Assembly: GCF_000423025.1 (NCBI RefSeq)
Contig: NZ_AUHE01000001.1
Span: 310,001-374,000 of the forward strand
Length of the DNA stretch: 64,000 nt
Source of the DNA: Gordonia shandongensis DSM 45094
GTDB taxonomy: Bacteria; Actinomycetota; Actinomycetes; Mycobacteriales; Mycobacteriaceae
Reading direction: 5' to 3'
Shown: positions 1 through 64,000 of the stretch, one piece after another
How the letters are laid out: the number at the start of each line of letters is the position of its first letter
Position numbering within the stretch: the first letter of the stretch is position 1
Made by a program: the position numbers and the translations under genes
The notes under the pieces: generated by a model
Databases searched by the model: none
Told to the model about the DNA's origin: nothing
Seen by the model: only the letters and a program-made list of their open reading frames with translations

Positions 1-282
1 AGCGTGATCGCCTACGACACCCTCGATGAGGCGATCGCCATCGCCAACGACTCCGACTACGGGTTGGCCGGTTCGGTGTGGACCGCCGACGTCGACAAGG
101 GCGTCGAGGTGGCCAAGCAGATCCGCACCGGCACGATGGGCATCAACTGGTACGCGATCGACCCGTCGTCCCCCTTCGGCGGATACAAGAAGTCGGGCAT
201 CGGCCGGGAGAACGGCCGCGAGGGCCTCGAGAGCTACCTCGAGCACAAGGCCATCCTGATGCCGATGGGCTACACCTCCTGA
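1..282 (+). CDS. Aldehyde dehydrogenase, C-terminal fragment (cut by window edge)
   Basis: The open frame runs in from the window edge with no start, so only about the last 93 residues are visible. FGGYKKSGIGRENGREGL followed by a short tail is the typical C-terminal block of NAD(P)-dependent aldehyde dehydrogenases; the catalytic Cys and Glu lie upstream outside the window. The family oxidises aldehydes to acids in the cytoplasm. It converges on the mce4 operon, with a long perfect palindrome between them. The substrate cannot be inferred. The TGA stop is the first three bases of a 14-bp tandem repeat. Confidence 0.9.
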   Translation, partial: SVIAYDTLDEAIAIANDSDYGLAGSVWTADVDKGVEVAKQIRTGTMGINWYAIDPSSPFGGYKKSGIGRENGREGLESYLEHKAILMPMGYTS

Positions 283-335
283 CCGGCCCTTCCTGACCGG
301 CCCTTCCCGACCGACCCTTCCCGACCGACCCGCAG
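280..335. repeat. 14-bp tandem repeat starting at the stop codon (4 copies)
   Basis: Units start at 280, 294, 308 and 322. The first two are identical (TGACCGGCCCTTCC); the third and fourth are degenerate. The first unit begins with the aldehyde dehydrogenase stop codon. It is one of many short arrays at gene ends in this window. Confidence 0.85.
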
Positions 336-347
336 TCGGCACACCCG

Positions 348-391
348 AGCAGTCCGCCCCGCGAACCGATCGGTTCGCGGGGCGGACTGCT
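348..391. terminator. Bidirectional terminator palindrome
   Basis: A perfect 44-base inverted repeat (348-369 against 370-391) with no unpaired loop beyond the fold point. It lies between two convergent transcription units, the aldehyde dehydrogenase gene and the last gene of the mce4 operon, so it can end both. Confidence 0.8.
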
Positions 392-425
392 GTTCGGAGT
401 TCGGGGCCGGAGTCAGCAGCCGGAG

Positions 426-1067
426 TCAGGGAGTACCCGGCTGGGGCTCCTCGCTGGGCTGGGGCTCCTCGCTGGGCTGGGGTTCCTCGCTGGGTCGGGG
501 CTTGCCCTCCGAGGGGATCGGCACCGCGTTCGACGGCTTCTCATCGACCTCCTGCAGCTTCTTCTGCAGTGAATCGTCCTCCAGCACGTCGAGCCCCTCG
601 ACGACCCACTCGCCGTCGTCCTTGCTCATCGTCAGCAGCAGCCGGCTCTTGGTCAGCTGCACCTCGGACACGTCGTGCTGCGTCGACGACTGGTTGATGA
701 ACAGGAGCACCTTCGCGGTGTCCTTGGTGTTCGTCACCACGCCCGAACCCTGGATCGTGATCGCCGTGTTGACACCGTTGCGTTTGATGCCCTCGACGAC
801 GCGACCCTCGATGACGTTCTTCTCGTATTCCTTCTTGGCCGCTCCGCGAAGCCGGTTCATCGTCGCGGTCACGTGAGAGTCGATGTTCTTCGGATTCCAT
901 CCGAACATGTCGGTGACGATCGACTCCGCGGCGCTCTTCGCGTCGTCGCGCGCGTTCTCGGCGGCCTTCGCGTTGACCATCCGCACCCCCAGGACCACGG
1001 CCGTCGCCACCGACGCGATGACCAGGATGCCGAACAGTGGGACCAGCCACTTCGCCAGCTTCTTCAT
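426..1067 (-). CDS. mam4B: Mce-associated membrane protein, second of the operon end
   Basis: Last gene of the mce4 operon. It has a short cytoplasmic N-terminus, one membrane helix at about residues 8-28 (VPLFGILVIASVATAVVLGV) and a soluble domain of the Mce-associated (Mam/Mas) type. By family these accessory proteins stabilise the Mce complex or its partners. ATG at 1067 overlaps the preceding stop (TGATG) and has GGGTGG upstream; an in-frame ATG at 1079 is an alternative. The C-terminus is a Pro/Ser/Glu-rich tail with PSEEPQ repeated three times, encoded by an 18-bp DNA array. The symbol is given by position relative to M. tuberculosis Rv3492c. Confidence 0.85.
   Translation of the reverse strand: MKKLAKWLVPLFGILVIASVATAVVLGVRMVNAKAAENARDDAKSAAESIVTDMFGWNPKNIDSHVTATMNRLRGAAKKEYEKNVIEGRVVEGIKRNGVNTAITIQGSGVVTNTKDTAKVLLFINQSSTQHDVSEVQLTKSRLLLTMSKDDGEWVVEGLDVLEDDSLQKKLQEVDEKPSNAVPIPSEGKPRPSEEPQPSEEPQPSEEPQPGTP
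439..492. repeat. 18-bp tandem repeat (3 copies) in the mam4B 3' end
   Basis: Units 439-456, 457-474 and 475-492, nearly identical, encode PSEEPQ repeats at the extreme C-terminus. The period is a multiple of three, so the reading frame is kept. Confidence 0.9.
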
Positions 1068-1933
1068 CACGCCACCCAATCGAAGTACGTCATCTTCAGC
1101 TCACCGTTGATCCGCGTGATGTCCACACGTGCACGGAACGTCTCGAACTGCGTGTTCTTCGGATCGTCCCGCGGGTGCTCCTCCCAGGCGAACACCACCA
1201 GCACGGAGCCCTCGTTGTCGTCGGCCTTCGAGACCGCGTCGCTGACGATCGTCGTGGTGCTCACCGAATCGTCGCGCCGCGCCATCTCGGTGATGGCCTT
1301 CATGTTCTCCTCGAACATCTGTCGTGCCCGACCGCTCGTCTTGTCGGTGAGGTTCTTCTCGAGCTGATCGGCGTTCGACGACGTCAGCGTCGTCATCGAC
1401 ACCACCATCTGCTGGGCGAACGACGAGTACTCGGCCCGCAGCCGCTCCTTGTCCTGGATGCGGTCGTACTGGACGACGAACACCACCGACAGCACGATGC
1501 CGGCCACGAGCACGAGCACACCCAGTGCGGAGGCCACCACGGCGACGGCCCCGCCCGGCGTCAGCGAGCCCCGCCCGGCGGACCGGCGGACCACCGCGTT
1601 GGCGCGGCGGCGCTCGCGGTATCCCGCGTTCGCCGAGAGCTCCTCCGGGTCGGGCCCGGACTCACCGGTCCCAGACTCGCCCGTGTCGGTCTCGCCCGTG
1701 TCGGTCTCGGCGGTGTCGGTCTGGGCCGTGTCGGTCTGATCTGCCCCGGTCTGATCTGCCCCGGTCTGATCGGTCCCGCCCTCGTCGGGCTCGCTCTCGT
1801 CGGTCTCGGTCTCGTCGGGCTCCGGTGCGTCCGCTTCGGACTTCGCCTGCGTCTTCTTCGGTCGCCTCACGCGGCCGAGAGGACTGCTGCGGCGGACCTC
1901 CGGGCGCGCCGGTGCGGTCTCGTCCTCGTTCAG
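1067..1933 (-). CDS. mam4A: Mce-associated membrane protein with acidic repeat N-terminus
   Basis: Follows mce4F and matches the position of Rv3493c. A long acidic, Thr-rich N-terminal region (about residues 25-85, DQTGA/TDTAE-type pentads) precedes basic residues, one membrane helix (VVASALGVLVLVAGIVLSVV) and a Mam-type extracytoplasmic domain ending in TYFDWVA. The start is uncertain. A CTG at 1933 overlaps the mce4F stop as CTGA with GGTGGAG just upstream and gives translational coupling; a GTG at 1870 is the alternative and would still include the pentad repeats. The next gene overlaps its stop. Probably part of the sterol uptake complex at the membrane. Confidence 0.8.
   Translation of the reverse strand: MNEDETAPARPEVRRSSPLGRVRRPKKTQAKSEADAPEPDETETDESEPDEGGTDQTGADQTGADQTDTAQTDTAETDTGETDTGESGTGESGPDPEELSANAGYRERRRANAVVRRSAGRGSLTPGGAVAVVASALGVLVLVAGIVLSVVFVVQYDRIQDKERLRAEYSSFAQQMVVSMTTLTSSNADQLEKNLTDKTSGRARQMFEENMKAITEMARRDDSVSTTTIVSDAVSKADDNEGSVLVVFAWEEHPRDDPKNTQFETFRARVDITRINGELKMTYFDWVA
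1661..1780. repeat. 15-bp tandem repeat (8 degenerate copies) inside mam4A
   Basis: Eight consecutive 15-base units (first unit 1661-1675, then every 15 bases) encode acidic five-residue repeats rich in Asp, Thr, Glu and Gly. It is the largest array in the window, within the predicted cytoplasmic N-terminal region. Confidence 0.9.
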
Positions 1934-3354
1934 GACTCCACCGTCTTCGTGATCAGGTCGTACCATTTCTTGTTCTGACCCCGCGACTTCGTGTTGGCAT
2001 CGGTCGTGTACGTCTTGCCGTCCGGTCCGACGAACCGGCCGGTCTCCGGATCGTAGGTGGTCGCGTAGACCGCAGGCGAACTGTCGTAGTCCGACGGCGT
2101 TCCGGGGACCACCTCGCCCGCCGGCTGCTTGGGCAGATCCGTGCCGGGGAACCCGTTCGGCAGGGCGACGTTGTCGCGCTTCGACGGGACGAACCCGGTC
2201 CGACATTCGGCGGGTGTCGGGGCGCGACGGCCCGGGAACTCCACACACGGGAAGTTGCGGGCGCCGCGCACCGAAGCCTGCGCATCCTGCGGCAGTCGGC
2301 AGAGCAGACCGGAGGGGAGATCCCGCGCATCCTGCTCCGACGGGAACCGCCACTCGTCGGTCGGCATGAACCCGACCGTACACGTCGGCGGATCCTGGAA
2401 GCCGAGCGTGAAGTTCACATTCGGACCGTGCCGGTTGGAACCCGTGTTGATGGCCGTGATCAGCGCCGACAGCACCCGCGGGTACAGGACGATGATCTGC
2501 TGCAGATTCGGCAGATACACCGACTGGGTCCGCGCGGCGACCTGGAGGTTCGAGATCGCGAGCGGAAGCGACTGGTTCAGATCCTCGAACAGCTGCTGGC
2601 TCTGCGCCGCCACCCCCGGACCGTCGGCCAGGATGTCGGTGATGTCCGGTCGGCTCGCCCGCAGCTGATCGGTGACCTTCGTCAGACTCGACGTCCACGA
2701 CCGGATCTCGCCGGCCGTCCGGGTCTGCGTCTCCAGGATCGGTCCGGCCTGACGGACCAGATCGATCACCGAGTCGACGTTTTTGTCGAGGGAGCCGACG
2801 AACAGCGTCATCGAATCCATGAGGCGCTGCAGTTCGTCACCGTTGCCGTTGAAGACCGTGAACGCCTCGTCCATCACCTCGCGGAGCTTGGTGTCGCTCA
2901 CCGCGTTCAACAGGGCGTCGGCCTGATCGAGCATCTTGGAGATCTCGACCGGGATGTCCTTGGTCTGCACCGTCGATCCGTCGACGAGATCGTCGTCCGA
3001 CGGATTCTCCGGCGGCGTGAACTCGACGAACTGCTCACCCACGGCCGACACGCTGCGGACCGAGGCCGCCGAATCCTTCGGGATCGTCGTCGACGAGTTG
3101 ATCCGCAGGCTCGCCGAGACGCCGTCGGGCGTCAGCCGGACCCCGGAGACCTTGCCGACGTCCACACCCCGGTAGCTCACGTTGGCGTTCTCGTAGAGAC
3201 CGCCGCTGGCCGGCAGCTGCAGGTTCACGGTGTAGCTGCCGATGCCCACCATCTGCGGGATGCGGATGTAGAACACGGCCATCGCCACCATCGACACCAC
3301 CGTGACGATGCTGAACACGATGAGCTGCATCCGGACGAAACGGGTGATCTTCAT
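1930..3354 (-). CDS. mce4F: MCE4 family substrate-binding protein Mce4F
   Basis: Sixth and last Mce subunit of the MCE4 transporter. An N-terminal membrane anchor (about residues 8-30, MQLIVFSIVTVVSMVAMAVF) is followed by the MlaD/Mce beta domain (GGLYENANVSYRGVDVGKVS), a long helical domain and a C-terminal low-complexity tail. Such subunits form a hexameric channel across the periplasm. MCE4 imports cholesterol in mycobacteria and rhodococci. Separated from mce4E by one base. Family and position are secure; the F assignment rests on gene order. Confidence 0.94.
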   Translation of the reverse strand: MKITRFVRMQLIVFSIVTVVSMVAMAVFYIRIPQMVGIGSYTVNLQLPASGGLYENANVSYRGVDVGKVSGVRLTPDGVSASLRINSSTTIPKDSAASVRSVSAVGEQFVEFTPPENPSDDDLVDGSTVQTKDIPVEISKMLDQADALLNAVSDTKLREVMDEAFTVFNGNGDELQRLMDSMTLFVGSLDKNVDSVIDLVRQAGPILETQTRTAGEIRSWTSSLTKVTDQLRASRPDITDILADGPGVAAQSQQLFEDLNQSLPLAISNLQVAARTQSVYLPNLQQIIVLYPRVLSALITAINTGSNRHGPNVNFTLGFQDPPTCTVGFMPTDEWRFPSEQDARDLPSGLLCRLPQDAQASVRGARNFPCVEFPGRRAPTPAECRTGFVPSKRDNVALPNGFPGTDLPKQPAGEVVPGTPSDYDSSPAVYATTYDPETGRFVGPDGKTYTTDANTKSRGQNKKWYDLITKTVES

Positions 3355-3355
3355 G

Positions 3356-4603
3356 TCACTTGCCGCCTTGCAGATTCGGCAGGAGGTCCTCCAGCGTCGG
3401 GTTGCTCGGGTTGCTCTGCTTCCGCTGAGTGCCCCGCGTCAGCGGATCCTTGAACGGATCGCCGCCGTGCTTGGATCCGCCCGCGGCCTTGCCGACGACC
3501 TTCTCCGGCCCCTTCATGCCGACCGACACGCCCATCGTCTTCGCCAGACGACCCGCCGTGAGGTCGAGCACCAGATCGGAGTTCACGTAGTCGCCCTTCA
3601 CGACCGTCGGAATCAGCTCCTCGATGAACGGGAACGTCAACAGGATCCGCAGCGAGTTGCTCAGCGCCGGACCCGTCATCGACAGCTGCTCCATCAGCTT
3701 GCGCATGTTGGGCATGATGGTCTCGATGTCGGCACGGTTCGCGTCGAGGATGTCGTTGGCCGTCGACGACAGTTCGCCGACGCTCTTCATCGCTCGGGTG
3801 AGGTTGTCACGCTGGTCGACCAGCAGCTGCAGGATCTCCGGCCCCGCCTTAAGCGCCCGCTCGATGGTGGGCGTCTGTGCGTTCATCGTCGCCGACAGCC
3901 GATCGAGACCCTCGGTGGCCGCGATGATGTGGTCGGTCTGCGAGCTGAGGTCGGCGACGAGGGTGTTGAGTCGCGGGACGAGCTTCTTGAGCGTGTCCCC
4001 GTTGCCGCCGAACACCTCGCTCAGCTCGTGGGTCACATCGCCGACCTGCGAGATGCCGCCGCCGTTGAGCACCACCGACAGCGAGCTGAGGACCTGCTCG
4101 GTGGTCGGGTACATGCACGCGTCCACCTGTTGGGCCGCGTTGACGTCCGCGATCCGCTTGCCCTTCGGCTGCGCGATGTTCTCCTGTTCCGGGCACTCCG
4201 GGGCGGCCAGCCGCCCTCCGTCGCCCAGCAGTCCGCCGGCCGGATGCTCGGGCGGGACGATCGCGATGTGCGACGACCCCAGAACGCTGGTCATGCCGAC
4301 CATCGCGTGGGAGCCCTCGGGGACCTCGGTGGCGGCGTTGAGGCGCATCACGACCTCGGCCTTCCAGTCCTTGATCCGGATGTCGCCGATGCTGCCGACC
4401 GTGGTGTCGTGCATCATCACCGGCGCGTTCCGCACCAGTCCGGCCGCCGACGGGATGACCGCGGTGATCTCGAAGGCGTCCGAGCCGGTGCCCTGCGCGC
4501 CGATGGACGACATCGACGAGATCACGTCACCGCTGCATCCGGCGACCGGGATCACCAGGAGGGTCGCGACACCGAGGGTCGCGACGACACGCTTGAACCT
4601 CAC
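3356..4603 (-). CDS. mce4E: MCE4 family lipoprotein Mce4E
   Basis: The N-terminal signal peptide ends in a lipobox (VIPVAGC, Cys about residue 23), the hallmark of the E subunit, which is a lipoprotein in all complete mce operons. The Mce domain follows (RNAPVMMHDTTVGSIGDI), then a coiled helical region. The GTG start at 4603 shares its G with the TAG stop of mce4D and has GGAGGTGAGG upstream. It belongs to the sterol import channel; the lipid anchor should hold it to the outer face of the plasma membrane. Confidence 0.94.
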   Translation of the reverse strand: MRFKRVVATLGVATLLVIPVAGCSGDVISSMSSIGAQGTGSDAFEITAVIPSAAGLVRNAPVMMHDTTVGSIGDIRIKDWKAEVVMRLNAATEVPEGSHAMVGMTSVLGSSHIAIVPPEHPAGGLLGDGGRLAAPECPEQENIAQPKGKRIADVNAAQQVDACMYPTTEQVLSSLSVVLNGGGISQVGDVTHELSEVFGGNGDTLKKLVPRLNTLVADLSSQTDHIIAATEGLDRLSATMNAQTPTIERALKAGPEILQLLVDQRDNLTRAMKSVGELSSTANDILDANRADIETIMPNMRKLMEQLSMTGPALSNSLRILLTFPFIEELIPTVVKGDYVNSDLVLDLTAGRLAKTMGVSVGMKGPEKVVGKAAGGSKHGGDPFKDPLTRGTQRKQSNPSNPTLEDLLPNLQGGK

Positions 4604-5877
4604 TAGCCCTCACCTCCGAACGGGACGAGGAGACGCTTGAGGGGATCGCCGACCGCCGCGCGGCTCGCGGCGTCCCGATCGCGGACCCCCTGCTGTGCCC
4701 TGCGCTTCACGTCCTGATTCTGGTAGGTGATCTGACTGGGATCGGCCACCTTGCCGATCACCGGATTCGACATGAACGGCGGGTAGTTCACCGCGATGTC
4801 CTTCATGATCGGCGCCAGCAGGTCGACGCACTCCTCGATGTCCTTCTCGGTGTCGCCGGGACGCTTCGTCGACGCCATCGACCCGCACAGCATGGTGATG
4901 AGGTTGTTGCCCATGCCGAGGCCGAACACGCCGTCGAGCGATCCGGTGAGCGGGTTGTAGATGTTGAAGAAGTTGGCCAGCTGGTTGGGCGCCGAGTGCA
5001 GGAGGCCGCGGAGCTGCTCGTCCTTGCGTTTGAGCGTCGAGGTCATCTGCGCGAGCTTCTCGACGGTGTCGGAGACCGCCGTCGAGTTGGCGTCGAGGAA
5101 CCCCTCGAGTTCGCCGATGGCCTCGTTGAGGTTCGTCATCGCGTCACCGAGATCGTCGGCGCTGCCCGACAGCACGCTGCTGACGCTGGCCATCCGACCG
5201 TTGAACTGCACCAGCTGCTCATGGCTCGTCGAGAGCTGCTCGGTGAGCTTCTGGAGGCTCTTGATGGTCGCGAAGACGTCGTTGCGGTTGTCCGAGAGGG
5301 TGCCCATGACCGCCGACATCTGCTTGATCGACTCGGCCATCGCGCGCCCGTTGCCGTCGAGGTTGTCGTGGGCGACGTCGAGAGCTCGCGCCGCGGTGCC
5401 CTTGTCGGCCCCCATCGGTCCGCCGTCGCCCTTGGGGCCCACGGCGTCCGACAGCTCGTCGAGCTGCTTCTTCACATCGTCCCACTCCATCGGGACGGCG
5501 GTGTTCTCCATCGGGATCGCTCCCCCGTCGGGCAGCTTGTCGCCCTCGGAGTACACCGGGGTCAACTGGATGAACCGGCCCGAGACCAGCGACTGCGCCA
5601 CGATCACTGCGCGCGCATCCTCCGGGATGTCGACGCCCGAGTCGATGCGCATCGACACCTTGACGTCCGAGCGGCGGGTGTCGATGGACTCCACTTTGCC
5701 GACGCGGACCCCGATCACCCGGACGGCGTCGCCCGGGTAGAGGCCGGTGACCGACTTGAAGTAGGCGACCACCGTGTTGGTGGTGGCCTTCTGGACGATG
5801 AAGAATCCGCCCACCACGAGGAGGCAGACCACGACGACGCCGGCGACGGCGGCGACGATGCCACGTGAGATCCGCAT
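4603..5877 (-). CDS. mce4D: MCE4 family protein Mce4D
   Basis: An N-terminal membrane helix (about residues 7-28) precedes the Mce domain (YPGDAVRVIGVRVGKVESID) and an extended helical domain typical of the family. 424 residues, a normal length for a D subunit. It lies one base after the mce4C stop and overlaps mce4E by one base, so the operon is translated with tight coupling. Predicted subunit of the sterol-conducting Mce hexamer. No anomalies seen. Confidence 0.94.
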   Translation of the reverse strand: MRISRGIVAAVAGVVVVCLLVVGGFFIVQKATTNTVVAYFKSVTGLYPGDAVRVIGVRVGKVESIDTRRSDVKVSMRIDSGVDIPEDARAVIVAQSLVSGRFIQLTPVYSEGDKLPDGGAIPMENTAVPMEWDDVKKQLDELSDAVGPKGDGGPMGADKGTAARALDVAHDNLDGNGRAMAESIKQMSAVMGTLSDNRNDVFATIKSLQKLTEQLSTSHEQLVQFNGRMASVSSVLSGSADDLGDAMTNLNEAIGELEGFLDANSTAVSDTVEKLAQMTSTLKRKDEQLRGLLHSAPNQLANFFNIYNPLTGSLDGVFGLGMGNNLITMLCGSMASTKRPGDTEKDIEECVDLLAPIMKDIAVNYPPFMSNPVIGKVADPSQITYQNQDVKRRAQQGVRDRDAASRAAVGDPLKRLLVPFGGEG

Positions 5878-5878
5878 G

Positions 5879-7111
5879 TCAGCCTCCCTGTCCCTTGCTC
5901 GGCTTCGGCGCCTTGTACTGGCCGGTCGGCTTCGACGGCACCGACGGCGGCGGGTACTTGCGCTCCGGCGGCGGTCGTTTCACATCCGGCGAGCCGAGGT
6001 CCGGTGCGGGACCCCAGTTCTTCGGGAACATCGGGTTGCCGGAGAACTCGTAGAAGTACCGTGCCGCCTCCGGGTACTTCTTCTTGAGGATCCGCATGAA
6101 GGTGCCCATGTAGTCGCCGAACGTCGGCAGGCCGACCAGCGACGAGAAGTACGGGCCGGAGCTCACGGCCTCACCGAGGATGTTCGCGTACGGGCCGAGG
6201 TTGTCGATCGCCTTGCCGAAGTTCTCCTCGTTGTCGTTCAGGATGTCGAGCACCCGACCGAATTTGTCCAGGACCGGACGGAGCTGTTCGTTGTTGTCCT
6301 CCACGAAACCGGTGAGCTCGGCCGTGACGTTCTTGGTCCCCGTGATCAGCTGGCGGATCGCCTCGCGGCGCACGTTCATCTCGCCGAGCAGCATGTTCGC
6401 GTCGATCAGCATGGTGCGGATCTGCTTGCTGCGCTCACCGACGATCTCGGTGACGCCCTGCGCCTTGCCGAGCAGGTCGTTGAGCGCCTGGTCGCGGTCG
6501 GCGATCGACTTCGACAGCCGGGCCACGCCGTCGACTGCGCCGCGGATGTTCTTCGGCGTCTTGGAGAAGGTGTCCGACAGCGTCTCGAGCGCCTTGTTGA
6601 TCTCGTCGGTGTCGGTGTCCTTCAACGTCTGCGTCGCATCGTCGAGGACGTCGGTCAGCGTGTACGGCGACGTCGAGTTCTCCACCGGGATGTGTCCGCC
6701 CGGCTTGATGCGTTCGGCACCGAGCGGCGTGACGGTCAGGTTGCGGCGCCCCAGCACGGTCTCGCTCTTGATGGAGACGCGCGAACGGTCGCCGAGCTCG
6801 ATGGTGTCGTTGAGTCGGAAGGTCACCCGCGCCTTGGTGCCGTCGCCGGTGTCGGCGAGCGCGATGCCCTCCACCGCGCCGACGGTGACGCCGGCGACCA
6901 TCACGTTGTCGCCGAGTTCGAGTCCGCCGGTGTCGTCGAAATCGGCGCTGTAGGTGCTGACCTCGCTGAGAAACGGGATGCGGTCCATGTTCATCGCGAC
7001 GACGACCACCATCGCGGTGATGAGCACACCGATGATGCCGACCTGGTATTTGGGCCGTCCGGCGCGGTGTCGGCGCGGCTTCTTCGGCGCGCCGCCGGCG
7101 ATGTCAGTCAT
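5879..7111 (-). CDS. mce4C: MCE4 family protein Mce4C
   Basis: The ATG at 7111 has a strong GGAGGTG ribosome site five bases upstream; a longer frame from 7153 lacks support. A basic N-terminus, a membrane helix (YQVGIIGVLITAMVVVVAM) and the Mce domain (GGLELGDNVMVAGVTVGAVE) are followed by helices and a Pro/Lys-rich C-terminus (PPPERKYPPP and on). Overlaps the end of mce4B by eight bases. Part of the MCE4 importer. Confidence 0.94.
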   Translation of the reverse strand: MTDIAGGAPKKPRRHRAGRPKYQVGIIGVLITAMVVVVAMNMDRIPFLSEVSTYSADFDDTGGLELGDNVMVAGVTVGAVEGIALADTGDGTKARVTFRLNDTIELGDRSRVSIKSETVLGRRNLTVTPLGAERIKPGGHIPVENSTSPYTLTDVLDDATQTLKDTDTDEINKALETLSDTFSKTPKNIRGAVDGVARLSKSIADRDQALNDLLGKAQGVTEIVGERSKQIRTMLIDANMLLGEMNVRREAIRQLITGTKNVTAELTGFVEDNNEQLRPVLDKFGRVLDILNDNEENFGKAIDNLGPYANILGEAVSSGPYFSSLVGLPTFGDYMGTFMRILKKKYPEAARYFYEFSGNPMFPKNWGPAPDLGSPDVKRPPPERKYPPPSVPSKPTGQYKAPKPSKGQGG

Positions 7112-8162
7112 TCGAGCACCTCCCTCCGGCGGTCGTCGCGTCACCCGTCGCATCGATGGCGGTGAAGTAGTACTGGCTGTTGCCCGGTCCGGGCAGGAGC
7201 AGTCGGATGCGGCAGAAGTAGATCTGCAGCCATGCGCCGTAGCTGCCGAGGTTCGAGAGCTTCTTGAAGTCGCCCGGCAGGCGGCCCAGCAGGTTGCGGA
7301 TGAAGGGCTCGGCCTTGAGCGCCTGCTCGCTGGTCCGGCCGAGGGCCGTCACCGCGCCCTTGATGTCGGGCCGCGTCTTCTCCAGCAGTCCGGCCAGTCC
7401 GGTGGTGGCCTTCGACGCCTCGGTGACGGCGTCGCCCAGCACGGTGCGGTCGCCGGACAGTCCCGAGATCAGCTGCTGCATGCGGTCGACGCTCTGATCG
7501 AGACCCTTGTGATCGGCTTCCAGGGTGCCGAGCGTGGCGTTGAGGTTGTCGATGACCGACCCGATCAGCTCGTCGCGGTCGGCGAGGGTGTCGGTGAACT
7601 TCGCGGTGCTCGCCAGCAGGTTGTTGAGCCCGGCGCCCTGCCCCTGGAACGCGGCGACGAGTGCCGACGACAGCTCGTTCACCTCGTCGGCGTCGAGCGT
7701 GCGCAGCAGCGGCTTGAAGCCGCCGAGGAGTTTGTCGAGGTCGAGGGCGGGCGAGGTCCGCGAGTCGGGGATCTCGTCGCCGGCGGCGAGGGTCTTCGTG
7801 AAGTCGCCGGTCCCCGGTGAGATCTCCAGGTAGCGGTCGCCGGTGAGGTTCTCGTAACGGACCATCGCCTCGGTCGACTCGGGGAGCCGGTAGGTCTCGT
7901 CGACGGTGAACGTCACACGGGCCTTGTTGTCGCCGGTGACCTCGACCGACTTCACCGAGCCGACCTCAACGCCTGCGATCTTGACCGGCGAGCCGCCCTT
8001 CATCGACGATGCGCTGGTGAAGATCGCCGAGTACTGATCCGAGCTGCCGCCCTGGTACTTGCTGAACACCAGCACCAGCCCGGTGAGCACCAGGATCATG
8101 GCGACGACGAAGCTCCCCAGCTTGATGATGGTTGCGCGGAACGCGCGTGCGCGACTATCCAC
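7104..8162 (-). CDS. mce4B: MCE4 family protein Mce4B
   Basis: The GTG start at 8162 is preceded by GGAGGT. A membrane anchor at about residues 15-35 (LGSFVVAMILVLTGLVLVF), an Mce domain (MKGGSPVKIAGVEVGSVKSV) and a helical domain ending in a short cysteine-containing tail. At 352 residues it matches the usual B subunit, the shortest of the set. Overlaps mce4A by eight bases. Confidence 0.94.
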   Translation of the reverse strand: MDSRARAFRATIIKLGSFVVAMILVLTGLVLVFSKYQGGSSDQYSAIFTSASSMKGGSPVKIAGVEVGSVKSVEVTGDNKARVTFTVDETYRLPESTEAMVRYENLTGDRYLEISPGTGDFTKTLAAGDEIPDSRTSPALDLDKLLGGFKPLLRTLDADEVNELSSALVAAFQGQGAGLNNLLASTAKFTDTLADRDELIGSVIDNLNATLGTLEADHKGLDQSVDRMQQLISGLSGDRTVLGDAVTEASKATTGLAGLLEKTRPDIKGAVTALGRTSEQALKAEPFIRNLLGRLPGDFKKLSNLGSYGAWLQIYFCRIRLLLPGPGNSQYYFTAIDATGDATTAGGRCSND

Positions 8163-9345
8163 GTGGGGTACCTCCGAAGAGCAGGTTGAAGATCTTGCGC
8201 GGGTCGGCCTTCGCGGTGGTCCGCGGCTGGTACGGCTTGGGCGCGTTGTCGACGACGTAGAACTTGATGTGCTCCTTGGACTGGATGTCCGAGAGCCCGG
8301 CCTGGCAGGTCGGCGGTCCGTCGCCGCGGACCTCGGGGAGGTCCTCGGGGAAGCTGTACGGATCCTGACCGGGGATCAGGCCCGCGTCGAGGAGCAGGTT
8401 CCCGTTCCGTCCGCCGAGCAGCGGGGTCGAGATGTCGGTGGCGTCGGAGGCGCCGGTGATGAAGCAGCGCAGTCCGGGGGCCTGGCGGCCGAGGAGTTTG
8501 GTGACCGGGTTCAGGTCGCTGAGCGTGGAGATCAGCTTCTTCTTCGACGGCGCCAGCACGCCGTTGGCGGTGTTCGCCATCCCGGTCACGTTGATCAGCA
8601 GGGCGTCGAGGTTCGCGGCGTTGTCCACGAGCGTCTCGCCGACGACGGTCGAATTGTCGATCACCCGCATGAGGTCGGGCATCGCGTCGGCGTACACGTC
8701 GGTGGCGCCCGCGGCTTCGCGGAGCAGCTTGTTGAGCTCGGGGAGGTGCGGGTTCGTCTTGCCGAGGATGTCGGTGAGTTTGACCAGCGAGTCGCCGATC
8801 TGTTTGCCCTTGCCCGAGAGCGCCTGGTCGATCGCACCGATCGTGATGTTGAGCTTCTCCGGTTCCATCCGGGCGAGCACCGTGACCAGCTGCTGGTAGA
8901 CGGTGTTGAGCTCGACCACCACGTGGTCGGTGCCGATCTCGTCGCCGGCCCGCATGGTGCCCTTCGGCCCCTCGTCGGGGATCACCAGGTTGACGGCCTT
9001 GGCGCCGAAGACGGTGTTCGACTTGATGTCGGCCGTCACGTTCGACGGGATCCGCGACAGGTCGCCGCTGCGGATGTCGAGGGTCAGTCGGGCGTGGTCG
9101 CCGTCGTTCTTCACCGACGCGACGCGGCCGACCTCGACGCCGCGGAGTTTCACGCGGGCGTCGGGGTTCATCACCAAACCCGCGCGCGGGGCGACGAGGG
9201 TGACCGTGGTGGTGTCGGCGAACCAGCCGAGGAACTGCCCCGAGGCGAGCGCGACGATGCCGGCCAGAACGCCGACCATGATGACGGCGGCCAGCTTCCG
9301 GATCCCGTCGGCGTGTCCGCGCCCGCGCGACTTCTTCTGTGCCAT
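8155..9345 (-). CDS. mce4A: MCE4 family protein Mce4A
   Basis: First Mce subunit, after the two YrbE permeases. Basic N-terminus, membrane helix (LAAVIMVGVLAGIVALASGQ) and Mce domain (GLVMNPDARVKLRGVEVGRV). In mycobacteria Mce4A takes part directly in cholesterol binding and uptake. ATG at 9345, four bases after the yrbE4B stop. Confidence 0.94.
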   Translation of the reverse strand: MAQKKSRGRGHADGIRKLAAVIMVGVLAGIVALASGQFLGWFADTTTVTLVAPRAGLVMNPDARVKLRGVEVGRVASVKNDGDHARLTLDIRSGDLSRIPSNVTADIKSNTVFGAKAVNLVIPDEGPKGTMRAGDEIGTDHVVVELNTVYQQLVTVLARMEPEKLNITIGAIDQALSGKGKQIGDSLVKLTDILGKTNPHLPELNKLLREAAGATDVYADAMPDLMRVIDNSTVVGETLVDNAANLDALLINVTGMANTANGVLAPSKKKLISTLSDLNPVTKLLGRQAPGLRCFITGASDATDISTPLLGGRNGNLLLDAGLIPGQDPYSFPEDLPEVRGDGPPTCQAGLSDIQSKEHIKFYVVDNAPKPYQPRTTAKADPRKIFNLLFGGTPRG

Positions 9346-9349
9346 CCGA

Positions 9350-10201
9350 TCAGCCCGCCAGATTGAAGTTGCCGTCGGCCCCGTAGATCGCGAGCGACGT
9401 GAGCAGGGTGATCACGACGACGACGACCAGCGACGCGCGGACCGCGTTGCCGACCGCGACGCCGACGCCCACGGGGCCGCCGGATGCGTTGAAGCCGTAG
9501 TAGGTGTGGATGAGCATGACCGCCACGGCCATGCAGATCGCCTGGACGAACGACCACAGGATGTCCGACGGGATGAGGAACGTCGAGAAGTAGTGGTCGT
9601 AGACGCCGGACGACTGGCCGTAGAGGACGACCGTGGCGAACCGGCTCGCCAGGAACGAGGCGAGCGCGGCCAGCGAGTACAGCGGGATGATCGCGACGAG
9701 GCCCGCGATGATGCGGGTGCTCACCAGGTACGGCACCGACGAGATCGCCATGACCTCGAGGGCGTCGATCTCCTCGCTGACGCGCATGGCGCCGAGTTGA
9801 GCGGTGGCGCCGGCGCCGATGGTGGCGGCCAGGGCGATGCCCGCGATCACCGGGACCGCGATGCGCACGTTGATGAACGCCGAGAAGAAGCCGGTGAGGG
9901 CCTCGACGCCGATGTTGGCCAGCGAGTTGAAGCCCTGGACGGCGATGGTGCCGCCGGTGAACAGCGTCAGGAAGCCGACGACCACGACCGTGCCGCCGAT
10001 CATCGCCAGGGCGCCGGTGCCCATCGAGATCTCGGCGATGAGCCGCAGCGTCTCCTTCTTGTAGAGGCGGAGCGCGCGCGGGATCGATGCGACGGCGTCC
10101 CAGTAGAACAGGGCCTGATCGCCGATCTTGTTCCAGTCCTCGCCGGCGCGTTTGAGCGCCACGCGGGCGGTGAGGAGTCGTGTCGTACCTGGCAGGACCA
10201 T
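9350..10201 (-). CDS. yrbE4B: MCE4 permease YrbE4B (MlaE family)
   Basis: Integral membrane protein of 283 residues with the MlaE/YrbE signature in the middle (MRVSEEIDALEVMAISSVPY), the loop that contacts the ATPase. About five to six hydrophobic segments. Pairs with YrbE4A to form the permease core of the MCE4 ABC-type importer; the shared ATPase MceG is not in this window, as is usual. Four bases after the yrbE4A stop. Confidence 0.95.
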   Translation of the reverse strand: MVLPGTTRLLTARVALKRAGEDWNKIGDQALFYWDAVASIPRALRLYKKETLRLIAEISMGTGALAMIGGTVVVVGFLTLFTGGTIAVQGFNSLANIGVEALTGFFSAFINVRIAVPVIAGIALAATIGAGATAQLGAMRVSEEIDALEVMAISSVPYLVSTRIIAGLVAIIPLYSLAALASFLASRFATVVLYGQSSGVYDHYFSTFLIPSDILWSFVQAICMAVAVMLIHTYYGFNASGGPVGVGVAVGNAVRASLVVVVVITLLTSLAIYGADGNFNLAG

Positions 10202-10205
10202 CGCG

Positions 10206-10970
10206 TTATCCCATCGTCGCCTTGAGACCGACCGCGGTGACCACCACGTTCACGACGAACAGCGCCATGAACGAGTAGACGACGGTCTCGTTGACGGCGT
10301 CCCCGACGCCCTTGGCCCCGCCCTTCACGTGCAGTCCCCGGTAGCAGCCGACGAGTCCGGCGAACAGACCGAACAGTGCCGCCTTGATCATGGAGATCAC
10401 GAGCTCGCCGAGTCCGGTGAGGAGGGTCAGGTTCGCGATGAACGCGCCGGGGTTGACGTCTTGCAGGTAGACCGAGAAGACGAAGCCGCCGGCGATGCCG
10501 ATCGTGCACACGAGGCTGTTGAGCAGCAGCGCGACACCCGTGGAGGCGACCACGCGCGGGACGACGAGCCGGTGCACCGGGTTGATGCCGAGCACCTCAA
10601 GCGCGTCGATCTCCTCGCGGATGGTGCGTGCGCCGAGGTCGGCGCAGATGGCGGTGGCGCCCGCACCGGCCACGATGAGGACCGTGACGATGGGGCCGAT
10701 CTGGGTGATCGTGCCCAGCGCCGCACCGGCGCCGGAGAGATCCTGTGCGCCGATCTCGCGCAGCAGGATGTTCAGGGTGAAGCTCACCAGGACGGTGAAC
10801 GGGATCGCGACGAGGAGGGTGGGGACCAGGGAGACGCGGGCGATGGCCCACGACTGCTCGATGGTCTCACGCCACTGGAAGGGTCGTCGGAACAGCTCGC
10901 GGGCGGATTCGACTCCCAGGGAGACGAATTCACCCACACCGTTCATCGGGGCAGCGAGCTTACTCGACAA
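10206..10970 (-). CDS. yrbE4A: MCE4 permease YrbE4A (MlaE family)
   Basis: First gene of the transporter block. MlaE-type permease with the coupling signature TIREEIDALEVLGINPVHRL and several membrane segments. I place the start at the TTG at 10970 because AGGAGG ends four bases before it; another TTG at 11000 and an ATG at 10946 have no such site. A 147-base gap separates it from hsd4A, so it may be read from the KstR-box promoter at 12032 or have its own promoter. Confidence 0.94.
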   Translation of the reverse strand: MSSKLAAPMNGVGEFVSLGVESARELFRRPFQWRETIEQSWAIARVSLVPTLLVAIPFTVLVSFTLNILLREIGAQDLSGAGAALGTITQIGPIVTVLIVAGAGATAICADLGARTIREEIDALEVLGINPVHRLVVPRVVASTGVALLLNSLVCTIGIAGGFVFSVYLQDVNPGAFIANLTLLTGLGELVISMIKAALFGLFAGLVGCYRGLHVKGGAKGVGDAVNETVVYSFMALFVVNVVVTAVGLKATMG

Positions 10971-11117
10971 AACCCCTCCTCCCGCTTGTGTGCTTGGCAA
11001 CGTATCACGTACTGGCGACTGCGCCCCGGGTAATCACCGGGCAGAATCTTCATACCCCTGTGCAGTCGGTTCACGTGGGTACTCGGTACAAAATGATCGG
11101 TCAGTTCATGGGATCCG

Positions 11118-12008
11118 TCAGTCCATCAGATCCGACGCCGAGAACGATCCGATGTCCTCGGGCGACTGGAAGTAGGCCGACAGCGTCTCCCCCAGCTCCT
11201 CCGGGGACCACTGGTCGCCGTCTGCGGCGAACACCTCGCGGACCTTGGGAGCGGCCATGAGGCTCACCTTCGGCCCGTAGACCACGAAGATCTGGCCGGA
11301 GACGTTCTGCGCCTCGGGGCTCGCGAGGTAGCGGACGAGCGTCACGACGTGATCGGGCGACAGGGGGTCGACCGCGTCGTCGGGCGCTTCGCCGAACACC
11401 TCGGCGGTCATCGCGGTGCGGGCTCGCGGGCAGATCGCGTTGGCGGTCGCTCCGTAGCGCGCCAGGGCGCGCGACGCCGACACGGTGAGCATCGAGATGC
11501 CGGCTTTGGCGGCGGAGTAGTTGGCCTGCCCGGCCCCGCCGAGCAGCGCGGCCTCCGACGAGGTGTTGATGAGTCGACCGAAGACCGGGGCGCCGGCCTC
11601 CTTGGACTCGGCGCGCCAGTGGGCGGCGGCATTGCGGTTGAGCAGGAAGTGGCCGCGCAGGTGGACCCGCTGAACCAGATCCCACTGGTCGTCGGTCATG
11701 TTGAACAGCATGGCGTCGCGGGTGATGCCCGCGTTGCTCATGACGACGTGGAGGCCGCCGAGGTCGCCGGTGGCCACGCGCATGATCTCGGCGGCGGTCG
11801 CCGAGTCGGCGATGTCGCCGGCCACGGGGACGGCGGTGCCGCCGAGTCCGGCGATCTCGTCGATGACGTCGCTGGCGTCCAGAGCGCTCTGGAGATCGTT
11901 GACGATGACCTTCGCCCCGTCGCGTGCGAGTCCGATGGCCTCGGCCCTGCCCAGACCTGCTCCCGCACCGGTGACGACGGCTACCCGTCCGTCCAGCGAC
12001 TGACCCAC
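11118..12008 (-). CDS. hsd4A: Steroid 17-hydroxyacyl-CoA dehydrogenase / hydratase-type SDR Hsd4A
   Basis: Short-chain dehydrogenase with the NAD-binding TGAGAGLGRAE motif near residue 14, NAG (about 90) and the YSAAK active site near residue 160. About 296 residues, longer than a typical SDR, as expected for Hsd4A (Rv3502c), which oxidises the 22-hydroxy acyl-CoA during sterol side-chain beta-oxidation. GTG start at 12008 with GGAAGGGAAG upstream. A perfect KstR box lies 23 bases before the start, and the mce4 genes follow in the same direction. Confidence 0.9.
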   Translation of the reverse strand: MGQSLDGRVAVVTGAGAGLGRAEAIGLARDGAKVIVNDLQSALDASDVIDEIAGLGGTAVPVAGDIADSATAAEIMRVATGDLGGLHVVMSNAGITRDAMLFNMTDDQWDLVQRVHLRGHFLLNRNAAAHWRAESKEAGAPVFGRLINTSSEAALLGGAGQANYSAAKAGISMLTVSASRALARYGATANAICPRARTAMTAEVFGEAPDDAVDPLSPDHVVTLVRYLASPEAQNVSGQIFVVYGPKVSLMAAPKVREVFAADGDQWSPEELGETLSAYFQSPEDIGSFSASDLMD

Positions 12009-12031
12009 GTGTCTTCCCTTCCGTCAATAAG

Positions 12032-12045
12032 TAGAACTTGTTCTA
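12032..12045. promoter_or_regulatory. KstR operator upstream of hsd4A / mce4
   Basis: TAGAACTTGTTCTA matches the published KstR consensus TNNAACNNGTTNNA at every fixed position and is a full palindrome. It lies just upstream of hsd4A, which leads the mce4 operon. Confidence 0.9.
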
Positions 12046-12050
12046 ACATA

Positions 12051-12084
12051 GTTCTTCCCGACCGCGATAGCGATCGGGAAGAAC
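12051..12084 (-). terminator. Terminator downstream of fdxD
   Basis: Inverted repeat GTTCTTCCCGA...TCGGGAAGAAC with 15-base arms and a four-base loop; the one mismatch becomes a G:U pair on the minus-strand transcript. It starts a few bases after the fdxD stop and lies just upstream of the hsd4A operator, which suggests fdxD and hsd4A are separate transcripts. Confidence 0.65.
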
Positions 12085-12090
12085 TCGTGC

Positions 12091-12285
12091 TCACTCGTCG
12101 ACGATCGACAACGCCGACCGCGGACAGCTCGCGACGACCTGCCGCATCTCCTCGCGACGCGCCTCGTCGACATCGTCCTGCAGAATCAGCAGGTTATCGT
12201 CGTCGTCGAGTTCGAAGACATCGGGCGCCATGCCGACGCAGACGGCATTCGACTCGCACAGATCGTAATCGCATGAGATGCGCAT
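12091..12285 (-). CDS. fdxD: Single-cluster ferredoxin FdxD
   Basis: A 64-residue acidic ferredoxin. Cysteines in CESNAVC (about residues 10-16) and CPRSAL (about 54) are the ligand pattern of small [3Fe-4S] or [4Fe-4S] ferredoxins; a further Cys sits at residue 5. Matches Rv3503c between hsd4A and fadE26. Likely an electron carrier for steroid oxygenases such as CYP125. ATG with GAGGAGG upstream; divergent from chsE4 across a KstR box. Confidence 0.9.
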   Translation of the reverse strand: MRISCDYDLCESNAVCVGMAPDVFELDDDDNLLILQDDVDEARREEMRQVVASCPRSALSIVDE

Positions 12286-12340
12286 GAGTTCCTCCTCCGC
12301 TCGGGGCCCGGACAGATTGACGGGTCCATCGCCTACACGT

Positions 12341-12354
12341 TAGAACGTGTTTCA
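12341..12354. promoter_or_regulatory. KstR operator between fdxD and chsE4
   Basis: TAGAACGTGTTTCA keeps all fixed bases of TNNAACNNGTTNNA. It lies in the divergent promoter region, 32 bases before chsE4 and about 55 before fdxD, so it may control both. Confidence 0.85.
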
Positions 12355-12386
12355 ATACTAGGGAAGCACAGGGCCGAGGAGAACAG

Positions 12387-13574
12387 ATGCAGATCGCCTA
12401 CACCGATGCGCAGGAGGCACTCCGTCGCGAGTTGCGCGACTACTTCACCGCACTCATGACACCCGAACGTCGTGCGGCCCTGACCGGCGGAGACGGCGAA
12501 CTCGGCGAGGGCGACGCCTACCGGGACGTGGTCCGCCAGATGGGACGCGACGGATGGCTGGCCCTCGGCTGGCCGACCGAATACGGCGGCGCCGACCGAT
12601 CGATGATGGACCAGTTGATCTTCACCGACGAGGCTGCGATCGCCGGAGCTCCGGTCCCGTTCCTCACCATCAACTCGGTGGCGCCGACGATCATGCACTA
12701 TGGGTCCGACGAGCAGAAGAACTTCTTCCTGCCGCGGATCGCCGCCGGCGACCTGCACTTCTCCATCGGCTACTCCGAGCCCGGCGCCGGCACCGACCTC
12801 GCATCGCTGCGGACCTCCGCCGTCCGCGAGGGCGACGAGTACGTCGTCAACGGGCAGAAGATGTGGACCTCGCTGATCCCCTACGCCGACTACGTCTGGC
12901 TCGCCTGCCGAACCGACCTCGACCCCGAGGCCAAGAAACACCAGAGCATCTCGATGCTCATCGTCCCGACCACCGCCGACGGCTTCTCGTACACGCCCGT
13001 GCACACCATGTCGGGCGTCGACACCAGCGCCACCTACTACCAGGACGTGCGCGTACCGGTCGCGAACCGGGTCGGCGAGGAGGGCAGCGGCTGGGGGCTG
13101 GTCACCAACCAGCTCAACCACGAACGCGTCGCCCTGTGCAGCGCGGCCCCCATCCAGACCGCACTGCGCGAGACCGTCGAATTCGCCGAGACGCGGGTCG
13201 GGGGACGACGCCCGATCGACGAGCCGTGGGTCCGCGCCAACCTCGCCCGCGTGCACGCCAAAGTCGAATTCCTCAAGCTCGTGAACTGGAAGATCGCATC
13301 CATCGCGGCCTCGGGCGGATCCCCGTCGCCCGCCGACGCATCGGCGACCAAGGTCTTCGGCACCGAGTTCGCGACCGAGGCGTACCGCCTGCTCATGGAG
13401 GTCGTCGGCCCCGCAGCCACGCTCCGTCAGAACAGCCCCGGAGCCCACCTCGCCGGCCGCGTGGAGCGGTTCGCCCGCACCTCGCTGATCCTGACCTTCG
13501 GCGGCGGCACCAACGAGATCCAACGCGACATCATCGGCATGCTGGCGCTGAAGCTGCCACCCGCCCGCCGCTGA
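12387..13574 (+). CDS. chsE4: Acyl-CoA dehydrogenase ChsE4 (FadE26)
   Basis: Acyl-CoA dehydrogenase fold of 395 residues: N-terminal helical domain, FAD/substrate middle domain (SIGYSEPGAGTDLASLRTSA) and C-terminal domain ending GGGTNEIQRDIIGMLALKLP. With ChsE5 it forms the heterotetrameric dehydrogenase that starts beta-oxidation of the C26-CoA cholesterol side chain in M. tuberculosis. GAGGAGA lies before the ATG. First gene of the chsE4-chsE5-fadD17 operon, in the order of Rv3504-Rv3506. Confidence 0.93.
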   Translation: MQIAYTDAQEALRRELRDYFTALMTPERRAALTGGDGELGEGDAYRDVVRQMGRDGWLALGWPTEYGGADRSMMDQLIFTDEAAIAGAPVPFLTINSVAPTIMHYGSDEQKNFFLPRIAAGDLHFSIGYSEPGAGTDLASLRTSAVREGDEYVVNGQKMWTSLIPYADYVWLACRTDLDPEAKKHQSISMLIVPTTADGFSYTPVHTMSGVDTSATYYQDVRVPVANRVGEEGSGWGLVTNQLNHERVALCSAAPIQTALRETVEFAETRVGGRRPIDEPWVRANLARVHAKVEFLKLVNWKIASIAASGGSPSPADASATKVFGTEFATEAYRLLMEVVGPAATLRQNSPGAHLAGRVERFARTSLILTFGGGTNEIQRDIIGMLALKLPPARR

Positions 13575-13581
13575 ACGGCCC

Positions 13582-13629
13582 CAGAGCCACAGCAGCACAG
13601 AACCACAGCGGCCCAGAGATTCAGCGGCA
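13582..13629. repeat. 16-bp degenerate tandem repeat after the chsE4 stop
   Basis: Three imperfect units (13582-13597, 13598-13613, 13614-13629) of the form CAGAGCCACAGCAGCA fill the chsE4-chsE5 spacer. Confidence 0.7.
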
Positions 13630-13650
13630 CGGAAATAAGGACATCACGAC

Positions 13651-14790
13651 ATGGATTTCACCCCCACCGAAGCGGCGACCGATCTCGCGGGCCTCACCGC
13701 CGACATCACCGCGCGCATCTCCCCCGCCGACCGCGTCGCCGCCCTGGAGACCGAGCGGGCGCCGATCGACGACACCCTGTGGTCGGAGGCCGCGGCCGCC
13801 GGACTCCTCGGACTGGCGGCGCCGGAATCCGTGGACGGCGCCGACCTGACGACCATCGAGACCACCGCCGTCGCCGCCGAGTTCGGCCGCGCGCTGGCCC
13901 GCATCCCGTACGGTCCGCACGCCGTCGCCGGTGTGCCGCTGCTGGCCGCTCACGCCACCGCGGCCCTGCGCGACCGACTCCTCGCCGGCGCGGTCGCCGG
14001 ATCGACCGTGCTCACCGCCGCCGTCGAAGAGGACGGGCGCTACGATCCGGCCGATCCCGCCACCGCCCTGTCGACCACCGCCCCGGCCACCGATGCGGCC
14101 GACGCCTTCCGGCTCGACGGCACGAAGGTGAACGTCCCCTACGCCGCGGCCGCCGACGTGCTGCTGACCGTCGCCGCCGGCCCCGACGGGGTCGTCGTGG
14201 TCGCCGTCCCCGCCGACCGCGCCGGCGTCGAGATCACCGAGACCCCCGCGACCGGCCTGACCCCCATCCACACCGTCGAGTTCTCGGCCGTCGACGTCGG
14301 CGCCGACGAGATCCTGGGCGGCGGCGCCGCGACCGTCGCCGAGGCCCTCGACCTGCTGCGGCTCGGGGTGGCCGCCGAACAGTCGGGTGTGGTCGACGCC
14401 GCGCTCGCGGCTACCGCGCAGTACGCGCGCGAACGCGAACAGTTCTCGCGGCCGATCGGCTCGTTCCAGGCCGTCGCCCAGCGTCTCGCCGACGGATACA
14501 TCGACGCCCAGGCGCTCGCCCTCACCGTCACCCAGGCGGCGTGGCTGCTGTCGGGTCACTCCCCCGCCGACGCCGACGAGCGGCACGCCGCCGTCCAGGT
14601 GGCGAAGTTCTGGGCCGCCGAAGCCGGCCACCGGGTCGGGCACACGACGGTGCACGTGCACGGCGGCGTCGGCCTCGACACCAGCCACCCGGTCCACCGC
14701 TACTTCCTGCGCGCCAAGCAGAACGAGTTCACCCTGGGCAGCGCGCCCGCGGTGCTCGACGAACTCGGCGTCGGCCTCCACGGCGTGTGA
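13651..14790 (+). CDS. chsE5: Acyl-CoA dehydrogenase ChsE5 (FadE27)
   Basis: Partner of ChsE4. A more divergent acyl-CoA dehydrogenase, 379 residues, with the C-terminal helical domain clearly visible (SRPIGSFQAVAQRLADGYID, then VHVHGGVGLDTSHPVHRYFL). Families of this type work as alternating subunits that together bind FAD and substrate. ATG preceded by AAGGA. Fits Rv3505 by order and length. Confidence 0.92.
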   Translation: MDFTPTEAATDLAGLTADITARISPADRVAALETERAPIDDTLWSEAAAAGLLGLAAPESVDGADLTTIETTAVAAEFGRALARIPYGPHAVAGVPLLAAHATAALRDRLLAGAVAGSTVLTAAVEEDGRYDPADPATALSTTAPATDAADAFRLDGTKVNVPYAAAADVLLTVAAGPDGVVVVAVPADRAGVEITETPATGLTPIHTVEFSAVDVGADEILGGGAATVAEALDLLRLGVAAEQSGVVDAALAATAQYAREREQFSRPIGSFQAVAQRLADGYIDAQALALTVTQAAWLLSGHSPADADERHAAVQVAKFWAAEAGHRVGHTTVHVHGGVGLDTSHPVHRYFLRAKQNEFTLGSAPAVLDELGVGLHGV

Positions 14791-14794
14791 TCCG

Positions 14795-16381
14795 GTGACC
14801 TCGCGTGCCCCCGTGAGCCCCGCGCCCGCCGTCACCGACGCCCGCACCGTCGCCGAACTGCTGGCGCCGCTGGCCGACGTGACCGACCGCGGACTGCACT
14901 TCGGCGACCGGTTCGTCTCCTGGCGCGACCACATCGCCGAGGCCCGCCGACGGTCCGCGGCACTGCGCGACCGACTCGACCCGGACCGCCCGCCGCACGT
15001 CGGGGTGCTGCTGCCCAACGTGCCCGAGTTCAGCTTCCTGTTCTGCGCGGCGGCACTGGGCGGCTTCGTCCTCGTCGGTCTCAACGACACTCGGCGCGGC
15101 GACGCACTGCTCGCCGACGTCCGCCGCTCGGACTGCCAGTTGGTGCTCGCCTCGAGGGCTGCCGGCGATGCGCTGGCGGGCTCGCCCGTCCCGGTCGTCG
15201 ACGTCGACGGCCCCGAATGGGCGGCGATGATCGATCGCGAGGCGGCCGTCGACGCCCGCGCGGACGCCGTGGCGCCCGACGATCTGCTGATGCTGATCTT
15301 CACCTCGGGAACCACCGGCGACCCGAAGGCCGTGCAGTGCAGTCAGCGGAAGTTCGCGGCCCCGGGAGTGATGCTCGCCGACCGGTTCGGGCTCGGCGCC
15401 GACGACGTCGCCCACATCTCCATGCCGATGTTCCATTCCAACGCGCTCATCGCGGGGTGGTCGGTGGCGGCCGCGGCCGGGGCGTCCTTCGTGCTCCGCG
15501 AGAAGTTCTCCGCGAGCGGATTCGGCGACGATGTGCGGCGCTACGGCGTCACCTATGCCAACTACGTCGGCAAACCCCTGCACTACATCCTCGCGACCCC
15601 CGAGCGTCCCGACGACGCCGAGCTGGGTCTGCGGATCATGTACGGCAACGAGGCCTCGGCCGCCGACCGCGCGGAGTTCCTCCGTCGGTTCGGTGCCCGC
15701 GTCGTCGACGGTTACGGCTCCACCGAGGCGGGCGTCTCGGTCACCCGCACCCCCGACACTCCCGACGCAGCCCTGGGGCCGCTCCGCGATCCGGTGGCCG
15801 TCGTCGATCCCGACACGCTCGAGCCCGTCCCGCCGGGCACCGTCGGCGAGATCGTCAACACCTCGGGGCCCGGTCTCTTCGACGGCTATTACGGCGACGA
15901 CGCGGCGACCGCCGAACGCATGCGGGGCGGCGTGTACCGGACCGGCGACCTCGGGTGGGTCGATGACGAGGGCTACCTGTATTTCGCCGGCCGCACCGGC
16001 GACTGGCTGCGCGTGGACGGTGAGAACCTCGGCACCCGGCCGATCGAGCAGATCCTGCTCCGGCACCCCGCGATCGACGAGGTCGCGGTGTTCGGCGTCC
16101 CCGTCGACATCGGCGACGAGGTCGGCGCGGCCCTCGTCGTCTCTGAACCGGCGGTCTCTGATCCCGCAGTCTCTGAACCGGCGGTCTCTGAACCGGCGGT
16201 GTCGGGGCTGGACCGTGCGGCGTTCGAGGCCTTCCTCGACGCCCAGCCCGATCTCGGCGTCAAACAGCGTCCCACCCGGGTGTGGGTGGTCGACGCCCTG
16301 CCGCAGACCGCCACGTTCAAGACCGCGCGGGCGGCGCTCAGCGCATCCCTCGGCGCACCGACCTGGACCTCGCCGCGGTAG
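14795..16381 (+). CDS. fadD17: Acyl-CoA synthetase FadD17
   Basis: AMP-forming ligase with the P-loop LIFTSGTTGDPKAV at about residues 167-180, DGYGSTEAG (adenine pocket) and YRTGDLGWVD. By position it equals Rv3506 (FadD17), which activates shorter-chain steroid acids. GTG start four bases after chsE5; no clear ribosome site, so translation is probably coupled. Near the C-terminus four VSEPA-type repeats (about residues 449-468) come from a 15-bp DNA array and look like a flexible insertion in the small C-terminal domain. Confidence 0.9.
   Translation: MTSRAPVSPAPAVTDARTVAELLAPLADVTDRGLHFGDRFVSWRDHIAEARRRSAALRDRLDPDRPPHVGVLLPNVPEFSFLFCAAALGGFVLVGLNDTRRGDALLADVRRSDCQLVLASRAAGDALAGSPVPVVDVDGPEWAAMIDREAAVDARADAVAPDDLLMLIFTSGTTGDPKAVQCSQRKFAAPGVMLADRFGLGADDVAHISMPMFHSNALIAGWSVAAAAGASFVLREKFSASGFGDDVRRYGVTYANYVGKPLHYILATPERPDDAELGLRIMYGNEASAADRAEFLRRFGARVVDGYGSTEAGVSVTRTPDTPDAALGPLRDPVAVVDPDTLEPVPPGTVGEIVNTSGPGLFDGYYGDDAATAERMRGGVYRTGDLGWVDDEGYLYFAGRTGDWLRVDGENLGTRPIEQILLRHPAIDEVAVFGVPVDIGDEVGAALVVSEPAVSDPAVSEPAVSEPAVSGLDRAAFEAFLDAQPDLGVKQRPTRVWVVDALPQTATFKTARAALSASLGAPTWTSPR
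16141..16200. repeat. 15-bp tandem repeat (4 copies) in fadD17
   Basis: CTCTGAACCGGCGGT at 16141, 16171 and 16186, with a variant at 16156. In frame, it encodes Ser-Glu/Asp-Pro-Ala-Val repeats. Confidence 0.92.
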
Positions 16382-16397
16382 GGGCGGGGTCCAGGTC
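16360..16397. terminator. Hairpin between convergent fadD17 and the nitronate monooxygenase gene
   Basis: Ten-base arms GACCTGGACC (16360) and GGTCCAGGTC (16388) around an 18-base loop that contains the fadD17 stop. Its position between converging genes suggests a bidirectional terminator; the G-rich loop makes this less certain. Confidence 0.5.
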
Positions 16398-16408
16398 GCC
16401 GCGGCGAC

Positions 16409-17542
16409 TCACCGCAGGGTGGCGTTCATCCGTTCGACCGCCGCCCGGTAGTCCGCGACCAGCCCGTCGACCAGCTCTTGGACCGGGGTGATCGAATTGC
16501 AGCGTCCGACGATCTGCCCGGCGGGCATCGCGACGACCCGCGGGTCGTCGGACGCCGAGATCCGCGCGTGCGCCTCCCCGACCAGCAGGTTCTGCAGCGG
16601 CATCGGCAGCGGGTCGGGCGCGTCGGCGGCGTCCCACGCGTCGGTCCACGCCGTCTTGAGCAGCCGTGCCGGCTTACCCGAGTAGATCCGCCGCCGGACC
16701 GTGTCGCGCGAGGTCGCCGACAGCAGTGCCTGCTGCACCGTCGACGGCTCCCCCTCCCGGTGCGCGCCGAGGTTGTACTCGGCCGCAGTGAGCCAGTAGG
16801 TGCCCATCCACACGCCCTGGGCGCCGAGCGCCACGGCGGCGGCGATCTGCCGGCCGTCGCCCACACCGCCCGCGGCGAGCACCGGCGCCTCGCCGACGGC
16901 GTCGACCAGTTCGGGCCACAGCACCATCGACGTGACCTCGCCCGTGTGTCCGCCGCCCTCGTATCCCTGGGCGATGACGATGTCGACGCCCGACTCGATG
17001 TGGTGCAGGGCGTGCTCCTTCGCCCCCGCCAGCGCCGCGACCGCGACACCGTTGTCGTGCGCGATGCCGATGACGTCCTCGGGCGGCGACCCCAGCGCAT
17101 TGGCGATCAACTTGATCTGCCCGTACTTGCGGGTGTGCTCCATCGCGATGTCGACATGCGAACGCGCCACCGAGTGCAGCCAGCCGAGGACACCGGTGTT
17201 GACGCGGTCGCCGCCGTCGGGCAGCGGCGGCACCCCGAGGTCGTCGAGCGTGCGTTCCACGAAGGCGCGATGCTCCGGCGGAATCATCGTGTCCAGATCG
17301 GTCTTGGACCCCTCGGTGGGGATCTTGGCCGGCATCACGACGTCGACGCCGAAGGGTTTGCCGTCGGTGTTCTCGTGCATCCACTCCAGGACGCCGTCGA
17401 GCTCGTCGGGCTCGTTGAATCGGACGCAGCCCAGGACGCCCAGTCCGCCCGCGCGGCTGATCGCGGCCGCCACCTCCTCACTCGGTGTGAAACCGAAGAT
17501 CGGGTACTCGATCCCGAACTTGTCGCACAGTGCTGTCTTCAT
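16409..17542 (-). CDS. Nitronate monooxygenase-like flavoprotein (NPD family)
   Basis: FMN-binding TIM-barrel protein of 377 residues. Family signatures: PIFGFTPSEEVAAAISRAGG at the N-terminus, VIAQGYEGGGHTGEV (phosphate/FMN loop, about residues 190-205) and PVLAAGGVGDGRQIAAAVALGAQGVWMGT. The family covers nitronate oxidation but also enoyl-CoA-reductase-like activities (IpdC, below, is a relative), so a role in sterol acyl-CoA metabolism is possible. It lies downstream of fadD19 on the same strand, separated by a repeat array. No KstR box of its own. Confidence 0.85.
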   Translation of the reverse strand: MKTALCDKFGIEYPIFGFTPSEEVAAAISRAGGLGVLGCVRFNEPDELDGVLEWMHENTDGKPFGVDVVMPAKIPTEGSKTDLDTMIPPEHRAFVERTLDDLGVPPLPDGGDRVNTGVLGWLHSVARSHVDIAMEHTRKYGQIKLIANALGSPPEDVIGIAHDNGVAVAALAGAKEHALHHIESGVDIVIAQGYEGGGHTGEVTSMVLWPELVDAVGEAPVLAAGGVGDGRQIAAAVALGAQGVWMGTYWLTAAEYNLGAHREGEPSTVQQALLSATSRDTVRRRIYSGKPARLLKTAWTDAWDAADAPDPLPMPLQNLLVGEAHARISASDDPRVVAMPAGQIVGRCNSITPVQELVDGLVADYRAAVERMNATLR

Positions 17543-17593
17543 GGATGTCCTCGTCCTGTCCTCCCCGGATCGTCCGGGGTTCGTGTACTGCAG

Positions 17594-17657
17594 GCTGTCG
17601 CCTCGGGATCGCTGTCGTCTCGGGAGTGCTGTCGTCTCGGGAGTGCTGTCGGGTCAG
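17594..17657. repeat. 17-bp tandem repeat (3.8 copies) at the fadD19 3' end
   Basis: GCTGTCGTCTCGGGAGT-type units at 17594, 17611, 17628 and a partial unit at 17645 that overlaps the fadD19 stop. It fills most of the gap between fadD19 and the next gene. Confidence 0.88.
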
Positions 17658-19282
17658 GTCGTCGAATGGGGACTCGACGCGGCCGTGATCTCGGCGGCCC
17701 AGCGGTAGTCGGGCTTGCCCGCGGGCGACCGCCGCATCTCGTCGACGAACCACACACTGCGCGGCACCTTGTAACCGGCGAGTTCGCGGCGCACCACGGC
17801 GCCGAGATCGTCGATCGTCGGCCGCCGGCCGGCGCGGGTCGCGATCACTGCGGCCACCCGCTGGCCGAAGCGGTCGTCGGGCACACCGACCACCACCGCG
17901 TCGGTCACGTCGGGATGACCTTTGAGCGCCGCCTCGACCTCCTCGGGATAGACCTTCTCGCCACCGGTGTTGATCGACACCGACCCCCGGCCGAGCATCG
18001 TGATGGTGCCGTCGGCCTCCACCCGCGCCTGATCTCCGGGCATCGAATAGCGCACGCCGTGGTAGGTCACGAACGTCTCGGCGCTCTTGACCGGATCGTT
18101 GTGGTAGCGCAGGGGGATGTGTCCCGACCGCGCGAGCCGACCGATCACCGGCGACCCCGGCTCCACCGGACGGCCGTCGTCGTCGAGCACATGCGTGTCG
18201 GGGTCGGCCTTCACCGTCGGCGCCCCCATCCGACTGCGTCCCTTGACGGCCATCCCCATCCCGCCGAATCCGGTCTCCGACGACCCGATGGCGTCGACGA
18301 TCACCGCATCGGGCAGGCAGTCGAGGTAGCGATCCTTCACGGCGGGCGAGAACAGGGCGGCCGACGACGCCACCGACACCACGGTCGACGTGTCGTAGTC
18401 GCCGGCCTCCAACTCGTCGATCATCGGCCGGCCCATCGCGTCGCCGGTGATGAACACGACGTTCACGCCGTGACGTTCCACGGCGCGCCACACCTCACAC
18501 GGATCGAACTCCGGGTAGACGACGGCCTTGCCGCCGGCGAACAGCGACTGGAACACCGCCCACTGGCTGCCGCCGTGGATGAACGGCGGGATGGCGAAGC
18601 GGACGAGCTGTCCGGCCTCCGCGCCGACGCGCGCATGCTCCCACTCGTCGTCGATCGGCCGGCCCGTGTACCAGTCGATGCCGCCGCCGAGGACGCGCCA
18701 GACGTCCTCCTGCCGCCACACGACGCCCTTCGGCTTCCCAGTGGTGCCGCCGGTGTAGAGCAGGTACAGGTCGTCGTCGGTGCGCTCCTCGAAGTCGCGG
18801 TCCGGCGACGCCGCGGCGATCGCGTCCTCGAATCCGGTGACGCCGACGGTCGACGTCGCGTCGCCCGCGCTCGCCCCGCTCTCGTCGTCGACGACGATCC
18901 GGTGCGTCACGGCCGCCGGCGATTTCGAGAACACGTTCAGCACACGCGGCGTGTACTGCGCCTCGTGGATGAGCACGCGCATCCCGGAGTCGGTGACGAT
19001 GTGCTCCAGTTCGGCTTCCACGTACCGGTAGTTGATGTTCACCATCACCGCGCGAGCCTTGAAGATCGCGAGCATCGCCTCGACGGACTCGATCGTGTTC
19101 CTGCTGTACAGACCCACTCCGTCGCCCGGCCGCACACCGAGCTCACCGAGAGCGTGCGCCAGCGCGTTGGCTCGCGCCTCCAGCTGCGCGTAGGTGCGGG
19201 AACGGTCTCCGGACTCGAGTGCCACGCGGTCGGGCATGAGGTCGACGGCATGCTCGAAGAGGTCGCCGATTGTGAAGGCCAT
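17654..19282 (-). CDS. fadD19: Steroid side-chain acyl-CoA synthetase FadD19
   Basis: 542-residue AMP-forming ligase: YLLYTGGTTGKPKGVVW at about 172-188, DSIGSSETGFGG-like core (DAIGSSETGFGGMG), YSMPGDQARVEADG and GRGSVSINTGGEKVYPEEVE, the last closely matching mycobacterial FadD19 (Rv3515c). It activates C26 steroid acids to CoA thioesters. In Rhodococcus rhodochrous FadD19 is needed for C24-branched sterol side chains. Divergent from echA19 with a KstR-like box ten bases before the start. Confidence 0.92.
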   Translation of the reverse strand: MAFTIGDLFEHAVDLMPDRVALESGDRSRTYAQLEARANALAHALGELGVRPGDGVGLYSRNTIESVEAMLAIFKARAVMVNINYRYVEAELEHIVTDSGMRVLIHEAQYTPRVLNVFSKSPAAVTHRIVVDDESGASAGDATSTVGVTGFEDAIAAASPDRDFEERTDDDLYLLYTGGTTGKPKGVVWRQEDVWRVLGGGIDWYTGRPIDDEWEHARVGAEAGQLVRFAIPPFIHGGSQWAVFQSLFAGGKAVVYPEFDPCEVWRAVERHGVNVVFITGDAMGRPMIDELEAGDYDTSTVVSVASSAALFSPAVKDRYLDCLPDAVIVDAIGSSETGFGGMGMAVKGRSRMGAPTVKADPDTHVLDDDGRPVEPGSPVIGRLARSGHIPLRYHNDPVKSAETFVTYHGVRYSMPGDQARVEADGTITMLGRGSVSINTGGEKVYPEEVEAALKGHPDVTDAVVVGVPDDRFGQRVAAVIATRAGRRPTIDDLGAVVRRELAGYKVPRSVWFVDEMRRSPAGKPDYRWAAEITAASSPHSTT

Positions 19283-19292
19283 ACCCTAAAAC

Positions 19293-19306
19293 TAGAACGT
19301 GTTACT
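19293..19306. promoter_or_regulatory. KstR operator between fadD19 and echA19
   Basis: TAGAACGTGTTACT matches the consensus except for the final base. It begins 11 bases from the fadD19 start, so the fadD19 leader must be very short. Confidence 0.75.
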
Positions 19307-19343
19307 GTTCCCGGCAAGAACTTCGCGAATGAGGAGACCCCGC

Positions 19344-20186
19344 GTGTCCGATAGCCCCGTGTCTGATACCCCTGCACCCGATACTTCTGCGCCGGATTCT
19401 GCTGCGCCCGAATGCCTGGTCGAGAAGCGCGGCCATGTGCTGATCGTGACGATGAACCGCCCCGAGGCGCGAAACGCCCTGTCGGGGCCGATGATGCGGA
19501 TCATGGAGGAGGCGTGGGATCGGGTCGACTCCGACCCCGACATCCGCGTGGCGATCCTCACCGGGGCGGGCGGCTACTTCTGCGCTGGCGCCGACCTCAA
19601 GGCGATGAACTCCTCGGCCCCCGGCGACTCCTTCGCCAAGGGCGGCTGGGACCTCACTCGTCTCCCCGCACTGCTCAAGGGCCGCCGGCTGACGAAGCCG
19701 CTCATCGCGGCGGTCGAGGGCCCGGCGATCGCGGGCGGCACCGAGATCCTGCAGGGCACCGACATCCGCGTGGCGGGTGAGAGCGCCAAGTTCGGTGTCT
19801 CCGAGGCCCGCTGGGGCCTGTTCCCGCTGGGCGGCAGCGCCGTCCGCCTCGTCCGGCAGATCCCGTACACGATCGCCGCCGACATCCTGCTGACCGGCAG
19901 ACACGTGACCGCGCCCGAGGCCAAGGAGTACGGGCTCATCGGCCACGTGGTCCCCGACGGCACGGCGCTCGACGCCGCACTCGAGATCGCCGAGAAGATC
20001 GCGGCCAACGGCCCGCTCGCGGTCCAGGCGATCCTCAAGACCATCCGCGACAGCGAGGGCATGCACGAGGAGGAGGCGTTCAGGATCGACGCCGAGCTCG
20101 GCGCCGCCGTCTTCCAGTCCAAGGACGCCAAGATCGGTCCGCGCGCCTTCGCGAACAAGGAGAAGCCGGCCTTCACCGGCGAGTGA
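19344..20186 (+). CDS. echA19: Enoyl-CoA hydratase EchA19
   Basis: Crotonase fold of 280 residues. The oxyanion motif [15 protein letters not shown] is at about 72-86 and [20 protein letters not shown] follows. By position (divergent from fadD19, as Rv3516) it hydrates steroid side-chain enoyl-CoAs. The GTG at 19344 has GAGGAGA six bases upstream. The first 20 residues are low-complexity Ser/Asp/Pro/Ala ([14 protein letters not shown]), with a degenerate 15-bp period in the DNA. Confidence 0.9.
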
Positions 20187-20193
20187 CAGCGCG

Positions 20194-20264
20194 CATTACC
20201 AACGCGTATACGCCGGTGAGAGCACCTATGGCGCGATTGAACTCATATACGCGTTGGTAATGCT
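20194..20264. repeat. Perfect 18-bp inverted repeat with 35-base loop
   Basis: GCATTACCAACGCGTATA at 20194-20211 recurs inverted at 20247-20264. It sits eight bases after the echA19 stop and 76 bases before the next gene. The long loop and AT-richer arms are unlike the compact G/C terminators elsewhere here. It may be a terminator, a small mobile repeat or a regulatory site. Confidence 0.8.
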
Positions 20265-20340
20265 CGCAGCGTTATCCACAGATGCGTCGACGCCGGCGCG
20301 AACTCACCCGACCCGACGCCGATCCGGCCATCATGGCCGC

Positions 20341-21153
20341 ATGGACACGGGGGTCTATCGCTGGGGGCAGCTGCGCGAACAGGCATCGCGCCGGGAGATC
20401 GACGAGGCGATCCGCGACGGACGTCTGATCCGGCTGCGGCACGGGTGGTACGCGACGCGGGCCGCCGATCCCCGCGTGGTACGGGCCGTCGCCGCCGGCG
20501 GCGTGGTGAGCTGCGCATCGGCGTTGGACGCCCACGGGGTCTGGGTGCCGCCGAGCCGTCGCCTGCACATCCGCGGCAACGACGCCCGCAGCCGCACCCG
20601 CCGCGACTGGTGCCGGTGCCTCGGCCGGCAGCCCGCCGAGGACGGTGCCGTCGACGGGATTCCGACCGCGTTGCGCCACGCGGCGGTCTGCCTGCCGACC
20701 GAGGACTTCATCGTCGTCTGCGACTCGGTGCTGCACCTGCGCCTGGTGACTCCCGCCGAGCTGGCGGACCTGTTCTCGGACGCTCCGCGCCGGATCGTCG
20801 ACGCGTTGGGGCGGTGCGACGGTCGTGCCGAATCGGGGACCGAGACGATGGTGCGGGTACGCCTCACCTCCCGACGTCCACGCCTCCGGGTCCGACCGCA
20901 GGCGTACATCGACGGCGTCGGCCGGGTGGACCTCCTGATCGGCGACGCCCTCATCGTCGAGGTCGACGGCTACGCCTATCACTCCGATCCGGAGACCTTC
21001 GAGTCGGACCGGCTCCGCGATCTGCGCGCCCGCCTGGTCGGCTACGCGCCCGTGCGCCTCACCTTCGCGCAGGTGGTCTACCGGTGGGAGGTCGTCGAGC
21101 CGCTCCTCGCGCAGCTGATCGCGCGCGGGGACCATCGTCGGCGCCGCAGGTGA
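20341..21153 (+). CDS. AbiEi-like N-terminal domain / DUF559 endonuclease-like protein
   Basis: 270 residues. The N-terminus (VYRWGQLREQASRREIDEAI...LRHGWYA) resembles the winged-helix start of AbiEi-type antitoxin proteins that many actinobacterial DUF559 proteins carry. The C-terminal part (VDLLIGDALIVEVDGYAYH, then FESDRLRDLRARLVGYAPVR) has the D...E-V-D core of the very-short-patch-repair/restriction-like fold. Such genes occur singly and in many copies; function unknown. Nothing in it ties it to sterol metabolism although it sits inside that cluster. Confidence 0.75.
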   Translation: MDTGVYRWGQLREQASRREIDEAIRDGRLIRLRHGWYATRAADPRVVRAVAAGGVVSCASALDAHGVWVPPSRRLHIRGNDARSRTRRDWCRCLGRQPAEDGAVDGIPTALRHAAVCLPTEDFIVVCDSVLHLRLVTPAELADLFSDAPRRIVDALGRCDGRAESGTETMVRVRLTSRRPRLRVRPQAYIDGVGRVDLLIGDALIVEVDGYAYHSDPETFESDRLRDLRARLVGYAPVRLTFAQVVYRWEVVEPLLAQLIARGDHRRRRR

Positions 21154-21189
21154 CGGGCGGGGTCGCAGGTGACGGGCGGGTCGCCGGCG

Positions 21190-22224
21190 TCAGACGAGGT
21201 CGCCCAGCTGTCGGACGGTGTCGACGTCACGCGCCGTGACCATGAGCGTCGTGACGCCCGCGGTCTCCCACTGGCGGATCTGGTCACGAACGTCGTCGGC
21301 GGTGCCGGCCAGCATGGTCTCGCGGACCATCTCGTCGGGGACCGCGGCGACGGCCTCCTCCCGCCGGCCGGCGCGGAACAGGCGGCCGATGTCGTCGACT
21401 GCTTCGCCGTATCCCATGCGGCGGTACAGGTCGGCGTGGAAGTTCTTCTCCTGTGCGCCCATTCCGCCGACGTACAGGGCGGTCGACGGCCGGTATCGGT
21501 CGATGGCGGCGGGCACGTCGTCGGTGATGACGCACTGGACGGTCGCCGCGATCTCGAAGTCGTCGCGCGTGCGCCGCGCACCGTCGCGGGCGAACCCCTC
21601 GTCGAGCCATTCGTCGTACATGCCGGCCAGTCGCGGGGTGTAGAAGATCGCGAGCCAGCCGTCGGCGATCTCGGCGGTCTGGGCGACGTTCTTGGGGCCC
21701 TCGGCGCCGAGCCAGACGGGGATGTCGGCGCGCAGCGGGTGGGTGATCGGTTTGAGGGCCTTGCCGAGTCCGGTGCCGCCGTCGGCGGCGGTGAGCGGCA
21801 GTCGGTAGTGGGGGCCGTCGCTGTGGACGGCGCCGTCGCGGGCGAGGACGTCGCGGACGATGCGGACGTATTCGCGGGTGCGGGCCAGCGGCCGGGCGAA
21901 GCTCTGCCCGTACCAGCCCTCGACGACCTGCGGTCCCGAGACGCCGAGGCCGATGATGTGGCGTCCGCCGGAGAGGTGGTCGAGGGTGAGGGCGGCCATC
22001 GCGAGGGTCGTCGGCGGTCGCGCCGAGAGCTGCGAGACCGCGGTGCCGAGACGCAGGGTGGTGGTCGATGCTCCCCACCAGGCGAGGGGGGTGTAGGTGT
22101 CCGAGCCCCATGATTCGGCGGTGAACGCCGAGTCGAAGCCCGACTCTTCGGCCGCTCGCAGGAGTTCGGGGACGCCGGAGGGCGGTTGCGCGCTCCAATA
22201 GCCCAGTTGCAGACCCAGTTTCAT
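21190..22224 (-). CDS. LLM-class F420-dependent oxidoreductase
   Basis: Luciferase-like TIM barrel of 344 residues: MKLGLQLGYWSAQPP start, FTAESWGSDTYTPLAWWGA and GRHIIGLGVSGPQVVEGWYG are characteristic of the F420-dependent group. Matches Rv3520c by position next to the OB-fold/ltp genes. It probably oxidises or reduces an intermediate in branched sterol side-chain breakdown, but the reaction is unknown. ATG at 22224 with GAAAGGTGT upstream; the KstR box at 22261 lies between it and the divergent OB-fold gene. Confidence 0.87.
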   Translation of the reverse strand: MKLGLQLGYWSAQPPSGVPELLRAAEESGFDSAFTAESWGSDTYTPLAWWGASTTTLRLGTAVSQLSARPPTTLAMAALTLDHLSGGRHIIGLGVSGPQVVEGWYGQSFARPLARTREYVRIVRDVLARDGAVHSDGPHYRLPLTAADGGTGLGKALKPITHPLRADIPVWLGAEGPKNVAQTAEIADGWLAIFYTPRLAGMYDEWLDEGFARDGARRTRDDFEIAATVQCVITDDVPAAIDRYRPSTALYVGGMGAQEKNFHADLYRRMGYGEAVDDIGRLFRAGRREEAVAAVPDEMVRETMLAGTADDVRDQIRQWETAGVTTLMVTARDVDTVRQLGDLV

Positions 22225-22260
22225 TCCGACACCTTTCGTGGTTCCCTTGCCAAGGGTAAC

Positions 22261-22274
22261 TAGAACATGTTCTA
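22261..22274. promoter_or_regulatory. KstR operator between F420 oxidoreductase and OB-fold genes
   Basis: TAGAACATGTTCTA, a perfect palindromic match to TNNAACNNGTTNNA. It ends eight bases before the GTG of the OB-fold gene and lies 36 bases before the oxidoreductase start. Confidence 0.92.
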
Positions 22275-22282
22275 TTTGATGC

Positions 22283-23296
22283 GTGTCCACTAGTGCAACT
22301 CATCCGGTCCCCGAAGTGCAGGTGCCCGCACCCGAGTCACGAATCCTGTCGGCGCCGCTGACCAACACATTCGCGTACACGAGATCGCTGGGCCCCGTCC
22401 TCTCCCAATTCGCGCTGGCCCTCCGCGACGGCCGCATCGTCGGCAGTCGCGGATCGGACGGTCGCGTGACGACGCCGCCCGCGGAGTTCGATCCCGCCGG
22501 CGGCGCTCCCACCACCGAGATCGTCGAGGTCGCGACGGTGGGCACCGTGACCAGCTGGTCGTGGCAGCCGACACCGCTCGACGGGCAACCGCTCCAGCGG
22601 CCGTTCGCCTACGCGCTCATCCGGCTCGACGGCGCGGACACGTCCCTGCTGCACGCCGTCGACGCCGCGAGTCCCGACGAGATGTCGGTCGGCGCGCGCG
22701 TGCACGCGGTGTGGAACACCGTGCGCACCGGCGTCATCACCGACATCGCGCACTTCAGCCTCGGCGACACGCCGTCGGCCGCCCCCGCACCCGAGGGCGA
22801 GATGACGGTCGACGACGCCGGGAACGTCATCACCGAGACGCCGATCACGACGACGATCATGCATTCGGCCACCGAGTCGGAGACCTGGTACCTGGAGGGG
22901 CTCAAGGCCGGGAAGTTCATCGGCGGCCGCGTCCAGACCGGTGAGGTGTACTTCCCGCCGCGCTATGTGAGTCCGTCGGACGGCAGCCCGACCGTCGAGC
23001 GCGTGGAACTCGCCCACACGGGCACGGTCACCACGTTCTGCATCGTCAACGTGCCGTTCCTGGGCCAGCAGATCAAACCGCCGTATGTGGCCGCCTACAT
23101 CCTGCTCGACGGCGCGGACATCCCGTTCCTGCACCTGATCCTCGACGTGCCCGCCGAGGAGGTCCGCATGGGCATGCGGGTGAAGGCCGTGTGGCGGCCG
23201 GAGTCCGAGTGGGATCACACGATGCGCAACGTCAGCCATTTCGCCCCGAACGGCGAACCCGATGCCGACTTCGAGTCGTACCGGAACCACCTCTGA
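22283..23296 (+). CDS. Duplicated OB-fold (DUF35-like) partner of Ltp3/Ltp4
   Basis: 337 residues built from two similar halves. Each has the order of a DUF35/OB-fold acyl-CoA-associated protein: a helix (LSQFALALRDGRIVGSR; ETWYLEGLKAGKFIGGR), PP-containing turn (TTPPAEFDP; YFPPRYVSP), then OB strands. The zinc-ribbon cysteines usual between helix and strands are absent in both halves; only one Cys is seen overall. Matches Rv3521. DUF35 proteins bind thiolase-like aldolases (as ChsH2 with Ltp2), so it likely partners Ltp4/Ltp3. GTG start, no ribosome site, eight bases after the KstR box, so probably leaderless. Confidence 0.85.
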   Translation: MSTSATHPVPEVQVPAPESRILSAPLTNTFAYTRSLGPVLSQFALALRDGRIVGSRGSDGRVTTPPAEFDPAGGAPTTEIVEVATVGTVTSWSWQPTPLDGQPLQRPFAYALIRLDGADTSLLHAVDAASPDEMSVGARVHAVWNTVRTGVITDIAHFSLGDTPSAAPAPEGEMTVDDAGNVITETPITTTIMHSATESETWYLEGLKAGKFIGGRVQTGEVYFPPRYVSPSDGSPTVERVELAHTGTVTTFCIVNVPFLGQQIKPPYVAAYILLDGADIPFLHLILDVPAEEVRMGMRVKAVWRPESEWDHTMRNVSHFAPNGEPDADFESYRNHL

Positions 23297-23335
23297 CGCC
23301 TCGGGCCTCCGCCCTCGGAAGGATTTTCACCGCAC

Positions 23336-24379
23336 ATGAGTACGTCATCCCTCCCACGCATCGCCGTCGTGGGTTTCACGCACAGCGCCAACGTCCCCGA
23401 GACGTCGGGCACCACCAACGGTGTGGAGATGCTGGTCCCCTGTTTCCAGCGGCTCTACACCGATCTGGGCATCGACCGCACCGACATCGACTTCTGGTGC
23501 AGCGGCTCGTCGGACTATCTGGCGGGCCGTGCGTTCTCGTTCATCTCCGCGATCGACGCGATCGGCGCCGTGCCGCCGATCAACGAGTCGCATGTCGAGA
23601 TGGACGGCGCGTGGGCGCTGTACGAGGCGTGGATCAAGATCGCGACCGGCGAGGTCGACGTGGCACTGGCCTATGGCTTCGGCAAGGCCTCGGCGGGCGA
23701 CTCCGATCGTGTCCAGGCGATGCAGACCGACACCTACAACGTCGCTCCCCTGTGGCCCGACGCCCGGTCGCTCGCCGGCCTGCAGGCGCGTGCCGGTCTG
23801 GATTCGGGCGCGTGGACCGAGGCCGACATGGCGGCGGTCGCCGCTCGGAGCTCCGGCGTCGGGGTCGATGAGCTGCTGGCGGCCGACTACGTCGCGGATC
23901 CGCTGCGGGCCCACGACATCGCGCCGTACGCCGACGCGGGGGCTGCGGTGATCCTGGCTTCCGAGGACCGTGCTCGCGAACTCGTCGAGAACCCCGCGTG
24001 GATCACCGGCTGGGACCACCGGATCGAGACGCCGAACTTCGGCGCCCGCGACCTCACCCGCTCGGAGTCGACGGCGACGGCTGCGGCGACCGCGTTCGGG
24101 GACCGCTCGCGGGATGTCGACGTCGCCGAGATCCATGCCCCGTACACGCATCAGGAACTGATCGTCGCGCGGGAGATCGGTCTCGGCGAGCGCACGCGCA
24201 TCAATCCGTCCGGCGGGGCTCTCGCGGCCAACGCCCTGTTCACCGCGGGTCTGCAGCGGATCGGATATGCGGCGCACGAGATTCTCGCCGGTCGCGCCGA
24301 GACGGCCGTCGCGCACGCCACCGCCGGCCCGCTGCTGCAGCAGAACATGGTCGTCGCACTCGCAGGAGGAGAGAACTGA
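23336..24379 (+). CDS. ltp4: Thiolase-like steroid-CoA lyase Ltp4
   Basis: 347-residue thiolase-superfamily (SCP-x/lipid-transfer type) protein: IAVVGFTHSANV start, then WCSGSSDYLAGRAFSF, DAGAAVILASEDRA and RINPSGGALAANALFTAGLQ. It lacks the normal thiolase Cys context, as expected for aldolase-type Ltp proteins. In Rhodococcus, Ltp3 and Ltp4 act in side-chain cleavage of C24-branched sterols. Co-transcribed with ltp3; the stop overlaps the next start (TGATG). Confidence 0.88.
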   Translation: MSTSSLPRIAVVGFTHSANVPETSGTTNGVEMLVPCFQRLYTDLGIDRTDIDFWCSGSSDYLAGRAFSFISAIDAIGAVPPINESHVEMDGAWALYEAWIKIATGEVDVALAYGFGKASAGDSDRVQAMQTDTYNVAPLWPDARSLAGLQARAGLDSGAWTEADMAAVAARSSGVGVDELLAADYVADPLRAHDIAPYADAGAAVILASEDRARELVENPAWITGWDHRIETPNFGARDLTRSESTATAAATAFGDRSRDVDVAEIHAPYTHQELIVAREIGLGERTRINPSGGALAANALFTAGLQRIGYAAHEILAGRAETAVAHATAGPLLQQNMVVALAGGEN

Positions 24380-25548
24380 TGAGCCGCAATCGCGTCGCCG
24401 TCCTCGGGACGGGGCAGACGAAGTACGTCGCCAAACGGGGTGACGTGACGATGGCGGGCATGGTCCGCGAAGCCATCGACCGCGCGTTGGCGGATTCCGG
24501 GCTGGCGATGGCCGACATCGACGCCGTCGTCATCGGTAAGGCCCCCGACATGTTCGAGGGGTCGATGATGCCGGAGTTGGCGATGGCGGAGGCGATCGGC
24601 GCCGTCGGCAAACCGCTGCTGCGTGTCCACACCGCCGGGTCGGTGGGTGCCTCGACGGCGATCGTCGGCAGCTCGATGGTGAGCAGCGGCGTCCACGGTC
24701 GCGTGTTGGCGGTGTCGTGGGAGAAGCAGTCGGAGTCGAACGCCATGTGGGCGCTGTCGATTCCGGTTCCGTTCACGATGCCGGTCGGTGCCGGTGCCGG
24801 CGGCTTCTTCGCTCCGCATGTGCGCGCGTACATCAACAATTCGGGCGCACCGGCGCACATCGGCGCGATGGTCGCGGCCAAGGACCGCCGAAACGGCGCC
24901 AAGAATCCACTCGCCCACCTGCATCAGCCCGACATCACCGTCGAGAGCGTGATGGCCTCGCAGATGCTGTGGGATCCGATTCGCTTCGATGAGACGTGCC
25001 CGTCGTCCGACGGCGCGTGCGCGGTGGTGCTCGGCGACGAGGGGACCGCGGACGACGCGGTCGCCGAGGGCCGGTCGGTCGCCTGGGTGCAGGCGACGGC
25101 GATGCGCACCGAGCCGTTGTCGTATTCGCATCGCAATGTGGTCAGTCCGCAGGCCGGCCGGGACGCGTCGGCGGCGCTGTGGCGCGACGCCGGGATCACG
25201 AACCCGCTCGAGGAGGTCGACACCGCGGAGATCTATGTTCCGTTCTCGTGGTTCGAGCCGATGTGGCTGGAGAATCTCGGTTTCACACCGGAGTACGAGG
25301 GCTGGAAGCTCACCGAGGCCGGGGAGACGGAGATCGGCGGCAAGCTGCCGGTGAACGCGTCGGGCGGGGTGCTGTCGTCCAATCCGATCGGCGCCTCCGG
25401 GATGATCCGCTGTGCCGAGGCCGCGATCCAGGTGATGGGCAAGGGCGGCGATCACCAGGTGCCCGACGTCCGGAAGGCCTTCGGGCACGCCTACGGCGGC
25501 GGCTCGCAGTACTTCTCGATGTGGCTGCTGGGCGTCGACAAGCCGTGA
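24379..25548 (+). CDS. ltp3: Thiolase-like steroid-CoA lyase Ltp3
   Basis: 389-residue thiolase-like protein. VAVLGTGQTKYVAKRG at the N-terminus, HTAGSVGASTAIVGSS at the usual nucleophile loop (Ser/Gly instead of Cys, so not a normal thiolase), PSSDGACAVVLGDE and NASGGVLSSNPIGASGMIR. Corresponds to Rv3523. AGGAGGAGAG lies just upstream of the ATG. Likely acts with Ltp4 and the OB-fold protein in retro-aldol cleavage. The gene end runs into a 17-bp repeat that copies the stop codon. Confidence 0.88.
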   Translation: MSRNRVAVLGTGQTKYVAKRGDVTMAGMVREAIDRALADSGLAMADIDAVVIGKAPDMFEGSMMPELAMAEAIGAVGKPLLRVHTAGSVGASTAIVGSSMVSSGVHGRVLAVSWEKQSESNAMWALSIPVPFTMPVGAGAGGFFAPHVRAYINNSGAPAHIGAMVAAKDRRNGAKNPLAHLHQPDITVESVMASQMLWDPIRFDETCPSSDGACAVVLGDEGTADDAVAEGRSVAWVQATAMRTEPLSYSHRNVVSPQAGRDASAALWRDAGITNPLEEVDTAEIYVPFSWFEPMWLENLGFTPEYEGWKLTEAGETEIGGKLPVNASGGVLSSNPIGASGMIRCAEAAIQVMGKGGDHQVPDVRKAFGHAYGGGSQYFSMWLLGVDKP

Positions 25549-25596
25549 CCGGGGCCGACACCTGACCGGGTCCGACACCTGACCGGGGCCGACAAG
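25546..25596. repeat. 17-bp tandem repeat (3 copies) starting at the ltp3 stop
   Basis: TGACCGGGGCCGACACC at 25546, 25563 (one change) and 25580 (last bases changed). Each unit begins with TGA; since 17 is not a multiple of three, the three stop triplets fall in three different frames. Confidence 0.92.
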
Positions 25597-25611
25597 CTCT
25601 GATGCGGGCTA

Positions 25612-26271
25612 CTACCAGAGCCACGACCGCATCGGGTACATGAGGAAGCCGTCCGCGCCCGAGATGGTCTCGCACTGGATCCCGTCGGCGGGGACTGCTG
25701 CACAGATGAACTGACCGTTGCGAATCGACCGGCCGGCAGGCAGATCCTTGCCTGCGGTCGGTCGTTTCTGTGCATCACGTGACCCGAATGCGGCGGCACC
25801 GCCAGGTTCGAAACTCGCGATGCCTTCCGCGGTAACGCGGACACTGTCCGGCTTCTGCGGCAGCAGCGCACTATCGGCGCCGGCCGGCACCTCTCCGGTG
25901 CAGCCCGCTTCGGCAGCACGGATCACACACTGCCACTTGCCCGACCCCGCCGAGAACTGGAACTCGGCGGCCGTTCCGGGACGCAGGTAGCCGTCGCCGC
26001 TGACCGGCTCGCCGGGTGCGACGCGAGCGGCGGGCGGCCCGGCACGCATCGAGGTCGCCGGCGGGTTGGTCGGCGACTGCGTTGACGACACAGGCGATGG
26101 CACCGACGAAGAAGGCGCAGCAGAAGACGGCGCAGCAGACGATTCGGGGCCGTCTCCGGAGGAGACGGAGGGCGTCGCGGGTGTCGCCGACCGACTCGAT
26201 TCCGCGCCGCAGCCGACGAGTACCGCGGCACAGGCTGCCGCTCCGGCCGAGAGCAGGAGGAATCGTCGCAT
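25612..26271 (-). CDS. Putative lipoprotein, function unknown
   Basis: 219 residues with a lipoprotein signal: MRRFLLLSAGAAACAAVLVGC, lipobox ending at about Cys21. A Ser/Pro/Ala/Thr-rich linker (residues 25-75) precedes a compact domain with four spaced cysteines (WQCVIRAAEAGC..., then FICA and IQCE), likely two disulfides. Predicted to sit on the outer face of the membrane. I do not recognise the domain. It lies between ltp3 (convergent) and the terminator hairpin at 26309. No operator motif seen. Confidence 0.75.
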   Translation of the reverse strand: MRRFLLLSAGAAACAAVLVGCGAESSRSATPATPSVSSGDGPESSAAPSSAAPSSSVPSPVSSTQSPTNPPATSMRAGPPAARVAPGEPVSGDGYLRPGTAAEFQFSAGSGKWQCVIRAAEAGCTGEVPAGADSALLPQKPDSVRVTAEGIASFEPGGAAAFGSRDAQKRPTAGKDLPAGRSIRNGQFICAAVPADGIQCETISGADGFLMYPMRSWLW

Positions 26272-26308
26272 GATCGCATGCTAGCCGTGTGATCGCCGGG
26301 GACCGCGA

Positions 26309-26357
26309 CAACACGACAGCGCCGAAGAGAACGAGTCTCTTCGGCGCTGTCGTGTTG
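26309..26357. terminator. Strong hairpin downstream of the ketosteroid isomerase gene
   Basis: Perfect 22-base arms (26309-26330 against 26336-26357) around the loop ACGAG, 29 bases after the stop of the isomerase gene on the minus strand. It insulates the lipoprotein gene from the cyp125 operon. Confidence 0.85.
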
Positions 26358-26385
26358 CGTGATGCGCGGGCTCAATGCCTGCCGG

Positions 26386-26826
26386 TCAGGCCTTGCGCAG
26401 CGACTTCATCGTCGCTTCGACCTCCCAGAACGCGCGGAGTGCGGCGAGGTCGCCGGCGGCGTCGGCCCGGTAGGTGAAGACGCCCTCGGCTTCGCTGATG
26501 TGGCCGCCGATGTGGGTGACGATCGTGCCGATGTAGGCCACCTCGTCACCGCAGATGATCTCCTTGCCGAACTGGAAGTCGATCTTCTCGGTGTTCGCGA
26601 TGGTCTTGTCCCAGAACTCCGACAGTTCGTCGGCGCCCCGGTGACCCTTGCCCTCTTCGTCGAACATCGACGGTCCGACGGGATCCTCGACGGATCCGTC
26701 GGCCGCGAAGTTGTCGAGCCACGCCTGCTTGTCACGCGCCTCGACCGCTTCCCGGGATCGACGCCCGGCCAAGACGGCCGGGTGGTTCTCCCGATCGATG
26801 TTCAGGTACGCCGGGGACTCGCTCAC
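26386..26826 (-). CDS. Delta5-3-ketosteroid isomerase-like protein (NTF2/SnoaL fold)
   Basis: 146 residues. FAADGSVEDPVGPSMFDEEG carries the KSI signature VEDPVG, whose Asp is the proton-shuttling residue of bacterial ketosteroid isomerases; GDEVAYIGTIVTHI and the C-terminal strand complete the fold. Such enzymes move the C5 double bond to C4 in 3-keto steroids. GTG at 26826 overlaps the cyp125 stop by four bases, so the two are co-translated. An isomerase beside CYP125 fits either processing of sterols oxidised before isomerisation or binding of steroid-CoA intermediates. Confidence 0.85.
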   Translation of the reverse strand: MSESPAYLNIDRENHPAVLAGRRSREAVEARDKQAWLDNFAADGSVEDPVGPSMFDEEGKGHRGADELSEFWDKTIANTEKIDFQFGKEIICGDEVAYIGTIVTHIGGHISEAEGVFTYRADAAGDLAALRAFWEVEATMKSLRKA

Positions 26827-28094
26827 GCCTTGCTCCCGTAGTTCACCTGGAGTTCCTTGATGCCGTTGATCCAGCCGTGGCGCAGTCGACGCGGCGCCTC
26901 GAGCTTGGTGATGTCGGGCACGAGGTCGGCGAGGGCGTTGAACATCAGGCTGATCTCCATGCGGGCCAGGTTGGCGCCGATGCAGAAGTGGGTGCCGTTG
27001 CCGCCGAATCCGACGTGCGGGTTCGGGTCGCGCATGATGTCGAACTCGAACGGGTTCTCGAACACGTCCTCGTCGAAGTTCGCCGACCCGTAGAACATGC
27101 CGACGCGCTGGCCCTTCTTGATGTCGACGCCGCCGATCTGCGTGTCGTTCTTGGCCGTGCGCTGGAAGCAGTTCACCGGGGTCGCCCAGCGGACGATCTC
27201 GTCGACCGCGGTGGCCGGACGCTCCTTCTTGAACAGTTCCCACTGATCGGGGTGCTCCAGGAAGGCGTTCATGCCGTGGGTGATCGCGTTGCGGGTGGTC
27301 TCGTTGCCCGCGACGGTCAGCAGGATGAAGAAGAAGCCGAATTCGGCCTCGGTGAGCCCGTGTCCGTCGACGTCCGCCTCGATGAGCGTGGTGATGATGT
27401 CGTCGGCGGGGCACTTGCGGCGTTCTTCGGCCATGTTGTAGCCGTATCCGAGGATCTCCATCGACGCGACCTGCGGGTCCTCGGTGAACTCCGGGTCGTC
27501 GGCGTTCATCATCGAGTTGGACCAGTTGAAGAGCTTGGTCCGATCCTCGGCGGGGACGCCGAGCAGGTCGGCGATGGCTTCGAGCGGCAGGTCGACGGCG
27601 ACCTGGTGGACGAAGTCTCCCGATCCGGTGGCGGCGGCCTCCGAGACGATGCGGCGGGCCGCGGCGTCGAGCTTCTCCTCCAGGGCGTGCACGGCCTTCG
27701 GGGTGAAGGCACGCGAGACGACCTTGCGGAGACGGGTGTGGTCCGGCGGGTCGTGGTTGATGAGCAGCGACTTGGTGACGTCGATCTGCTCGGCGGTCAT
27801 GTCGTCCTCGAAGCGCATGATCACACCGTTCTCGGCCGCCGACCAGTCGTCGGCGTTCTTCGAGATCTCACGGATGTGTTCGTGGCGGGAGATCACCCAG
27901 TAGCCGCCGTCGTGGAAGCCGCCGCCCTTTCCGGGAGCTTGGGCGTTCCACCAGACGGGGGCCGTCTTGCGGAGTTCGGCGAACTCCTTGACGGGAATCC
28001 CCTCGAGCAGAAGGTCCGGGTCTGTGAAGTCCCAGCCTTCCTGGTGCATGAATGGACACGTGCCGGACGCGTCGACACTCTGCGCCTGAGTCAC
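26823..28094 (-). CDS. cyp125: Steroid C26-monooxygenase CYP125
   Basis: Cytochrome P450 of 423 residues: I-helix VAGNETTRNAITHG, ExxR (DEIVRWATPVNCFQRTA) and the haem loop FGGNGTHFCIGANLAR with the ligand Cys near residue 370. Sequence and position (divergent from fadA5, as Rv3545c/Rv3546) identify CYP125, which hydroxylates and oxidises C26 of cholesterol or cholestenone. I start at the GTG at 28094, which has GAGGTGATG upstream; longer frames have no P450-like sequence. The fdxD product is a plausible redox partner. Confidence 0.94.
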   Translation of the reverse strand: MTQAQSVDASGTCPFMHQEGWDFTDPDLLLEGIPVKEFAELRKTAPVWWNAQAPGKGGGFHDGGYWVISRHEHIREISKNADDWSAAENGVIMRFEDDMTAEQIDVTKSLLINHDPPDHTRLRKVVSRAFTPKAVHALEEKLDAAARRIVSEAAATGSGDFVHQVAVDLPLEAIADLLGVPAEDRTKLFNWSNSMMNADDPEFTEDPQVASMEILGYGYNMAEERRKCPADDIITTLIEADVDGHGLTEAEFGFFFILLTVAGNETTRNAITHGMNAFLEHPDQWELFKKERPATAVDEIVRWATPVNCFQRTAKNDTQIGGVDIKKGQRVGMFYGSANFDEDVFENPFEFDIMRDPNPHVGFGGNGTHFCIGANLARMEISLMFNALADLVPDITKLEAPRRLRHGWINGIKELQVNYGSKA

Positions 28095-28116
28095 GTCATC
28101 ACCTCGATTCTCAACG

Positions 28117-28130
28117 GTGAACAAGTTCCC
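28117..28130. promoter_or_regulatory. KstR-like site near cyp125
   Basis: GTGAACAAGTTCCC has the AACNNGTT core but not the outer T and A. It lies 22 bases before the cyp125 start. Probably an auxiliary site. Confidence 0.5.
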
Positions 28131-28137
28131 GCCGAAC

Positions 28138-28151
28138 GAGAACCCGTTACA
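28138..28151. promoter_or_regulatory. Second KstR-like site between cyp125 and fadA5
   Basis: GAGAACCCGTTACA differs from TNNAACNNGTTNNA only at the first base. Centred about 50 bases before cyp125. Confidence 0.55.
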
Positions 28152-28191
28152 ATTTGCGTACGTCACACTCTGCCACACTGGATAGACGTGA

Positions 28192-29406
<1,215 letters not shown>

Positions 29407-29460
29407 CACGGACGCCCGCCGATGCGGGCGCAGCGCTCACACGGGCAGACGGGAGCAGTC

Positions 29461-29943
29461 GTGGATCCGAATTCACGTCCGGGACAACTCGATTCACCGG
29501 TGGTCGCGAAGATCATCAAGATCGGTTCGCGCGCGAACACCGCCGTGTACCGGTGGACTCGCGGCCGTCTCGGCGGCTCGTGGCGCGTCGGTTCGGCGTT
29601 GCGCAAGCCGGCCCCCGTCTGCCTGTTGACCACGGTGGGACGCAAGTCCGGTCGGGATCGGACCGTCCCGCTGCTGTATCTGCGCGACGGCGAGGACGTG
29701 GTCCTCGTCGCCTCCCAGGGCGGCCTGCCCAGCAATCCGGCGTGGTACCACAACGTCCGCGCCGAACCGCGCGTCCGGATCCAGATCGGCGGCGACGAAG
29801 GGCGCTACACCGCGCACGTCGCCGATCAGGAGGAGCGCGACGAACTGTGGCCGCGGCTGGTCGAGCTCTACGACGACTTCGACACCTACGCGGCGTGGAC
29901 CGACCGCGTGATTCCGATCGTCGTCTGCACCCCGGCCGCCTGA
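29461..29943 (+). CDS. ddn: Deazaflavin (F420)-dependent nitroreductase family protein
   Basis: 160 residues; VCLLTTVGRKSGRDRTVPLL and GGLPSNPAWYHNVRAEPRVRI are the diagnostic blocks of the Ddn/F420H2-dependent quinone-reductase family. Position right after fadA5 matches Rv3547 (ddn). The family reduces quinones and protects against oxidative stress; a link to sterol metabolism is by genomic position only. GTG start at 29461 with GGGAGC upstream. The region after the stop contains short CGGCAGCCCG repeats. Confidence 0.85.
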   Translation: MDPNSRPGQLDSPVVAKIIKIGSRANTAVYRWTRGRLGGSWRVGSALRKPAPVCLLTTVGRKSGRDRTVPLLYLRDGEDVVLVASQGGLPSNPAWYHNVRAEPRVRIQIGGDEGRYTAHVADQEERDELWPRLVELYDDFDTYAAWTDRVIPIVVCTPAA

Positions 29944-29981
29944 CCCCGGCAGCCCGGCCTCGGCAGCCCGACCGTTCGCGT

Positions 29982-30254
29982 TCAGGGCAGGTCGACCGGC
30001 GCGCCGTCCGCGAGCAGCCGGAGCGCCGACTTGGGGCATCGGCTCACCGCGGCGATCACCCGCCCCTCGTTCTCGTCGGTCACGTCGGGGCGGTCGACGA
30101 CCACGAAGCCGTCGTCGTCGAGTGAGAAGACGTCGGGTGCCGCCTTGACGCACTCGCCGTAGCCGTCGCACAGTCCCGTGTCGGCGACGACGGTCAGCTG
30201 CGGCGCTCCTGCACCGTCTGCTCCTGCACCGTCTGCTCCTGCATCGGGGGTCAC
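29982..30254 (-). CDS. Single-cluster ferredoxin with repeat-bearing N-terminus
   Basis: 90 residues. CDGYGECVKAAPDVFSLDDD and a later CPKSAL give three ligand cysteines, typical of [3Fe-4S] ferredoxins that serve P450s. The first 17 residues (GADGAGADGAGA) come from a 15-bp DNA array and have no counterpart in FdxD. GTG three bases after the upstream acyl-CoA synthetase stop, so the two form an operon under the KstR box at 31885. Possibly a second electron donor for sterol oxidation. Confidence 0.85.
   Translation of the reverse strand: MTPDAGADGAGADGAGAPQLTVVADTGLCDGYGECVKAAPDVFSLDDDGFVVVDRPDVTDENEGRVIAAVSRCPKSALRLLADGAPVDLP
30203..30247. repeat. 15-bp tandem repeat (3 copies) in the ferredoxin 5' end
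   Basis: Units at 30203, 30218 and 30233 of the form CTGCTCCTGCACCGT, encoding the Gly/Ala/Asp repeats at the ferredoxin N-terminus. Confidence 0.9.
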
Positions 30255-30257
30255 GGC

Positions 30258-31874
30258 TCAGCCCACCGCTCGATCCGTCGACTCCCAGAACCGCGCCCGC
30301 AACGCCTTCTTGTCGGGTTTGCCGAGCGCCGTCAGCGGCAGCTCGTCGGCGAAGACGACCTGCTTGGGCGACTGGACCGCACCCTTGCGCTCCTTGACCG
30401 ACGCCTGGATCTCGGCGGTGACGCTCGCCTGCGCGTCGGGTGAGGCGTCGGCGTCGGGACGGAGCACCACGACGGCGGTCACCGCTTCCCCCCACTTGTC
30501 GTCGGGTACGCCGATCACGCCGACCTGCGCGACCGCCGGGTGTTCGGCGACCACGTCCTCCACCTCGCGGGGGAAGACGTTGAAGCCGCCCGAGACGATC
30601 ATGTCCTTGGTGCGGTCGACGATGAACCAGAAGCCGTCCTCGTCCTCCCGTGCGACGTCGCCGGTGTGCAGCCACCGTCCGTCGAAGGTCTCGGCGGTCT
30701 GCTCGGGCAGCCCGAGGTAGCCGCCGGCGAGCAGCGGACCCGACACGCAGATCTCGCCCGGCTCCCCCTGCGGCACGGGGTTGCCCTCCGGGTCGAGCAG
30801 TGCGGTCCGCAGGAAGGCCGAGGGGCGACCGCAGCTGCCGAGTCGGGCGGCGTCGTGCTCGTCCTTGCGGAGGTAGCTGATCACCATCGGCGCCTCGGAC
30901 TGGCCGTAGTACTGGGCGAAGATCGGCCCGAACCGTTCGATGGCCTCGGCCAGCCGCACGGGGTTCATCGGGGAGGCGCCGTAGTAGACGGTCTCCAGCG
31001 ACGAGAGGTCGCGGGTTCGCGAGTCGGGGTGGTCCATGAGGGCGTACAGCATCGACGGGACGAGCATGGTGGCCGTGATCCGTTCGCGCTCGATCGTCTC
31101 GAGGACCTCGGCGGGATCGAACTTTCCGAGCACCAGCATGGTGCCGCCCTTGATGAGCGTCGGCACGAAGAATGCGGCGCCGGCGTGCGAGAGCGGTGTG
31201 CACATGAGGAAGCGGGGGCGTTCGGGCCACTCCCATTCGGCGAGCTGGATCTGGGTCATCGTGGAGATGCATCGCGATGTGCCGATGACGCCTTTGGGTT
31301 TGCCGGTGGTTCCGCCGGTGTAGGTGATCGACACGACGTGGTCGGGGTCGAGGGGTTTGGCCGTGAGCGGCGTCGCCTCGTATCCGGCGGCCGCGGCGAC
31401 GACGTCGGTGCCGACCTCGGCCAGTTCCGGCGGCACGGGTCCGAGGGTGAGCACCTGGGTGAGGCTCTCGACGCGGTCGACCAGTGCGACGGCCCGCTCG
31501 ACGAACATGGGGACGGGGTCGATGACGAGGGTCGAGACGCCCGCGTCGGACAGCACGTAGGCGTGGTCGTCGAGGGAGCCGAGCGGGTGCAGTGCGGTGC
31601 GGCGCCAGCCCTGCGTCTGGCCGGCGCCGATCACGAAGAGAACTTCGGGCCGGTTGAGGGCCAGGAGTCCGACGGCGGTGCCGGTCCCGGCGCCGGCGGC
31701 CTCGAACGCCTGGACGTACCGGCTGATCTGCCGACTCATCTCACTGCCGGTCAGCTCGGTGTCGCCGAGCTTGAGCACCGGGGTGGCGTGGTGGCGGCGC
31801 AGGGCCGCGACCATCAGGTCGCCGAGGTGGACGGGGTTGCGCAGGAGCTGGTCGTCGATCGAGTCTGAAGCCAT
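30258..31874 (-). CDS. Acyl-CoA synthetase (AMP-forming), KstR-box controlled
   Basis: 538 residues: SITYTGGTTGKPKGVIG (P-loop), YYGQSEAPMVISYL, WLHTGDVAREDEDGFW, DRTKDMIVSGGFNVFPREVE and a C-terminal Lys in ALGKPDKKALR. It belongs to the fatty-acid/steroid acid ligase group but differs in its core motifs from FadD3, FadD17 and FadD19, all of which are also present. A perfect KstR box ten bases before the start places it in the sterol regulon. The substrate is open; another side-chain length or a bile-acid-like steroid acid is plausible. Followed by a ferredoxin gene. Confidence 0.87.
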   Translation of the reverse strand: MASDSIDDQLLRNPVHLGDLMVAALRRHHATPVLKLGDTELTGSEMSRQISRYVQAFEAAGAGTGTAVGLLALNRPEVLFVIGAGQTQGWRRTALHPLGSLDDHAYVLSDAGVSTLVIDPVPMFVERAVALVDRVESLTQVLTLGPVPPELAEVGTDVVAAAAGYEATPLTAKPLDPDHVVSITYTGGTTGKPKGVIGTSRCISTMTQIQLAEWEWPERPRFLMCTPLSHAGAAFFVPTLIKGGTMLVLGKFDPAEVLETIERERITATMLVPSMLYALMDHPDSRTRDLSSLETVYYGASPMNPVRLAEAIERFGPIFAQYYGQSEAPMVISYLRKDEHDAARLGSCGRPSAFLRTALLDPEGNPVPQGEPGEICVSGPLLAGGYLGLPEQTAETFDGRWLHTGDVAREDEDGFWFIVDRTKDMIVSGGFNVFPREVEDVVAEHPAVAQVGVIGVPDDKWGEAVTAVVVLRPDADASPDAQASVTAEIQASVKERKGAVQSPKQVVFADELPLTALGKPDKKALRARFWESTDRAVG

Positions 31875-31884
31875 GTAAAAATAC

Positions 31885-31898
31885 TAGAACGTGTTCTA
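31885..31898. promoter_or_regulatory. KstR operator upstream of the acyl-CoA synthetase gene
   Basis: TAGAACGTGTTCTA, a perfect palindromic match to the KstR consensus, ten bases before the start codon. Confidence 0.92.
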
Positions 31899-32063
31899 GA
31901 TTTTAGATAGGATCCCACGAAATTCCTTGGGGGCCAACGGCACCGGACATCGGGCCCGCCGTTCATCCCGCCGCGTGAACATCGTGTCGCGCGCCGATGA
32001 AATCGTCGTCCACATCATCGAAATCTCCCCCGGGACCGGCCGAACCGGACCTAGTATCGAGTC

Positions 32064-32720
32064 ATGACTGATCTGGACCAGGCCGCAGCCCGACGAGACA
32101 TCACCGACGCCCTCCTCACCGCACTGGAGCGGCGGCACGAGGTGCTCGACGCCATCGTCGAGGCCGACGACCGCGAGGCCGCCGTCACCGCGATCGCCGA
32201 CCTCCTCGGCAAGCCGCGCACCGGCGCCGAAGCCGTCCTGAACATGTCGTTCTACCAGCTCACGAAGGACGAGCGCCGCAAGAACCAGGCCGAGCTCGAC
32301 AACCTCAACGAGGCGATCACCTTCACCCTCGCCGAACGTCCCGCGAGCACCGGCGACTCCCTCACACTGCGCCCCTTCTCCGCCGACGCCGACTCGGACC
32401 TGTTCGCGGAGCGGACCGCCGAACAGGGCGTCGCCGGCGACGGTTCGGGCGCCCCCGCCGGCGACGTCCGCGAGGAGATCGCCAAGGCCGTCGACCGCGT
32501 CGACTCCGAGGACGCGGTGTGGCTCGTCGCCAGCGACGGTGAGGAGAAGATCGGCATCGTCTTCGGCGAACTGCACGGCGGCGAGGTCGACGTCCGGATC
32601 TGGATCCGACCGTCGTCCCGCAAGCGCGGTTACGGCACCGCCGCGCTCCGCAAGTCCCGCTCGGAGATGGCCGCACTGTTCCCGGGCGTGCCGATGGTCG
32701 TCCGCGCCCCCAGCGCCTGA
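32064..32720 (+). CDS. GyrA-like helical domain fused to GNAT acetyltransferase
   Basis: 218 residues. Residues about 8-85 (RRDITDALLTALERRHEVLD, then AIADLLGK and VLNMSFYQLTKDERRKNQAE) read like the helical C-gate segment of DNA gyrase subunit A (ILEGLLIALDNIDEVI ... ILDMRLQRLTGLER). Residues 110-218 look like a GNAT domain with the acyl-CoA motif SRKRGYGTAALRK. Such a pairing could bring an acetyltransferase to a topoisomerase or just re-use a coiled module. I infer both halves from sequence pattern only. Monocistronic; converges on a TetR gene. Confidence 0.65.
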   Translation: MTDLDQAAARRDITDALLTALERRHEVLDAIVEADDREAAVTAIADLLGKPRTGAEAVLNMSFYQLTKDERRKNQAELDNLNEAITFTLAERPASTGDSLTLRPFSADADSDLFAERTAEQGVAGDGSGAPAGDVREEIAKAVDRVDSEDAVWLVASDGEEKIGIVFGELHGGEVDVRIWIRPSSRKRGYGTAALRKSRSEMAALFPGVPMVVRAPSA

Positions 32721-32730
32721 CCGGGAGACC

Positions 32731-32810
32731 GGGACGTCGGGCCGGGCCCCGGGACGTCAGGCCGGGCCGGTCCGATCGGTGCCGGTCCGATCGGGGCCGG
32801 TCCGATCGGG
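32731..32810. repeat. Adjacent 19-bp and 15-bp tandem repeats at convergent gene ends
   Basis: Two 19-base units (32731-32749, 32750-32768; GGGACGTCGGGCCGGGCCC type), the second holding the stop of the minus-strand TetR gene. Three 15-base units (32766, 32781, 32796) follow and encode GPDRT repeats at the TetR C-terminus. Confidence 0.88.
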
Positions 32811-33356
32811 GCCCAGCACGTGGTCGAGCATCGAGGTGAACCCGAATCGGAGCGCGTCGATCGACGGCACCGTGCCCATCTGATAGCCGATCAGCAGATA
32901 CAGCGCGACCTGCGCGTACTGCCGCGCCACGGTCTCGTCGCCGATGATCGCCGCGCTCGTGTCGGCGATGACGTCGATGCGTTCGCGGTCGACCTCCTCA
33001 AGGTGCCTGCGGACCTCGTCGTCGTGCGTCGACCACACGCGGATCGCGGCCTCCGACGCGCGGTCGAGGCTGAGCCCGATGTCGACCAGCACGTCGATGC
33101 GCCCCGTCGGTTCGGCGACCGCCAGTGCGTCGTCGATCAGCCGTCGGCTCCGCTCATGCCGCCAGTACGCGATGAGGTCGGTGGTGAAGTCGGCCCAGCT
33201 TCCGAAGGCGTGATAGAAGCTGCCGGTGGTCGCCCCCGCCGCGGCGCACACCTGCGCCAGCTTGAGTCCGGCGTGCCCGTGTTCACCGAGCACCACCAGG
33301 CCCGCGTCGAGGAATCGGCGGCGCGCCTGCTGCGAGGGGACCGACTTTTTGACCAT
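32757..33356 (-). CDS. TetR-family regulator
   Basis: 199 residues with an N-terminal helix-turn-helix (ARRRFLDAGLVVLGEHGHAG, then QVCAAAGATTGSFYHAFGSW, about residues 12-56) and a helical ligand-binding domain. The C-terminal tail GPDRTGPDRTGTDRT is low complexity from a DNA repeat. Divergent from the DUF2236 gene with a near-ideal operator palindrome between them (33398-33419), so it most likely represses that gene and itself. The ligand is unknown. Confidence 0.88.
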   Translation of the reverse strand: MVKKSVPSQQARRRFLDAGLVVLGEHGHAGLKLAQVCAAAGATTGSFYHAFGSWADFTTDLIAYWRHERSRRLIDDALAVAEPTGRIDVLVDIGLSLDRASEAAIRVWSTHDDEVRRHLEEVDRERIDVIADTSAAIIGDETVARQYAQVALYLLIGYQMGTVPSIDALRFGFTSMLDHVLGPDRTGPDRTGTDRTGPA

Positions 33357-33397
33357 GAGTCCAGCTTTTCACACGTGCGGTTCCGCCCCTTGCACAA

Positions 33398-33419
33398 AAC
33401 TGTAACTCGACTTACAGTT
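33398..33419. promoter_or_regulatory. Operator palindrome for the TetR regulator
   Basis: AACTGTAA-CTCGAC-TTACAGTT: perfect eight-base arms around a six-base spacer, midway between the divergent starts at 33356 and 33446. Confidence 0.8.
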
Positions 33420-33445
33420 AGGCTAGTCTGTGTGAAGGAGCACCC

Positions 33446-34354
33446 ATGGCACCCACGACCTCGATCCCTGCGCGGGTCAAGAGCCGCGTCAAGAACACCG
33501 CCTCGCTGACCGCCGGAATGGACCCGGAGACCTCGTACCACGAGATCTATCGGACGCTGGCGACCTACGAGTTCCCGTGGGACATCAACCAGGCGCTGAG
33601 CTTCGCGCTGTTCCGCACCTACGCGGTCCCCAGCGTCGGTGAACTCCTCGACGAGACCGGCGAGTTCCGCGAACGCGCCCAGCGCCGGTACGACGACACG
33701 GTGATCCTGCTCGACATCCCGCTCACCGAGGGATTCGACAGCCGTCGCGGCAAGGACTCGATCCGGCGCATCAACCAGATGCACAAGATGTACGACATCT
33801 CGAACGACGACATGCTCTACGTCCTGGCGACCTTCGTCGTGGTCCCGGTCCGGTGGATCGACGACTACGGCTGGCGGAGGCTGACCGCCGACGAGATCCG
33901 GGCGACGACGCTGTACTACCGGGATCTGGGTCGCCACATGGCGATCAAGAACATCCCCGAGACCTACGACGAATTCGCCGAGCTGATGGACTCCTACGAG
34001 GCCGAGCACTACGTGTCCGGCGGGACGCCGGGCGTCCGCCGCACCGGCGACGCCACGCTGGACCTGTTCGCCACCTTCTATCCGAAGCCGGTGCGGCCGC
34101 TGATCAATCCGTTCAGCCGCGCCGTGATGGACGACCCGCTGCTCGACGCCTTCGGCTACCGAGCACCGCACCCGCTGTTCCGACGTCTCTCACTGACCGC
34201 CCTCCGGCTGCGCGGACGGCTGGTGGCCTACCTCCCCAAGCGCCGCCGACCCCAGCTCGCCCAGGACATGGCGCGCGTGAAGTCGTATCCCGGCGGCTAC
34301 CGGATCGAGAGCCTGGGCACCTTCGGCCGCGCCGGCTGCCCGGTGCAGCACTGA
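33446..34354 (+). CDS. DUF2236 / MpaB-type oxygenase-like protein
   Basis: 302 residues. SRRGKDSIRRINQMHKMYDI followed by DMLYVLATFVVVPVRWIDDYGW is the conserved block of the DUF2236 (MpaB, rubber-oxygenase Lcp-related) family, which in characterised members binds b-type haem. Mostly helical with no signal peptide. Regulated by the adjacent TetR gene through the palindrome at 33398. The substrate is unknown; hydrophobic isoprenoid or steroid substrates are conceivable from family and context. Confidence 0.82.
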   Translation: MAPTTSIPARVKSRVKNTASLTAGMDPETSYHEIYRTLATYEFPWDINQALSFALFRTYAVPSVGELLDETGEFRERAQRRYDDTVILLDIPLTEGFDSRRGKDSIRRINQMHKMYDISNDDMLYVLATFVVVPVRWIDDYGWRRLTADEIRATTLYYRDLGRHMAIKNIPETYDEFAELMDSYEAEHYVSGGTPGVRRTGDATLDLFATFYPKPVRPLINPFSRAVMDDPLLDAFGYRAPHPLFRRLSLTALRLRGRLVAYLPKRRRPQLAQDMARVKSYPGGYRIESLGTFGRAGCPVQH

Positions 34355-34409
34355 GCGTCCGGCGAATCACCGAGCATCCGGAGAATCACCGAGCGTCCGG
34401 CTACCGACC
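34353..34409. repeat. 19-bp tandem repeat (3 copies) between convergent genes
   Basis: GAGCGTCCGGCGAATCACC at 34353, 34372 and 34391 (the last diverges at its end). The array starts within the DUF2236 stop codon and runs into the stop of the convergent enoyl-CoA hydratase gene at 34401. Confidence 0.9.
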
Positions 34410-35219
34410 CTGCCAGTTCGGTTCCCGCTTCTCGGCGAACGCCCGCGGCCCCTCGAGTGCGTCCTTCGACGTGAAGACCTTGATACCGAGTTCACCGTTG
34501 ACCGCCCACGGCTCCTCGGCGCCCCACGCCTGATTCCAGTCCGATGCGCCGGACTGCATCCGGTACATCGCCTGCTTGCTGTACTGCACCGACAGCGGGG
34601 CGTTGGCCGCGATCGAATCCGCCAGCGTCAGGGCCGCGTCGAGGACCTCGTCGGCGGGGACCACCCGGTTCACCAGACCCCATTCGCGGGCGACCGACGC
34701 CTCGATCCCGTCACCGGTGAGCGCCAGTTCGAGTGCACGCTTCATCGGGAGCTGGCGTTGCAGCCGGATCACACCGCCGGCCGCGGCGATGAGACCGCGC
34801 TTCACCTCGGGCAGGCCGAAGACGGCGGTGTCGGCGGCGACCACGAGGTCGCAGGCCAGCGCCAGTTCGGTGCCCCCGCCCATCGCGAAGCCGTTGACCG
34901 CCGCGATGACGGGTTTGTCGATCCAGTGCTGAGCGACCCCGGCGAAGCCCCATTCGGGATTGTCGTCGGCGGCGATGGACTTCCCCTGAGCGATCTCCTT
35001 GAGGTCGGCGCCGGCGCAGAACGCACGACCCGATCCGGTGAGGACGACCACCCGCACGTCGGGGTCGTCGGCCGCCTGCTCGAGGTGGCGACCGACGGCC
35101 GTCGCGAGCGCCGCGTTGACGGCGTTCATCGCATCGGGCCGGTTGAGGGTGATGACGGCGACGCCGCCGCGCACCTCGTAGAGGGCGGCCGGGGACTGCG
35201 CTGCGGGTGACTCGGTCAC
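34401..35219 (-). CDS. Enoyl-CoA hydratase/isomerase family protein
   Basis: Crotonase of 272 residues: [37 protein letters not shown] (oxyanion hole), NGFAMGGGTELALACDLVVA, GLPEVKRGLIAAAGG with the catalytic-type Glu. GTG start at 35219 with GGAAG upstream. It leads away from the SnoaL/SDR genes upstream on the same strand, so it may be the last gene of the 37422-34401 operon. Exact step in steroid degradation unknown; paralogous to EchA19 and EchA20 here. Confidence 0.88.
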   Translation of the reverse strand: MTESPAAQSPAALYEVRGGVAVITLNRPDAMNAVNAALATAVGRHLEQAADDPDVRVVVLTGSGRAFCAGADLKEIAQGKSIAADDNPEWGFAGVAQHWIDKPVIAAVNGFAMGGGTELALACDLVVAADTAVFGLPEVKRGLIAAAGGVIRLQRQLPMKRALELALTGDGIEASVAREWGLVNRVVPADEVLDAALTLADSIAANAPLSVQYSKQAMYRMQSGASDWNQAWGAEEPWAVNGELGIKVFTSKDALEGPRAFAEKREPNWQGR

Positions 35220-35277
35220 GGGATGACTTCCTTTCGGGTGGGACCCTGCCGGGGGCGGGGTGCTGCCGGGATGGGGC

Positions 35278-35646
35278 TCAGGCCTTGCGACGCGGCATCG
35301 AGAAGCGGGCGACGATCGCCGTGATGGCGCCGGCGTCGTCCACTTCGAACGACTCCACCACGCGCGCGGCGAGCCCGAGGGGTTTCGGGTGAACGTGCAC
35401 GTAGTACGTGGTCTGCACGGTGTGCCCGATCACGGTCGCAGCGAAGTCGCTGATGTGGTGGATCAGCCGGAACTGCGGTCCGCGCTCCAGGCTCCGGATG
35501 ATGTGGTCGCCGTTGCGGCCGGTGGTCACCCCGAGTTCGATGCGCGTGCAGTCGGAGGTGACGCGCACCGCCGACGCATCGTGACTGACGAGTGCGTCGA
35601 CGTAGGCGCGGGCCGCCGCGATCCGGTCGGCGTCAGCGAGCGCCAT
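35278..35646 (-). CDS. SnoaL/NTF2-like protein
   Basis: 122 residues of cone-shaped alpha/beta barrel type: RIAAARAYVDALVSHDASAV at the N-terminus, then strands such as QTTYYVHVHPKPLG and RVVESFEVDDAG. The fold includes ketosteroid isomerases, but the KSI VEDP motif is not present. ATG at 35646 lies inside the end of the upstream SDR gene (14-base overlap), so the two are coupled. A steroid-binding or isomerase-like role is inferred from the operon. Confidence 0.75.
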   Translation of the reverse strand: MALADADRIAAARAYVDALVSHDASAVRVTSDCTRIELGVTTGRNGDHIIRSLERGPQFRLIHHISDFAATVIGHTVQTTYYVHVHPKPLGLAARVVESFEVDDAGAITAIVARFSMPRRKA

Positions 35647-36541
35647 ATGCCTTCACCTGCGCCGGTGAGTCCGCGAGGAGTGCGGGCACCACGTCGGACA
35701 GTTCGGCCACATCCCAGCGGGCGCCCTTGTCGCGGGAGGCGGCCCGCTGCCAGCCGTCGAGCACCGTGACAGTGCCGCCCTCGACCTCGAAGAGTCGGCC
35801 GGTGACGTCGCTCGCGGCCTCGGAGGCGAGCCACACCACCAGCGGGGAGATGTTGGCCGGGTCCATCGCGTCGAACGACCCGTCGGCGGGGGCGGCCATC
35901 TGTTCGGCCATCGCCTCGCCGGCGCCGAGCGTCATCTGGGTGCGCGCCGCCGGGGCGATGCCGTTCACGGTGATGCCGTAGCCGCCGAGTTCGGCGGCGG
36001 CCTGGATGGTCAGCTCGGCGATCGCGGCCTTGGCGGCCGCGTAGTTGCCCTGCCCGACGGACCCGAAGATGCCTGCGCCCGACGAGGTGTTGACGATGCG
36101 GGCCGCGGGTGTGCGGCCGGCCTTCGACTCGGCCCGCCAGTACGCGGCGGCGTGCCGGAGCATCACGAAATGCCCCTTGAGGTGGACGCGGACCACCGAG
36201 TCCCACTCCTCTTCGCTCAGCGAGACGAGCATGCGGTCGCGGAGGAAGCCGGCGTTGTTGACCAGGGCGTCGAGCCGGCCGAACGAGTCGACCGCCGTGG
36301 CGACGATGGCCTCGCCGGTGGCCCAGTCCGCGACGTCCCCGGTGGCGGCGACGGCTTCGCCGCCGGCGGCGGCGATCTCGTCGACCACCGCGGTGGCGGC
36401 CGCGGCGTCGTAGTCGTTGACGACGACCTTGGCGCCGTCGGCGGCGAAGGCGTGGGCGTGGGCGCGGCCGATTCCCTGGCCGGCCCCGGTCACGATGACG
36501 ACGCGACCCTCACTGGTCTTGGTGCTCACTGGTGATTCCAT
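35633..36541 (-). CDS. Short-chain dehydrogenase of the KstR2 region (Rv3548c-like)
   Basis: 302-residue SDR: VIVTGAGQGIGRAHAHAFAA (cofactor loop), VNNAG, active site YAAAK near residue 170. The long C-terminal extension and position beside the next SDR and echA20 match Rv3548c. Expected to oxidise a hydroxyacyl-CoA during C/D-ring degradation; the exact step is not settled. ATG at 36541; a GTG at 36529 is a possible alternative start. Confidence 0.87.
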   Translation of the reverse strand: MESPVSTKTSEGRVVIVTGAGQGIGRAHAHAFAADGAKVVVNDYDAAAATAVVDEIAAAGGEAVAATGDVADWATGEAIVATAVDSFGRLDALVNNAGFLRDRMLVSLSEEEWDSVVRVHLKGHFVMLRHAAAYWRAESKAGRTPAARIVNTSSGAGIFGSVGQGNYAAAKAAIAELTIQAAAELGGYGITVNGIAPAARTQMTLGAGEAMAEQMAAPADGSFDAMDPANISPLVVWLASEAASDVTGRLFEVEGGTVTVLDGWQRAASRDKGARWDVAELSDVVPALLADSPAQVKAYGAR

Positions 36542-36581
36542 TCTCTCGACGGTCGCGTTCGCGACGCGGTGCTGGCGGGTC

Positions 36582-36642
36582 TGGTGTTGCTGTCAGGACT
36601 GGTGTGCCTGTCAGGACGGTGTTGCTGTCAGGACTGGTGTGC
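36582..36642. repeat. 25-bp imperfect direct repeats between the two SDR genes
   Basis: GGTGTTGCTGTCAGGACTGG occurs at 36583 and again at 36618, with the related GTGTGCCTGTCAGGACGG between them. The array runs into the 3' end of the upstream SDR gene (stop at 36628). Confidence 0.75.
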
Positions 36643-37422
36643 GGGGGCGCCGTGGTCGACGTTGGCGGCCGCCAGGAAGGCCGGGCGTTCACCGCCGCCG
36701 TGCACCGTGACCGTCGATCCGGTCACGAAACCGGCCACCGGCGAGAGCAGATAGGCCACGGCGGAGCCGATGTCGGCGGGCCGGGCGAGTCGGCCCATCG
36801 GGATGGTCTCGCCGACCGCCGCGACGCCGTCGTCGTCGCCGTAGTGCAGGTGCGACAGTTCGGTCTCGACGGGTCCGCACACCACGGAGTTCACCCGGAC
36901 CGCGGGCGCCCATTCGACGGCGAGGGATTCGGTGAGGTTGTCCAGGCCGGCCTTCGCGGCGCCGTAGGCGGCGGTTCCGGGCGACGGCCGATGTCCGCTG
37001 ACGCTGGAGACGTTGACGATGCTGCCGCCGCCGTCCTGGCGCGTCATGACCGCGTGCGCGGCGCGGGCCACGATCAGCGGCGCGAGGAGGTTGAGTTCGA
37101 TGATCTTCCTCGAGAAGTTGTCGGAGGCGTCGGCGGCGAGTGCGAACGGTGAGCCGCCCGCGTTGTTGACGACGCCGTCGAGGCGGCCGTGTGCGGCGAC
37201 GATGTCGGCGATCATCGCGGCGACGGCGTCGCTGTCGCGGACGTCGCACGAGTGGAACTCGAAGTCGCCGTCGCCGGGCCGTCGGGCGCACACCACCGGT
37301 GTGGCCCCGAGGTCGGCCAGGACCTGCGCGATTCCGGCGCCGACACCGCGGACACCGCCGGTGATCAGGATCGTTGCGCCGGTCAGCCCGAGATCCACCG
37401 CCGGGTGCACTGCTTCAGTCAT
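36628..37422 (-). CDS. Short-chain dehydrogenase (Rv3549c-like)
   Basis: 264-residue SDR with TGGVRGVGAGIAQVLADLG (cofactor loop), NNAGG, active site YGAAKAGLDNL near residue 155 and the C-terminal TGSTVTVHGGG block. First gene of the minus-strand operon divergent from echA20, exactly as Rv3549c/Rv3550. The KstR2-type box at 37442 lies 19 bases upstream of its start. Likely a beta-hydroxyacyl-CoA dehydrogenase of ring degradation. The C-terminus has an odd tail (FLAAANVDHGAPAHQS) encoded by repeat-like DNA. Confidence 0.87.
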   Translation of the reverse strand: MTEAVHPAVDLGLTGATILITGGVRGVGAGIAQVLADLGATPVVCARRPGDGDFEFHSCDVRDSDAVAAMIADIVAAHGRLDGVVNNAGGSPFALAADASDNFSRKIIELNLLAPLIVARAAHAVMTRQDGGGSIVNVSSVSGHRPSPGTAAYGAAKAGLDNLTESLAVEWAPAVRVNSVVCGPVETELSHLHYGDDDGVAAVGETIPMGRLARPADIGSAVAYLLSPVAGFVTGSTVTVHGGGERPAFLAAANVDHGAPAHQS

Positions 37423-37441
37423 GGTGCTACCGTATCAAACA

Positions 37442-37459
37442 ACCAAGCATTTGCTTGGG
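37442..37459. promoter_or_regulatory. KstR2-type operator between Rv3549c-like SDR and echA20
   Basis: ACCAAGCATTTGCTTGGG: CCAAG/CTTGG arms with a six-base centre. Against the published KstR2 motif AnCAAGnnCTTGnT it has one change (CTTG read as TTTG), but it forms a better, longer palindrome. It lies between the divergent starts at 37422 and 37502. Confidence 0.8.
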
Positions 37460-37501
37460 GAGCTTCGGGAGCAGTCCCCGCCACGACACGAAGGAGTCGG
37501 T

Positions 37502-38263
37502 GTGCCGATCACCACCGCCCGGGTCGAATCCGGCATCGTCACCGTCACGGTCGACTTTCCGCCGGTCAACGCCCTACCCAGCGCCGCCTGGTTTCAGCTC
37601 GCCGACGAGATCCTCGCCGCGGGCGACGACCCCGAGACCAGCGTCGTCATCCTGCGGGCCGAGGGCCGCGGATTCAACGCCGGCGTCGACATCAAGGAGA
37701 TGCAGAACACCAGCGGCTTCGACGCGCTCATCGGCGCCAACCGCGGATGCGCGGCGGCCTTCTCGGCCGTCTACGACTGCCAGGTGCCGGTCATCGTGGC
37801 CGTCAACGGCTTCTGCGTCGGCGGCGGCATCGGACTCGTCGGCAACGCCGACGTGATCGTCGCCTCCGACGACGCCGTCTTCGGCCTCCCCGAAGTGGAC
37901 CGCGGCGCCCTCGGCGCGGCGACCCACCTCGCCCGCCTGGTCCCCCAGCACATGATGCGCACGCTGTACTACACCGCGCAGAACGTCACCGCCGAGCAGC
38001 TCGTCCACTTCGGCTCGGTCTACCGGGCCGTCCCGCGCGAAGACCTCCTCGAGACCGCCCTGGAGGTGGCGCGCCTCATCGACGCGAAGGACACCCGCGT
38101 GATCCGGGCGGCCAAGGCCGCCATCAACGGCATCGACCCGGTCGACGTGAAGACCAGCTACCTGCTCGAGCAGCGCTACACCTACGAACTCAATCTCGCC
38201 GGCGTCGCCGATGAGCATCGCGATGCATTCGTCGCCGACGGTGCCGGCAAGCGAGACAAGTGA
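37502..38263 (+). CDS. echA20: Ring-opening enoyl-CoA hydratase-family hydrolase EchA20
   Basis: 253-residue crotonase: FPPVNALPSAAWFQLADEIL, RAEGRGFNAGVDIKEMQ and NGFCVGGGIGLVGNADVIVA. EchA20 opens the last steroid ring (ring D) of the HIP-CoA pathway in M. tuberculosis and Rhodococcus, and this gene holds the same place, first in echA20-ipdA-ipdB-ipdC. I start at the GTG at 37502 because AAGGAG lies five bases upstream; frames extending further upstream run through the operator. Confidence 0.92.
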   Translation: MPITTARVESGIVTVTVDFPPVNALPSAAWFQLADEILAAGDDPETSVVILRAEGRGFNAGVDIKEMQNTSGFDALIGANRGCAAAFSAVYDCQVPVIVAVNGFCVGGGIGLVGNADVIVASDDAVFGLPEVDRGALGAATHLARLVPQHMMRTLYYTAQNVTAEQLVHFGSVYRAVPREDLLETALEVARLIDAKDTRVIRAAKAAINGIDPVDVKTSYLLEQRYTYELNLAGVADEHRDAFVADGAGKRDK

Positions 38264-38300
38264 TCCGGCGAGACCGGCACGGCTGAAGGAAAAGAGAACC

Positions 38301-39197
38301 ATGGTTTCGAAGACTGACAAGACGTCGTCGCTCGACGACGTCGTCGCCGACCTGAGCGACGGCATGACGATCGGCATCGGCGGCTGGGGATCGCGCCGCA
38401 AGCCGATGGCGCTGATCCGCGCCATCGCGCGGTCGGATGTGAAGGACCTGACGGTGGTCACCTACGGCGGCGCCGACCTCGGCCTGCTGTGCGCCGCCGG
38501 CAAGGTGCGGCGGGCGTACTACGGTTTCGTCTCGCTCGACGCCAAGCCCTTCTACGACCCGTGGTTCGCCAAGGCGCGCACCTCGGGCACCATCGAGGCC
38601 CGCGAGATGGACGAGGGCATGATCAAGTGCGGTCTGCAGGCGGCGGCCGCCCGGCTCCCGTTCATGCCGATCCGCGCCGGCCTCGGCTCGGCCGTCACCG
38701 AGTTCTGGGGCGACGAGCTCAAGACCATCGACTCGCCGTATCCCGACCCCGACGGGCGCACCCAGACGCTGATCGCGATGCCCGCGCTCAAGCTCGACGC
38801 CGCGTTCGTCCACCTCGACGTGGCCGACCCGCACGGCAACGCCGCGTACACGGGCGTCGACCCGTACTTCGACGACCTGTACCTGGCGTCCGCGCAGCGC
38901 CGGTACCTCGAGGCCGACCAGGTGGTCAGCACCTCCGAACTCGTCGACTCCGTCGCCCGCGAGCGGCTGGTCATCAGCCGCATGAACGTCGACCGCGTGG
39001 TGCACACGCCCAACGGCGCCCACTTCACCCTGGCCGGCGGCTACGGACGCGACGACGCGTTCCTGCGCCACTACGCCGAGTCCGCGGGCGACGACGCCGG
39101 GTGGGATGCGTTCCGCAGTCGCTTCCTCGACGTCGACGAGGCGACCTATCAGACCGAAGTGGCCCGTTGGCAGGCCGAGCAGGAGGAGAACAAGTGA
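38301..39197 (+). CDS. ipdA: COCHEA-CoA hydrolase subunit A, IpdA
   Basis: 298-residue class-I CoA-transferase-like subunit: VADLSDGMTIGIGGWGSRRK, then EAREMDEGMIKCGLQ; the Glu at residue 105 lies where the essential IpdA Glu of Rhodococcus is reported, as I recall. With IpdB it hydrolytically opens ring C. Glycines in the GIGGWG loop are conserved. ATG at 38301 with AAGGAAAAGAGA upstream, 37 bases after echA20. Confidence 0.93.
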   Translation: MVSKTDKTSSLDDVVADLSDGMTIGIGGWGSRRKPMALIRAIARSDVKDLTVVTYGGADLGLLCAAGKVRRAYYGFVSLDAKPFYDPWFAKARTSGTIEAREMDEGMIKCGLQAAAARLPFMPIRAGLGSAVTEFWGDELKTIDSPYPDPDGRTQTLIAMPALKLDAAFVHLDVADPHGNAAYTGVDPYFDDLYLASAQRRYLEADQVVSTSELVDSVARERLVISRMNVDRVVHTPNGAHFTLAGGYGRDDAFLRHYAESAGDDAGWDAFRSRFLDVDEATYQTEVARWQAEQEENK

Positions 39198-39961
39198 GCG
39201 CCGCAACCGAGTCCCCGGACGCCACCCGCGCCGAGTACTGCGTGACCGCATGCGCGGACATCTTCACCGGTGCCGGTGAGATCGTGGCGTCGCCGATGGC
39301 GACGACCCCGCTGATCGGCGCGCGTCTGGCCCGCCTGACCACCGAACCCGATCTGATCCTCACCGACGGGGAGGCGCTGATCCTGGCCGACACGCCCGCG
39401 GTCGGCAAATCCGGTCCCATCGAGGGCTGGCTGCCGTTCAGCAAGGTGTTCGACGTGGTCGCCTCGGGCCGTCGTCACGTGGTGATGGGCGCCAACCAGA
39501 TCGACCGGTACGGCAATCAGAACCTGTCGGCGTTCGGTCCGCTCTCGCAGCCGACCCGGCAGATGTTCGGTGTCCGCGGCGCGCCCGGCAACACGATCAA
39601 CCATCCGACGAGCTACTGGGTGGCACGGCACACCGCGCGGGTGTTCCCGGAGAAGGTCGACATCGTCTCGGGCGTCGGCTACGACAAGGTCGACGAACGC
39701 AACCCCGCGTACGACGATCTCGACATCCACCGCGTGGTCACCAACCTCGGCGTCTTCGACTTCAACGGGCCCGGCCACACGATGCGGGCGCTGTCGCTGC
39801 ACCCGGGTGTGACCGCCGACGAGGTCGCCGAGAACACCGGCTTCCCGGTCGCCGATCTCGCGTCGGCTCCGGTCACGGCCGCGCCGACCGCGGAGCAGCT
39901 GCGGCTGATCCGCGAGGTGGTCGACCCGAAGGGGCTGCGCGACCGCGAGGTCCGCTCGTGA
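39194..39961 (+). CDS. ipdB: COCHEA-CoA hydrolase subunit B, IpdB
   Basis: 255-residue beta subunit of the IpdAB hydrolase: GEIVASPMATTPLIGARLA, GRRHVVMGANQIDRYGNQNL, RGAPGNTINHPTSYW. GTG start overlaps the IpdA stop by four bases (GTGA), which suits equimolar expression of a heteromeric enzyme. Acts in the cytoplasm on the ring-C CoA ester. Confidence 0.93.
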   Translation: MSAATESPDATRAEYCVTACADIFTGAGEIVASPMATTPLIGARLARLTTEPDLILTDGEALILADTPAVGKSGPIEGWLPFSKVFDVVASGRRHVVMGANQIDRYGNQNLSAFGPLSQPTRQMFGVRGAPGNTINHPTSYWVARHTARVFPEKVDIVSGVGYDKVDERNPAYDDLDIHRVVTNLGVFDFNGPGHTMRALSLHPGVTADEVAENTGFPVADLASAPVTAAPTAEQLRLIREVVDPKGLRDREVRS

Positions 39962-41037
39962 CCGCTCCCACCCTGGCGACCCGCTTCACCGAGCTGGTCG
40001 GTGTCCGCTACCCGATCGTGCAGACCGGGATGGGGTGGGTGTCGGGTCCGTCGCTGACGGCCGCCACCGCCAACGCGGGCGGGCTCGGCATCCTGGCATC
40101 GGCGACGATGACGTACGACGAGCTCGAGTTCGCGATCAAGAAGACCAAGTCGCTCACCGATCAGCCCTTCGGCGTCAACCTGCGGGCCGATGCGACGGAT
40201 GCCGACGAGCGGGTGGATCTGATGATCCGCGAGGGCGTCAAGGTGGCGTCGTTCGCGCTGGCGCCCAAGCAGGAGCTGATCGCCAAGCTCAAGGACAACG
40301 GTCTGGTCGTGGTGCCGTCGATCGGTGCCGCCAAGCATGCGGTGAAGGTGGCCTCGTGGGGTGCCGACGCCGTGATCGTGCAGGGCGGCGAGGGCGGCGG
40401 GCACACCGGCCCGGTCGCCACGACGCTGCTGTTGCCGTCGGTGGTCGACGCGCTGGGCGGCCAGGACGGCCCCACGTCGATCCCGGTGATCGCCGCGGGC
40501 GGGTTCTTCGACGGCCGCGGTCTGGTGGCCGCCCTCGCCTACGGTGCCGACGGCATCGCGATGGGCACCCGTTTCCTGCTGACGTCGGACTCGGCGGTGC
40601 CCGACAGCGTCAAACAGGAGTACCTCAAGCGGTCGCTCAACGACACCGTCGTCTCCACGAAGGTCGACGGCATGCCGCACCGTGTGCTGCGGACCGAGCT
40701 CGTGCAGGCTCTCGAGAGCGGTTCTCGCGTCAAGGCGCTGGTCGCCGCGGCCCGTAACGCCAACGAGTTCAAGCAGATGACGGGCATGCGGTGGACCGCG
40801 ATGCTGCGCGACGGGAAGGCGATGAAGAAGTCGGGCGAGCGGACCTGGCAGCAGATCATCATGGCGGGTAACACCCCGATGCTGCTCAAGGCGGGTCTCG
40901 TCGACGGCAACACCGACGCCGGTGTGCTCGCGTCCGGCCAGGTGGTCGGCTTGATCGACGACCTCCCGTCGTGCGACGAGCTGATCCAGTCGGTGATGAC
41001 CCAGGCGCACGCGCGTCTGGCCGCGCTCCCCCGGTAG
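39958..41037 (+). CDS. ipdC: Flavoprotein reductase/oxidoreductase IpdC (NPD family)
   Basis: 359-residue FMN TIM barrel: YPIVQTGMGWVSGPSLTAAT, VIVQGGEGGGHTGPVATT and PVIAAGGFFDGRGLVAALAY are the NPD signatures. IpdC acts before ring-C opening in the HIP-CoA pathway, modifying the 5-OH HIC-CoA intermediate. GTG start overlaps the IpdB stop (GTGA). A strong hairpin follows the stop. Confidence 0.92.
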   Translation: MTAPTLATRFTELVGVRYPIVQTGMGWVSGPSLTAATANAGGLGILASATMTYDELEFAIKKTKSLTDQPFGVNLRADATDADERVDLMIREGVKVASFALAPKQELIAKLKDNGLVVVPSIGAAKHAVKVASWGADAVIVQGGEGGGHTGPVATTLLLPSVVDALGGQDGPTSIPVIAAGGFFDGRGLVAALAYGADGIAMGTRFLLTSDSAVPDSVKQEYLKRSLNDTVVSTKVDGMPHRVLRTELVQALESGSRVKALVAAARNANEFKQMTGMRWTAMLRDGKAMKKSGERTWQQIIMAGNTPMLLKAGLVDGNTDAGVLASGQVVGLIDDLPSCDELIQSVMTQAHARLAALPR

Positions 41038-41048
41038 CGCCCCCAGTC

Positions 41049-41088
41049 TCAGGCCCGGTCGGCGATGTCCCCCGCCGACCGGGCCTGA
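41049..41088 (+). terminator. Terminator after ipdC
   Basis: Perfect 16-base arms (TCAGGCCCGGTCGGCG and its inverse) around the loop ATGTCCCC, 12 bases after the ipdC stop. It also stands between ipdC and the convergent sigma-factor gene. Confidence 0.85.
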
Positions 41089-41118
41089 ATCCATTCCCGG
41101 GGGCGGCGGCCGGTGCGG

Positions 41119-42069
41119 TCAGATCACCTCCGGCAGCCCCGCCATGCGGAACAGTTCGGGCTCGAAGAAGGCGCCGACGTGGTCGATCCGACCGTCGACG
41201 ATGGTCAGGACGTCGAATTGGAAGGGTCGCCACACGTCGCCGTCGCGCAGGTACATGGCCGCGGCGGGTTGACCGTTGGCGGCGGTCGCGATCATCTTCA
41301 GGTCGCCGGCGGCGGCCGCCGGGCATTGGGTGAGCGACAGGACGCCGATGTTCTCGGCGCCCGTGTACCACTCGGGGTACGGCGGCATCTCCCAGATCGC
41401 GTCGGCTGCGAGGACCTCGACGACGCCGGGGATGTCGTGTCGGGCGAACGCGTGGCAGAACCGGTCCCACACCCGTCTGTCCCGCTCGGTGAGTTCTGCG
41501 ACGCGGCGGCCCTGCCGTGGCGTGCGGTCGCCGACCGTCGCGCGGGCCCGCGCCAGCGCACTGTTGGCCGCGGCCACGGACATGGTGAGCATGTCGGCGG
41601 TCTCGGCGGCGCTGAACGCCAGGACGTCGCGCATGATCAGCACCGCGCGCTGCCGCGGCGGGAGGTCCTGCATCGCTGCGACCATCGCCAGCCCGATGCT
41701 CTCCCGGGCGGTCACGTGGGCGGCCGGATCGCCGAGGGCGCCGTCGGGCAGCGGCTGCAGCCACGCGATGTCGGCGTTCGCGATGACGGGTTCGCGCGGG
41801 TCGGACGCCGGGGCTCCCAGGCCGGTCGGCAGCGGCCGCCGCGACCGGCCTTCGAGCGCGCTCAGGCAGGTGTTGGTCGCGATGGTGTACATCCAGGTCC
41901 GGACCGACGACCGGCCTTCGAATCGCGCGAAGCTGCGCCAGGCGCGCAGGTAGACGTCCTGCAGCACGTCCTCGGCGTCGGTTGCCGAGCCGAGCATGTG
42001 GTAGCAGTGCGCCAGCAGTTCGGCGCGCAGGGCGCCCGTCGCCTCGTCGAAAGCCCGGTCGTCGGTCAT
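41119..42069 (-). CDS. ECF sigma factor, SigG-like, with SnoaL C-terminal domain
   Basis: 316 residues. Sigma region 2 (AELLAHCYHMLGSATDAEDV, RSSVRTWMYTIATNTCLSAL) and region 4 (LPPRQRAVLIMRDVLAFSAAETADML) are clear, followed by a SnoaL-like domain from about residue 195, as in the SigG/SigJ group in which this domain modulates activity in place of a classical anti-sigma factor. ALEGRSRRPLPTGLG is close to SigG of mycobacteria. ATG at 42069; it follows a VOC gene by seven bases in one operon. Regulon unknown. Confidence 0.87.
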   Translation of the reverse strand: MTDDRAFDEATGALRAELLAHCYHMLGSATDAEDVLQDVYLRAWRSFARFEGRSSVRTWMYTIATNTCLSALEGRSRRPLPTGLGAPASDPREPVIANADIAWLQPLPDGALGDPAAHVTARESIGLAMVAAMQDLPPRQRAVLIMRDVLAFSAAETADMLTMSVAAANSALARARATVGDRTPRQGRRVAELTERDRRVWDRFCHAFARHDIPGVVEVLAADAIWEMPPYPEWYTGAENIGVLSLTQCPAAAAGDLKMIATAANGQPAAAMYLRDGDVWRPFQFDVLTIVDGRIDHVGAFFEPELFRMAGLPEVI

Positions 42070-42076
42070 GGCCCGA

Positions 42077-42574
42077 TCAGTCCCTATTCTGTGCGGTGGC
42101 GCTGTTCTGTGCGGTGGCGCTGTTCTGTGCGGTGACGCTGTTCTGTGCGGCGGCATATGCCTCCGGACCGGCCTCGGCTGCGGCCGGGTCCATCCACATG
42201 ATCTCCCAGCCGTGCCCGTCGAGATCGTAGAACGAGGTGCCGTACATGAAACCGTGGTCTTCGGTGCTGCCGACGGTGGCGCCTGCGGCGACCGCCCGGC
42301 CGACGAGTTCGTCGACGACCTCGCGGCTGTCGACGTCCAGGCAGAGGATCGCGCCGCTGGTGGAGACGGCGTCGATGACCGCGTGGCCGGGCACGAAGGT
42401 CTGGTAGTAGTCGCGCTGCAACAGCATGGCGACCATCGAGTCGCCGAGGATCAGTGCGGCGGCCTTCTCGTCGCTGCAGAAGCGGTCGTCGAACCGGTAT
42501 CCCATCGCGGTGAAGAACGTCCTCGACGCGTCGACGTCGGCGACCGGAAGGTTCACGAAGATCGTGGAGTGCAT
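42077..42574 (-). CDS. VOC (glyoxalase/bleomycin-resistance) family protein
   Basis: 165 residues of the vicinal-oxygen-chelate fold: STIFVNLPVADVDASRTFFT, SGAILCLDVDSREVVDELVG, GFMYGTSFYDLDGHGWEIMW with the C-terminal metal-site Glu. Often found near ECF sigma factors of this group. The C-terminus carries AQNSAT repeats from an 18-bp DNA array which adjoin the sigma-factor start. ATG at 42574; an ATG at 42586 is possible. Substrate unknown. Confidence 0.85.
   Translation of the reverse strand: MHSTIFVNLPVADVDASRTFFTAMGYRFDDRFCSDEKAAALILGDSMVAMLLQRDYYQTFVPGHAVIDAVSTSGAILCLDVDSREVVDELVGRAVAAGATVGSTEDHGFMYGTSFYDLDGHGWEIMWMDPAAAEAGPEAYAAAQNSVTAQNSATAQNSATAQNRD
42087..42158. repeat. 18-bp tandem repeat (about 4 copies) in the VOC gene 3' end
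   Basis: TTCTGTGCGGTGGCGCTG at 42087, 42105 and 42123 (one change), with a partial unit at 42141. In frame, it encodes AQNSAT repeats directly before the stop. Confidence 0.92.
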
Positions 42575-42724
42575 GGCGGATCCCATCGTCTGCGGCGTCC
42601 CGTGTGGACACCGTCACAGATATAGACCCGCGGCGTCGCCGAAACTGATCGATGGGTCGCCACACGATCGGTTGCAGCACCGCGAATCGGGCCCCGGCGT
42701 CGCCCTCGATGGGACACTGGAGGC

Positions 42725-43042
42725 ATGGCTGACATCGAGATCCACATGGACGGTTCCCTCGCTCGCGCCGCCCGGCACCTCATCCAGGTGTCGGCGCGGA
42801 CCATCGCCCGGTACTCGGGCATCGACACCGAGACGCTTCGGCGCTACGAGAAGGGCGGTGACGCGCTCACCGTCGCAGAGATCGAGCGGGTCACCGAGGC
42901 GCTCGTGCACTACGGTGCCCGTTTCGTCCCCGAAGACGAGACCGGCGGCTGCGGTGTACGCCGCAAGTTCTCGCGGACCACGGTCGCGCGCATCGAGAAC
43001 TGGGAGAGCGAAGGCGGCCCCGTCGCCGACGACGACGTCTAG
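42725..43042 (+). CDS. XRE-family helix-turn-helix regulator
   Basis: 105 residues. A helix-turn-helix in the middle (VSARTIARYSGIDTETLRRY, then AEIERVTEALVHYGARF) and a short C-terminal strand region ending EGGPVADDD. Small stand-alone XRE proteins of this build are common in actinobacterial accessory regions. The end of the gene abuts the IS481-type terminus at 43044, but the C-terminus looks natural, so I do not think it is truncated. Confidence 0.75.
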   Translation: MADIEIHMDGSLARAARHLIQVSARTIARYSGIDTETLRRYEKGGDALTVAEIERVTEALVHYGARFVPEDETGGCGVRRKFSRTTVARIENWESEGGPVADDDV

Positions 43043-43780
43043 CTGTACTGACCGGACACGTTGATCAATCGTGAGAAGGGCGGCCGGCCTCCGCAGGCGG
43101 TGTGGGGTCGGTGGTGGTTGTAGTAGTGCAGCCAGCCAGTGAGTTCACCGCGACGCTCGCTTTCGGACTTGTAGCAGCGAGCGTAGGACCAGCCATCGGC
43201 CATGGTCCGGTGGAAGCGTTCAACTTTCCCGTTGGTCTGTGGCCGATACGGACAGGTTCGTTTGTGCGTAATGCCGCGCTCAGCGCAGGTGTCTCGCCAT
43301 AGGTGCGACCGGTAGGCACCCCCGTTGTCCGAGAGCACCCGTTCAACAATGACTCCCCGCTGGCCGAACCATTCCACTGCTCGGGACAGAACCGCCGTTG
43401 CGGTGATCGCGGTGTCGTCGTCATGGATCTCAGCGTGTGCAACGCGGGAATAGTCGTCGATGACAGTGTGGACGTAGGCCTTTCCCATGAGTGGGTTGGC
43501 GTACTTGTTCCGGGGTTTGTCCGGAGTGGAGCTTCGATTTCTCTCTCCTTGCTGCCGGCCGACGTAGCGCCAGCCTCCGCCGTCTGGGATGTTGCCAAGC
43601 TTCGTCACATCCACATGAATCCTTGAGCCGGGGTGGTCGTGCTCGTATCGACGGATCGGTTCTCCGCCACGAGACCTGGAATCGGGCTGCGACTTCACTG
43701 ATCGGCCAGCCGTCGTCAACGACGAGGCGGGCCACTTTCAGTCGGTGGCGCGGTGTGAGAGCAGCGTTTGGATGTGTCAT
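43039..43780 (-). pseudogene. IS481-family transposase, internally deleted and frameshifted
   Basis: The start (MTHPNAALTPRHRLKVARLV...EVAARFQVSW) is the N-terminal helix-turn-helix of IS481 transposases. About 40 residues in, the frame jumps to GGEPIRRYEHDHPGSRIHVD and continues as a complete-looking DDE core (HVDVTKLGNIPD, VLSDNGGAYRSHLWRD, RPYRPQTNGK-type CPYRPQTNGKVERFHR). Compared with intact relatives, roughly a hundred residues between the first helix-turn-helix and the core are missing and the frame shifts at the junction near 43667, so the protein is dead. Its stop codon lies outside the element end, in flanking DNA. Confidence 0.88.
43044..43070. mobile_element. IS481-type element end (transposase side)
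   Basis: TGTACTGACCGGACACGTTG begins with TGT, as IS481-family ends do, directly beyond the XRE gene stop. A related inverted copy lies at 45355-45376. Confidence 0.65.
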
Positions 43781-43799
43781 GAGTTCCCTTCGAGACGGA

Positions 43800-43830
43800 G
43801 AAGGGGCCAGCCGGATCGGCTGGCCCCTTC
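43800..43830 (-). terminator. Terminator downstream of the alpha/beta hydrolase gene
   Basis: GAAGGGGCCAGCCG and its exact inverse with a three-base loop (GAT), 16 bases after the hydrolase stop on the minus strand and 20 bases before the transposase start. Confidence 0.8.
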
Positions 43831-43846
43831 AGGTTGTGGGTGCAGT

Positions 43847-44575
43847 TCAGCTGGTTTGCGACGCTGCGCGAATGATCTCGGCGAGCTCACGCGGCCGGCT
43901 CCACATGGGCCAGTGCCCTGTAGGGAGGTCTACGACATCGACGCGTTCGAGGTTTGCGACCTCCGCGAACATGGGGTGGCCCGCCTTGGCCAGTTTCATC
44001 ACCTGCTCGCCCGAGATCGAGCAGCACACCAGGGTCGTCAGGACGCTGTTGCGGGCCTCGTTCGTGAGTTCGACGGACTGGCGAAGCACCAGAGCGGGCT
44101 CAGGGACTGCCTTCGTTCGGAAGCGCTCGAGTGTTTCGGTGCTCAGCCCTTCGAGGCTAGCCTTCTGCCCAAGGTCATCGAACGACGGCAGGGGCAAGTC
44201 TTCAAGCTCGGCCCGGAACTCGGATGCGAACGCAGCGCCATCGGCCACGGGACCGGAATCGACCCACACCACCCGGGCGACCAGCTCGGGGTGCCGGTCG
44301 AGAACGAGACTGACGGGGCCGTTGGCACCGCTGTGCGCGACGAGGATCACGGGCTGATCGCCCTGCTCGGCGATCGCGTCCCTGATCGCTGCCGCCTGGT
44401 CGTCGACCGTCTTTGCCGCGCGCTCCGCGTCGTCCGCGTCGAGACCCGGCAGCGTCATCGCGACTGCGTGCGTGTCATCGGTTGCGAGGTGCTCAACGAC
44501 GTCGTCCCAGGCCCATGCTCCCAGCCAATGGCCTGGGATAAGGACGATAGGTCGACTGTTATTTGTTGTTGTCAT
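43847..44575 (-). CDS. Alpha/beta hydrolase
   Basis: 242 residues: PIVLIPGHWLGAWAWDDVVE (oxyanion region), VILVAHSGANGPVSLV with the nucleophile elbow HSGAN around residue 102, and a C-terminal GHWPMWSRPRELAEII with the catalytic His. Substrate unknown. Divergent from the WYL regulator across a 73-base AT-richer spacer, the usual layout of a regulator and its single target. Together the pair lies within the IS481-bounded segment and is visibly less GC-rich than its neighbours, suggesting later acquisition. Confidence 0.85.
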   Translation of the reverse strand: MTTTNNSRPIVLIPGHWLGAWAWDDVVEHLATDDTHAVAMTLPGLDADDAERAAKTVDDQAAAIRDAIAEQGDQPVILVAHSGANGPVSLVLDRHPELVARVVWVDSGPVADGAAFASEFRAELEDLPLPSFDDLGQKASLEGLSTETLERFRTKAVPEPALVLRQSVELTNEARNSVLTTLVCCSISGEQVMKLAKAGHPMFAEVANLERVDVVDLPTGHWPMWSRPRELAEIIRAASQTS

Positions 44576-44648
44576 GGGACAAGCCTCCCAGCCCTGTTGG
44601 ACAAGAGTGTGTCACCATTTATGTCATGAATTTATCGAGGTTTGAGCG

Positions 44649-45347
44649 GTGAAGCGAGCCGAGCGACTACACGCACTGTCCGAGATGCTGCGTCGCAGTG
44701 GGGCACGGGGCGTCTCGGCCGAGCGGTTGGCGCGAGAGTTCGAAGTGTCGGTCCGCACTGTCAAGCGTGACCTCGACGCGTTGGAGAACAGCGGCGCGCC
44801 GATCTGGTCCCGCCCTGGCCCAGGCGGGGGATACGGGCTAGCCAAGGGTGCGACCCTTCCGCCCGTCACCCTGTCCCCGGCGCAGGCCGTGGCGCTCATG
44901 GTGGCGGTCTCCGCCGCGTCAGATGCGCCCTATGCAGATCTGGCAGGGGCCGGGGTCCGGAAGATCATGGACGTCCTCGACCCCAAGACCCGAGCGCAGG
45001 CCGACGAGCTTGCCCACCGGATCTGGGTCAATTCGCTTCCCTCTTCCTCACGCTCCATCCGGTCAGCCATAGAGGAGGCGATGGCAGAGCAAAGAGTGCT
45101 CCGCATTCGCTATACGTCGCGGGAGGGCACCACGACTGCTCGTGACGTCGAACCTGTGCTGTTCGCTTCCACGAGCGGCCGGTGGTATCTAGTCGGATGG
45201 TGCCTCCTGCGCGATGCGATGCGTTGGTTCGCCGTGTCGCGCATCGAGCACGCCGCCGTCACCATGACGGCCTGCAGCGGCCACACCATCCAGGAGGTCG
45301 GGGAGCCCCCGGCGAACGCCAGGCCCATTCATGGCCACGACGAGTGA
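44649..45347 (+). CDS. YafY-type HTH-WYL regulator
   Basis: 232 residues. N-terminal HTH_11 domain (RLHALSEMLRRSGARGVSAE...TVKRDLDALE) and C-terminal WYL domain (RIRYTSREGTTTARDVEPVL, WYLVGWCLLRDAMRWFAVSR). WYL domains bind small ligands. GTG start at 44649. Divergent from the alpha/beta hydrolase, which it probably controls. Confidence 0.88.
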   Translation: MKRAERLHALSEMLRRSGARGVSAERLAREFEVSVRTVKRDLDALENSGAPIWSRPGPGGGYGLAKGATLPPVTLSPAQAVALMVAVSAASDAPYADLAGAGVRKIMDVLDPKTRAQADELAHRIWVNSLPSSSRSIRSAIEEAMAEQRVLRIRYTSREGTTTARDVEPVLFASTSGRWYLVGWCLLRDAMRWFAVSRIEHAAVTMTACSGHTIQEVGEPPANARPIHGHDE

Positions 45348-45354
45348 CTGCCTC

Positions 45355-45376
45355 GATCAATCTCTACGGTCAGTAC
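45355..45376. mobile_element. Inverted copy of the IS481-type end beyond the WYL gene
   Basis: Read on the minus strand: GTACTGACCGTAGAGATTGA, sharing GTACTGACCG and the following TTGATC with the end at 43044. It may bound a roughly 2.3-kb segment with the hydrolase and WYL genes as passengers, or be an isolated remnant. No clear target duplication is visible. Confidence 0.5.
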
Positions 45377-45432
45377 TTCAGCAACCTCTGCCGCACGGGT
45401 GCGGACATGCCGGTGCCCCGGCCTCCTCGTGG

Positions 45433-46968
45433 TTACGAGGCGGTCGGGAACCGGACGTCCGTCCCGTCGATCGGTGGACCGTGGTGTGCCGCGAGGTCGG
45501 CGAGCAGTCGGTACTCGGCATCGGAGACCACGGGCGACGGCGGGTGGGCATCGGGTGGTCGTCGTCGGATCGGGAGATCCGCGTAATGAATCGGATTGGT
45601 GCGTACGGGTCCGTCACGGTCGGCGACCCGCCATCCGACGCGACCGGCCTCGGGCCCGGCTTCGGGACCGAGGACCTCGGTGTCCCACCGCGCCGGACCG
45701 GCGCTGGCCGCACGGTTGTGTCCGCCGCACGCCGCGCCGAGATTGTCGATGTCGGTGGGCCCACCGTGCTGCCAGTCGGGCATGTGGTGTGCCTGCGTCA
45801 TGGAGAACGGTCGATCGCAGCCCGGGGCGGTGCAGCCGCGATCGCGGCCGAACAGAGCCAATCGCTGGGCCCTGCTCGCCAGCCGCCGGCCGCGACCGAA
45901 GTAGAGGATCTGTCGTGAACCCGCGGCGAAGACTTCGAGGTACGGGACGGCGTCGGCCGCGAGGTCGACCAGATCCGCCACCGGAACGCGGGTCCCGGTG
46001 GCCGTGAGCGCGATGCCACAGCCGGCCGCGAGATCGGCGAGATCAGCGGTGATGACCAGCTGGGACGACAGTGAATCCGAGGGGCCCAGCCCGCCGTGCG
46101 CCAAGACGAAGTCGGCGAAGGCCTCGAGTGCATCGTGATTGCGCTGGGCGGGCGAGCGAAGATCTCGATCCGCGGCGGCCTGCAGAACCGCGGGGTCCAG
46201 ACCGGGGGCGTCGGCGGCACCGCGGGGCGAATCGGGATCGTCGGGATTGTTGACGCCGGGCGCCGCCCACGCGGTGAGGATCACGTCGAGTTTGGCGCGC
46301 AGCTGCGGCGTGAGCTCACCGGCGAGCCGCGACATCAGCCGGACGTCCTGCTGTCCCAGCGTGACACTGCGGTTACGGCGCCGATCGCGGTCGTCGGTCT
46401 CCTGCCCGTCGGGGTCGAGGTGGGCGAGCAGGCGAATGCCGACCTTGGTGAGCTGGTCCGGCGACAGCGTGCGTGCCGCCGCGGCCAGGTCGGCCTCGGC
46501 GGCGGCGATCACGTCGCCGGGAACGCGGTCGGGAATCCGGCGCATCACATCGGTGATCACGAGGACGTGTGCGGCGGAGACCTCACCGTCTGCCACGGCA
46601 TCGGCCGCGGTCGGCAGGACGGGATCGAGCAGTTCCCCCTGGAGGTTGGTGAGGCGACCGATCTGCGAGGCCGCCACGGTGCGCCGCTTGACCTCGCCGG
46701 GAGACAGGCGCAACCCGAAGCCGAGGAACTGGGACCGACGGATCCAACCAGCCTTACGGTAGGCGGCCCGGTCGGAGACCGCGGTGATGATCGACGCGTC
46801 GGCGGCCTCGGCTTTGCGGCGTGCGCATTCGACGGTCTCGGCCACCGTGACGAGATCGTCCTCGGTGAGCGAGTCGAGGTTCGCGTCGCGGAGCGCGTCG
46901 GTCACCTGCACCAGGAGGCGAGCGAGGTCGAGCGCATCGTCGGGAAGCGTGGCCGGTTCGGTCGACAT
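45433..46968 (-). CDS. DUF222 / HNH endonuclease-domain protein (13E12-type)
   Basis: Long DUF222 helical domain (LTEDDLVTVAETVECARRKA onwards) then a C-terminal HNH motif: CTAPGCDRPFSMTQAHHMPD, followed by GGPTDIDNLGAACGGHN. This is the 13E12 repeat family, abundant in mycobacteria and Gordonia; its function is unsettled but the HNH residues look intact. I favour the ATG at 46968 (AGGGGGTG upstream) over 47013. The 3' end lies about 55 bases from the IS481-like end at 45355. Confidence 0.87.
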   Translation of the reverse strand: MSTEPATLPDDALDLARLLVQVTDALRDANLDSLTEDDLVTVAETVECARRKAEAADASIITAVSDRAAYRKAGWIRRSQFLGFGLRLSPGEVKRRTVAASQIGRLTNLQGELLDPVLPTAADAVADGEVSAAHVLVITDVMRRIPDRVPGDVIAAAEADLAAAARTLSPDQLTKVGIRLLAHLDPDGQETDDRDRRRNRSVTLGQQDVRLMSRLAGELTPQLRAKLDVILTAWAAPGVNNPDDPDSPRGAADAPGLDPAVLQAAADRDLRSPAQRNHDALEAFADFVLAHGGLGPSDSLSSQLVITADLADLAAGCGIALTATGTRVPVADLVDLAADAVPYLEVFAAGSRQILYFGRGRRLASRAQRLALFGRDRGCTAPGCDRPFSMTQAHHMPDWQHGGPTDIDNLGAACGGHNRAASAGPARWDTEVLGPEAGPEAGRVGWRVADRDGPVRTNPIHYADLPIRRRPPDAHPPSPVVSDAEYRLLADLAAHHGPPIDGTDVRFPTAS

Positions 46969-47130
46969 CGGAAACACCCCCTGAAACCGTTCGTCCATCA
47001 GACGCTCATACATTCGATGTATCTGTGAGTTATATTACTCTGAATTTCTCACGGCGTCCAGAGGGAATCGTTCATGCGTTCGATGTCGACAGGCGGGTCG
47101 AGACGCGGTGATGGGCCGGCCTCCCGAAGA

Positions 47131-48333
47131 TCATTCGCGCAGCGTCGTCGCGAACGCAGCGGCCGAGAGCAGGGTGCAGACCAGGACGACCGTCGCCATG
47201 GGGATCGCACTGGATGCGCCGCCGAGTCCGGCCAGCGGCGGGACGATCGCGCCGATCAGGAACTGCAGGGTGCCCAGCACCGCCGATCCCGATCCCGCCG
47301 TCTCCCGCACCTGGCCGAGCGCCAGGGCGGTCGCATTGCCGGCGGTGAGGCCGAACGACGAGGTGAGGCAGAACATCAGAACCAGCAGCAGCCAGTGCAG
47401 ATCGGGCGCCAGCACGGTCGTCAGCATCATGGCGACGCCGACCGTCACGAGCATGCCGACGCCGATCGCGAGCAGTCGCTGCGGCCGAACCAGCCCGACG
47501 AGCCTGGTGTTGACGGTGCCCGCCATCCCGATGCCGACGGCATTGATCGCGAACAGCAGCGAGAAGACGCCCGGGGAGAAGCCCATCAGATCCTGAATGA
47601 TGAACGGCGACGCCGAGATGTAGGCGAACATCGCGCCGAAACCGACGGAGAAGCACAGCGTGTATCCCAGGTAGCGGCGGTTCTTCAGGACCGTTCCCAC
47701 ATTCCGAGCGATCGCCCCGGCGTGGAAGTCGTGTCGGCGTTCACGCGGCAGACTCTCCGGAACGAAGGCGAGGACAGCGAGCAGCATGAGCACCGCCAGA
47801 CCGGTGAGCACGCCGAAGATGCCGCGCCAGCCGATCGGCCCGATGAGGGCGCCGCCGATCAGCGGGGCCGCCACCGGCGCCGCGCTGGTGATGATCATCA
47901 TGATGCTGAACAGCTTCGCGGCACTGTCGCCCTCGGTCCGGTCGGCGATCACCGCGCGGGCCACCACCACGCCGATCCCGCCGGTCAGTCCCTGAATGAA
48001 ACGGAACGCGACCAGGACCCCGATCGAGGGCGCCACCGCGCACCCGATCCCGGCGACGATGAGCAGCGTCGTCCCCAGGACGAGGGGGCGCCGCCGTCCG
48101 AGACTGTCCGACAGCGGCCCCATCAGCAGCTGTCCCGCGGCCAGGCCGAGCATGAACGTGGTGAGCGTCAGCTGCGCCGCCGCGGGCGAGGTGTGCAGGT
48201 CGGCACCGAGCGCGGGCAGACCCGGCAGGTACATGTCGATGGCCAGCGGCGCGATCGCCGAGAGCAGCGCGAGGGTCGCCAGCATCGGTACGGGGATCGC
48301 CCGTCGCGGTGCCGCCGTGGGAAGCGAAGACAT
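47131..48333 (-). CDS. Bcr/CflA-type MFS multidrug transporter
   Basis: About 400 residues with twelve hydrophobic segments. IAPLAIDMYLPGLPALGADL near the N-terminus is the Bcr/CflA signature, and GPLSDSLGRRRPLVLGTTLL is the MFS loop 2-3 motif. Predicted proton-coupled drug exporter in the plasma membrane. ATG at 48333; a longer frame to 48402 lacks a ribosome site. Divergent from the methyltransferase gene. Confidence 0.9.
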   Translation of the reverse strand: MSSLPTAAPRRAIPVPMLATLALLSAIAPLAIDMYLPGLPALGADLHTSPAAAQLTLTTFMLGLAAGQLLMGPLSDSLGRRRPLVLGTTLLIVAGIGCAVAPSIGVLVAFRFIQGLTGGIGVVVARAVIADRTEGDSAAKLFSIMMIITSAAPVAAPLIGGALIGPIGWRGIFGVLTGLAVLMLLAVLAFVPESLPRERRHDFHAGAIARNVGTVLKNRRYLGYTLCFSVGFGAMFAYISASPFIIQDLMGFSPGVFSLLFAINAVGIGMAGTVNTRLVGLVRPQRLLAIGVGMLVTVGVAMMLTTVLAPDLHWLLLVLMFCLTSSFGLTAGNATALALGQVRETAGSGSAVLGTLQFLIGAIVPPLAGLGGASSAIPMATVVLVCTLLSAAAFATTLRE

Positions 48334-48470
48334 GCCCGCGACGCTACCGCCGACGACATGCGATTCCGGAATCGCCCCGACCCTGGAGCACACGCTGTGC
48401 ACCGCGCATCGTCCCGACGGCCGACCCTCGTCGATTCCGGAAACTTCCGCAGGTCGGTACGCTGCCGAGG

Positions 48471-49601
48471 GTGGACTTCACTGCGCTGCGCCGCGATCCG
48501 GACGTCGGTGGTGCCGATCTGGCGGCGTCCGACGCTGCGGACCGGCTGATCCTCGATGAGGCGTCCGCACTGTTGGCGGCCAGTGCACCGGGCACGGTCG
48601 CGGTGATCGACGACGCCTACGGGGCGTTGGCGCTCGGGGCTGTCGCCGCCGGCGCCGCGGAGGTGCGCAGTCACCAGGATCTCGTCACCGGAGAGCGGGC
48701 GACGGCCCGCAATGCCGACCGGCTCGACGCCCGGGTGACGTCGGTCGCGTTCGGGCCGGGCGCGGTCGCCGGCACCCGGGTGGTGCTCATGCGTCTGCCG
48801 CGCAGCCTCGATCGGTTGGCGCAGACCGCGGCGCTGATCGCCGCGCACGCCGACCCCGCCGTCACCGTGGTCGCGGGCGGCCGGATCAAACACATGACGC
48901 CGACGATGAACGACGTCCTGGGCGACGTCTTCGGTCGCGTCGACGTCAGCCGTGCGCGGCAGAAGTCGCGTGTCCTGTTCGCGCGGTCGCCCGATGCCGA
49001 CGCCGGCGCCGGCGCCCTCGCGTCGTGGCCGCGCAGCGAGCGGCACGATGATCTGGGGCTCACGGTCGTCGCGCACGGCGGCGTGTTCGCGGGGACGCGG
49101 ATCGACGTCGGCACCCGTCTTCTGCTGTCGGTGCTGGGCGATGCCCTCCCCGATGCGACGTCGGCCGTCGACCTCGCGTGCGGCAGCGGTGTGGTGGCCG
49201 CGCAGCTGGCGTGTTCCCGCCCGGAACTCCGCGTCGTGGCCACCGACCGTTCGGCGGCGGCCGTGGCGTCGGCGCGGGCGACCGTCGCCGCCAACGATGT
49301 CGCCGACCGCGTGCGGGTGGTTCAGGCCGACGGATTGGAGACGCTCGGTGCGGCCTCGCAGCAGCTCGTGGTCGTGAATCCGCCGTTCCACTCCGATGCG
49401 GCGCTGTCGACGGGAATCGCCCGGCACCTCTTCGCCGAGGCCGCCCGCACCCTGGTTCCCGGCGGCGAATTGTGGTGCGTCTGGAACTCGCACCTGCGCT
49501 ACCGCCCGGTGGTGGAGACGATCGTCGGGCCGACGCGTCAGATCGCCCGGAACTCGAAGTTCACGGTCACCGCGTCGGTCAGGCGCCCCTCCCCCGCCTG
49601 A
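48471..49601 (+). CDS. Class I SAM-dependent methyltransferase (RsmC/RlmG-like)
   Basis: 376 residues with two Rossmann-like halves. The C-terminal one has AVDLACGSGVVAAQLA (SAM loop, about 235-250) and VVNPPFHSD, the NPPF motif of N-methyltransferases acting on guanine or adenine in rRNA; the N-terminal half is the degenerate copy typical of RsmC/RlmG proteins. Probably methylates ribosomal RNA. GTG at 48471 with CGAGG just upstream. Twelve bases separate its end from the convergent kstR2. Confidence 0.85.
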   Translation: MDFTALRRDPDVGGADLAASDAADRLILDEASALLAASAPGTVAVIDDAYGALALGAVAAGAAEVRSHQDLVTGERATARNADRLDARVTSVAFGPGAVAGTRVVLMRLPRSLDRLAQTAALIAAHADPAVTVVAGGRIKHMTPTMNDVLGDVFGRVDVSRARQKSRVLFARSPDADAGAGALASWPRSERHDDLGLTVVAHGGVFAGTRIDVGTRLLLSVLGDALPDATSAVDLACGSGVVAAQLACSRPELRVVATDRSAAAVASARATVAANDVADRVRVVQADGLETLGAASQQLVVVNPPFHSDAALSTGIARHLFAEAARTLVPGGELWCVWNSHLRYRPVVETIVGPTRQIARNSKFTVTASVRRPSPA

Positions 49602-49613
49602 CTTCGCGGGACG

Positions 49614-50213
49614 CTACCGCGGGAGGATGCCGTCCAACACGATGGACAGGTACTGGTCGGCGATCTGTTCGACGCTCTTGGCACCGCCCGGCCGGTACCA
49701 GCGGACGGCGATCCACACGGTGTCGCGGATGAAGCGGTAGACGAGTTCCACGTCGAGGTCGGCGCGGAAGTCGCCCTCGCGGACGCCGCGGTGCAGAACG
49801 GCCTCCCAGAGGCTGCGGAACTCGACGTTGCGCTCGCCGATGTAGGCGAAACGCTCCTGACCGGCGAGCTGTCGGGCCTCGTTCTGGTAGATCGCGACGG
49901 CGTTGTGGCGGGCGTCGATCGCCTCGAAGGAGGCGATGACCAGGTGGCGCAGGGTGTCGGTGGCGCTCAGGTCGGCGTCGACGATGCCGCGGTAGCGGGT
50001 GAACAGCGAGTCGAGGAAGTCGCGGAGCAGTTCGTCGACCATCGCCTCTTTGGAGTCGAAGTGGTGGTAGAGGCTGCCCGAGAGGATGCCCGCACCGTCG
50101 GCGATGTCGCGCACCGTGGTGGAGCGCAGGCCGCGATCGGCGAACAGTTCGCCGGCGATGCCCAGCAGTTCGTCTCTGCGGCGCGATCCGCCGGTCGATG
50201 CCTTCGACGCCAC
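49614..50213 (-). CDS. kstR2: TetR-family repressor KstR2
   Basis: 199 residues; the DNA-binding part DELLGIAGELFADRGLRSTT and DIADGAGILSGSLYHHFDSK (about 14-60) and the C-terminal blocks VYRFIRDTVWIAVRWYRPGG and QYLSIVLDGILP are nearly those of Rv3557c. KstR2 represses the C/D-ring genes (echA20, ipdABC, fadD3, fadE30, ipdF, fadA6) and is released by HIP-CoA. A matching operator lies in its own promoter at 50246, giving autoregulation. Confidence 0.94.
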   Translation of the reverse strand: MASKASTGGSRRRDELLGIAGELFADRGLRSTTVRDIADGAGILSGSLYHHFDSKEAMVDELLRDFLDSLFTRYRGIVDADLSATDTLRHLVIASFEAIDARHNAVAIYQNEARQLAGQERFAYIGERNVEFRSLWEAVLHRGVREGDFRADLDVELVYRFIRDTVWIAVRWYRPGGAKSVEQIADQYLSIVLDGILPR

Positions 50214-50245
50214 TGCAGTCCTCCTCGTCCGACTCCACCCACCCT

Positions 50246-50263
50246 AACAAGTGCTTGCTTGTT
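50246..50263. promoter_or_regulatory. KstR2 operator upstream of kstR2
   Basis: AACAAGTGCTTGCTTGTT: its first 14 bases match AnCAAGnnCTTGnT exactly, and the full 18 bases form a second palindrome AACAAG-N6-CTTGTT. It lies 33 bases before the kstR2 start. Confidence 0.88.
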
Positions 50264-50310
50264 CGACGAGGCCGCATCGCCGTCGGGGCGCTGCCCCCCG
50301 AACGAGTATC

Positions 50311-50362
50311 GCACCGGCTCGGACCCCGCCGGCATCAGCCGGGACGGGATCGGAACCGGTGC
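50311..50362 (-). terminator. Probable terminator after the aldehyde dehydrogenase gene
   Basis: Imperfect long hairpin: GCACCGG...CCGGC against GCCGG...CCGGTGC, around ATCA, about 50 bases after the stop on the minus strand. Confidence 0.6.
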
Positions 50363-50412
50363 GACAGCCCGATCGAGAATCGATCAGCGGCGGATCGATC
50401 AGGAGTGAATCA

Positions 50413-51927
50413 TCAGCGGCGGCGCTTGGCGACCTTCTTCATCGCCCGGCCGTTGAGGAACCGCCACGCCGTCATCTGCATGTTCGTCAGACGCGTGTCG
50501 CGCTTGCTGAACGGGGCGGTGACGATCTCGGCGAACTTGATCGGCATCGTCGACACCGTGACCGCGCGAGCATGGCTGAAGGTGTTGAAGCCGAACTCAC
50601 CGTGGTAATTGCCCATGCCCGAACGGCCGACACCGCCGAACGGCAACCCCTGAGAGAGCAGGTGCAGCGCGAAGTCGTTGCCGGAGATCGAACCGCTGCG
50701 GGTGTTGTCGGCGACCTTCTTGAGGTTGTCGTTGTCGTCGCCGACCCAGTACAGGGTGAGCGGATGCCCGGCCGAGTTGATCTTGTCGATCGCCTCGGAC
50801 AGCTCGCGGTACGGGTACACGGTCAGGACCGGGCCGAAGACCTCGTCGTCCTCGATCTTCATCCCGGGCTTCACGCCCGTGAGCAGGGTCGGCGGGATCT
50901 TGCGCGCATCCGCGTCGGGGAGGGTCTCGCCGGCCGGGATCACCTGGGTCTTGGTGGCGCCGAGCGACACCGCGTCGTCGATGAGATCGACGATCCGCGT
51001 GTAGTTCTTGTCGTTGACGGTCGACGTGTAGTCGCCGTTGCCGAGGACCGTCGGGAAGTTCTTCTTCCACCGGGCGATCACCTTCTCGGTGAACTCGCCG
51101 ACCTTGGCCTCCGGGACGAACACGTAGTCGGGGCACAGGCACACCTGGCCGCCGTTGATCATGCGGGCGTCGGCCAGGAAGTTGGCCGCCTTGGTGATGT
51201 CGGTGGTCGCATCGACGATCGCCGGGTTCTTACCGCCCAACTCGAGGGTCACCGGGATGAGGTTCTTCGCGGCCTCCTGGGCCACCGACGAACCCACCTC
51301 GGGCGAGCCGGTGAAGAACATGTGGTCGACCTTGAGCTTCGCGAAGTCGGCGCCGCCGCCGTGCTTGCTCGTGATGACGGCCAGCTCCTCGATGGAGAAG
51401 TAGTCCGGCGCCACCCTGGCGATCACGTCGGTGGTCCGGGCCGTGACCGACGACGGACGCATGATCACGCGGTTGCCGGCGGCGAACGCCGACCCCGCGG
51501 GCACGATCGTGAGCTGCAGCGGGAAGTTCCACGGACCCATGATCCCGACGACGCCGAGCGGATCACGGCGCAGACGCTGCTTGTAGCCGAGCAGCCCCTG
51601 GATCTTGGCGACGTTGCTCTCCTTCATCCACTTCTCGGCGCTGTGCCGCTGGTGGGCGAGGTCGATCATGCAGCCGGCGATGTCGGTCGCGACCGACAGG
51701 TCACGCGGCCGCGTGCCGAAGTCGGCGTTCAGCGCCTCCGTGATCTCGGCCTCGTGGTCGAGCAGCATCTGGCACAGCCGGTTGATCCGATCGATGCGGG
51801 TCGTGGCATCCGGGATGCCGTCGCGCAGGAACGCGGCCTTCTGGATCTCGAGCAGTTCTTCCATCGTGTGTGCTTCGGACGACACCTTGTCGCCGGCGCG
51901 CACGGCCACATCTGCAGGCTTGGTCAT
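50413..51927 (-). CDS. Coniferyl-aldehyde-dehydrogenase-like enzyme
   Basis: 504 residues, complete aldehyde dehydrogenase: GIMGPWNFPLQLTIVPAGSA (cofactor), FTGSPEVGSSVAQEAAKNL, LELGGKNPAIVD (general-base Glu) and GQVCLCPDYVFVP with the catalytic Cys near residue 266. PFGGVGRSGMGNYHGEFGF is typical of the class 3/coniferyl group, which takes aromatic or long-chain aldehydes. Own promoter in the 115-base gap upstream. A basic C-terminal tail (MKKVAKRRR) is unusual and may help membrane contact. Confidence 0.88.
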   Translation of the reverse strand: MTKPADVAVRAGDKVSSEAHTMEELLEIQKAAFLRDGIPDATTRIDRINRLCQMLLDHEAEITEALNADFGTRPRDLSVATDIAGCMIDLAHQRHSAEKWMKESNVAKIQGLLGYKQRLRRDPLGVVGIMGPWNFPLQLTIVPAGSAFAAGNRVIMRPSSVTARTTDVIARVAPDYFSIEELAVITSKHGGGADFAKLKVDHMFFTGSPEVGSSVAQEAAKNLIPVTLELGGKNPAIVDATTDITKAANFLADARMINGGQVCLCPDYVFVPEAKVGEFTEKVIARWKKNFPTVLGNGDYTSTVNDKNYTRIVDLIDDAVSLGATKTQVIPAGETLPDADARKIPPTLLTGVKPGMKIEDDEVFGPVLTVYPYRELSEAIDKINSAGHPLTLYWVGDDNDNLKKVADNTRSGSISGNDFALHLLSQGLPFGGVGRSGMGNYHGEFGFNTFSHARAVTVSTMPIKFAEIVTAPFSKRDTRLTNMQMTAWRFLNGRAMKKVAKRRR

Positions 51928-51959
51928 TCGGATCTCCCACTCCCTGAGCTCTCACTGAT

Positions 51960-51976
51960 TGAGACGATTTTTCTCA
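51960..51976. promoter_or_regulatory. Possible operator upstream of the aldehyde dehydrogenase gene
   Basis: TGAGA-CGATTTT-TCTCA: five-base arms in an AT-rich stretch, 33 bases before the start and in the only intergenic space available for its promoter. Tentative. Confidence 0.35.
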
Positions 51977-52042
51977 CTCATCCCAAGTGTACCGGTCGCG
52001 TGGCGCGAATCACAGGGAGCGTCCGCGGGAGATCGCTCGGCG

Positions 52043-53032
52043 TCAGGCGCCGATCGCCCGACCGATCTGCGGCCACGACTTGTGGAGCTGGTCCTGCCAG
52101 TACGGCCACGAGTGGGTGCCGCCGATCGGACGGTCGACGGTCGCCGGGATTCCGAGGCGGGCCAGCTTGCCCGCGAGCTGTTCGGTGCACAGTCGGGTCG
52201 CGGCCTCGATGACGCCGCCGGTGACGATGCGGTCGCCGAGCACCATCGGGTCGGGGACCTCGGCGAGGTTGTCGTGCTCACCGGGGAGACCGGTCGCCGC
52301 GCTGAGGTACAGCGACGTGCCGCGCAGTCCCGCCGCATGGATCACCGGGTCGTTCTTCTTCCACAGCGGACCGCGGAGCTCGCCCCACATGTTGCGGACG
52401 TCGCCGCCGCCGCGGGTCTCCACGACGATGCGCATGAACAGGATTCCGTACTCGCTCGAGGTGCTCGCACATCCGCTGTACGAGCCGACGGCCTTGTAGA
52501 GGCCCTTGTTCTGGATCGCGAGGTTGAGCACCGAGGTCGCCGACGACGAGATGCCGGCGATCGCGTTGGAGCCGGTGGTGTTGTACGTGGTGTCGATGGC
52601 CGACGGCAGCTCGTCGGCCAGGAAGGTGGCCCACTTGTTGACGCCCAGCTTCGGATCGGTCTTGATCCAGTCGGTGTAGTACGAGAACGCGCCCTGCATC
52701 GGGATCACGACGTACACGTTCTTGTTCTCGAAGAACTTCACGACGTCGGTGTTGCGCTGCCAGGTGGCCTTGTCCTCGCCGCCGCCGGCGCCGTTGAGCA
52801 GGTAGAGCACCGGCGCGGGCTTCGAGCGGTCCTTGGGGGTGAGGATCGTCAGCGGGATGTCGCGGCCCATCGCCGCCGAGTGCACCGTGATGTCGGCCTG
52901 CTGCGGTCCCGTCGAGGTCGACGAGACGACTCCCGGCGCCGCCGAGGCGACGGGCGCGGTGAGGCTTGAGACGGCGAGCGCCGCCGAGGCGACGACGGCC
53001 GCGAGGGCGCGACTGGGGCGTGAGCGCTTCAT
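52043..53032 (-). CDS. Antigen 85-fold esterase / mycolyltransferase-like secreted protein
   Basis: 329 residues with a Sec signal peptide (AAVVASAALAVSSLTAPVASA, cleavage near 31). The mature part follows antigen 85: AAMGRDIPLTIL, VLYLLNGAGGGED, YYTDWIKTDP, KWATFLADELPSAID, nucleophile elbow GISSSATSV (Ser about 162), RNMWG, NDP and GGTHSWPYWQDQLHKSW with the catalytic His (about 307). Such enzymes move mycolic acids onto trehalose, arabinogalactan or proteins outside the membrane. The exact acceptor is unknown. Closest in the window to two tiny genes discussed separately. Confidence 0.88.
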   Translation of the reverse strand: MKRSRPSRALAAVVASAALAVSSLTAPVASAAPGVVSSTSTGPQQADITVHSAAMGRDIPLTILTPKDRSKPAPVLYLLNGAGGGEDKATWQRNTDVVKFFENKNVYVVIPMQGAFSYYTDWIKTDPKLGVNKWATFLADELPSAIDTTYNTTGSNAIAGISSSATSVLNLAIQNKGLYKAVGSYSGCASTSSEYGILFMRIVVETRGGGDVRNMWGELRGPLWKKNDPVIHAAGLRGTSLYLSAATGLPGEHDNLAEVPDPMVLGDRIVTGGVIEAATRLCTEQLAGKLARLGIPATVDRPIGGTHSWPYWQDQLHKSWPQIGRAIGA

Positions 53033-53162
53033 GAGCAGGACTCCTCGTGCGGCACGGGCCGCGACATGGTGATCGGGGATGGGGAGGGATTCAGTTGTGG
53101 GGCCGGGCGGTGCCTGTTCGGGCGCCGCATCCGGGCGGTGCGCGTTCGGGTCGGGGCCCGGG

Positions 53163-53813
53163 TCAGCGGGAGCCGGAGAAGACCGGCGGTCGGTCGGAGA
53201 CCAGTCCGTAGAGCGTGGATCCGTCGACGAACTCCACTTCGGCGAAGGGCTCTACGCCCCAGCCGCCGATGTAGACGTCGCGGAGCGATTCGAGTCCGGT
53301 CCAGACGTAGTAGGGGATCTCGTGGTGGATGCAGTACTTCTCCACCGGTTCCATGAGGGCGCGGATGACGCCCGCGTGGCGCCACTCGGGTTCCACGGCG
53401 GCGAAGGTCAGATCGACGGCGTCCGGTGCCGGTGCGTACATCGGCGAGTTCGACCAGAAGTCGACGAGTCTGCGGGCCATGTCCGGTCGGGCGACGAGGT
53501 CGCGGGCGTCGCGTTCCTGATCCGCGGGGTCCGGGGCGGGGCCGTCGACTCCCGGGGGGAGCCAGGCCAGCACACCGATCACCTCGGCGGGGTCCGCCTC
53601 CTCGGGGTCCGCCTGCTCGGGATTCATGACGCCGAGCAGGTGCCCGGAGTCGGCGATCGATCGAAACAGGATGCGGGCCAGGAGGGAACACGCCTCGGGG
53701 TCGGCGACGTGCTCGCCGAGGATCCACCGGTATACGGGGATCTCGGCCAGTGATCGTCCGATCAGACGAAAAGCGCTGGCGAAACGGGGTGCGTCGAGAG
53801 TGTCGACCTTCAT
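53163..53813 (-). CDS. GNAT-like N-acetyltransferase
   Basis: 216 residues of GNAT type: LIGRSLAEIPVYRWILGEHV at the N-terminus, LTFAAVEPEWRHAGVIRALM (acetyl-CoA motif A) and PYYVWTGLESLRDVYIGGWG near the end. An in-frame ATG lies at 53888, but the residues between it and 53813 are encoded by the terminator hairpin of the upstream small gene, so I start at 53813. An ADPEEADPAE segment comes from a 15-bp repeat. Substrate unknown. Confidence 0.75.
   Translation of the reverse strand: MKVDTLDAPRFASAFRLIGRSLAEIPVYRWILGEHVADPEACSLLARILFRSIADSGHLLGVMNPEQADPEEADPAEVIGVLAWLPPGVDGPAPDPADQERDARDLVARPDMARRLVDFWSNSPMYAPAPDAVDLTFAAVEPEWRHAGVIRALMEPVEKYCIHHEIPYYVWTGLESLRDVYIGGWGVEPFAEVEFVDGSTLYGLVSDRPPVFSGSR
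53583..53627. repeat. 15-bp repeat inside the GNAT gene
   Basis: CTCGGCGGGGTCCGC at 53583 and CTCCTCGGGGTCCGC at 53598, with a decayed third unit; encodes ADPEE/ADPAE. Confidence 0.7.
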
Positions 53814-53832
53814 CGGGCTGCTACCGTCCCAG

Positions 53833-53869
53833 AGCGGACCGCGGCGCTCGCAGCGCGCCGCGGCCCGCT
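53833..53869 (-). terminator. Terminator of the first small gene
   Basis: 15-base arms AGCGGACCGCGGCGC/GCGCCGCGGCCCGCT with one G:U pair on the minus strand and the loop GCTGCGA, 50 bases after the small gene stop. The loop is the same as in the terminator of the second small gene. Confidence 0.8.
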
Positions 53870-53918
53870 CCTCGGGTCGGATCGTCATCGACGACCGAAC
53901 CTCATCGGAGGTCGGACG

Positions 53919-54041
53919 TCACTCCTCGTCGCCGCCACCGAACTGGCTGCCGCCGTTCTCGTTCGAGCCGAGATCACCGAGCAGTGCGTTGAGGGTCTTC
54001 ATGAGGCCGTTGACGCCGGAGATGTCTGGGATGTCACCCAT
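53919..54041 (-). CDS. Small protein of 40 residues, paralogue of the next one
   Basis: Reads MGDIPDISGVNGLMKTLNAL and continues with LLGDLG and an acidic, Gly-rich tail ending GGGDEE. GAAAGG lies seven bases before the ATG. No signal peptide; residues 8-24 would form an amphipathic helix. Strongly similar to the 35-residue gene at 54400 in start context, sequence pattern (MG..PD.SG...MKT.NAL) and downstream terminator. It has its own structured leader (54079) and terminator, as for a well-expressed monocistronic gene. Function unknown; compare the tiny mycoloylated porins PorA/PorH of Corynebacterium, which also lack signal peptides. Confidence 0.8.
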   Translation of the reverse strand: MGDIPDISGVNGLMKTLNALLGDLGSNENGGSQFGGGDEE

Positions 54042-54335
54042 GATCGTGCCTTTCGTTCGTACATCGGGGAATTGTCGGCCACAGATAACCGGCGAGCCGG
54101 TCTCTGTGGTCCATTCGGACTATAGCGACATGAGATGCGGGTAACACTCGAATCGGAAACCGCTTCGTGTCTCATCGAGGCGAGAATCACCCTCGATGTC
54201 GCCGTCTGTCCTGCTCAGGACACTATGACGAGACCGCTGATCCTTCCATCGGAGGACAGAAACACGGCACAGAAGTGCACTCGCCGCCCCAAAATCGTCG
54301 TCCGGCGACCACCGCTCGCCCCCCCGCGAACGCCG
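54042..54335. other. Intergenic region between the two small genes
   Basis: No convincing protein-coding frame. It holds the promoter and leader of the 40-residue gene (a TATAGT on the minus strand near 54117-54122 is a possible -10) and the hairpin at 54079. The remainder shows nothing recognisable. Confidence 0.6.
54079..54109 (-). promoter_or_regulatory. Leader hairpin upstream of the 40-residue gene
   Basis: CCACAGA (54079) pairs with TCTGTGG (54103), enclosing ACCGG/CCGGT. It lies 38 bases before the start codon in the untranslated leader or promoter. The other small gene also has a nested hairpin at a similar distance. Confidence 0.5.
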
Positions 54336-54378
54336 CCGGGCGGGTCACGGTGCTCGCAGCGCACCGTGACCCGCCCGG
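54336..54378 (-). terminator. Terminator of the second small gene
   Basis: Perfect 18-base arms (CCGGGCGGGTCACGGTGC and inverse) around a seven-base loop GCTGCGA, 21 bases after the stop. Very strong. Confidence 0.88.
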
Positions 54379-54399
54379 GGGTCGATTCGGGGGTCGGAC

Positions 54400-54507
54400 T
54401 CAGTCCTCGGCGTCGTCCTCGCCGCCGCTGGAGCCGACCTGGGCCATGAGGGCGTTGATCGTCTTCATGAAGCCCTCGATGCCGGACGTATCGGGCAAGC
54501 TACCCAT
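54400..54507 (-). CDS. Small protein of 35 residues, paralogue of the previous one
   Basis: Reads MGSLPDTSGIEGFMKTINAL, then MAQVGSSGG and an acidic tail ending DDAED. GAAAGG seven bases before the ATG, as in its paralogue. About half of the first 20 positions are identical between the two and most other changes are conservative, so they arose by duplication and are under selection as proteins. No signal peptide or membrane span; amphipathic helix plus acidic tail. Followed by a perfect terminator. Confidence 0.8.
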   Translation of the reverse strand: MGSLPDTSGIEGFMKTINALMAQVGSSGGEDDAED

Positions 54508-54540
54508 GGGAACACCTTTCACTCACTGTCGGGGAACGAC

Positions 54541-54617
54541 GATCCGGCCCCGTCCCCGAGCGGTCCGGATCGTCTGTTCGGACGATACGTCGGGCCGTGC
54601 GGAAACGGGGCCGGATC
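54541..54617 (-). promoter_or_regulatory. Nested hairpin between fadA6 and the 35-residue gene
   Basis: Outer perfect arms GATCCGGCCCCGT (54541) and ACGGGGCCGGATC (54605), inner arms ATCGTC/GACGAT. It could be the fadA6 terminator (47 bases after its stop) or a structured leader of the small gene (34 bases before its start). Confidence 0.55.
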
Positions 54618-54663
54618 CGGTCACGACGGCACATTCGTGACGCGGCGAGTCGGCGCTCGGCGG

Positions 54664-55821
54664 TCAGCCGAGGCGTTCGATGACGGTGACGTTGGCCGTG
54701 CCGCCGCCCTCGCACATCGTCTGCAGTCCGTAGCGTCCGCCGGTGCGCTCCAACTCGTTGAGCAGAGTCGCGAACAGCTTGGCCCCGGTGGCGCCCAGCG
54801 GGTGCCCGAGTGCGATGCCGCCGCCGTTGGGATTCACCCGATCCGGATCGGCACCGGTCTCCTTGAGCCACGAGAGGACCACCGGCGCGAACGCCTCGTT
54901 GATCTCCACCACGTCGATGTCGTCAATGCTCAGCCCGGTCTTCGCCAGCGCGTACTCGGTCGCCGGGATCGGTGCCGAGAGCATCATCACCGGATCGTCG
55001 CCGCGCACCGACATGTGGTGGATGCGGGCCCGCGGCGTGAGACCGTACTGCGCCAGCGCCCGCTCGGACACCACGAGCGTCGCCGAGGCGCCGTCGCAGA
55101 TCTGCGAAGCCACCGCCGCGGTGAGCTGCGACCCCTCGGCCAGGACGTCGAGGGACGCCATCTTCTCCAGGCTCGTCTCCCGCGGGCACTCGTCGACCAC
55201 GCAGTCGCCCAACGGCACGTATTCGTCGTCGAAGCGACCGGCGTCGATGGCCGCCCGAGCGCGCTGATGACTGCGGAGCGCGAACTCCTCCATCTCCAGT
55301 CGGGAGATGTTCCACTTCTTCGCGATCATGTCGGCGCCGACGAACTGGCTGATCTCCTGGTCGCCGAACCGCTCCACCCAGCCCGTCGACTCCGCCGTCG
55401 GGGTGGTGAAGCCGAACTGCTGACCGGCGATCATCGCCTGGCTGATCGGGATGGCGCTCATGTTCTGGACACCGCCGGCCAGGACGACGTCCTGCGTGCC
55501 GCTCATGACGGCCTGCGCCGCGAAGTGGATGGCCTGCTGGCTCGACCCGCACTGGCGGTCGACGGTGGTCCCCGGGACGCCCAGCGGCATCCCGGCCGCC
55601 AGCCAGGCGGTGCGCGCGATGTTGCCGGCCTGCGGACCGATCGTGTCGACGCAGCCGAACACCACGTCGTCGACGACCTCGGGGTCGATCCCGGTGCGCT
55701 CGACGATCGCGCGGATCACGTGCGCGCCCATGTCGGCGGGGTGGACGGCGGCGAGCGAGCCGCCGCGCTTGCCGACCGGCGTGCGGACGGCGTCGACGAT
55801 GTAGGCCTGGGGTGTGGTCAT
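54664..55821 (-). CDS. fadA6: Steroid-ring thiolase FadA6
   Basis: 385-residue thiolase: TTVDRQCGSSQQAIHFAAQA with the nucleophile Cys near 89, [34 protein letters not shown] (catalytic His) and the second Cys in TMCEGGGTANVTVIE. By sequence and its association with kstR2/ipdF/fadE30 this is FadA6 (Rv3556c), which cleaves a CoA thioester during ring-C/D degradation. Downstream of ipdF on the same strand after 45 bases. Confidence 0.92.
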   Translation of the reverse strand: MTTPQAYIVDAVRTPVGKRGGSLAAVHPADMGAHVIRAIVERTGIDPEVVDDVVFGCVDTIGPQAGNIARTAWLAAGMPLGVPGTTVDRQCGSSQQAIHFAAQAVMSGTQDVVLAGGVQNMSAIPISQAMIAGQQFGFTTPTAESTGWVERFGDQEISQFVGADMIAKKWNISRLEMEEFALRSHQRARAAIDAGRFDDEYVPLGDCVVDECPRETSLEKMASLDVLAEGSQLTAAVASQICDGASATLVVSERALAQYGLTPRARIHHMSVRGDDPVMMLSAPIPATEYALAKTGLSIDDIDVVEINEAFAPVVLSWLKETGADPDRVNPNGGGIALGHPLGATGAKLFATLLNELERTGGRYGLQTMCEGGGTANVTVIERLG

Positions 55822-55866
55822 GGTGTCTCCCTGGTGGTGAAGTGCTGGAACGTCGGGCGCCGACCG

Positions 55867-56673
55867 TCAGGCGCGCTGACTGGAGATCGAGACGATCTCG
55901 CCGGTCAGATAGGTGGTGTAGTCGCTGGCGAGCATCGCGATGGTCGCCGCGATCTCCCAGACCTCGGCGGCGCGACCGTACGCCTCGCGGGAGGCCAGTT
56001 CGTCGAGCAGCTCGTCGGTCGTGACCTTGGCCAGGAACGGGTGCTTGGCGATCGACGGCGCGACGGCGTTGATGCGGACCCCGTGGTCGGCGGCCTCCAC
56101 CGCCGAACACCGGGTGAGCGCCATGACTCCGGCCTTGGCGGCCGCGTAGTGCGCCTGACCGCGCTGAGCCCGCCACCCCAGAACCGAGGCGTTGTTCACC
56201 AGGACGCCACCGTGCCCGGCGTCGCGGAAGTACCGCAGCGCGGCGCGGGTGGCGCGGAACGTGCTGTTCAGGGTGATGTCCAGGACGCGGTCCCACTGTT
56301 CGTCGGTCATGTCGGCCACCGGCGTCTCACCGCCCAGTCCGGCGTTGTTGACCATGACGTCGATGCGGCCGAGCTGCTCGGCGGCCGAGGCGACGAGGGC
56401 GTCGACCTGGTCGGTGCTCGAGACGTCGCAGACGAACGACGTGACGGTGCGGTCGCCGAACTCGCCGCGCAGCGTGTCGACCGTCTCGCCGAGGCGCCGC
56501 TCATGGAAGTCGGAGACCAGCACGTCGGCGCCCTCCATGAGGGCGCGTCGGGCGGTCGCGAAGCCGATGCCGGTGCCGGCGGCCGCGGTGACGACGACCT
56601 TCTTGCCTGCCAGCAGGTTGTGGCCGGCCACCTCGGCGGGCGGGGTGGCCAACGGTGAGACGGGAGTGTTCAT
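55867..56673 (-). CDS. ipdF: 5-oxo/5-hydroxy HIP-CoA beta-oxidation SDR IpdF
   Basis: 268-residue SDR. VVVTAAAGTGIGFATARRAL is the cofactor loop in the unusual TAAAGTGIG form shared with Rv3559c; VNNAGLGGETPVADMTDEQW and active site YAAAKAGVMALTRCSAVEA follow. IpdF reduces or oxidises the 5-oxo group of HIP-CoA derivatives. Overlaps the fadE30 stop by four bases (ATGA). Confidence 0.92.
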   Translation of the reverse strand: MNTPVSPLATPPAEVAGHNLLAGKKVVVTAAAGTGIGFATARRALMEGADVLVSDFHERRLGETVDTLRGEFGDRTVTSFVCDVSSTDQVDALVASAAEQLGRIDVMVNNAGLGGETPVADMTDEQWDRVLDITLNSTFRATRAALRYFRDAGHGGVLVNNASVLGWRAQRGQAHYAAAKAGVMALTRCSAVEAADHGVRINAVAPSIAKHPFLAKVTTDELLDELASREAYGRAAEVWEIAATIAMLASDYTTYLTGEIVSISSQRA

Positions 56674-57932
56674 GCGCGTGCCTCTCGGGGTAGGCCGAGC
56701 ACTCGCTCGGCGATGATGTTGCGCTGCACCTCGTTCGAGCCGCCGTAGATGGTGTCGGCGCGAGTGAAGAGCAGGAGTCGTTGCCATTCGTCGAGTTCGA
56801 CGTGCTCGGGGTCGCGGATGTCGTTGGCGCGGCCCTCGGTGGTCGCGGCCGGTCCGATGAGCGACGGCGCCCCCACGACGGCGACGGCGAGTTCGCCGAG
56901 GTCGCGGTGCCAGTTGCCCCACAGCAGTTTGGTCACCGACGCCGCGCCGGTCGCCGAGACGATGTCGCCGGCGAGGGTCCGCTGGGCGTTGGCCTCCATG
57001 ACGGTCAGGCCGACCTTGGCCCGTCGCAGGCGAGCGGCGATCTCGGGGTCGTCGATGGATCCGTTGCGGCGGGCGAGGTCGATGATGCTCTCGAGTTCGC
57101 GCCGGAAGCCGACCTGTTGGCCGAGTGTGGAGACGCCGCGCTCGAACTGGAGCAGGCCCATCGCGACCTTCCATCCCTCGCCGGGGTCGCCGACGATGAG
57201 GTCGGCGTCGGTGACGGCGTCGTCGAAGAAGACCTCGTTGAACTCCGAGGTCCCGGTGATCTGTTGGATCGGCCGGATGGTGACGCCGTCCTGGTCGAGC
57301 GGGACGAGCAGGAAGCTGAGGCCCCGGTGTCGGGCGGAGCCCTTCTCGGTGCGGGCGATCACGAAGCACCACTGCGACAGGTGGGCCAGCGACGTCCAGA
57401 TCTTCTGCCCGTTGATCACCCAGTGGTCGCCGTCGAGGGCCGCGGAGGTGGCGACGGCCGCCAGGTCGCTGCCGGCGCCGGGCTCGGAGTATCCCTGCGC
57501 CCAGAGTTCGGTGACGTCGACGATCGGCGGCAGGAAGCGCTTCTGCTGTTCGGGTGTCCCGTATTCGATGATGGTGGGACCGAGGAGTTCTTCGCCGAGG
57601 TGGTTGACGCGGGCCGGCGCGTTGGCGCGGGCGTATTCGCGGTGGAAGATGATGCGCTGTTCGATGGTGGCGCCGCGGCCGCCGTGTTCCACGGGCCAGC
57701 CGAGGCAGGTCCACCCGGCGGCGGCCAGGTGGCGGTCCCATTCGAGCCGCTGCTCGAAGTACTCGTGTTCGCTGCCGGGTCCGCCGCGGCCGCGCAGTTC
57801 GGCGAAGTGCCCGACCAGGTTCTCGTCCAGCCAGTCGCGGACCGCCCCGGCGAACACGTCGGCGGCGTTCTCGGTGCGTGCTGCCCATTCGCCGAGATCG
57901 ACGCTGCGATCGGCGAGATTGATCGACGTCAT
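56670..57932 (-). CDS. fadE30: Acyl-CoA dehydrogenase FadE30
   Basis: 420 residues: GWPVEHGGRGATIEQRIIFH, AQGYSEPGAGSDLAAVATSA and WVINGQKIWTSLAHLSQWCF, and TIYGGSNEVQRNIIAERVLG at the end are standard acyl-CoA dehydrogenase blocks. FadE30 (Rv3560c) carries out the first dehydrogenation of HIP-CoA. Divergent from fadD3 with a shared KstR2-type box, as in mycobacteria. Confidence 0.93.
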   Translation of the reverse strand: MTSINLADRSVDLGEWAARTENAADVFAGAVRDWLDENLVGHFAELRGRGGPGSEHEYFEQRLEWDRHLAAAGWTCLGWPVEHGGRGATIEQRIIFHREYARANAPARVNHLGEELLGPTIIEYGTPEQQKRFLPPIVDVTELWAQGYSEPGAGSDLAAVATSAALDGDHWVINGQKIWTSLAHLSQWCFVIARTEKGSARHRGLSFLLVPLDQDGVTIRPIQQITGTSEFNEVFFDDAVTDADLIVGDPGEGWKVAMGLLQFERGVSTLGQQVGFRRELESIIDLARRNGSIDDPEIAARLRRAKVGLTVMEANAQRTLAGDIVSATGAASVTKLLWGNWHRDLGELAVAVVGAPSLIGPAATTEGRANDIRDPEHVELDEWQRLLLFTRADTIYGGSNEVQRNIIAERVLGLPREARA

Positions 57933-57948
57933 ATCGCTAGCTTAACCT

Positions 57949-57966
57949 ACCAAGCATTTGCTAGGT
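57949..57966. promoter_or_regulatory. KstR2-type operator between fadE30 and fadD3
   Basis: ACCAAGCATTTGCTAGGT, the same as the box at 37442 over the first 14 bases, with ACC/GGT outer arms. It ends seven bases before the fadD3 ATG. Confidence 0.82.
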
Positions 57967-57973
57967 TTTGTTC

Positions 57974-59533
57974 ATGCTTCCGACACCGCTGACCACCACC
58001 GCCGCCCTGCTCGACGCCGAGTCGCAGTGGCCGGAGGAACTCGCGATCGTCGACGACCAGTGGGCCGAACCCGTCTCCCTGACCTGGGCGCAGCTCGCCG
58101 ACCGCGCCCGCCGCTTCGCCGCCGGACTGGTGGAACTCGGCGTCCGACCCGGCGACCGCGTCGCACTGTGGGCGCCCAACAGCCACCACTGGCCTGTCGC
58201 GACGCTCGGCATCCACTCCGCGGGCGCCGTGCTGGTGCCGCTCAACACCCGGTACACCACCCACGAGGCCGCCGACATCATCGACCGCGCCGGGGCGCGC
58301 GTGGTGATCGCGTCGGGACTCTTCGCGGGCATCGACCGCCTCGCCGAGGTGATGGCCTCGCCGATCCCCGCCGGCCGAACCGTCATCTCCATCCCGCTCG
58401 AGGACGACGCCGCCCACGACGGCGCCGTCACCTGGGACGCCCTGCTCGACTCGGCCACCGACGCCTCCGTCGCCGTGGTCCGCGAACGCGCCGCCGCGGT
58501 CCGAGAGGACGACCTGTCCGACATCCTGTTCACCTCCGGCACCACCGGAGCCCCCAAGGGGGTGATGGCCGAGCACCGTCACACCCTGCACGGCGCACAC
58601 GCGTGGGGCGCCAACATCGCGCTGCGCCCCGGCGACCGCTACCTGATGGCCAACCCGTACTTCCACACCTTCGGCTACAAGGCCGGCATCCTGCCGGCGC
58701 TCCTGTTCGGCGTCACCATGCACCCGTTGGCCGTGTACTCCCCCGCCGACGCGATGCGCGCGGTCTCCCGCCACGGCATCACCGTGTTCCCCGGCGCGCC
58801 GACGATCTTCCAGACCATTCTCGACGATCCGGCGCGCGCCGAGCACGACCTGTCGACCCTGCGGGCCGTCGTCACCGGCGCGACCATCGTCCCGGTGGTC
58901 CTCATCGAACGACTCCAGTCCGAGCTGGGCGTCGACACCGTCGTCACCGCCTACGGGCAGACCGAGACGAGCGGCTTCATCACCACCTGCCGCCCCGATG
59001 ACGACGCCGTCACGATCGCGACCACGTGCGGCCGCGCGTTCGACGGCATGGAGGTCGCGCTCGGCGAGGTCGACGAGAACGGCGCGGGCGAGGTCCTCAC
59101 CCGCGGAACCATGGTGATGCGCGGCTACCTCGACGATCCCGCGGCGACCGCGGAGACCATCGACGCCGACGGCTGGCTCCACACCGGCGACGTCGGGCGG
59201 CTCGACGCCGACGGCAACCTGACCATCACCGACCGTCTCAAGGACATGTACATCTGCGGCGGCTTCAACGTCTACCCCGCCGAGGTGGAGCAGGCCCTCG
59301 CGCGGATCCCGGGCGTCACCGAGGTGGCCGTCATCGGCGTCCCCGACGATCGCCTCGGCGAGGTCGGGAAGGCCTTCCTCACCGTCAGGGACGGCGCGCG
59401 GGTGAGCACCGACGACGTGATCGCCCACGCCCGCGAACACCTCGCGAACTTCAAGGTGCCGCGTTCGGTGGAGATCATCGACGCCTTCCCGCGCAATGCG
59501 TCGGGCAAGATCCTCAAACGGTCGATGCGCTGA
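57974..59533 (+). CDS. fadD3: HIP-CoA synthetase FadD3
   Basis: 519 residues: ILFTSGTTGAPKGVMAEHRH at about 184-203, TAYGQTETSGFITTC, GWLHTGDVGRLDADG, DRLKDMYICGGFNVYPAEVE and the C-terminal catalytic Lys in NASGKILKRSMR. FadD3 (Rv3561) activates HIP, the bicyclic propionate left after loss of rings A and B, and so produces the KstR2 ligand. The ATG at 57974 has no ribosome site and is seven bases after the operator, suggesting a leaderless mRNA. fadE31-33 do not follow here. Confidence 0.93.
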   Translation: MLPTPLTTTAALLDAESQWPEELAIVDDQWAEPVSLTWAQLADRARRFAAGLVELGVRPGDRVALWAPNSHHWPVATLGIHSAGAVLVPLNTRYTTHEAADIIDRAGARVVIASGLFAGIDRLAEVMASPIPAGRTVISIPLEDDAAHDGAVTWDALLDSATDASVAVVRERAAAVREDDLSDILFTSGTTGAPKGVMAEHRHTLHGAHAWGANIALRPGDRYLMANPYFHTFGYKAGILPALLFGVTMHPLAVYSPADAMRAVSRHGITVFPGAPTIFQTILDDPARAEHDLSTLRAVVTGATIVPVVLIERLQSELGVDTVVTAYGQTETSGFITTCRPDDDAVTIATTCGRAFDGMEVALGEVDENGAGEVLTRGTMVMRGYLDDPAATAETIDADGWLHTGDVGRLDADGNLTITDRLKDMYICGGFNVYPAEVEQALARIPGVTEVAVIGVPDDRLGEVGKAFLTVRDGARVSTDDVIAHAREHLANFKVPRSVEIIDAFPRNASGKILKRSMR

Positions 59534-59542
59534 GGTTCGGTC

Positions 59543-59616
59543 GTCAGGCCCCGTCGCGGAGCGACACCGGTCAAACCCCGTCGCGGAGCGACACCCGTCA
59601 AACCCCGTCGCGGCGG
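59543..59616. repeat. 27-bp tandem repeat (2.7 copies) between convergent genes
   Basis: CCCCGTCGCGGAGCGACACC-containing units start at 59543, 59570 and 59597. The last is the 3' end of the minus-strand acyl-CoA ligase gene, so its final codons and stop have been copied downstream twice. Confidence 0.9.
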
Positions 59617-61136
59617 AGCAGGAACCGCTGGATCTTTCCGCTCGGCGTCTTGGGCAGCCCGTCGACGAAGTGCACGGTGCGCGGATAGGCGTGCTTGGAG
59701 TACTCGTCGCGGACGAGGTTCTTCAGCTCGGCCGCCAACTCGTCGCCCGCCTCGTAGCCGCCGTTGAGGACCACGAAGGCCTCCACGACCTCGCCGCGGA
59801 TGCCCTCGGGGTCGGGACGGCCGACGACGGCCACCTCGTTGACGGCCGGGTGGCCCGCCAGGACGCTCTCGACGTCGAACGGTCCGATCCGGTAGCCCGC
59901 GGCGAGGATCACGTCGTCGTCACGGGATGTGAACGCGAAGTAGCCGTCGGAGTCGACGGTGCCGGTGTCGGCCGTCAGGTACCAGGCGCCGTCGGCGGTG
60001 AACCGTTCGGCCGTCTTGTCGGGCGCCGCGTCGTACCCGGTGAACCAGAGCAGCGGGCTGCCCGCCACGTCGATCGCGATCTGCCCGTCGACGAGGCCCG
60101 CCGCATAGCCGGGCATCGGATGCCCCATCGACCCCGGTTTGAGCGGCTGCGCCACCTCCGGATGCCAGTGGTTGCCGATGACCATGCCGAGTTCGGTCTG
60201 CCCGTACTGGTCGCGGACCTCGCAGCCGAGTTCGCGCACACCCCACGACACGATGTCGGGCGTGAGCGGCTCACCGGCCGACGACGCGCGGCGCAGCGTG
60301 ATCCCCGACAGGTCGGCGCCGGCCCGCATCGCCCGGTAGATCGTCGGCGCCGCGGCGAAGTTGGTGACACCGAATCGGCGGATCACCGCCACCGTCGACT
60401 CCGGTGTGAACCCGGTGTCGAACAGCAGGCTCGTTCGGCCGGCGACCATCGGCGCCAGCAGCGCGTAGTACAGGCCGTACGCCCATCCCGGGTCGGCCGC
60501 ATTCCAGAAGACGTCGTCGGCCGACACGTCGAGCGAGTAGTGCAGGTAGGTCTGGAACGACGCGAGGCAGCGCAGCGGCACCGGGACGCCCTTCGGCTTG
60601 CCGGTGGTGCCGGACGTGTAGAGCTGCACCAGCGGTGCATCGCCGCCGATCGCTACGGACTCCGCGAGGGCGTCGGCCGTCGTCGACTCGGCGACCAGCT
60701 CGTCGACGTCGAGCACCGTCACCGTCTCGATGGGATCGACCTTGGCACGCTGGCCGGCGTCGGTGACGACCACCTCGGCCTTGGCGCCCTCGGTGCGCAG
60801 TTCGATGGCGCCGGTCGCGAACGCCGTGAACAGCGGGACGTGGACGGCGCCGAGACGCCACAGCGCGAGGAGCGTGACCACCAGGGCGCGCCGCTTGCCG
60901 AGCAGCACCGGCACGCGGTCGCCGCGGCCGACGCCGTGCCCGCGCAGGACCGTCGCCATCCGCTTCGACTCGTCGGCGAGTTCGCCCCACGTCATCGACA
61001 CGGCCGTCAGATCCGGGTCGACGAGGGTGAAGGCGATCGCGTCCCGGTCGTGCCGGTCGCAGAGCAGATCCGCGGCACTCGCATCGCGGGCGCCGTAGGC
61101 CTCCAGCCAGGCTCGGGTCTGCTGCTCCGCGTTCAT
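59598..61136 (-). CDS. Acyl-CoA synthetase, acetyl-CoA synthetase-like
   Basis: 512 residues: VQLYTSGTTGKPKGVPVPLR, DQYGQTELGMVIGNHW, WYLTADTGTVDSDGYFAFTS, DDVILAAGYRIGPFDVESVL, and TPSGKIQRFLLR with the catalytic Lys. NHWHPEVAQPLKPGSMGHPM resembles medium-chain/AcsA-type synthetases rather than FadD3 or FadD19. ATG at 61136 with CGGAGACC upstream. It lies divergent to the LuxR gene, which may control it. No KstR or KstR2 box seen, so its link to sterol use is only positional. Confidence 0.87.
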   Translation of the reverse strand: MNAEQQTRAWLEAYGARDASAADLLCDRHDRDAIAFTLVDPDLTAVSMTWGELADESKRMATVLRGHGVGRGDRVPVLLGKRRALVVTLLALWRLGAVHVPLFTAFATGAIELRTEGAKAEVVVTDAGQRAKVDPIETVTVLDVDELVAESTTADALAESVAIGGDAPLVQLYTSGTTGKPKGVPVPLRCLASFQTYLHYSLDVSADDVFWNAADPGWAYGLYYALLAPMVAGRTSLLFDTGFTPESTVAVIRRFGVTNFAAAPTIYRAMRAGADLSGITLRRASSAGEPLTPDIVSWGVRELGCEVRDQYGQTELGMVIGNHWHPEVAQPLKPGSMGHPMPGYAAGLVDGQIAIDVAGSPLLWFTGYDAAPDKTAERFTADGAWYLTADTGTVDSDGYFAFTSRDDDVILAAGYRIGPFDVESVLAGHPAVNEVAVVGRPDPEGIRGEVVEAFVVLNGGYEAGDELAAELKNLVRDEYSKHAYPRTVHFVDGLPKTPSGKIQRFLLRRDGV

Positions 61137-61173
61137 AAATGGTCTCCGTTCGATGGTGGTCGCACTTGTCTGG

Positions 61174-61186
61174 AACAATCGTTGTT
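61174..61186. promoter_or_regulatory. Small palindrome abutting the LuxR start
   Basis: AACAA-TCG-TTGTT directly before the GTG, in the divergent promoter of the acyl-CoA ligase and LuxR genes. Possibly an autoregulatory site; short. Confidence 0.3.
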
Positions 61187-62143
61187 GTGACGCCCACCAC
61201 CGACAACCCTCCGAAGAGGGGTACACCGCACAGGGGTGCTCCGAGCTGGGGTGCTCCGAGCAGGGGTACTCCCCTCGGGGGCGACGAATTGGCTCGCCAG
61301 CTCCGGCGGCCGCTCGAGCGGCTCCGCGAACGCAGCGGTGCCCACCTCACATTCGCCGGTCGCGTGGTCTCCGGGCGCGACGCACACGGCCGCGGTGCCG
61401 CCGACGAGACCGACGGCGGGACTGGCCGGAACATCGAGTTGAGTTACTTCGACGGCGATGTCGTCGGACCGCTGCGCGGTCTGCTGCTCGACTACGGTCA
61501 CGGGCTCGGCGGTCGAGTCCTCACGCGGCGGCGCGCCACCGCGCTGCACGACTACTTCCAGTCGCCGCTCATCACGCACACCTACGACGCGATCATCCGC
61601 GCCGAACAGCTGTACTCGATGGTCGCGGCGCCCATCATCGTCGGCACCAAGCACATCGGCGTGCTGTACGCGGCGCGGCGCAGTCGCCACGATCAACTCG
61701 ACGCCGCCCTCGACGCCGTCACCGACGAGGCGCGGGCCGTGGAGCAGCAGCTGACCGTCTCCGAGGTGCTCGGCACCCTCCGCACCGACGAGGATGAGCA
61801 CGAGCTCGCGTCGTGGCGTGCCCGGGTGCAGCAGTCGCACGCCCGCCTGCGGTCGTTGGCCGACGCGGTGTCGGACGAGACGGTCCGTCGGCAGATGTTG
61901 GAGATCGCGGCGGACCTCGCGGGCGACGCCCCCGGCGACGACGTCCCCGTCCACCTGACGCCCCGCGAGCAGGACGTCCTGTCGCTGCTCGGCGCCGGCC
62001 TGTCGAACCCGGCCATCGCCGAACGGCTCGGCATCGGCCTGCACACGGTGAAGGGTTACGTGAAGTCGCTCCTGCACAAGCTCGACGCGACCACCCGTTT
62101 CGAGGCGGTCGTCAACGCTCGGCGGGTCCGTCTCATCCCCTGA
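61187..62143 (+). CDS. GAF-LuxR transcriptional regulator
   Basis: 318 residues. A Pro/Gly-rich N-terminus built from a 15-bp repeat (about residues 10-30), a GAF-like domain (LTFAGRVVSGRDAHG ... YSMVAAPIIVGTKHIGVLYA) and a C-terminal LuxR helix-turn-helix (LTPREQDVLSLLGAGLSNPA, IAERLGIGLHTVKGYVKSLL). Such proteins sense small molecules and often regulate a neighbour; the divergent acyl-CoA ligase is the natural target. GTG at 61187 without a ribosome site. Confidence 0.85.
   Translation: MTPTTDNPPKRGTPHRGAPSWGAPSRGTPLGGDELARQLRRPLERLRERSGAHLTFAGRVVSGRDAHGRGAADETDGGTGRNIELSYFDGDVVGPLRGLLLDYGHGLGGRVLTRRRATALHDYFQSPLITHTYDAIIRAEQLYSMVAAPIIVGTKHIGVLYAARRSRHDQLDAALDAVTDEARAVEQQLTVSEVLGTLRTDEDEHELASWRARVQQSHARLRSLADAVSDETVRRQMLEIAADLAGDAPGDDVPVHLTPREQDVLSLLGAGLSNPAIAERLGIGLHTVKGYVKSLLHKLDATTRFEAVVNARRVRLIP
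61216..61275. repeat. 15-bp tandem repeat (4 copies) in the LuxR gene 5' end
   Basis: CTGGGGTGCTCCGAG-type units at 61216, 61231, 61246 and 61261, encoding the Arg/Gly/Ala/Pro-rich N-terminus. Confidence 0.9.
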
Positions 62144-62195
62144 GCAGCCGTCTCCTGAGCAGCCGTCTCCCGAGCAGCCGTCTCCCGAGCCCCCG
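62136..62195. repeat. 15-bp tandem repeat (4 copies) spanning the LuxR stop
   Basis: TCTCCTGAGCAGCCG-type units at 62136, 62151, 62166 and 62181. The first holds the stop codon (62141) and the second repeats TGA in the same frame; the later ones have CGA. Confidence 0.92.
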
Positions 62196-62246
62196 TGCCC
62201 TGCCTCGCCGGAGCGAAGGCGGCGTCTGCCTCTTCCCCGCCGACGG

Positions 62247-63782
62247 TCAGTGGCTCGGCTTCACGAGCGGGAACAGCACCGTCTCGCGGATGCCGAGGCC
62301 GGTGATCGCCATGAGCAGCCGGTCGATGCCCATCCCGGTGCCGGCGGTCGGCGGCATGCCGTACTCCATCGCCGCCAGGAACTCCTCGTCGAGAACCATC
62401 GCCTCATCGTCGCCCTCGGCCGCGAGCCTCGCCTGGTCGACGAAACGCTCACGCTGGATCACCGGGTCGATGAGCTCCGAGTAGCCGGTGGCCAGCTCGA
62501 AGCCGCGCACGTACAGGTCCCACTTCTCCACGACACCCGGGATGGATCGGTGCGCGCGGACCAGCGGCGACGTCTCGACGGGGAAGTCGCGGACGAACAC
62601 CGGCTCGTCGATCGTCGACCCCACGAGGTGCTCCCACAGTTCCTCGACCAGCTTGCCGTGGCCGTATCCCTTGTCCTTGGGGACGTCGAGGCCGACCTCC
62701 TCGGCGATCGCGAACAGTTCGTCGACCGTCGTCTCCAGCGGCACGATCTCGCGACCCAGCGCCTCCGACAGCGACGGGTACATCGACACCGACTTCCACT
62801 CGCCGGACAGGTCGTACCGGGTGCCGTCGGGCATCGTCGGCGTGAGGGTTCCGGTCGCCGCCAGTGCGACGGCCTGCACGAGTTCGCGGGTCATCACCGC
62901 GGCGTCGTCGTAGGTGCCGTAGGCCTGATAGGTCTCGAGCATCGCGAACTCCGGCGAGTGCGTGGAGTCGGCGCCCTCGTTGCGGAAGTTGCGGTTCACC
63001 TCGAACACCCGCTCCAACCCGCCGACGACGGCGCGCTTGAGGAACAGTTCGGGTGCGATCCGCAGGTACAGGTCCATGTCGAAGGCGTTCGACCGCGTCA
63101 CGAACGGTCGCGCCGCCGCACCGCCGTGCAGCGTCTGCAGCATCGGCGTCTCGATCTCGAGGAAGTCGCGATCGGTGAGGAATCGGCGGAGTTCGGCCAT
63201 CGCCGCCACGCGGGTGCGGGCGACGGCGCGCGCCTCGGGGCGGACGATGAGGTCGACGTACCGCTGTCGGACGCGCGACTCCTCGTTCATCTCCTTGTGC
63301 GCCACCGGCAGCGGCCGGAGCGCCTTGGACGCCATCTCCCACGAGTCGGCCATCACCGAGAGCTCCCCGGTGCGCGAGCTGATGACCTCGCCGTGGACGA
63401 AGACGATGTCGCCCAGGTCGGTGTCGGCCTTCCATCGGGCCAACGAGTCCTCGCCGACGCCGTCGCGGCTCACCATCGCCTGCAGCTGGGTGCCGTCGCC
63501 CTCCTGCAGGGTCGCGAAGCACAGCTTGCCCTTGTTCCGCAGGAAGATGATCCGGCCGGCGACGCCGACCTGCTCGCCGGTGGCGGTGTCGGCGACGAGG
63601 TCCGGATGGGCGGCGCGGATCTCGGCGAGACTGTGGGTCCGCCCGATCTGCACCGGGTAGGCCTCGCGTCCCTCCCCGAGCATCCGGTCGCGCTTCTCCC
63701 TGCGCACACGCATCTGTTCGGGAGTCTGGTGATCGGAACTTGCTGCGTGGGCCGCGGAGGCGCCGGAAACCTGGTCAGTCAC
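62247..63782 (-). CDS. lysS: Lysyl-tRNA synthetase, class II
   Basis: 511 residues: N-terminal OB-fold anticodon-binding domain ([20 protein letters not shown]), motif 2 ([20 protein letters not shown]) and motif 3 ([18 protein letters not shown]) of class IIb synthetases. Charges tRNA-Lys in the cytoplasm; essential housekeeping gene. GTG start at 63782. It has no repeat or operator of the kinds seen around the sterol genes, and marks the edge of the catabolic region. Confidence 0.96.
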
Positions 63783-63820
63783 GCACCCTAGATTAGGGCC
63801 CGGCGGAGTCGGCTGCTAAA

Positions 63821-64000
63821 TCAGTGCGCGTCGTAGAGGCCGAGCGCGTCGTCGTCCACCGCCCCGGTGAGTCCTTCGGCGCGCAGGGCGGCGTAGCCGC
63901 CGACGACGAATCGGGCACCGTGCACTCCGCGGGCCTGCAGATGCCAGGCCAGCATCTCGGCGTCGTAGCCGTCGGTGCTGACGATCACCCAGCGGGAGTC
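63821..64000 (-). CDS. Rhodanese-like domain protein, C-terminal fragment (cut by window edge)
   Basis: The frame enters from the window edge; 59 residues are visible. WVIVSTDGYDAEMLAWHLQA followed by FVVGGYAALRAEGL is the end of a rhodanese fold: the loop where the active-site Cys would sit reads STDGYD, so no Cys is seen there and the domain may be non-catalytic. Upstream of lysS on the same strand, 38 bases away. Confidence 0.7.
   Translation of the reverse strand, partial: DSRWVIVSTDGYDAEMLAWHLQARGVHGARFVVGGYAALRAEGLTGAVDDDALGLYDAH

Follow-up and report, generated by a model that had tools for sequence, protein, structure and literature searches.

A decayed IS481-type passenger transposon with a hydrolase-WYL operon in Gordonia shandongensis

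Passenger elements of the IS481 family are already known (ISArsp12, ISPfr21 and TnRErm46), and the unit described here adds a new one. It lies in the window, the 64,000-nucleotide stretch of Gordonia shandongensis DSM 45094 analysed here. The published elements are compared below as far as excerpts of their descriptions go. ISArsp12 is an IS481-family element of 2,615 bp on the Arthrobacter plasmid pA2H1, with the inverted repeat TGTACTGACCGGACACGTTG and the target repeat CCTAGA (PMC6305408); it is locus L034 of our survey. Like the window unit, it combines an IS481 transposase with two passenger genes. However, it carries genes for a permease and an ArsR regulator and its transposase is intact, whereas the window unit has a hydrolase, a WYL regulator and a deleted transposase (PMC6305408). 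ISPfr21 of Propionibacterium freudenreichii, which is 86% identical to ISArsp12 (PMC6305408), also holds a transposase and two further genes, one of them a TetR regulator, but the cargo differs from that of the window (PMC2909200).

TnRErm46/ISRe46 of Rhodococcus equi is likewise an IS481-family transposon with cargo and NCTAGN repeats, and its target CTAG gives TAG stops to both the transposase and the target gene (PMC6794481). In contrast to the window unit, it is 6.9 kb long, carries several cargo genes including a drug-resistance gene, has another end sequence, and is active and multi-copy (PMC6794481). Plain IS481-type elements of the same clade as the window unit (L160-L163, L165, L167, L169 and L171) share its end type and NCTAGN repeats, but they are about 1.1 kb long and cargo-free. 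In the transposase tree, these elements and L168 group on a single branch.

Structure of the unit

The 2,334 bp of segment 43044-45377 were confirmed to be a passenger transposon of the IS481 type that has decayed. An internally deleted transposase gene, an intact alpha/beta hydrolase gene and a divergent WYL regulator gene lie between its two inverted ends. The features are:

43038..43043, no strand: left target repeat TCTAGC, NCTAGN type (sequence; NCTAGN repeats in relatives)
43044..43066, + strand: left terminal inverted repeat, transposase end, TGTACTGACCGGACACGTTGATC (motif scan; same end in relatives)
43042..43663, - strand: IS481 transposase, C-terminal part with the catalytic core preserved (profile match, alignment)
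43664..43780, - strand: N-terminal remnant of the transposase, HTH start (alignment with relatives)
43800..43830, no strand: terminator-like hairpin with a 14-bp stem, between cargo and transposase (sequence; presumed role)
43847..44575, - strand: alpha/beta hydrolase (PF12697), 242 aa, intact (ORF, profile match)
44610..44626, no strand: operator-like site TGTCA-n7-TGTCA in the 73-bp gap between the divergent cargo genes (sequence; presumed role)
44649..45347, + strand: HTH-WYL transcriptional regulator (PF13280, PF08279), 232 aa, intact (ORF, profile matches)
45355..45377, - strand: right terminal inverted repeat, cargo end (motif scan; last base T, A in relatives)
45378..45382, no strand: right flank TCAGC, possibly a decayed target repeat (TCTAGC minus one T)

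Within the 64-kb window, the end motif GTACTGACCG-n6-TTGATC has two perfect copies and no more, one at 43045-43066 (+) and the other at 45355-45376 (-), all 16 fixed bases being matched. With up to 3 mismatches, 5 matches were found compared with 0.53 expected, and none of 100 shuffles gave 5 or more. Chance likeness of the two ends is thereby ruled out. A first-pass annotation of the window had placed one end at 43044 and an inverted one at 45355-45376. Both were borne out: the left end begins at T 43044, and the right end is extended to a last base at 45377. The annotation had found no second end near 43780-43850, and neither did our scan at up to 3 mismatches; the terminator-like hairpin lies there instead. 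The left end (TGTACTGACCG) opens with 5'-TGT, as IS481 terminal inverted repeats do. In the right end (AGTACTGACCG) the outer base is changed (T at 45377 for the usual A), whereas most intact relatives have TGT at both ends.

The CTAG of the left repeat supplies the TAG stop of the upstream HTH gene (43040-43042, +) and also that of the transposase remnant (43039-43041, -). The TCAGC on the right flank is only suggestive of a decayed copy of the left TCTAGC; the same short form also adjoins the relative L213.

The C-terminal part of the transposase matches the NCBIfam IS481 profile NF033577 at positions 114-284 of 284 (E 9.7e-66), which marks it as a DDE enzyme of the IS481 type. Its score, 222.2 bits, falls 1.8 below the whole-protein cut-off of 224, with much of the N-terminal part deleted. 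What remains of the N-terminal part is in a different frame. Alignment with two full-length relatives placed the junction near 43663 and showed that 245 bp are gone, in agreement with the earlier call of a lost middle and a frame jump near 43667. In the alignment, the window transposase is 74% identical to the Dietzia row. With this deletion and frame change, the transposase is not functional, and the window unit is a dead member of the ISArsp12-like passenger transposons.

The unit is present in a single copy in its genome. Elsewhere in that genome, the only matches are 199 bp resembling the transposase (70%) and the reverse complement of the hairpin itself. A related full-length transposase might nevertheless move the unit in trans, as a mobile insertion cassette, so that it would not be dead. 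The left end is intact, and comparable cassettes do exist: L202-L205, from four species of one genus, have no transposase match, and similarity outside the cassette amounts to one 53-bp match in 1 of 6 pairs, while L089 in genome G030 has both ends and a transposase remnant of only 36 residues. We nevertheless consider such movement improbable here, given the changed right terminal base, the single copy and the lack of any other transposase DNA match than the 199-bp one, which may belong to a more distant IS.

The first-pass annotation had also described the segment as less GC-rich than its surroundings. For the whole unit this holds, at 64.0% compared with 69.0% in other stretches of equal length (z -2.75). 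It does not hold clearly for the cargo genes, as neither the hydrolase (65.3%, z -1.4) nor the WYL gene (67.4%, z -0.6) is clearly odd. The deficit comes mainly from the transposase (61.3%), so low GC is a weak argument for a mobile unit. Composition was likewise set aside as proof of foreign origin, since the transposase alone stands out.

Relatives with the same cargo

L095 (Kocuria subflava) and L097 (Brachybacterium equifaecis) are colinear with the window unit from end to end, at 66% identity. Both have a full-length transposase, hydrolase-WYL cargo and perfect 6-bp repeats (GCTAGT and TCTAGC), and are the intact relatives that the first-pass annotation had proposed to look for. Order, orientation and spacing between the ends are shared by all three, and the cargo is 1597 nt long in the window compared with 1600 and 1601 nt. 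L206, at a different locus, has both ends, exact GCTAGG repeats and the same cargo, with most of its transposase deleted. Thus genes that are not needed for transposition have moved together with the ends, as the same cargo lies between exact repeats in L095, L097 and L206. A short resemblance of the L206 right flank to that of the window (CAGCAACC) was set aside as homology, as the loci are otherwise unrelated.

Among the matches listed, L213 is the closest relative, matching unit positions 679-2334 and a further 5 bases at 83% DNA identity. Past those 5 bases, which follow the right end, L213 showed no similarity to the 10 kb that flank the unit on each side in the window. L213 comes from another family, where it occupies the TAG stop of a murB gene. 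With L095 and L097, this unrelated site supports the earlier proposal that a 2.3-kb unit was mobilised as a whole with its regulator-hydrolase cargo.

Comparison of the sequences shows the ends, the same-cargo relatives with full-length transposase, the internal deletion, and the occurrence of such units at unrelated NCTAGN sites, flanked by 6-bp repeats. We therefore regard it as very probable that the window segment is a dead copy of an IS481-family passenger transposon, with the transposase at one end and the hydrolase-WYL operon at the other. The transposase would have attached to both ends and inserted the entire unit at the CTAG in which the upstream HTH gene stops, leaving that gene unharmed. 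The loss of 245 bp from the transposase probably came afterwards.

One alternative is a plain IS481 element beside a resident hydrolase-WYL pair, with the 45355 end being a leftover of another copy or chance. Two observations fit that account: 6 of 15 loci with the pair, Gordonia L083 among them, lack recognisable ends, and no strict empty site was found among 59 Gordonia genomes (its own included). The upstream HTH gene has homologs in Gordonia, but the sequence that follows it is not the same in the relatives examined. The right-hand neighbour, a DUF222-HNH gene, belongs to a multi-copy family. Six Gordonia relatives keep more of the neighbourhood, partly rearranged and with other genes. The pair was not seen conserved at this locus without the IS: no hydrolase or WYL gene was found in ten Gordonia stretches around the upstream HTH gene, which include those six. 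In the other 9 of the 15 loci, the right end motif can be recognised next to the WYL gene, which speaks against chance. A resident pair also fails to account for L095, L097 and L206, where the same arrangement lies between two ends flanked by perfect repeats, for the nearly equal cargo lengths, and for similarity to L213 stopping 5 bases past the right end. We hold it to be very unlikely.

The pair table omits L209-L211 (WYL about 50%), L217 (shortened pair) and matches below 65% WYL identity. A first WYL search gave a match in 29 genomes, and 10 regions were examined plus the window and G048; a further search gave 8 genomes, with 5 regions examined besides these two.

The identification of the passengers as an alpha/beta hydrolase and a WYL regulator stood up, as Pfam recognised both and both ORFs are intact. 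A PDB search with the hydrolase found weak relatives only, the best being 7wwf (esterase, E 1.5e-8). Values of dN/dS were 0.19-0.29 for the hydrolase (9 relatives for which it was computable) and 0.11-0.22 for WYL (10 relatives). They were taken on 10 relatives, with L213-L216 left out, and the overall range of about 0.1-0.3 is rough because dS is often above 1. The values point to purifying selection on the cargo in the window and several relatives, where the transposase is broken or gone. The cargo may have been retained for its usefulness to the host. The TGTCA-n7-TGTCA site is conserved with variation across the 15 loci aligned. We suggest that the WYL protein would bind the shared promoter gap and control the hydrolase upon some small molecule.

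Cargo exchange among related transposases

The window transposase is most identical to that of L126 (85%) and falls on a different branch from those of L095 and L097, so the element as a whole was not simply inherited from one ancestor. The tree requires 2 changes for the hydrolase-WYL cargo. It is a quick tree with no bootstrap, in which the window row is a 207-residue fragment and L166 and L035 are excluded.

This pattern could mean that the pair was captured separately from the Kocuria and Brachybacterium units. The window would still hold one transposon, and only the cargo history would differ. Pairs without recognisable ends do exist, and the WYL of L083 is 72% identical to that of the window compared with 66-67% for L095 and L097. 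Part of the cargo history could therefore be chromosomal, although the L083 hydrolase frame is broken by a stop. However, exchange of cargo between transposase lineages gives the same pattern, transposon-type ends lie beside the WYL gene in L206, L202, L203, L213, L214 and L215, and the tree evidence comes from the fragment and quick tree described above. We consider separate capture possible but fairly unlikely.

We surveyed the closest relatives of the transposase, keeping the best 80 of at least 574 confirmed loci, and the counts that follow cover the closest relatives alone. Both ends with identical 6-bp flanks were present at 52 of 86 loci, and the NCTAGN core was found in 51 of the 52 exact repeats. 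At 59 loci xCTAGx lies on both flanks, identical in 51, compared with about 4 expected if the two outer bases agreed by chance. Cargo of 0.8-4.7 kb is carried by 44 of the 52 exact-repeat units (the other 8 have none). These 44 units form 20 groups with no common gene cluster, and a regulator was recognised in 34 of them. The Pfam scan covered fifty cargo genes, representing the larger and many single clusters among 75; automatic calls miss some genes, such as the WYL of RidA units, which is present in the plasmid annotation. Within 90 nt ahead of the transposase, 24 of the 44 cargo units have a stem of at least 12 bp, compared with 2 of 220 shuffles.

Similar transposases with unrelated cargo were found in 92 pairs involving 29 units. 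In 87 of the 92, homology begins within 20 nt of the transposase start. Because similar transposases so often accompany unrelated cargo, with homology starting at the start codon, cargo seems to have been exchanged between transposase lineages. The point at which modules were swapped would lie immediately ahead of the start codon of the transposase.

In the excerpts of the literature used here, passenger IS481 elements are reported singly. Here one branch holds at least 20 unrelated cargo groups, spread over many actinobacterial families and in most cases pairing a small enzyme or transporter with a regulator of its own. We tentatively propose, at somewhat less than even confidence, that this IS481 branch is a cassette vector of Actinobacteria. 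Its transposase module would stay constant, while the part from a fixed start-codon junction to the distal end would be swapped for other complete regulated operons, each combining a single enzyme or transporter with a dedicated regulator. These operons would land at CTAG sites, many of which are stop codons that can take an insertion with little harm, and would remain there as chromosomal operons once the transposase has decayed. An annotation that ends at 'IS481 transposase' overlooks the cargo, and a dead unit resembles ordinary genes. If the proposal is true, this branch offers ready-regulated operons a way into actinobacterial chromosomes, where they persist after the death of their vector.

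The window unit and its insertion site

The unit (43044-45377, 2,334 bp) carries an IS481-type transposase remnant, an intact alpha/beta hydrolase gene and an intact, divergent HTH-WYL regulator gene between its ends. The mapped features are:

43038-43043, left target repeat TCTAGC, at the stop codon of an HTH gene
43045-43066, left end, GTACTGACCG-n6-TTGATC
43800-43830, terminator-like hairpin at the transposase start, where no second end was found
43847-44575, minus strand, alpha/beta hydrolase
44649-45347, plus strand, WYL regulator
45355-45376, right end, same motif inverted
45378-45382, right flank TCAGC

The first-pass annotation had claimed two ends with none at the transposase's own start. 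As scanned across the window, the end motif was free of mismatches only at the two listed positions, and no matching end was found at the transposase start. Chance similarity had been considered for the right copy; the count of near matches in the window was above that of every one of 100 shuffles. An unguided inverted-repeat search also recovered both ends (22 nt, 82% complementary, spacing 2288 nt).

The loss of the transposase middle with a frame jump was confirmed: 245 bp are missing and the frame changes, with the junction near 43663. The missing stretch follows the N-terminal HTH start, and the catalytic core keeps an open reading frame. The unit was also said to be less GC-rich than its surroundings. 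This holds for the whole (64.0% versus 69.0% on average in equally long stretches), but the difference arises chiefly from the transposase. The genome containing the window is 3.33 Mb.

Through its CTAG, the left target repeat supplies the stop codon of both the upstream HTH gene and the transposase remnant, as is described for TnRErm46 (PMC6794481). The right flank is one T short of the expected TCTAGC. At an unrelated site in L213, the closest relative found, TCTAGC likewise stands on the left and TCAGC on the right (5981-5985).

Conservation of the hydrolase-WYL pair at this locus in relatives without the IS would have spoken against mobilisation. Neither gene was present in ten Gordonia stretches around HTH-gene homologs, and no transposase was found in them. 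In G023, G058, G016, G030, G017 and G042 more of the surroundings is retained: a sigma factor, a glyoxalase-like gene, the HTH gene and a methyltransferase. No strict empty site was readable in these six stretches, where gene order and neighbours differ.

Two other observations concern the flanks. An 18-bp unit in tandem at 42084-42154 gives the 3' end of the glyoxalase-like gene a repeated TAQNSA-like tail. A DUF222-HNH protein at 45433-47013 belongs to a multi-copy family with 5 matches in its own genome; of 59 Gordonia genomes, its own included, 58 have a match.

Relatives carrying the hydrolase-WYL cargo

We searched one genome per species by transposase alignment and compared the best 80 of at least 574 loci, together with six annotated plasmid loci (86 in all). 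Two of them, in Kocuria subflava (L095) and Brachybacterium equifaecis (L097), have both cargo gene clusters of the window, a full-length transposase, an end on each side and perfect target repeats (GCTAGT and TCTAGC, respectively). Identity between the two is 95.5%. Both align colinearly with the window unit over its whole length at 66% identity, and their cargo measures 1600 and 1601 nt compared with 1597 nt in the window. These units bear out the proposal that the segment was mobilised as a whole with its regulator-hydrolase cargo.

A search with the WYL protein, covering 298 genomes from the order and 394 from the class, gave cargo closer than that of L095 and L097. L213, from another family, shares 83% DNA identity across unit positions 679-2334 plus 5 bases past. 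It has no further similarity to 10 kb of window flank on each side, and one extra 31-bp match falls within the unit. It lies at the stop codon (TAG) of a murB gene, and no transposase match is left there. L206 (same family, other genus) is a 1,883-bp unit at a different locus; both ends are present, the GCTAGG repeats are exact, and most of the transposase is deleted.

Four congeneric species (L202-L205) carry the cassette at 89-93% identity. Outside it (10.5-10.7 kb, six pairs), a single 53-bp match was the only similarity, so the sites differ. None of the four gave a tblastn match to the transposase; in L203, DNA similarity still reaches into the transposase start. Such cassettes at different sites may have been moved by a helper transposase, or the transposase may have been lost repeatedly. 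By eye, end-like remnants and GCTGGC flank the L204 cassette on both sides (about 4172-4200 and 5720-5745).

Fifteen loci, the window included, carry the pair with WYL identity of at least 66%. In nine, an end is recognisable beside the WYL gene, scoring 16-22 of 22 against a local background of about 11.5; in the other six, with scores of 10-13, it is not. Only two have a full-length transposase. Aligned cargo frames are free of stops except for one stop in the L083 hydrolase. This Gordonia locus (G048) has the pair without recognisable ends; the stop interrupts the hydrolase (about 4490-5134) and the WYL frame is open. Relative to the window copy, the hydrolase had a dN/dS of 0.19-0.29 across 9 relatives and WYL one of 0.11-0.22 across 10, rough values with dS often above 1. 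A TGTCA-n7-TGTCA site in the divergent promoter gap is kept, with variation, in the 15 loci and may be an operator.

Cargo in the wider transposase group

Both ends with identical 6-bp flanks were found in 52 of the 86 loci, and a second end without identical flanks in 24. The remaining 10 showed no second end, and in 8 of these the contig runs for under 1.7 kb on the side concerned. The repeat is NCTAGN in 51 of the 52; xCTAGx stands on each flank in 59 loci, with identical flanks in 51.

Of the 52 exact-repeat units, eight are plain elements of 1.1 kb; the other 44 bear cargo and have a unit length of 1.77-5.64 kb. Cargo was grouped by blastp clusters of automatic gene calls, with function taken from the Pfam match of one representative per cluster. 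This gave 20 groups without a common cargo gene cluster, or 24 under a stricter rule. A DNA-binding regulator was matched in 31 of the 44 units, the types being WYL, MerR, AraC, MarR, ArsR, TetR, HxlR, HTH-cupin, PadR, LysR and IclR-like, plus Rrf2 by annotation. Three further units, with RidA, have a WYL gene by annotation or homology, and four have a MazE/AbrB-like protein; in six, the Pfam scan of representatives saw no regulator. Among the partners in the whole set are hydrolases, glyoxalase-like proteins, RidA, ArsP permease, zinc dehydrogenases, SRPBCC and SnoaL proteins, DUF2268 proteases and transporters of the EamA, ABC and MFS types; SDR dehydrogenases occur only among units without exact repeats. 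Of the 44 cargo units, 24 have a stem of at least 12 bp in the 90 nt that precede the transposase, compared with 2 of 220 shuffles.

Other Gordonia genomes have units of this group with TetR-SDR, MarR-SRPBCC, AraC-glyoxalase, TfoX or WYL-RidA cargo. One of these has both ends and a transposase reduced to a 36-residue remnant. L137 is an actinobacterial passenger unit on a contig titled Vibrio cholerae, and an Arthrobacter plasmid has the identical transposase; the contig is probably a contaminant or mislabelled. The transposases of L115, L116, L121 and L127 differ from the rest in their final residues and proximal end, and an unusual sequence immediately past the end is common to L115 and L121.

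Proposed cargo exchange and published passenger elements

Among 29 exact-repeat units, 92 pairs have transposase DNA at least 85% identical yet no common cargo cluster. In 87 of these pairs homology begins no more than 20 nt from the start codon of the transposase. In same-cargo pairs (n=20) it continues through the cargo, a median of 1.6 kb further. A sharp boundary is partly trivial and to be expected, because upstream non-coding DNA changes freely; such change leaves the unrelated cargo unaccounted for. On a quick transposase tree without bootstrap, 33 cargo labels took 35 changes (minimum 32; shuffled mean 61.6), which indicates that cargo mostly travels with its transposase. TipA-DUF2268 cargo, however, needs 4 changes and hydrolase-WYL cargo 2.

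Passenger IS481 elements are already described in earlier reports. ISArsp12, which is locus L034 of the present survey, has ends and repeats of this type (PMC6305408), and ISPfr21 carries a TetR gene (PMC2909200). The authors of TnRErm46 state that IS481 members may bear cargo, with resistance genes and regulators as examples (PMC6794481). Among the open-access full texts listed by literature searches, we found none announcing a survey of cargo diversity or exchange in this group. The window unit is a dead, new example of this kind of element.
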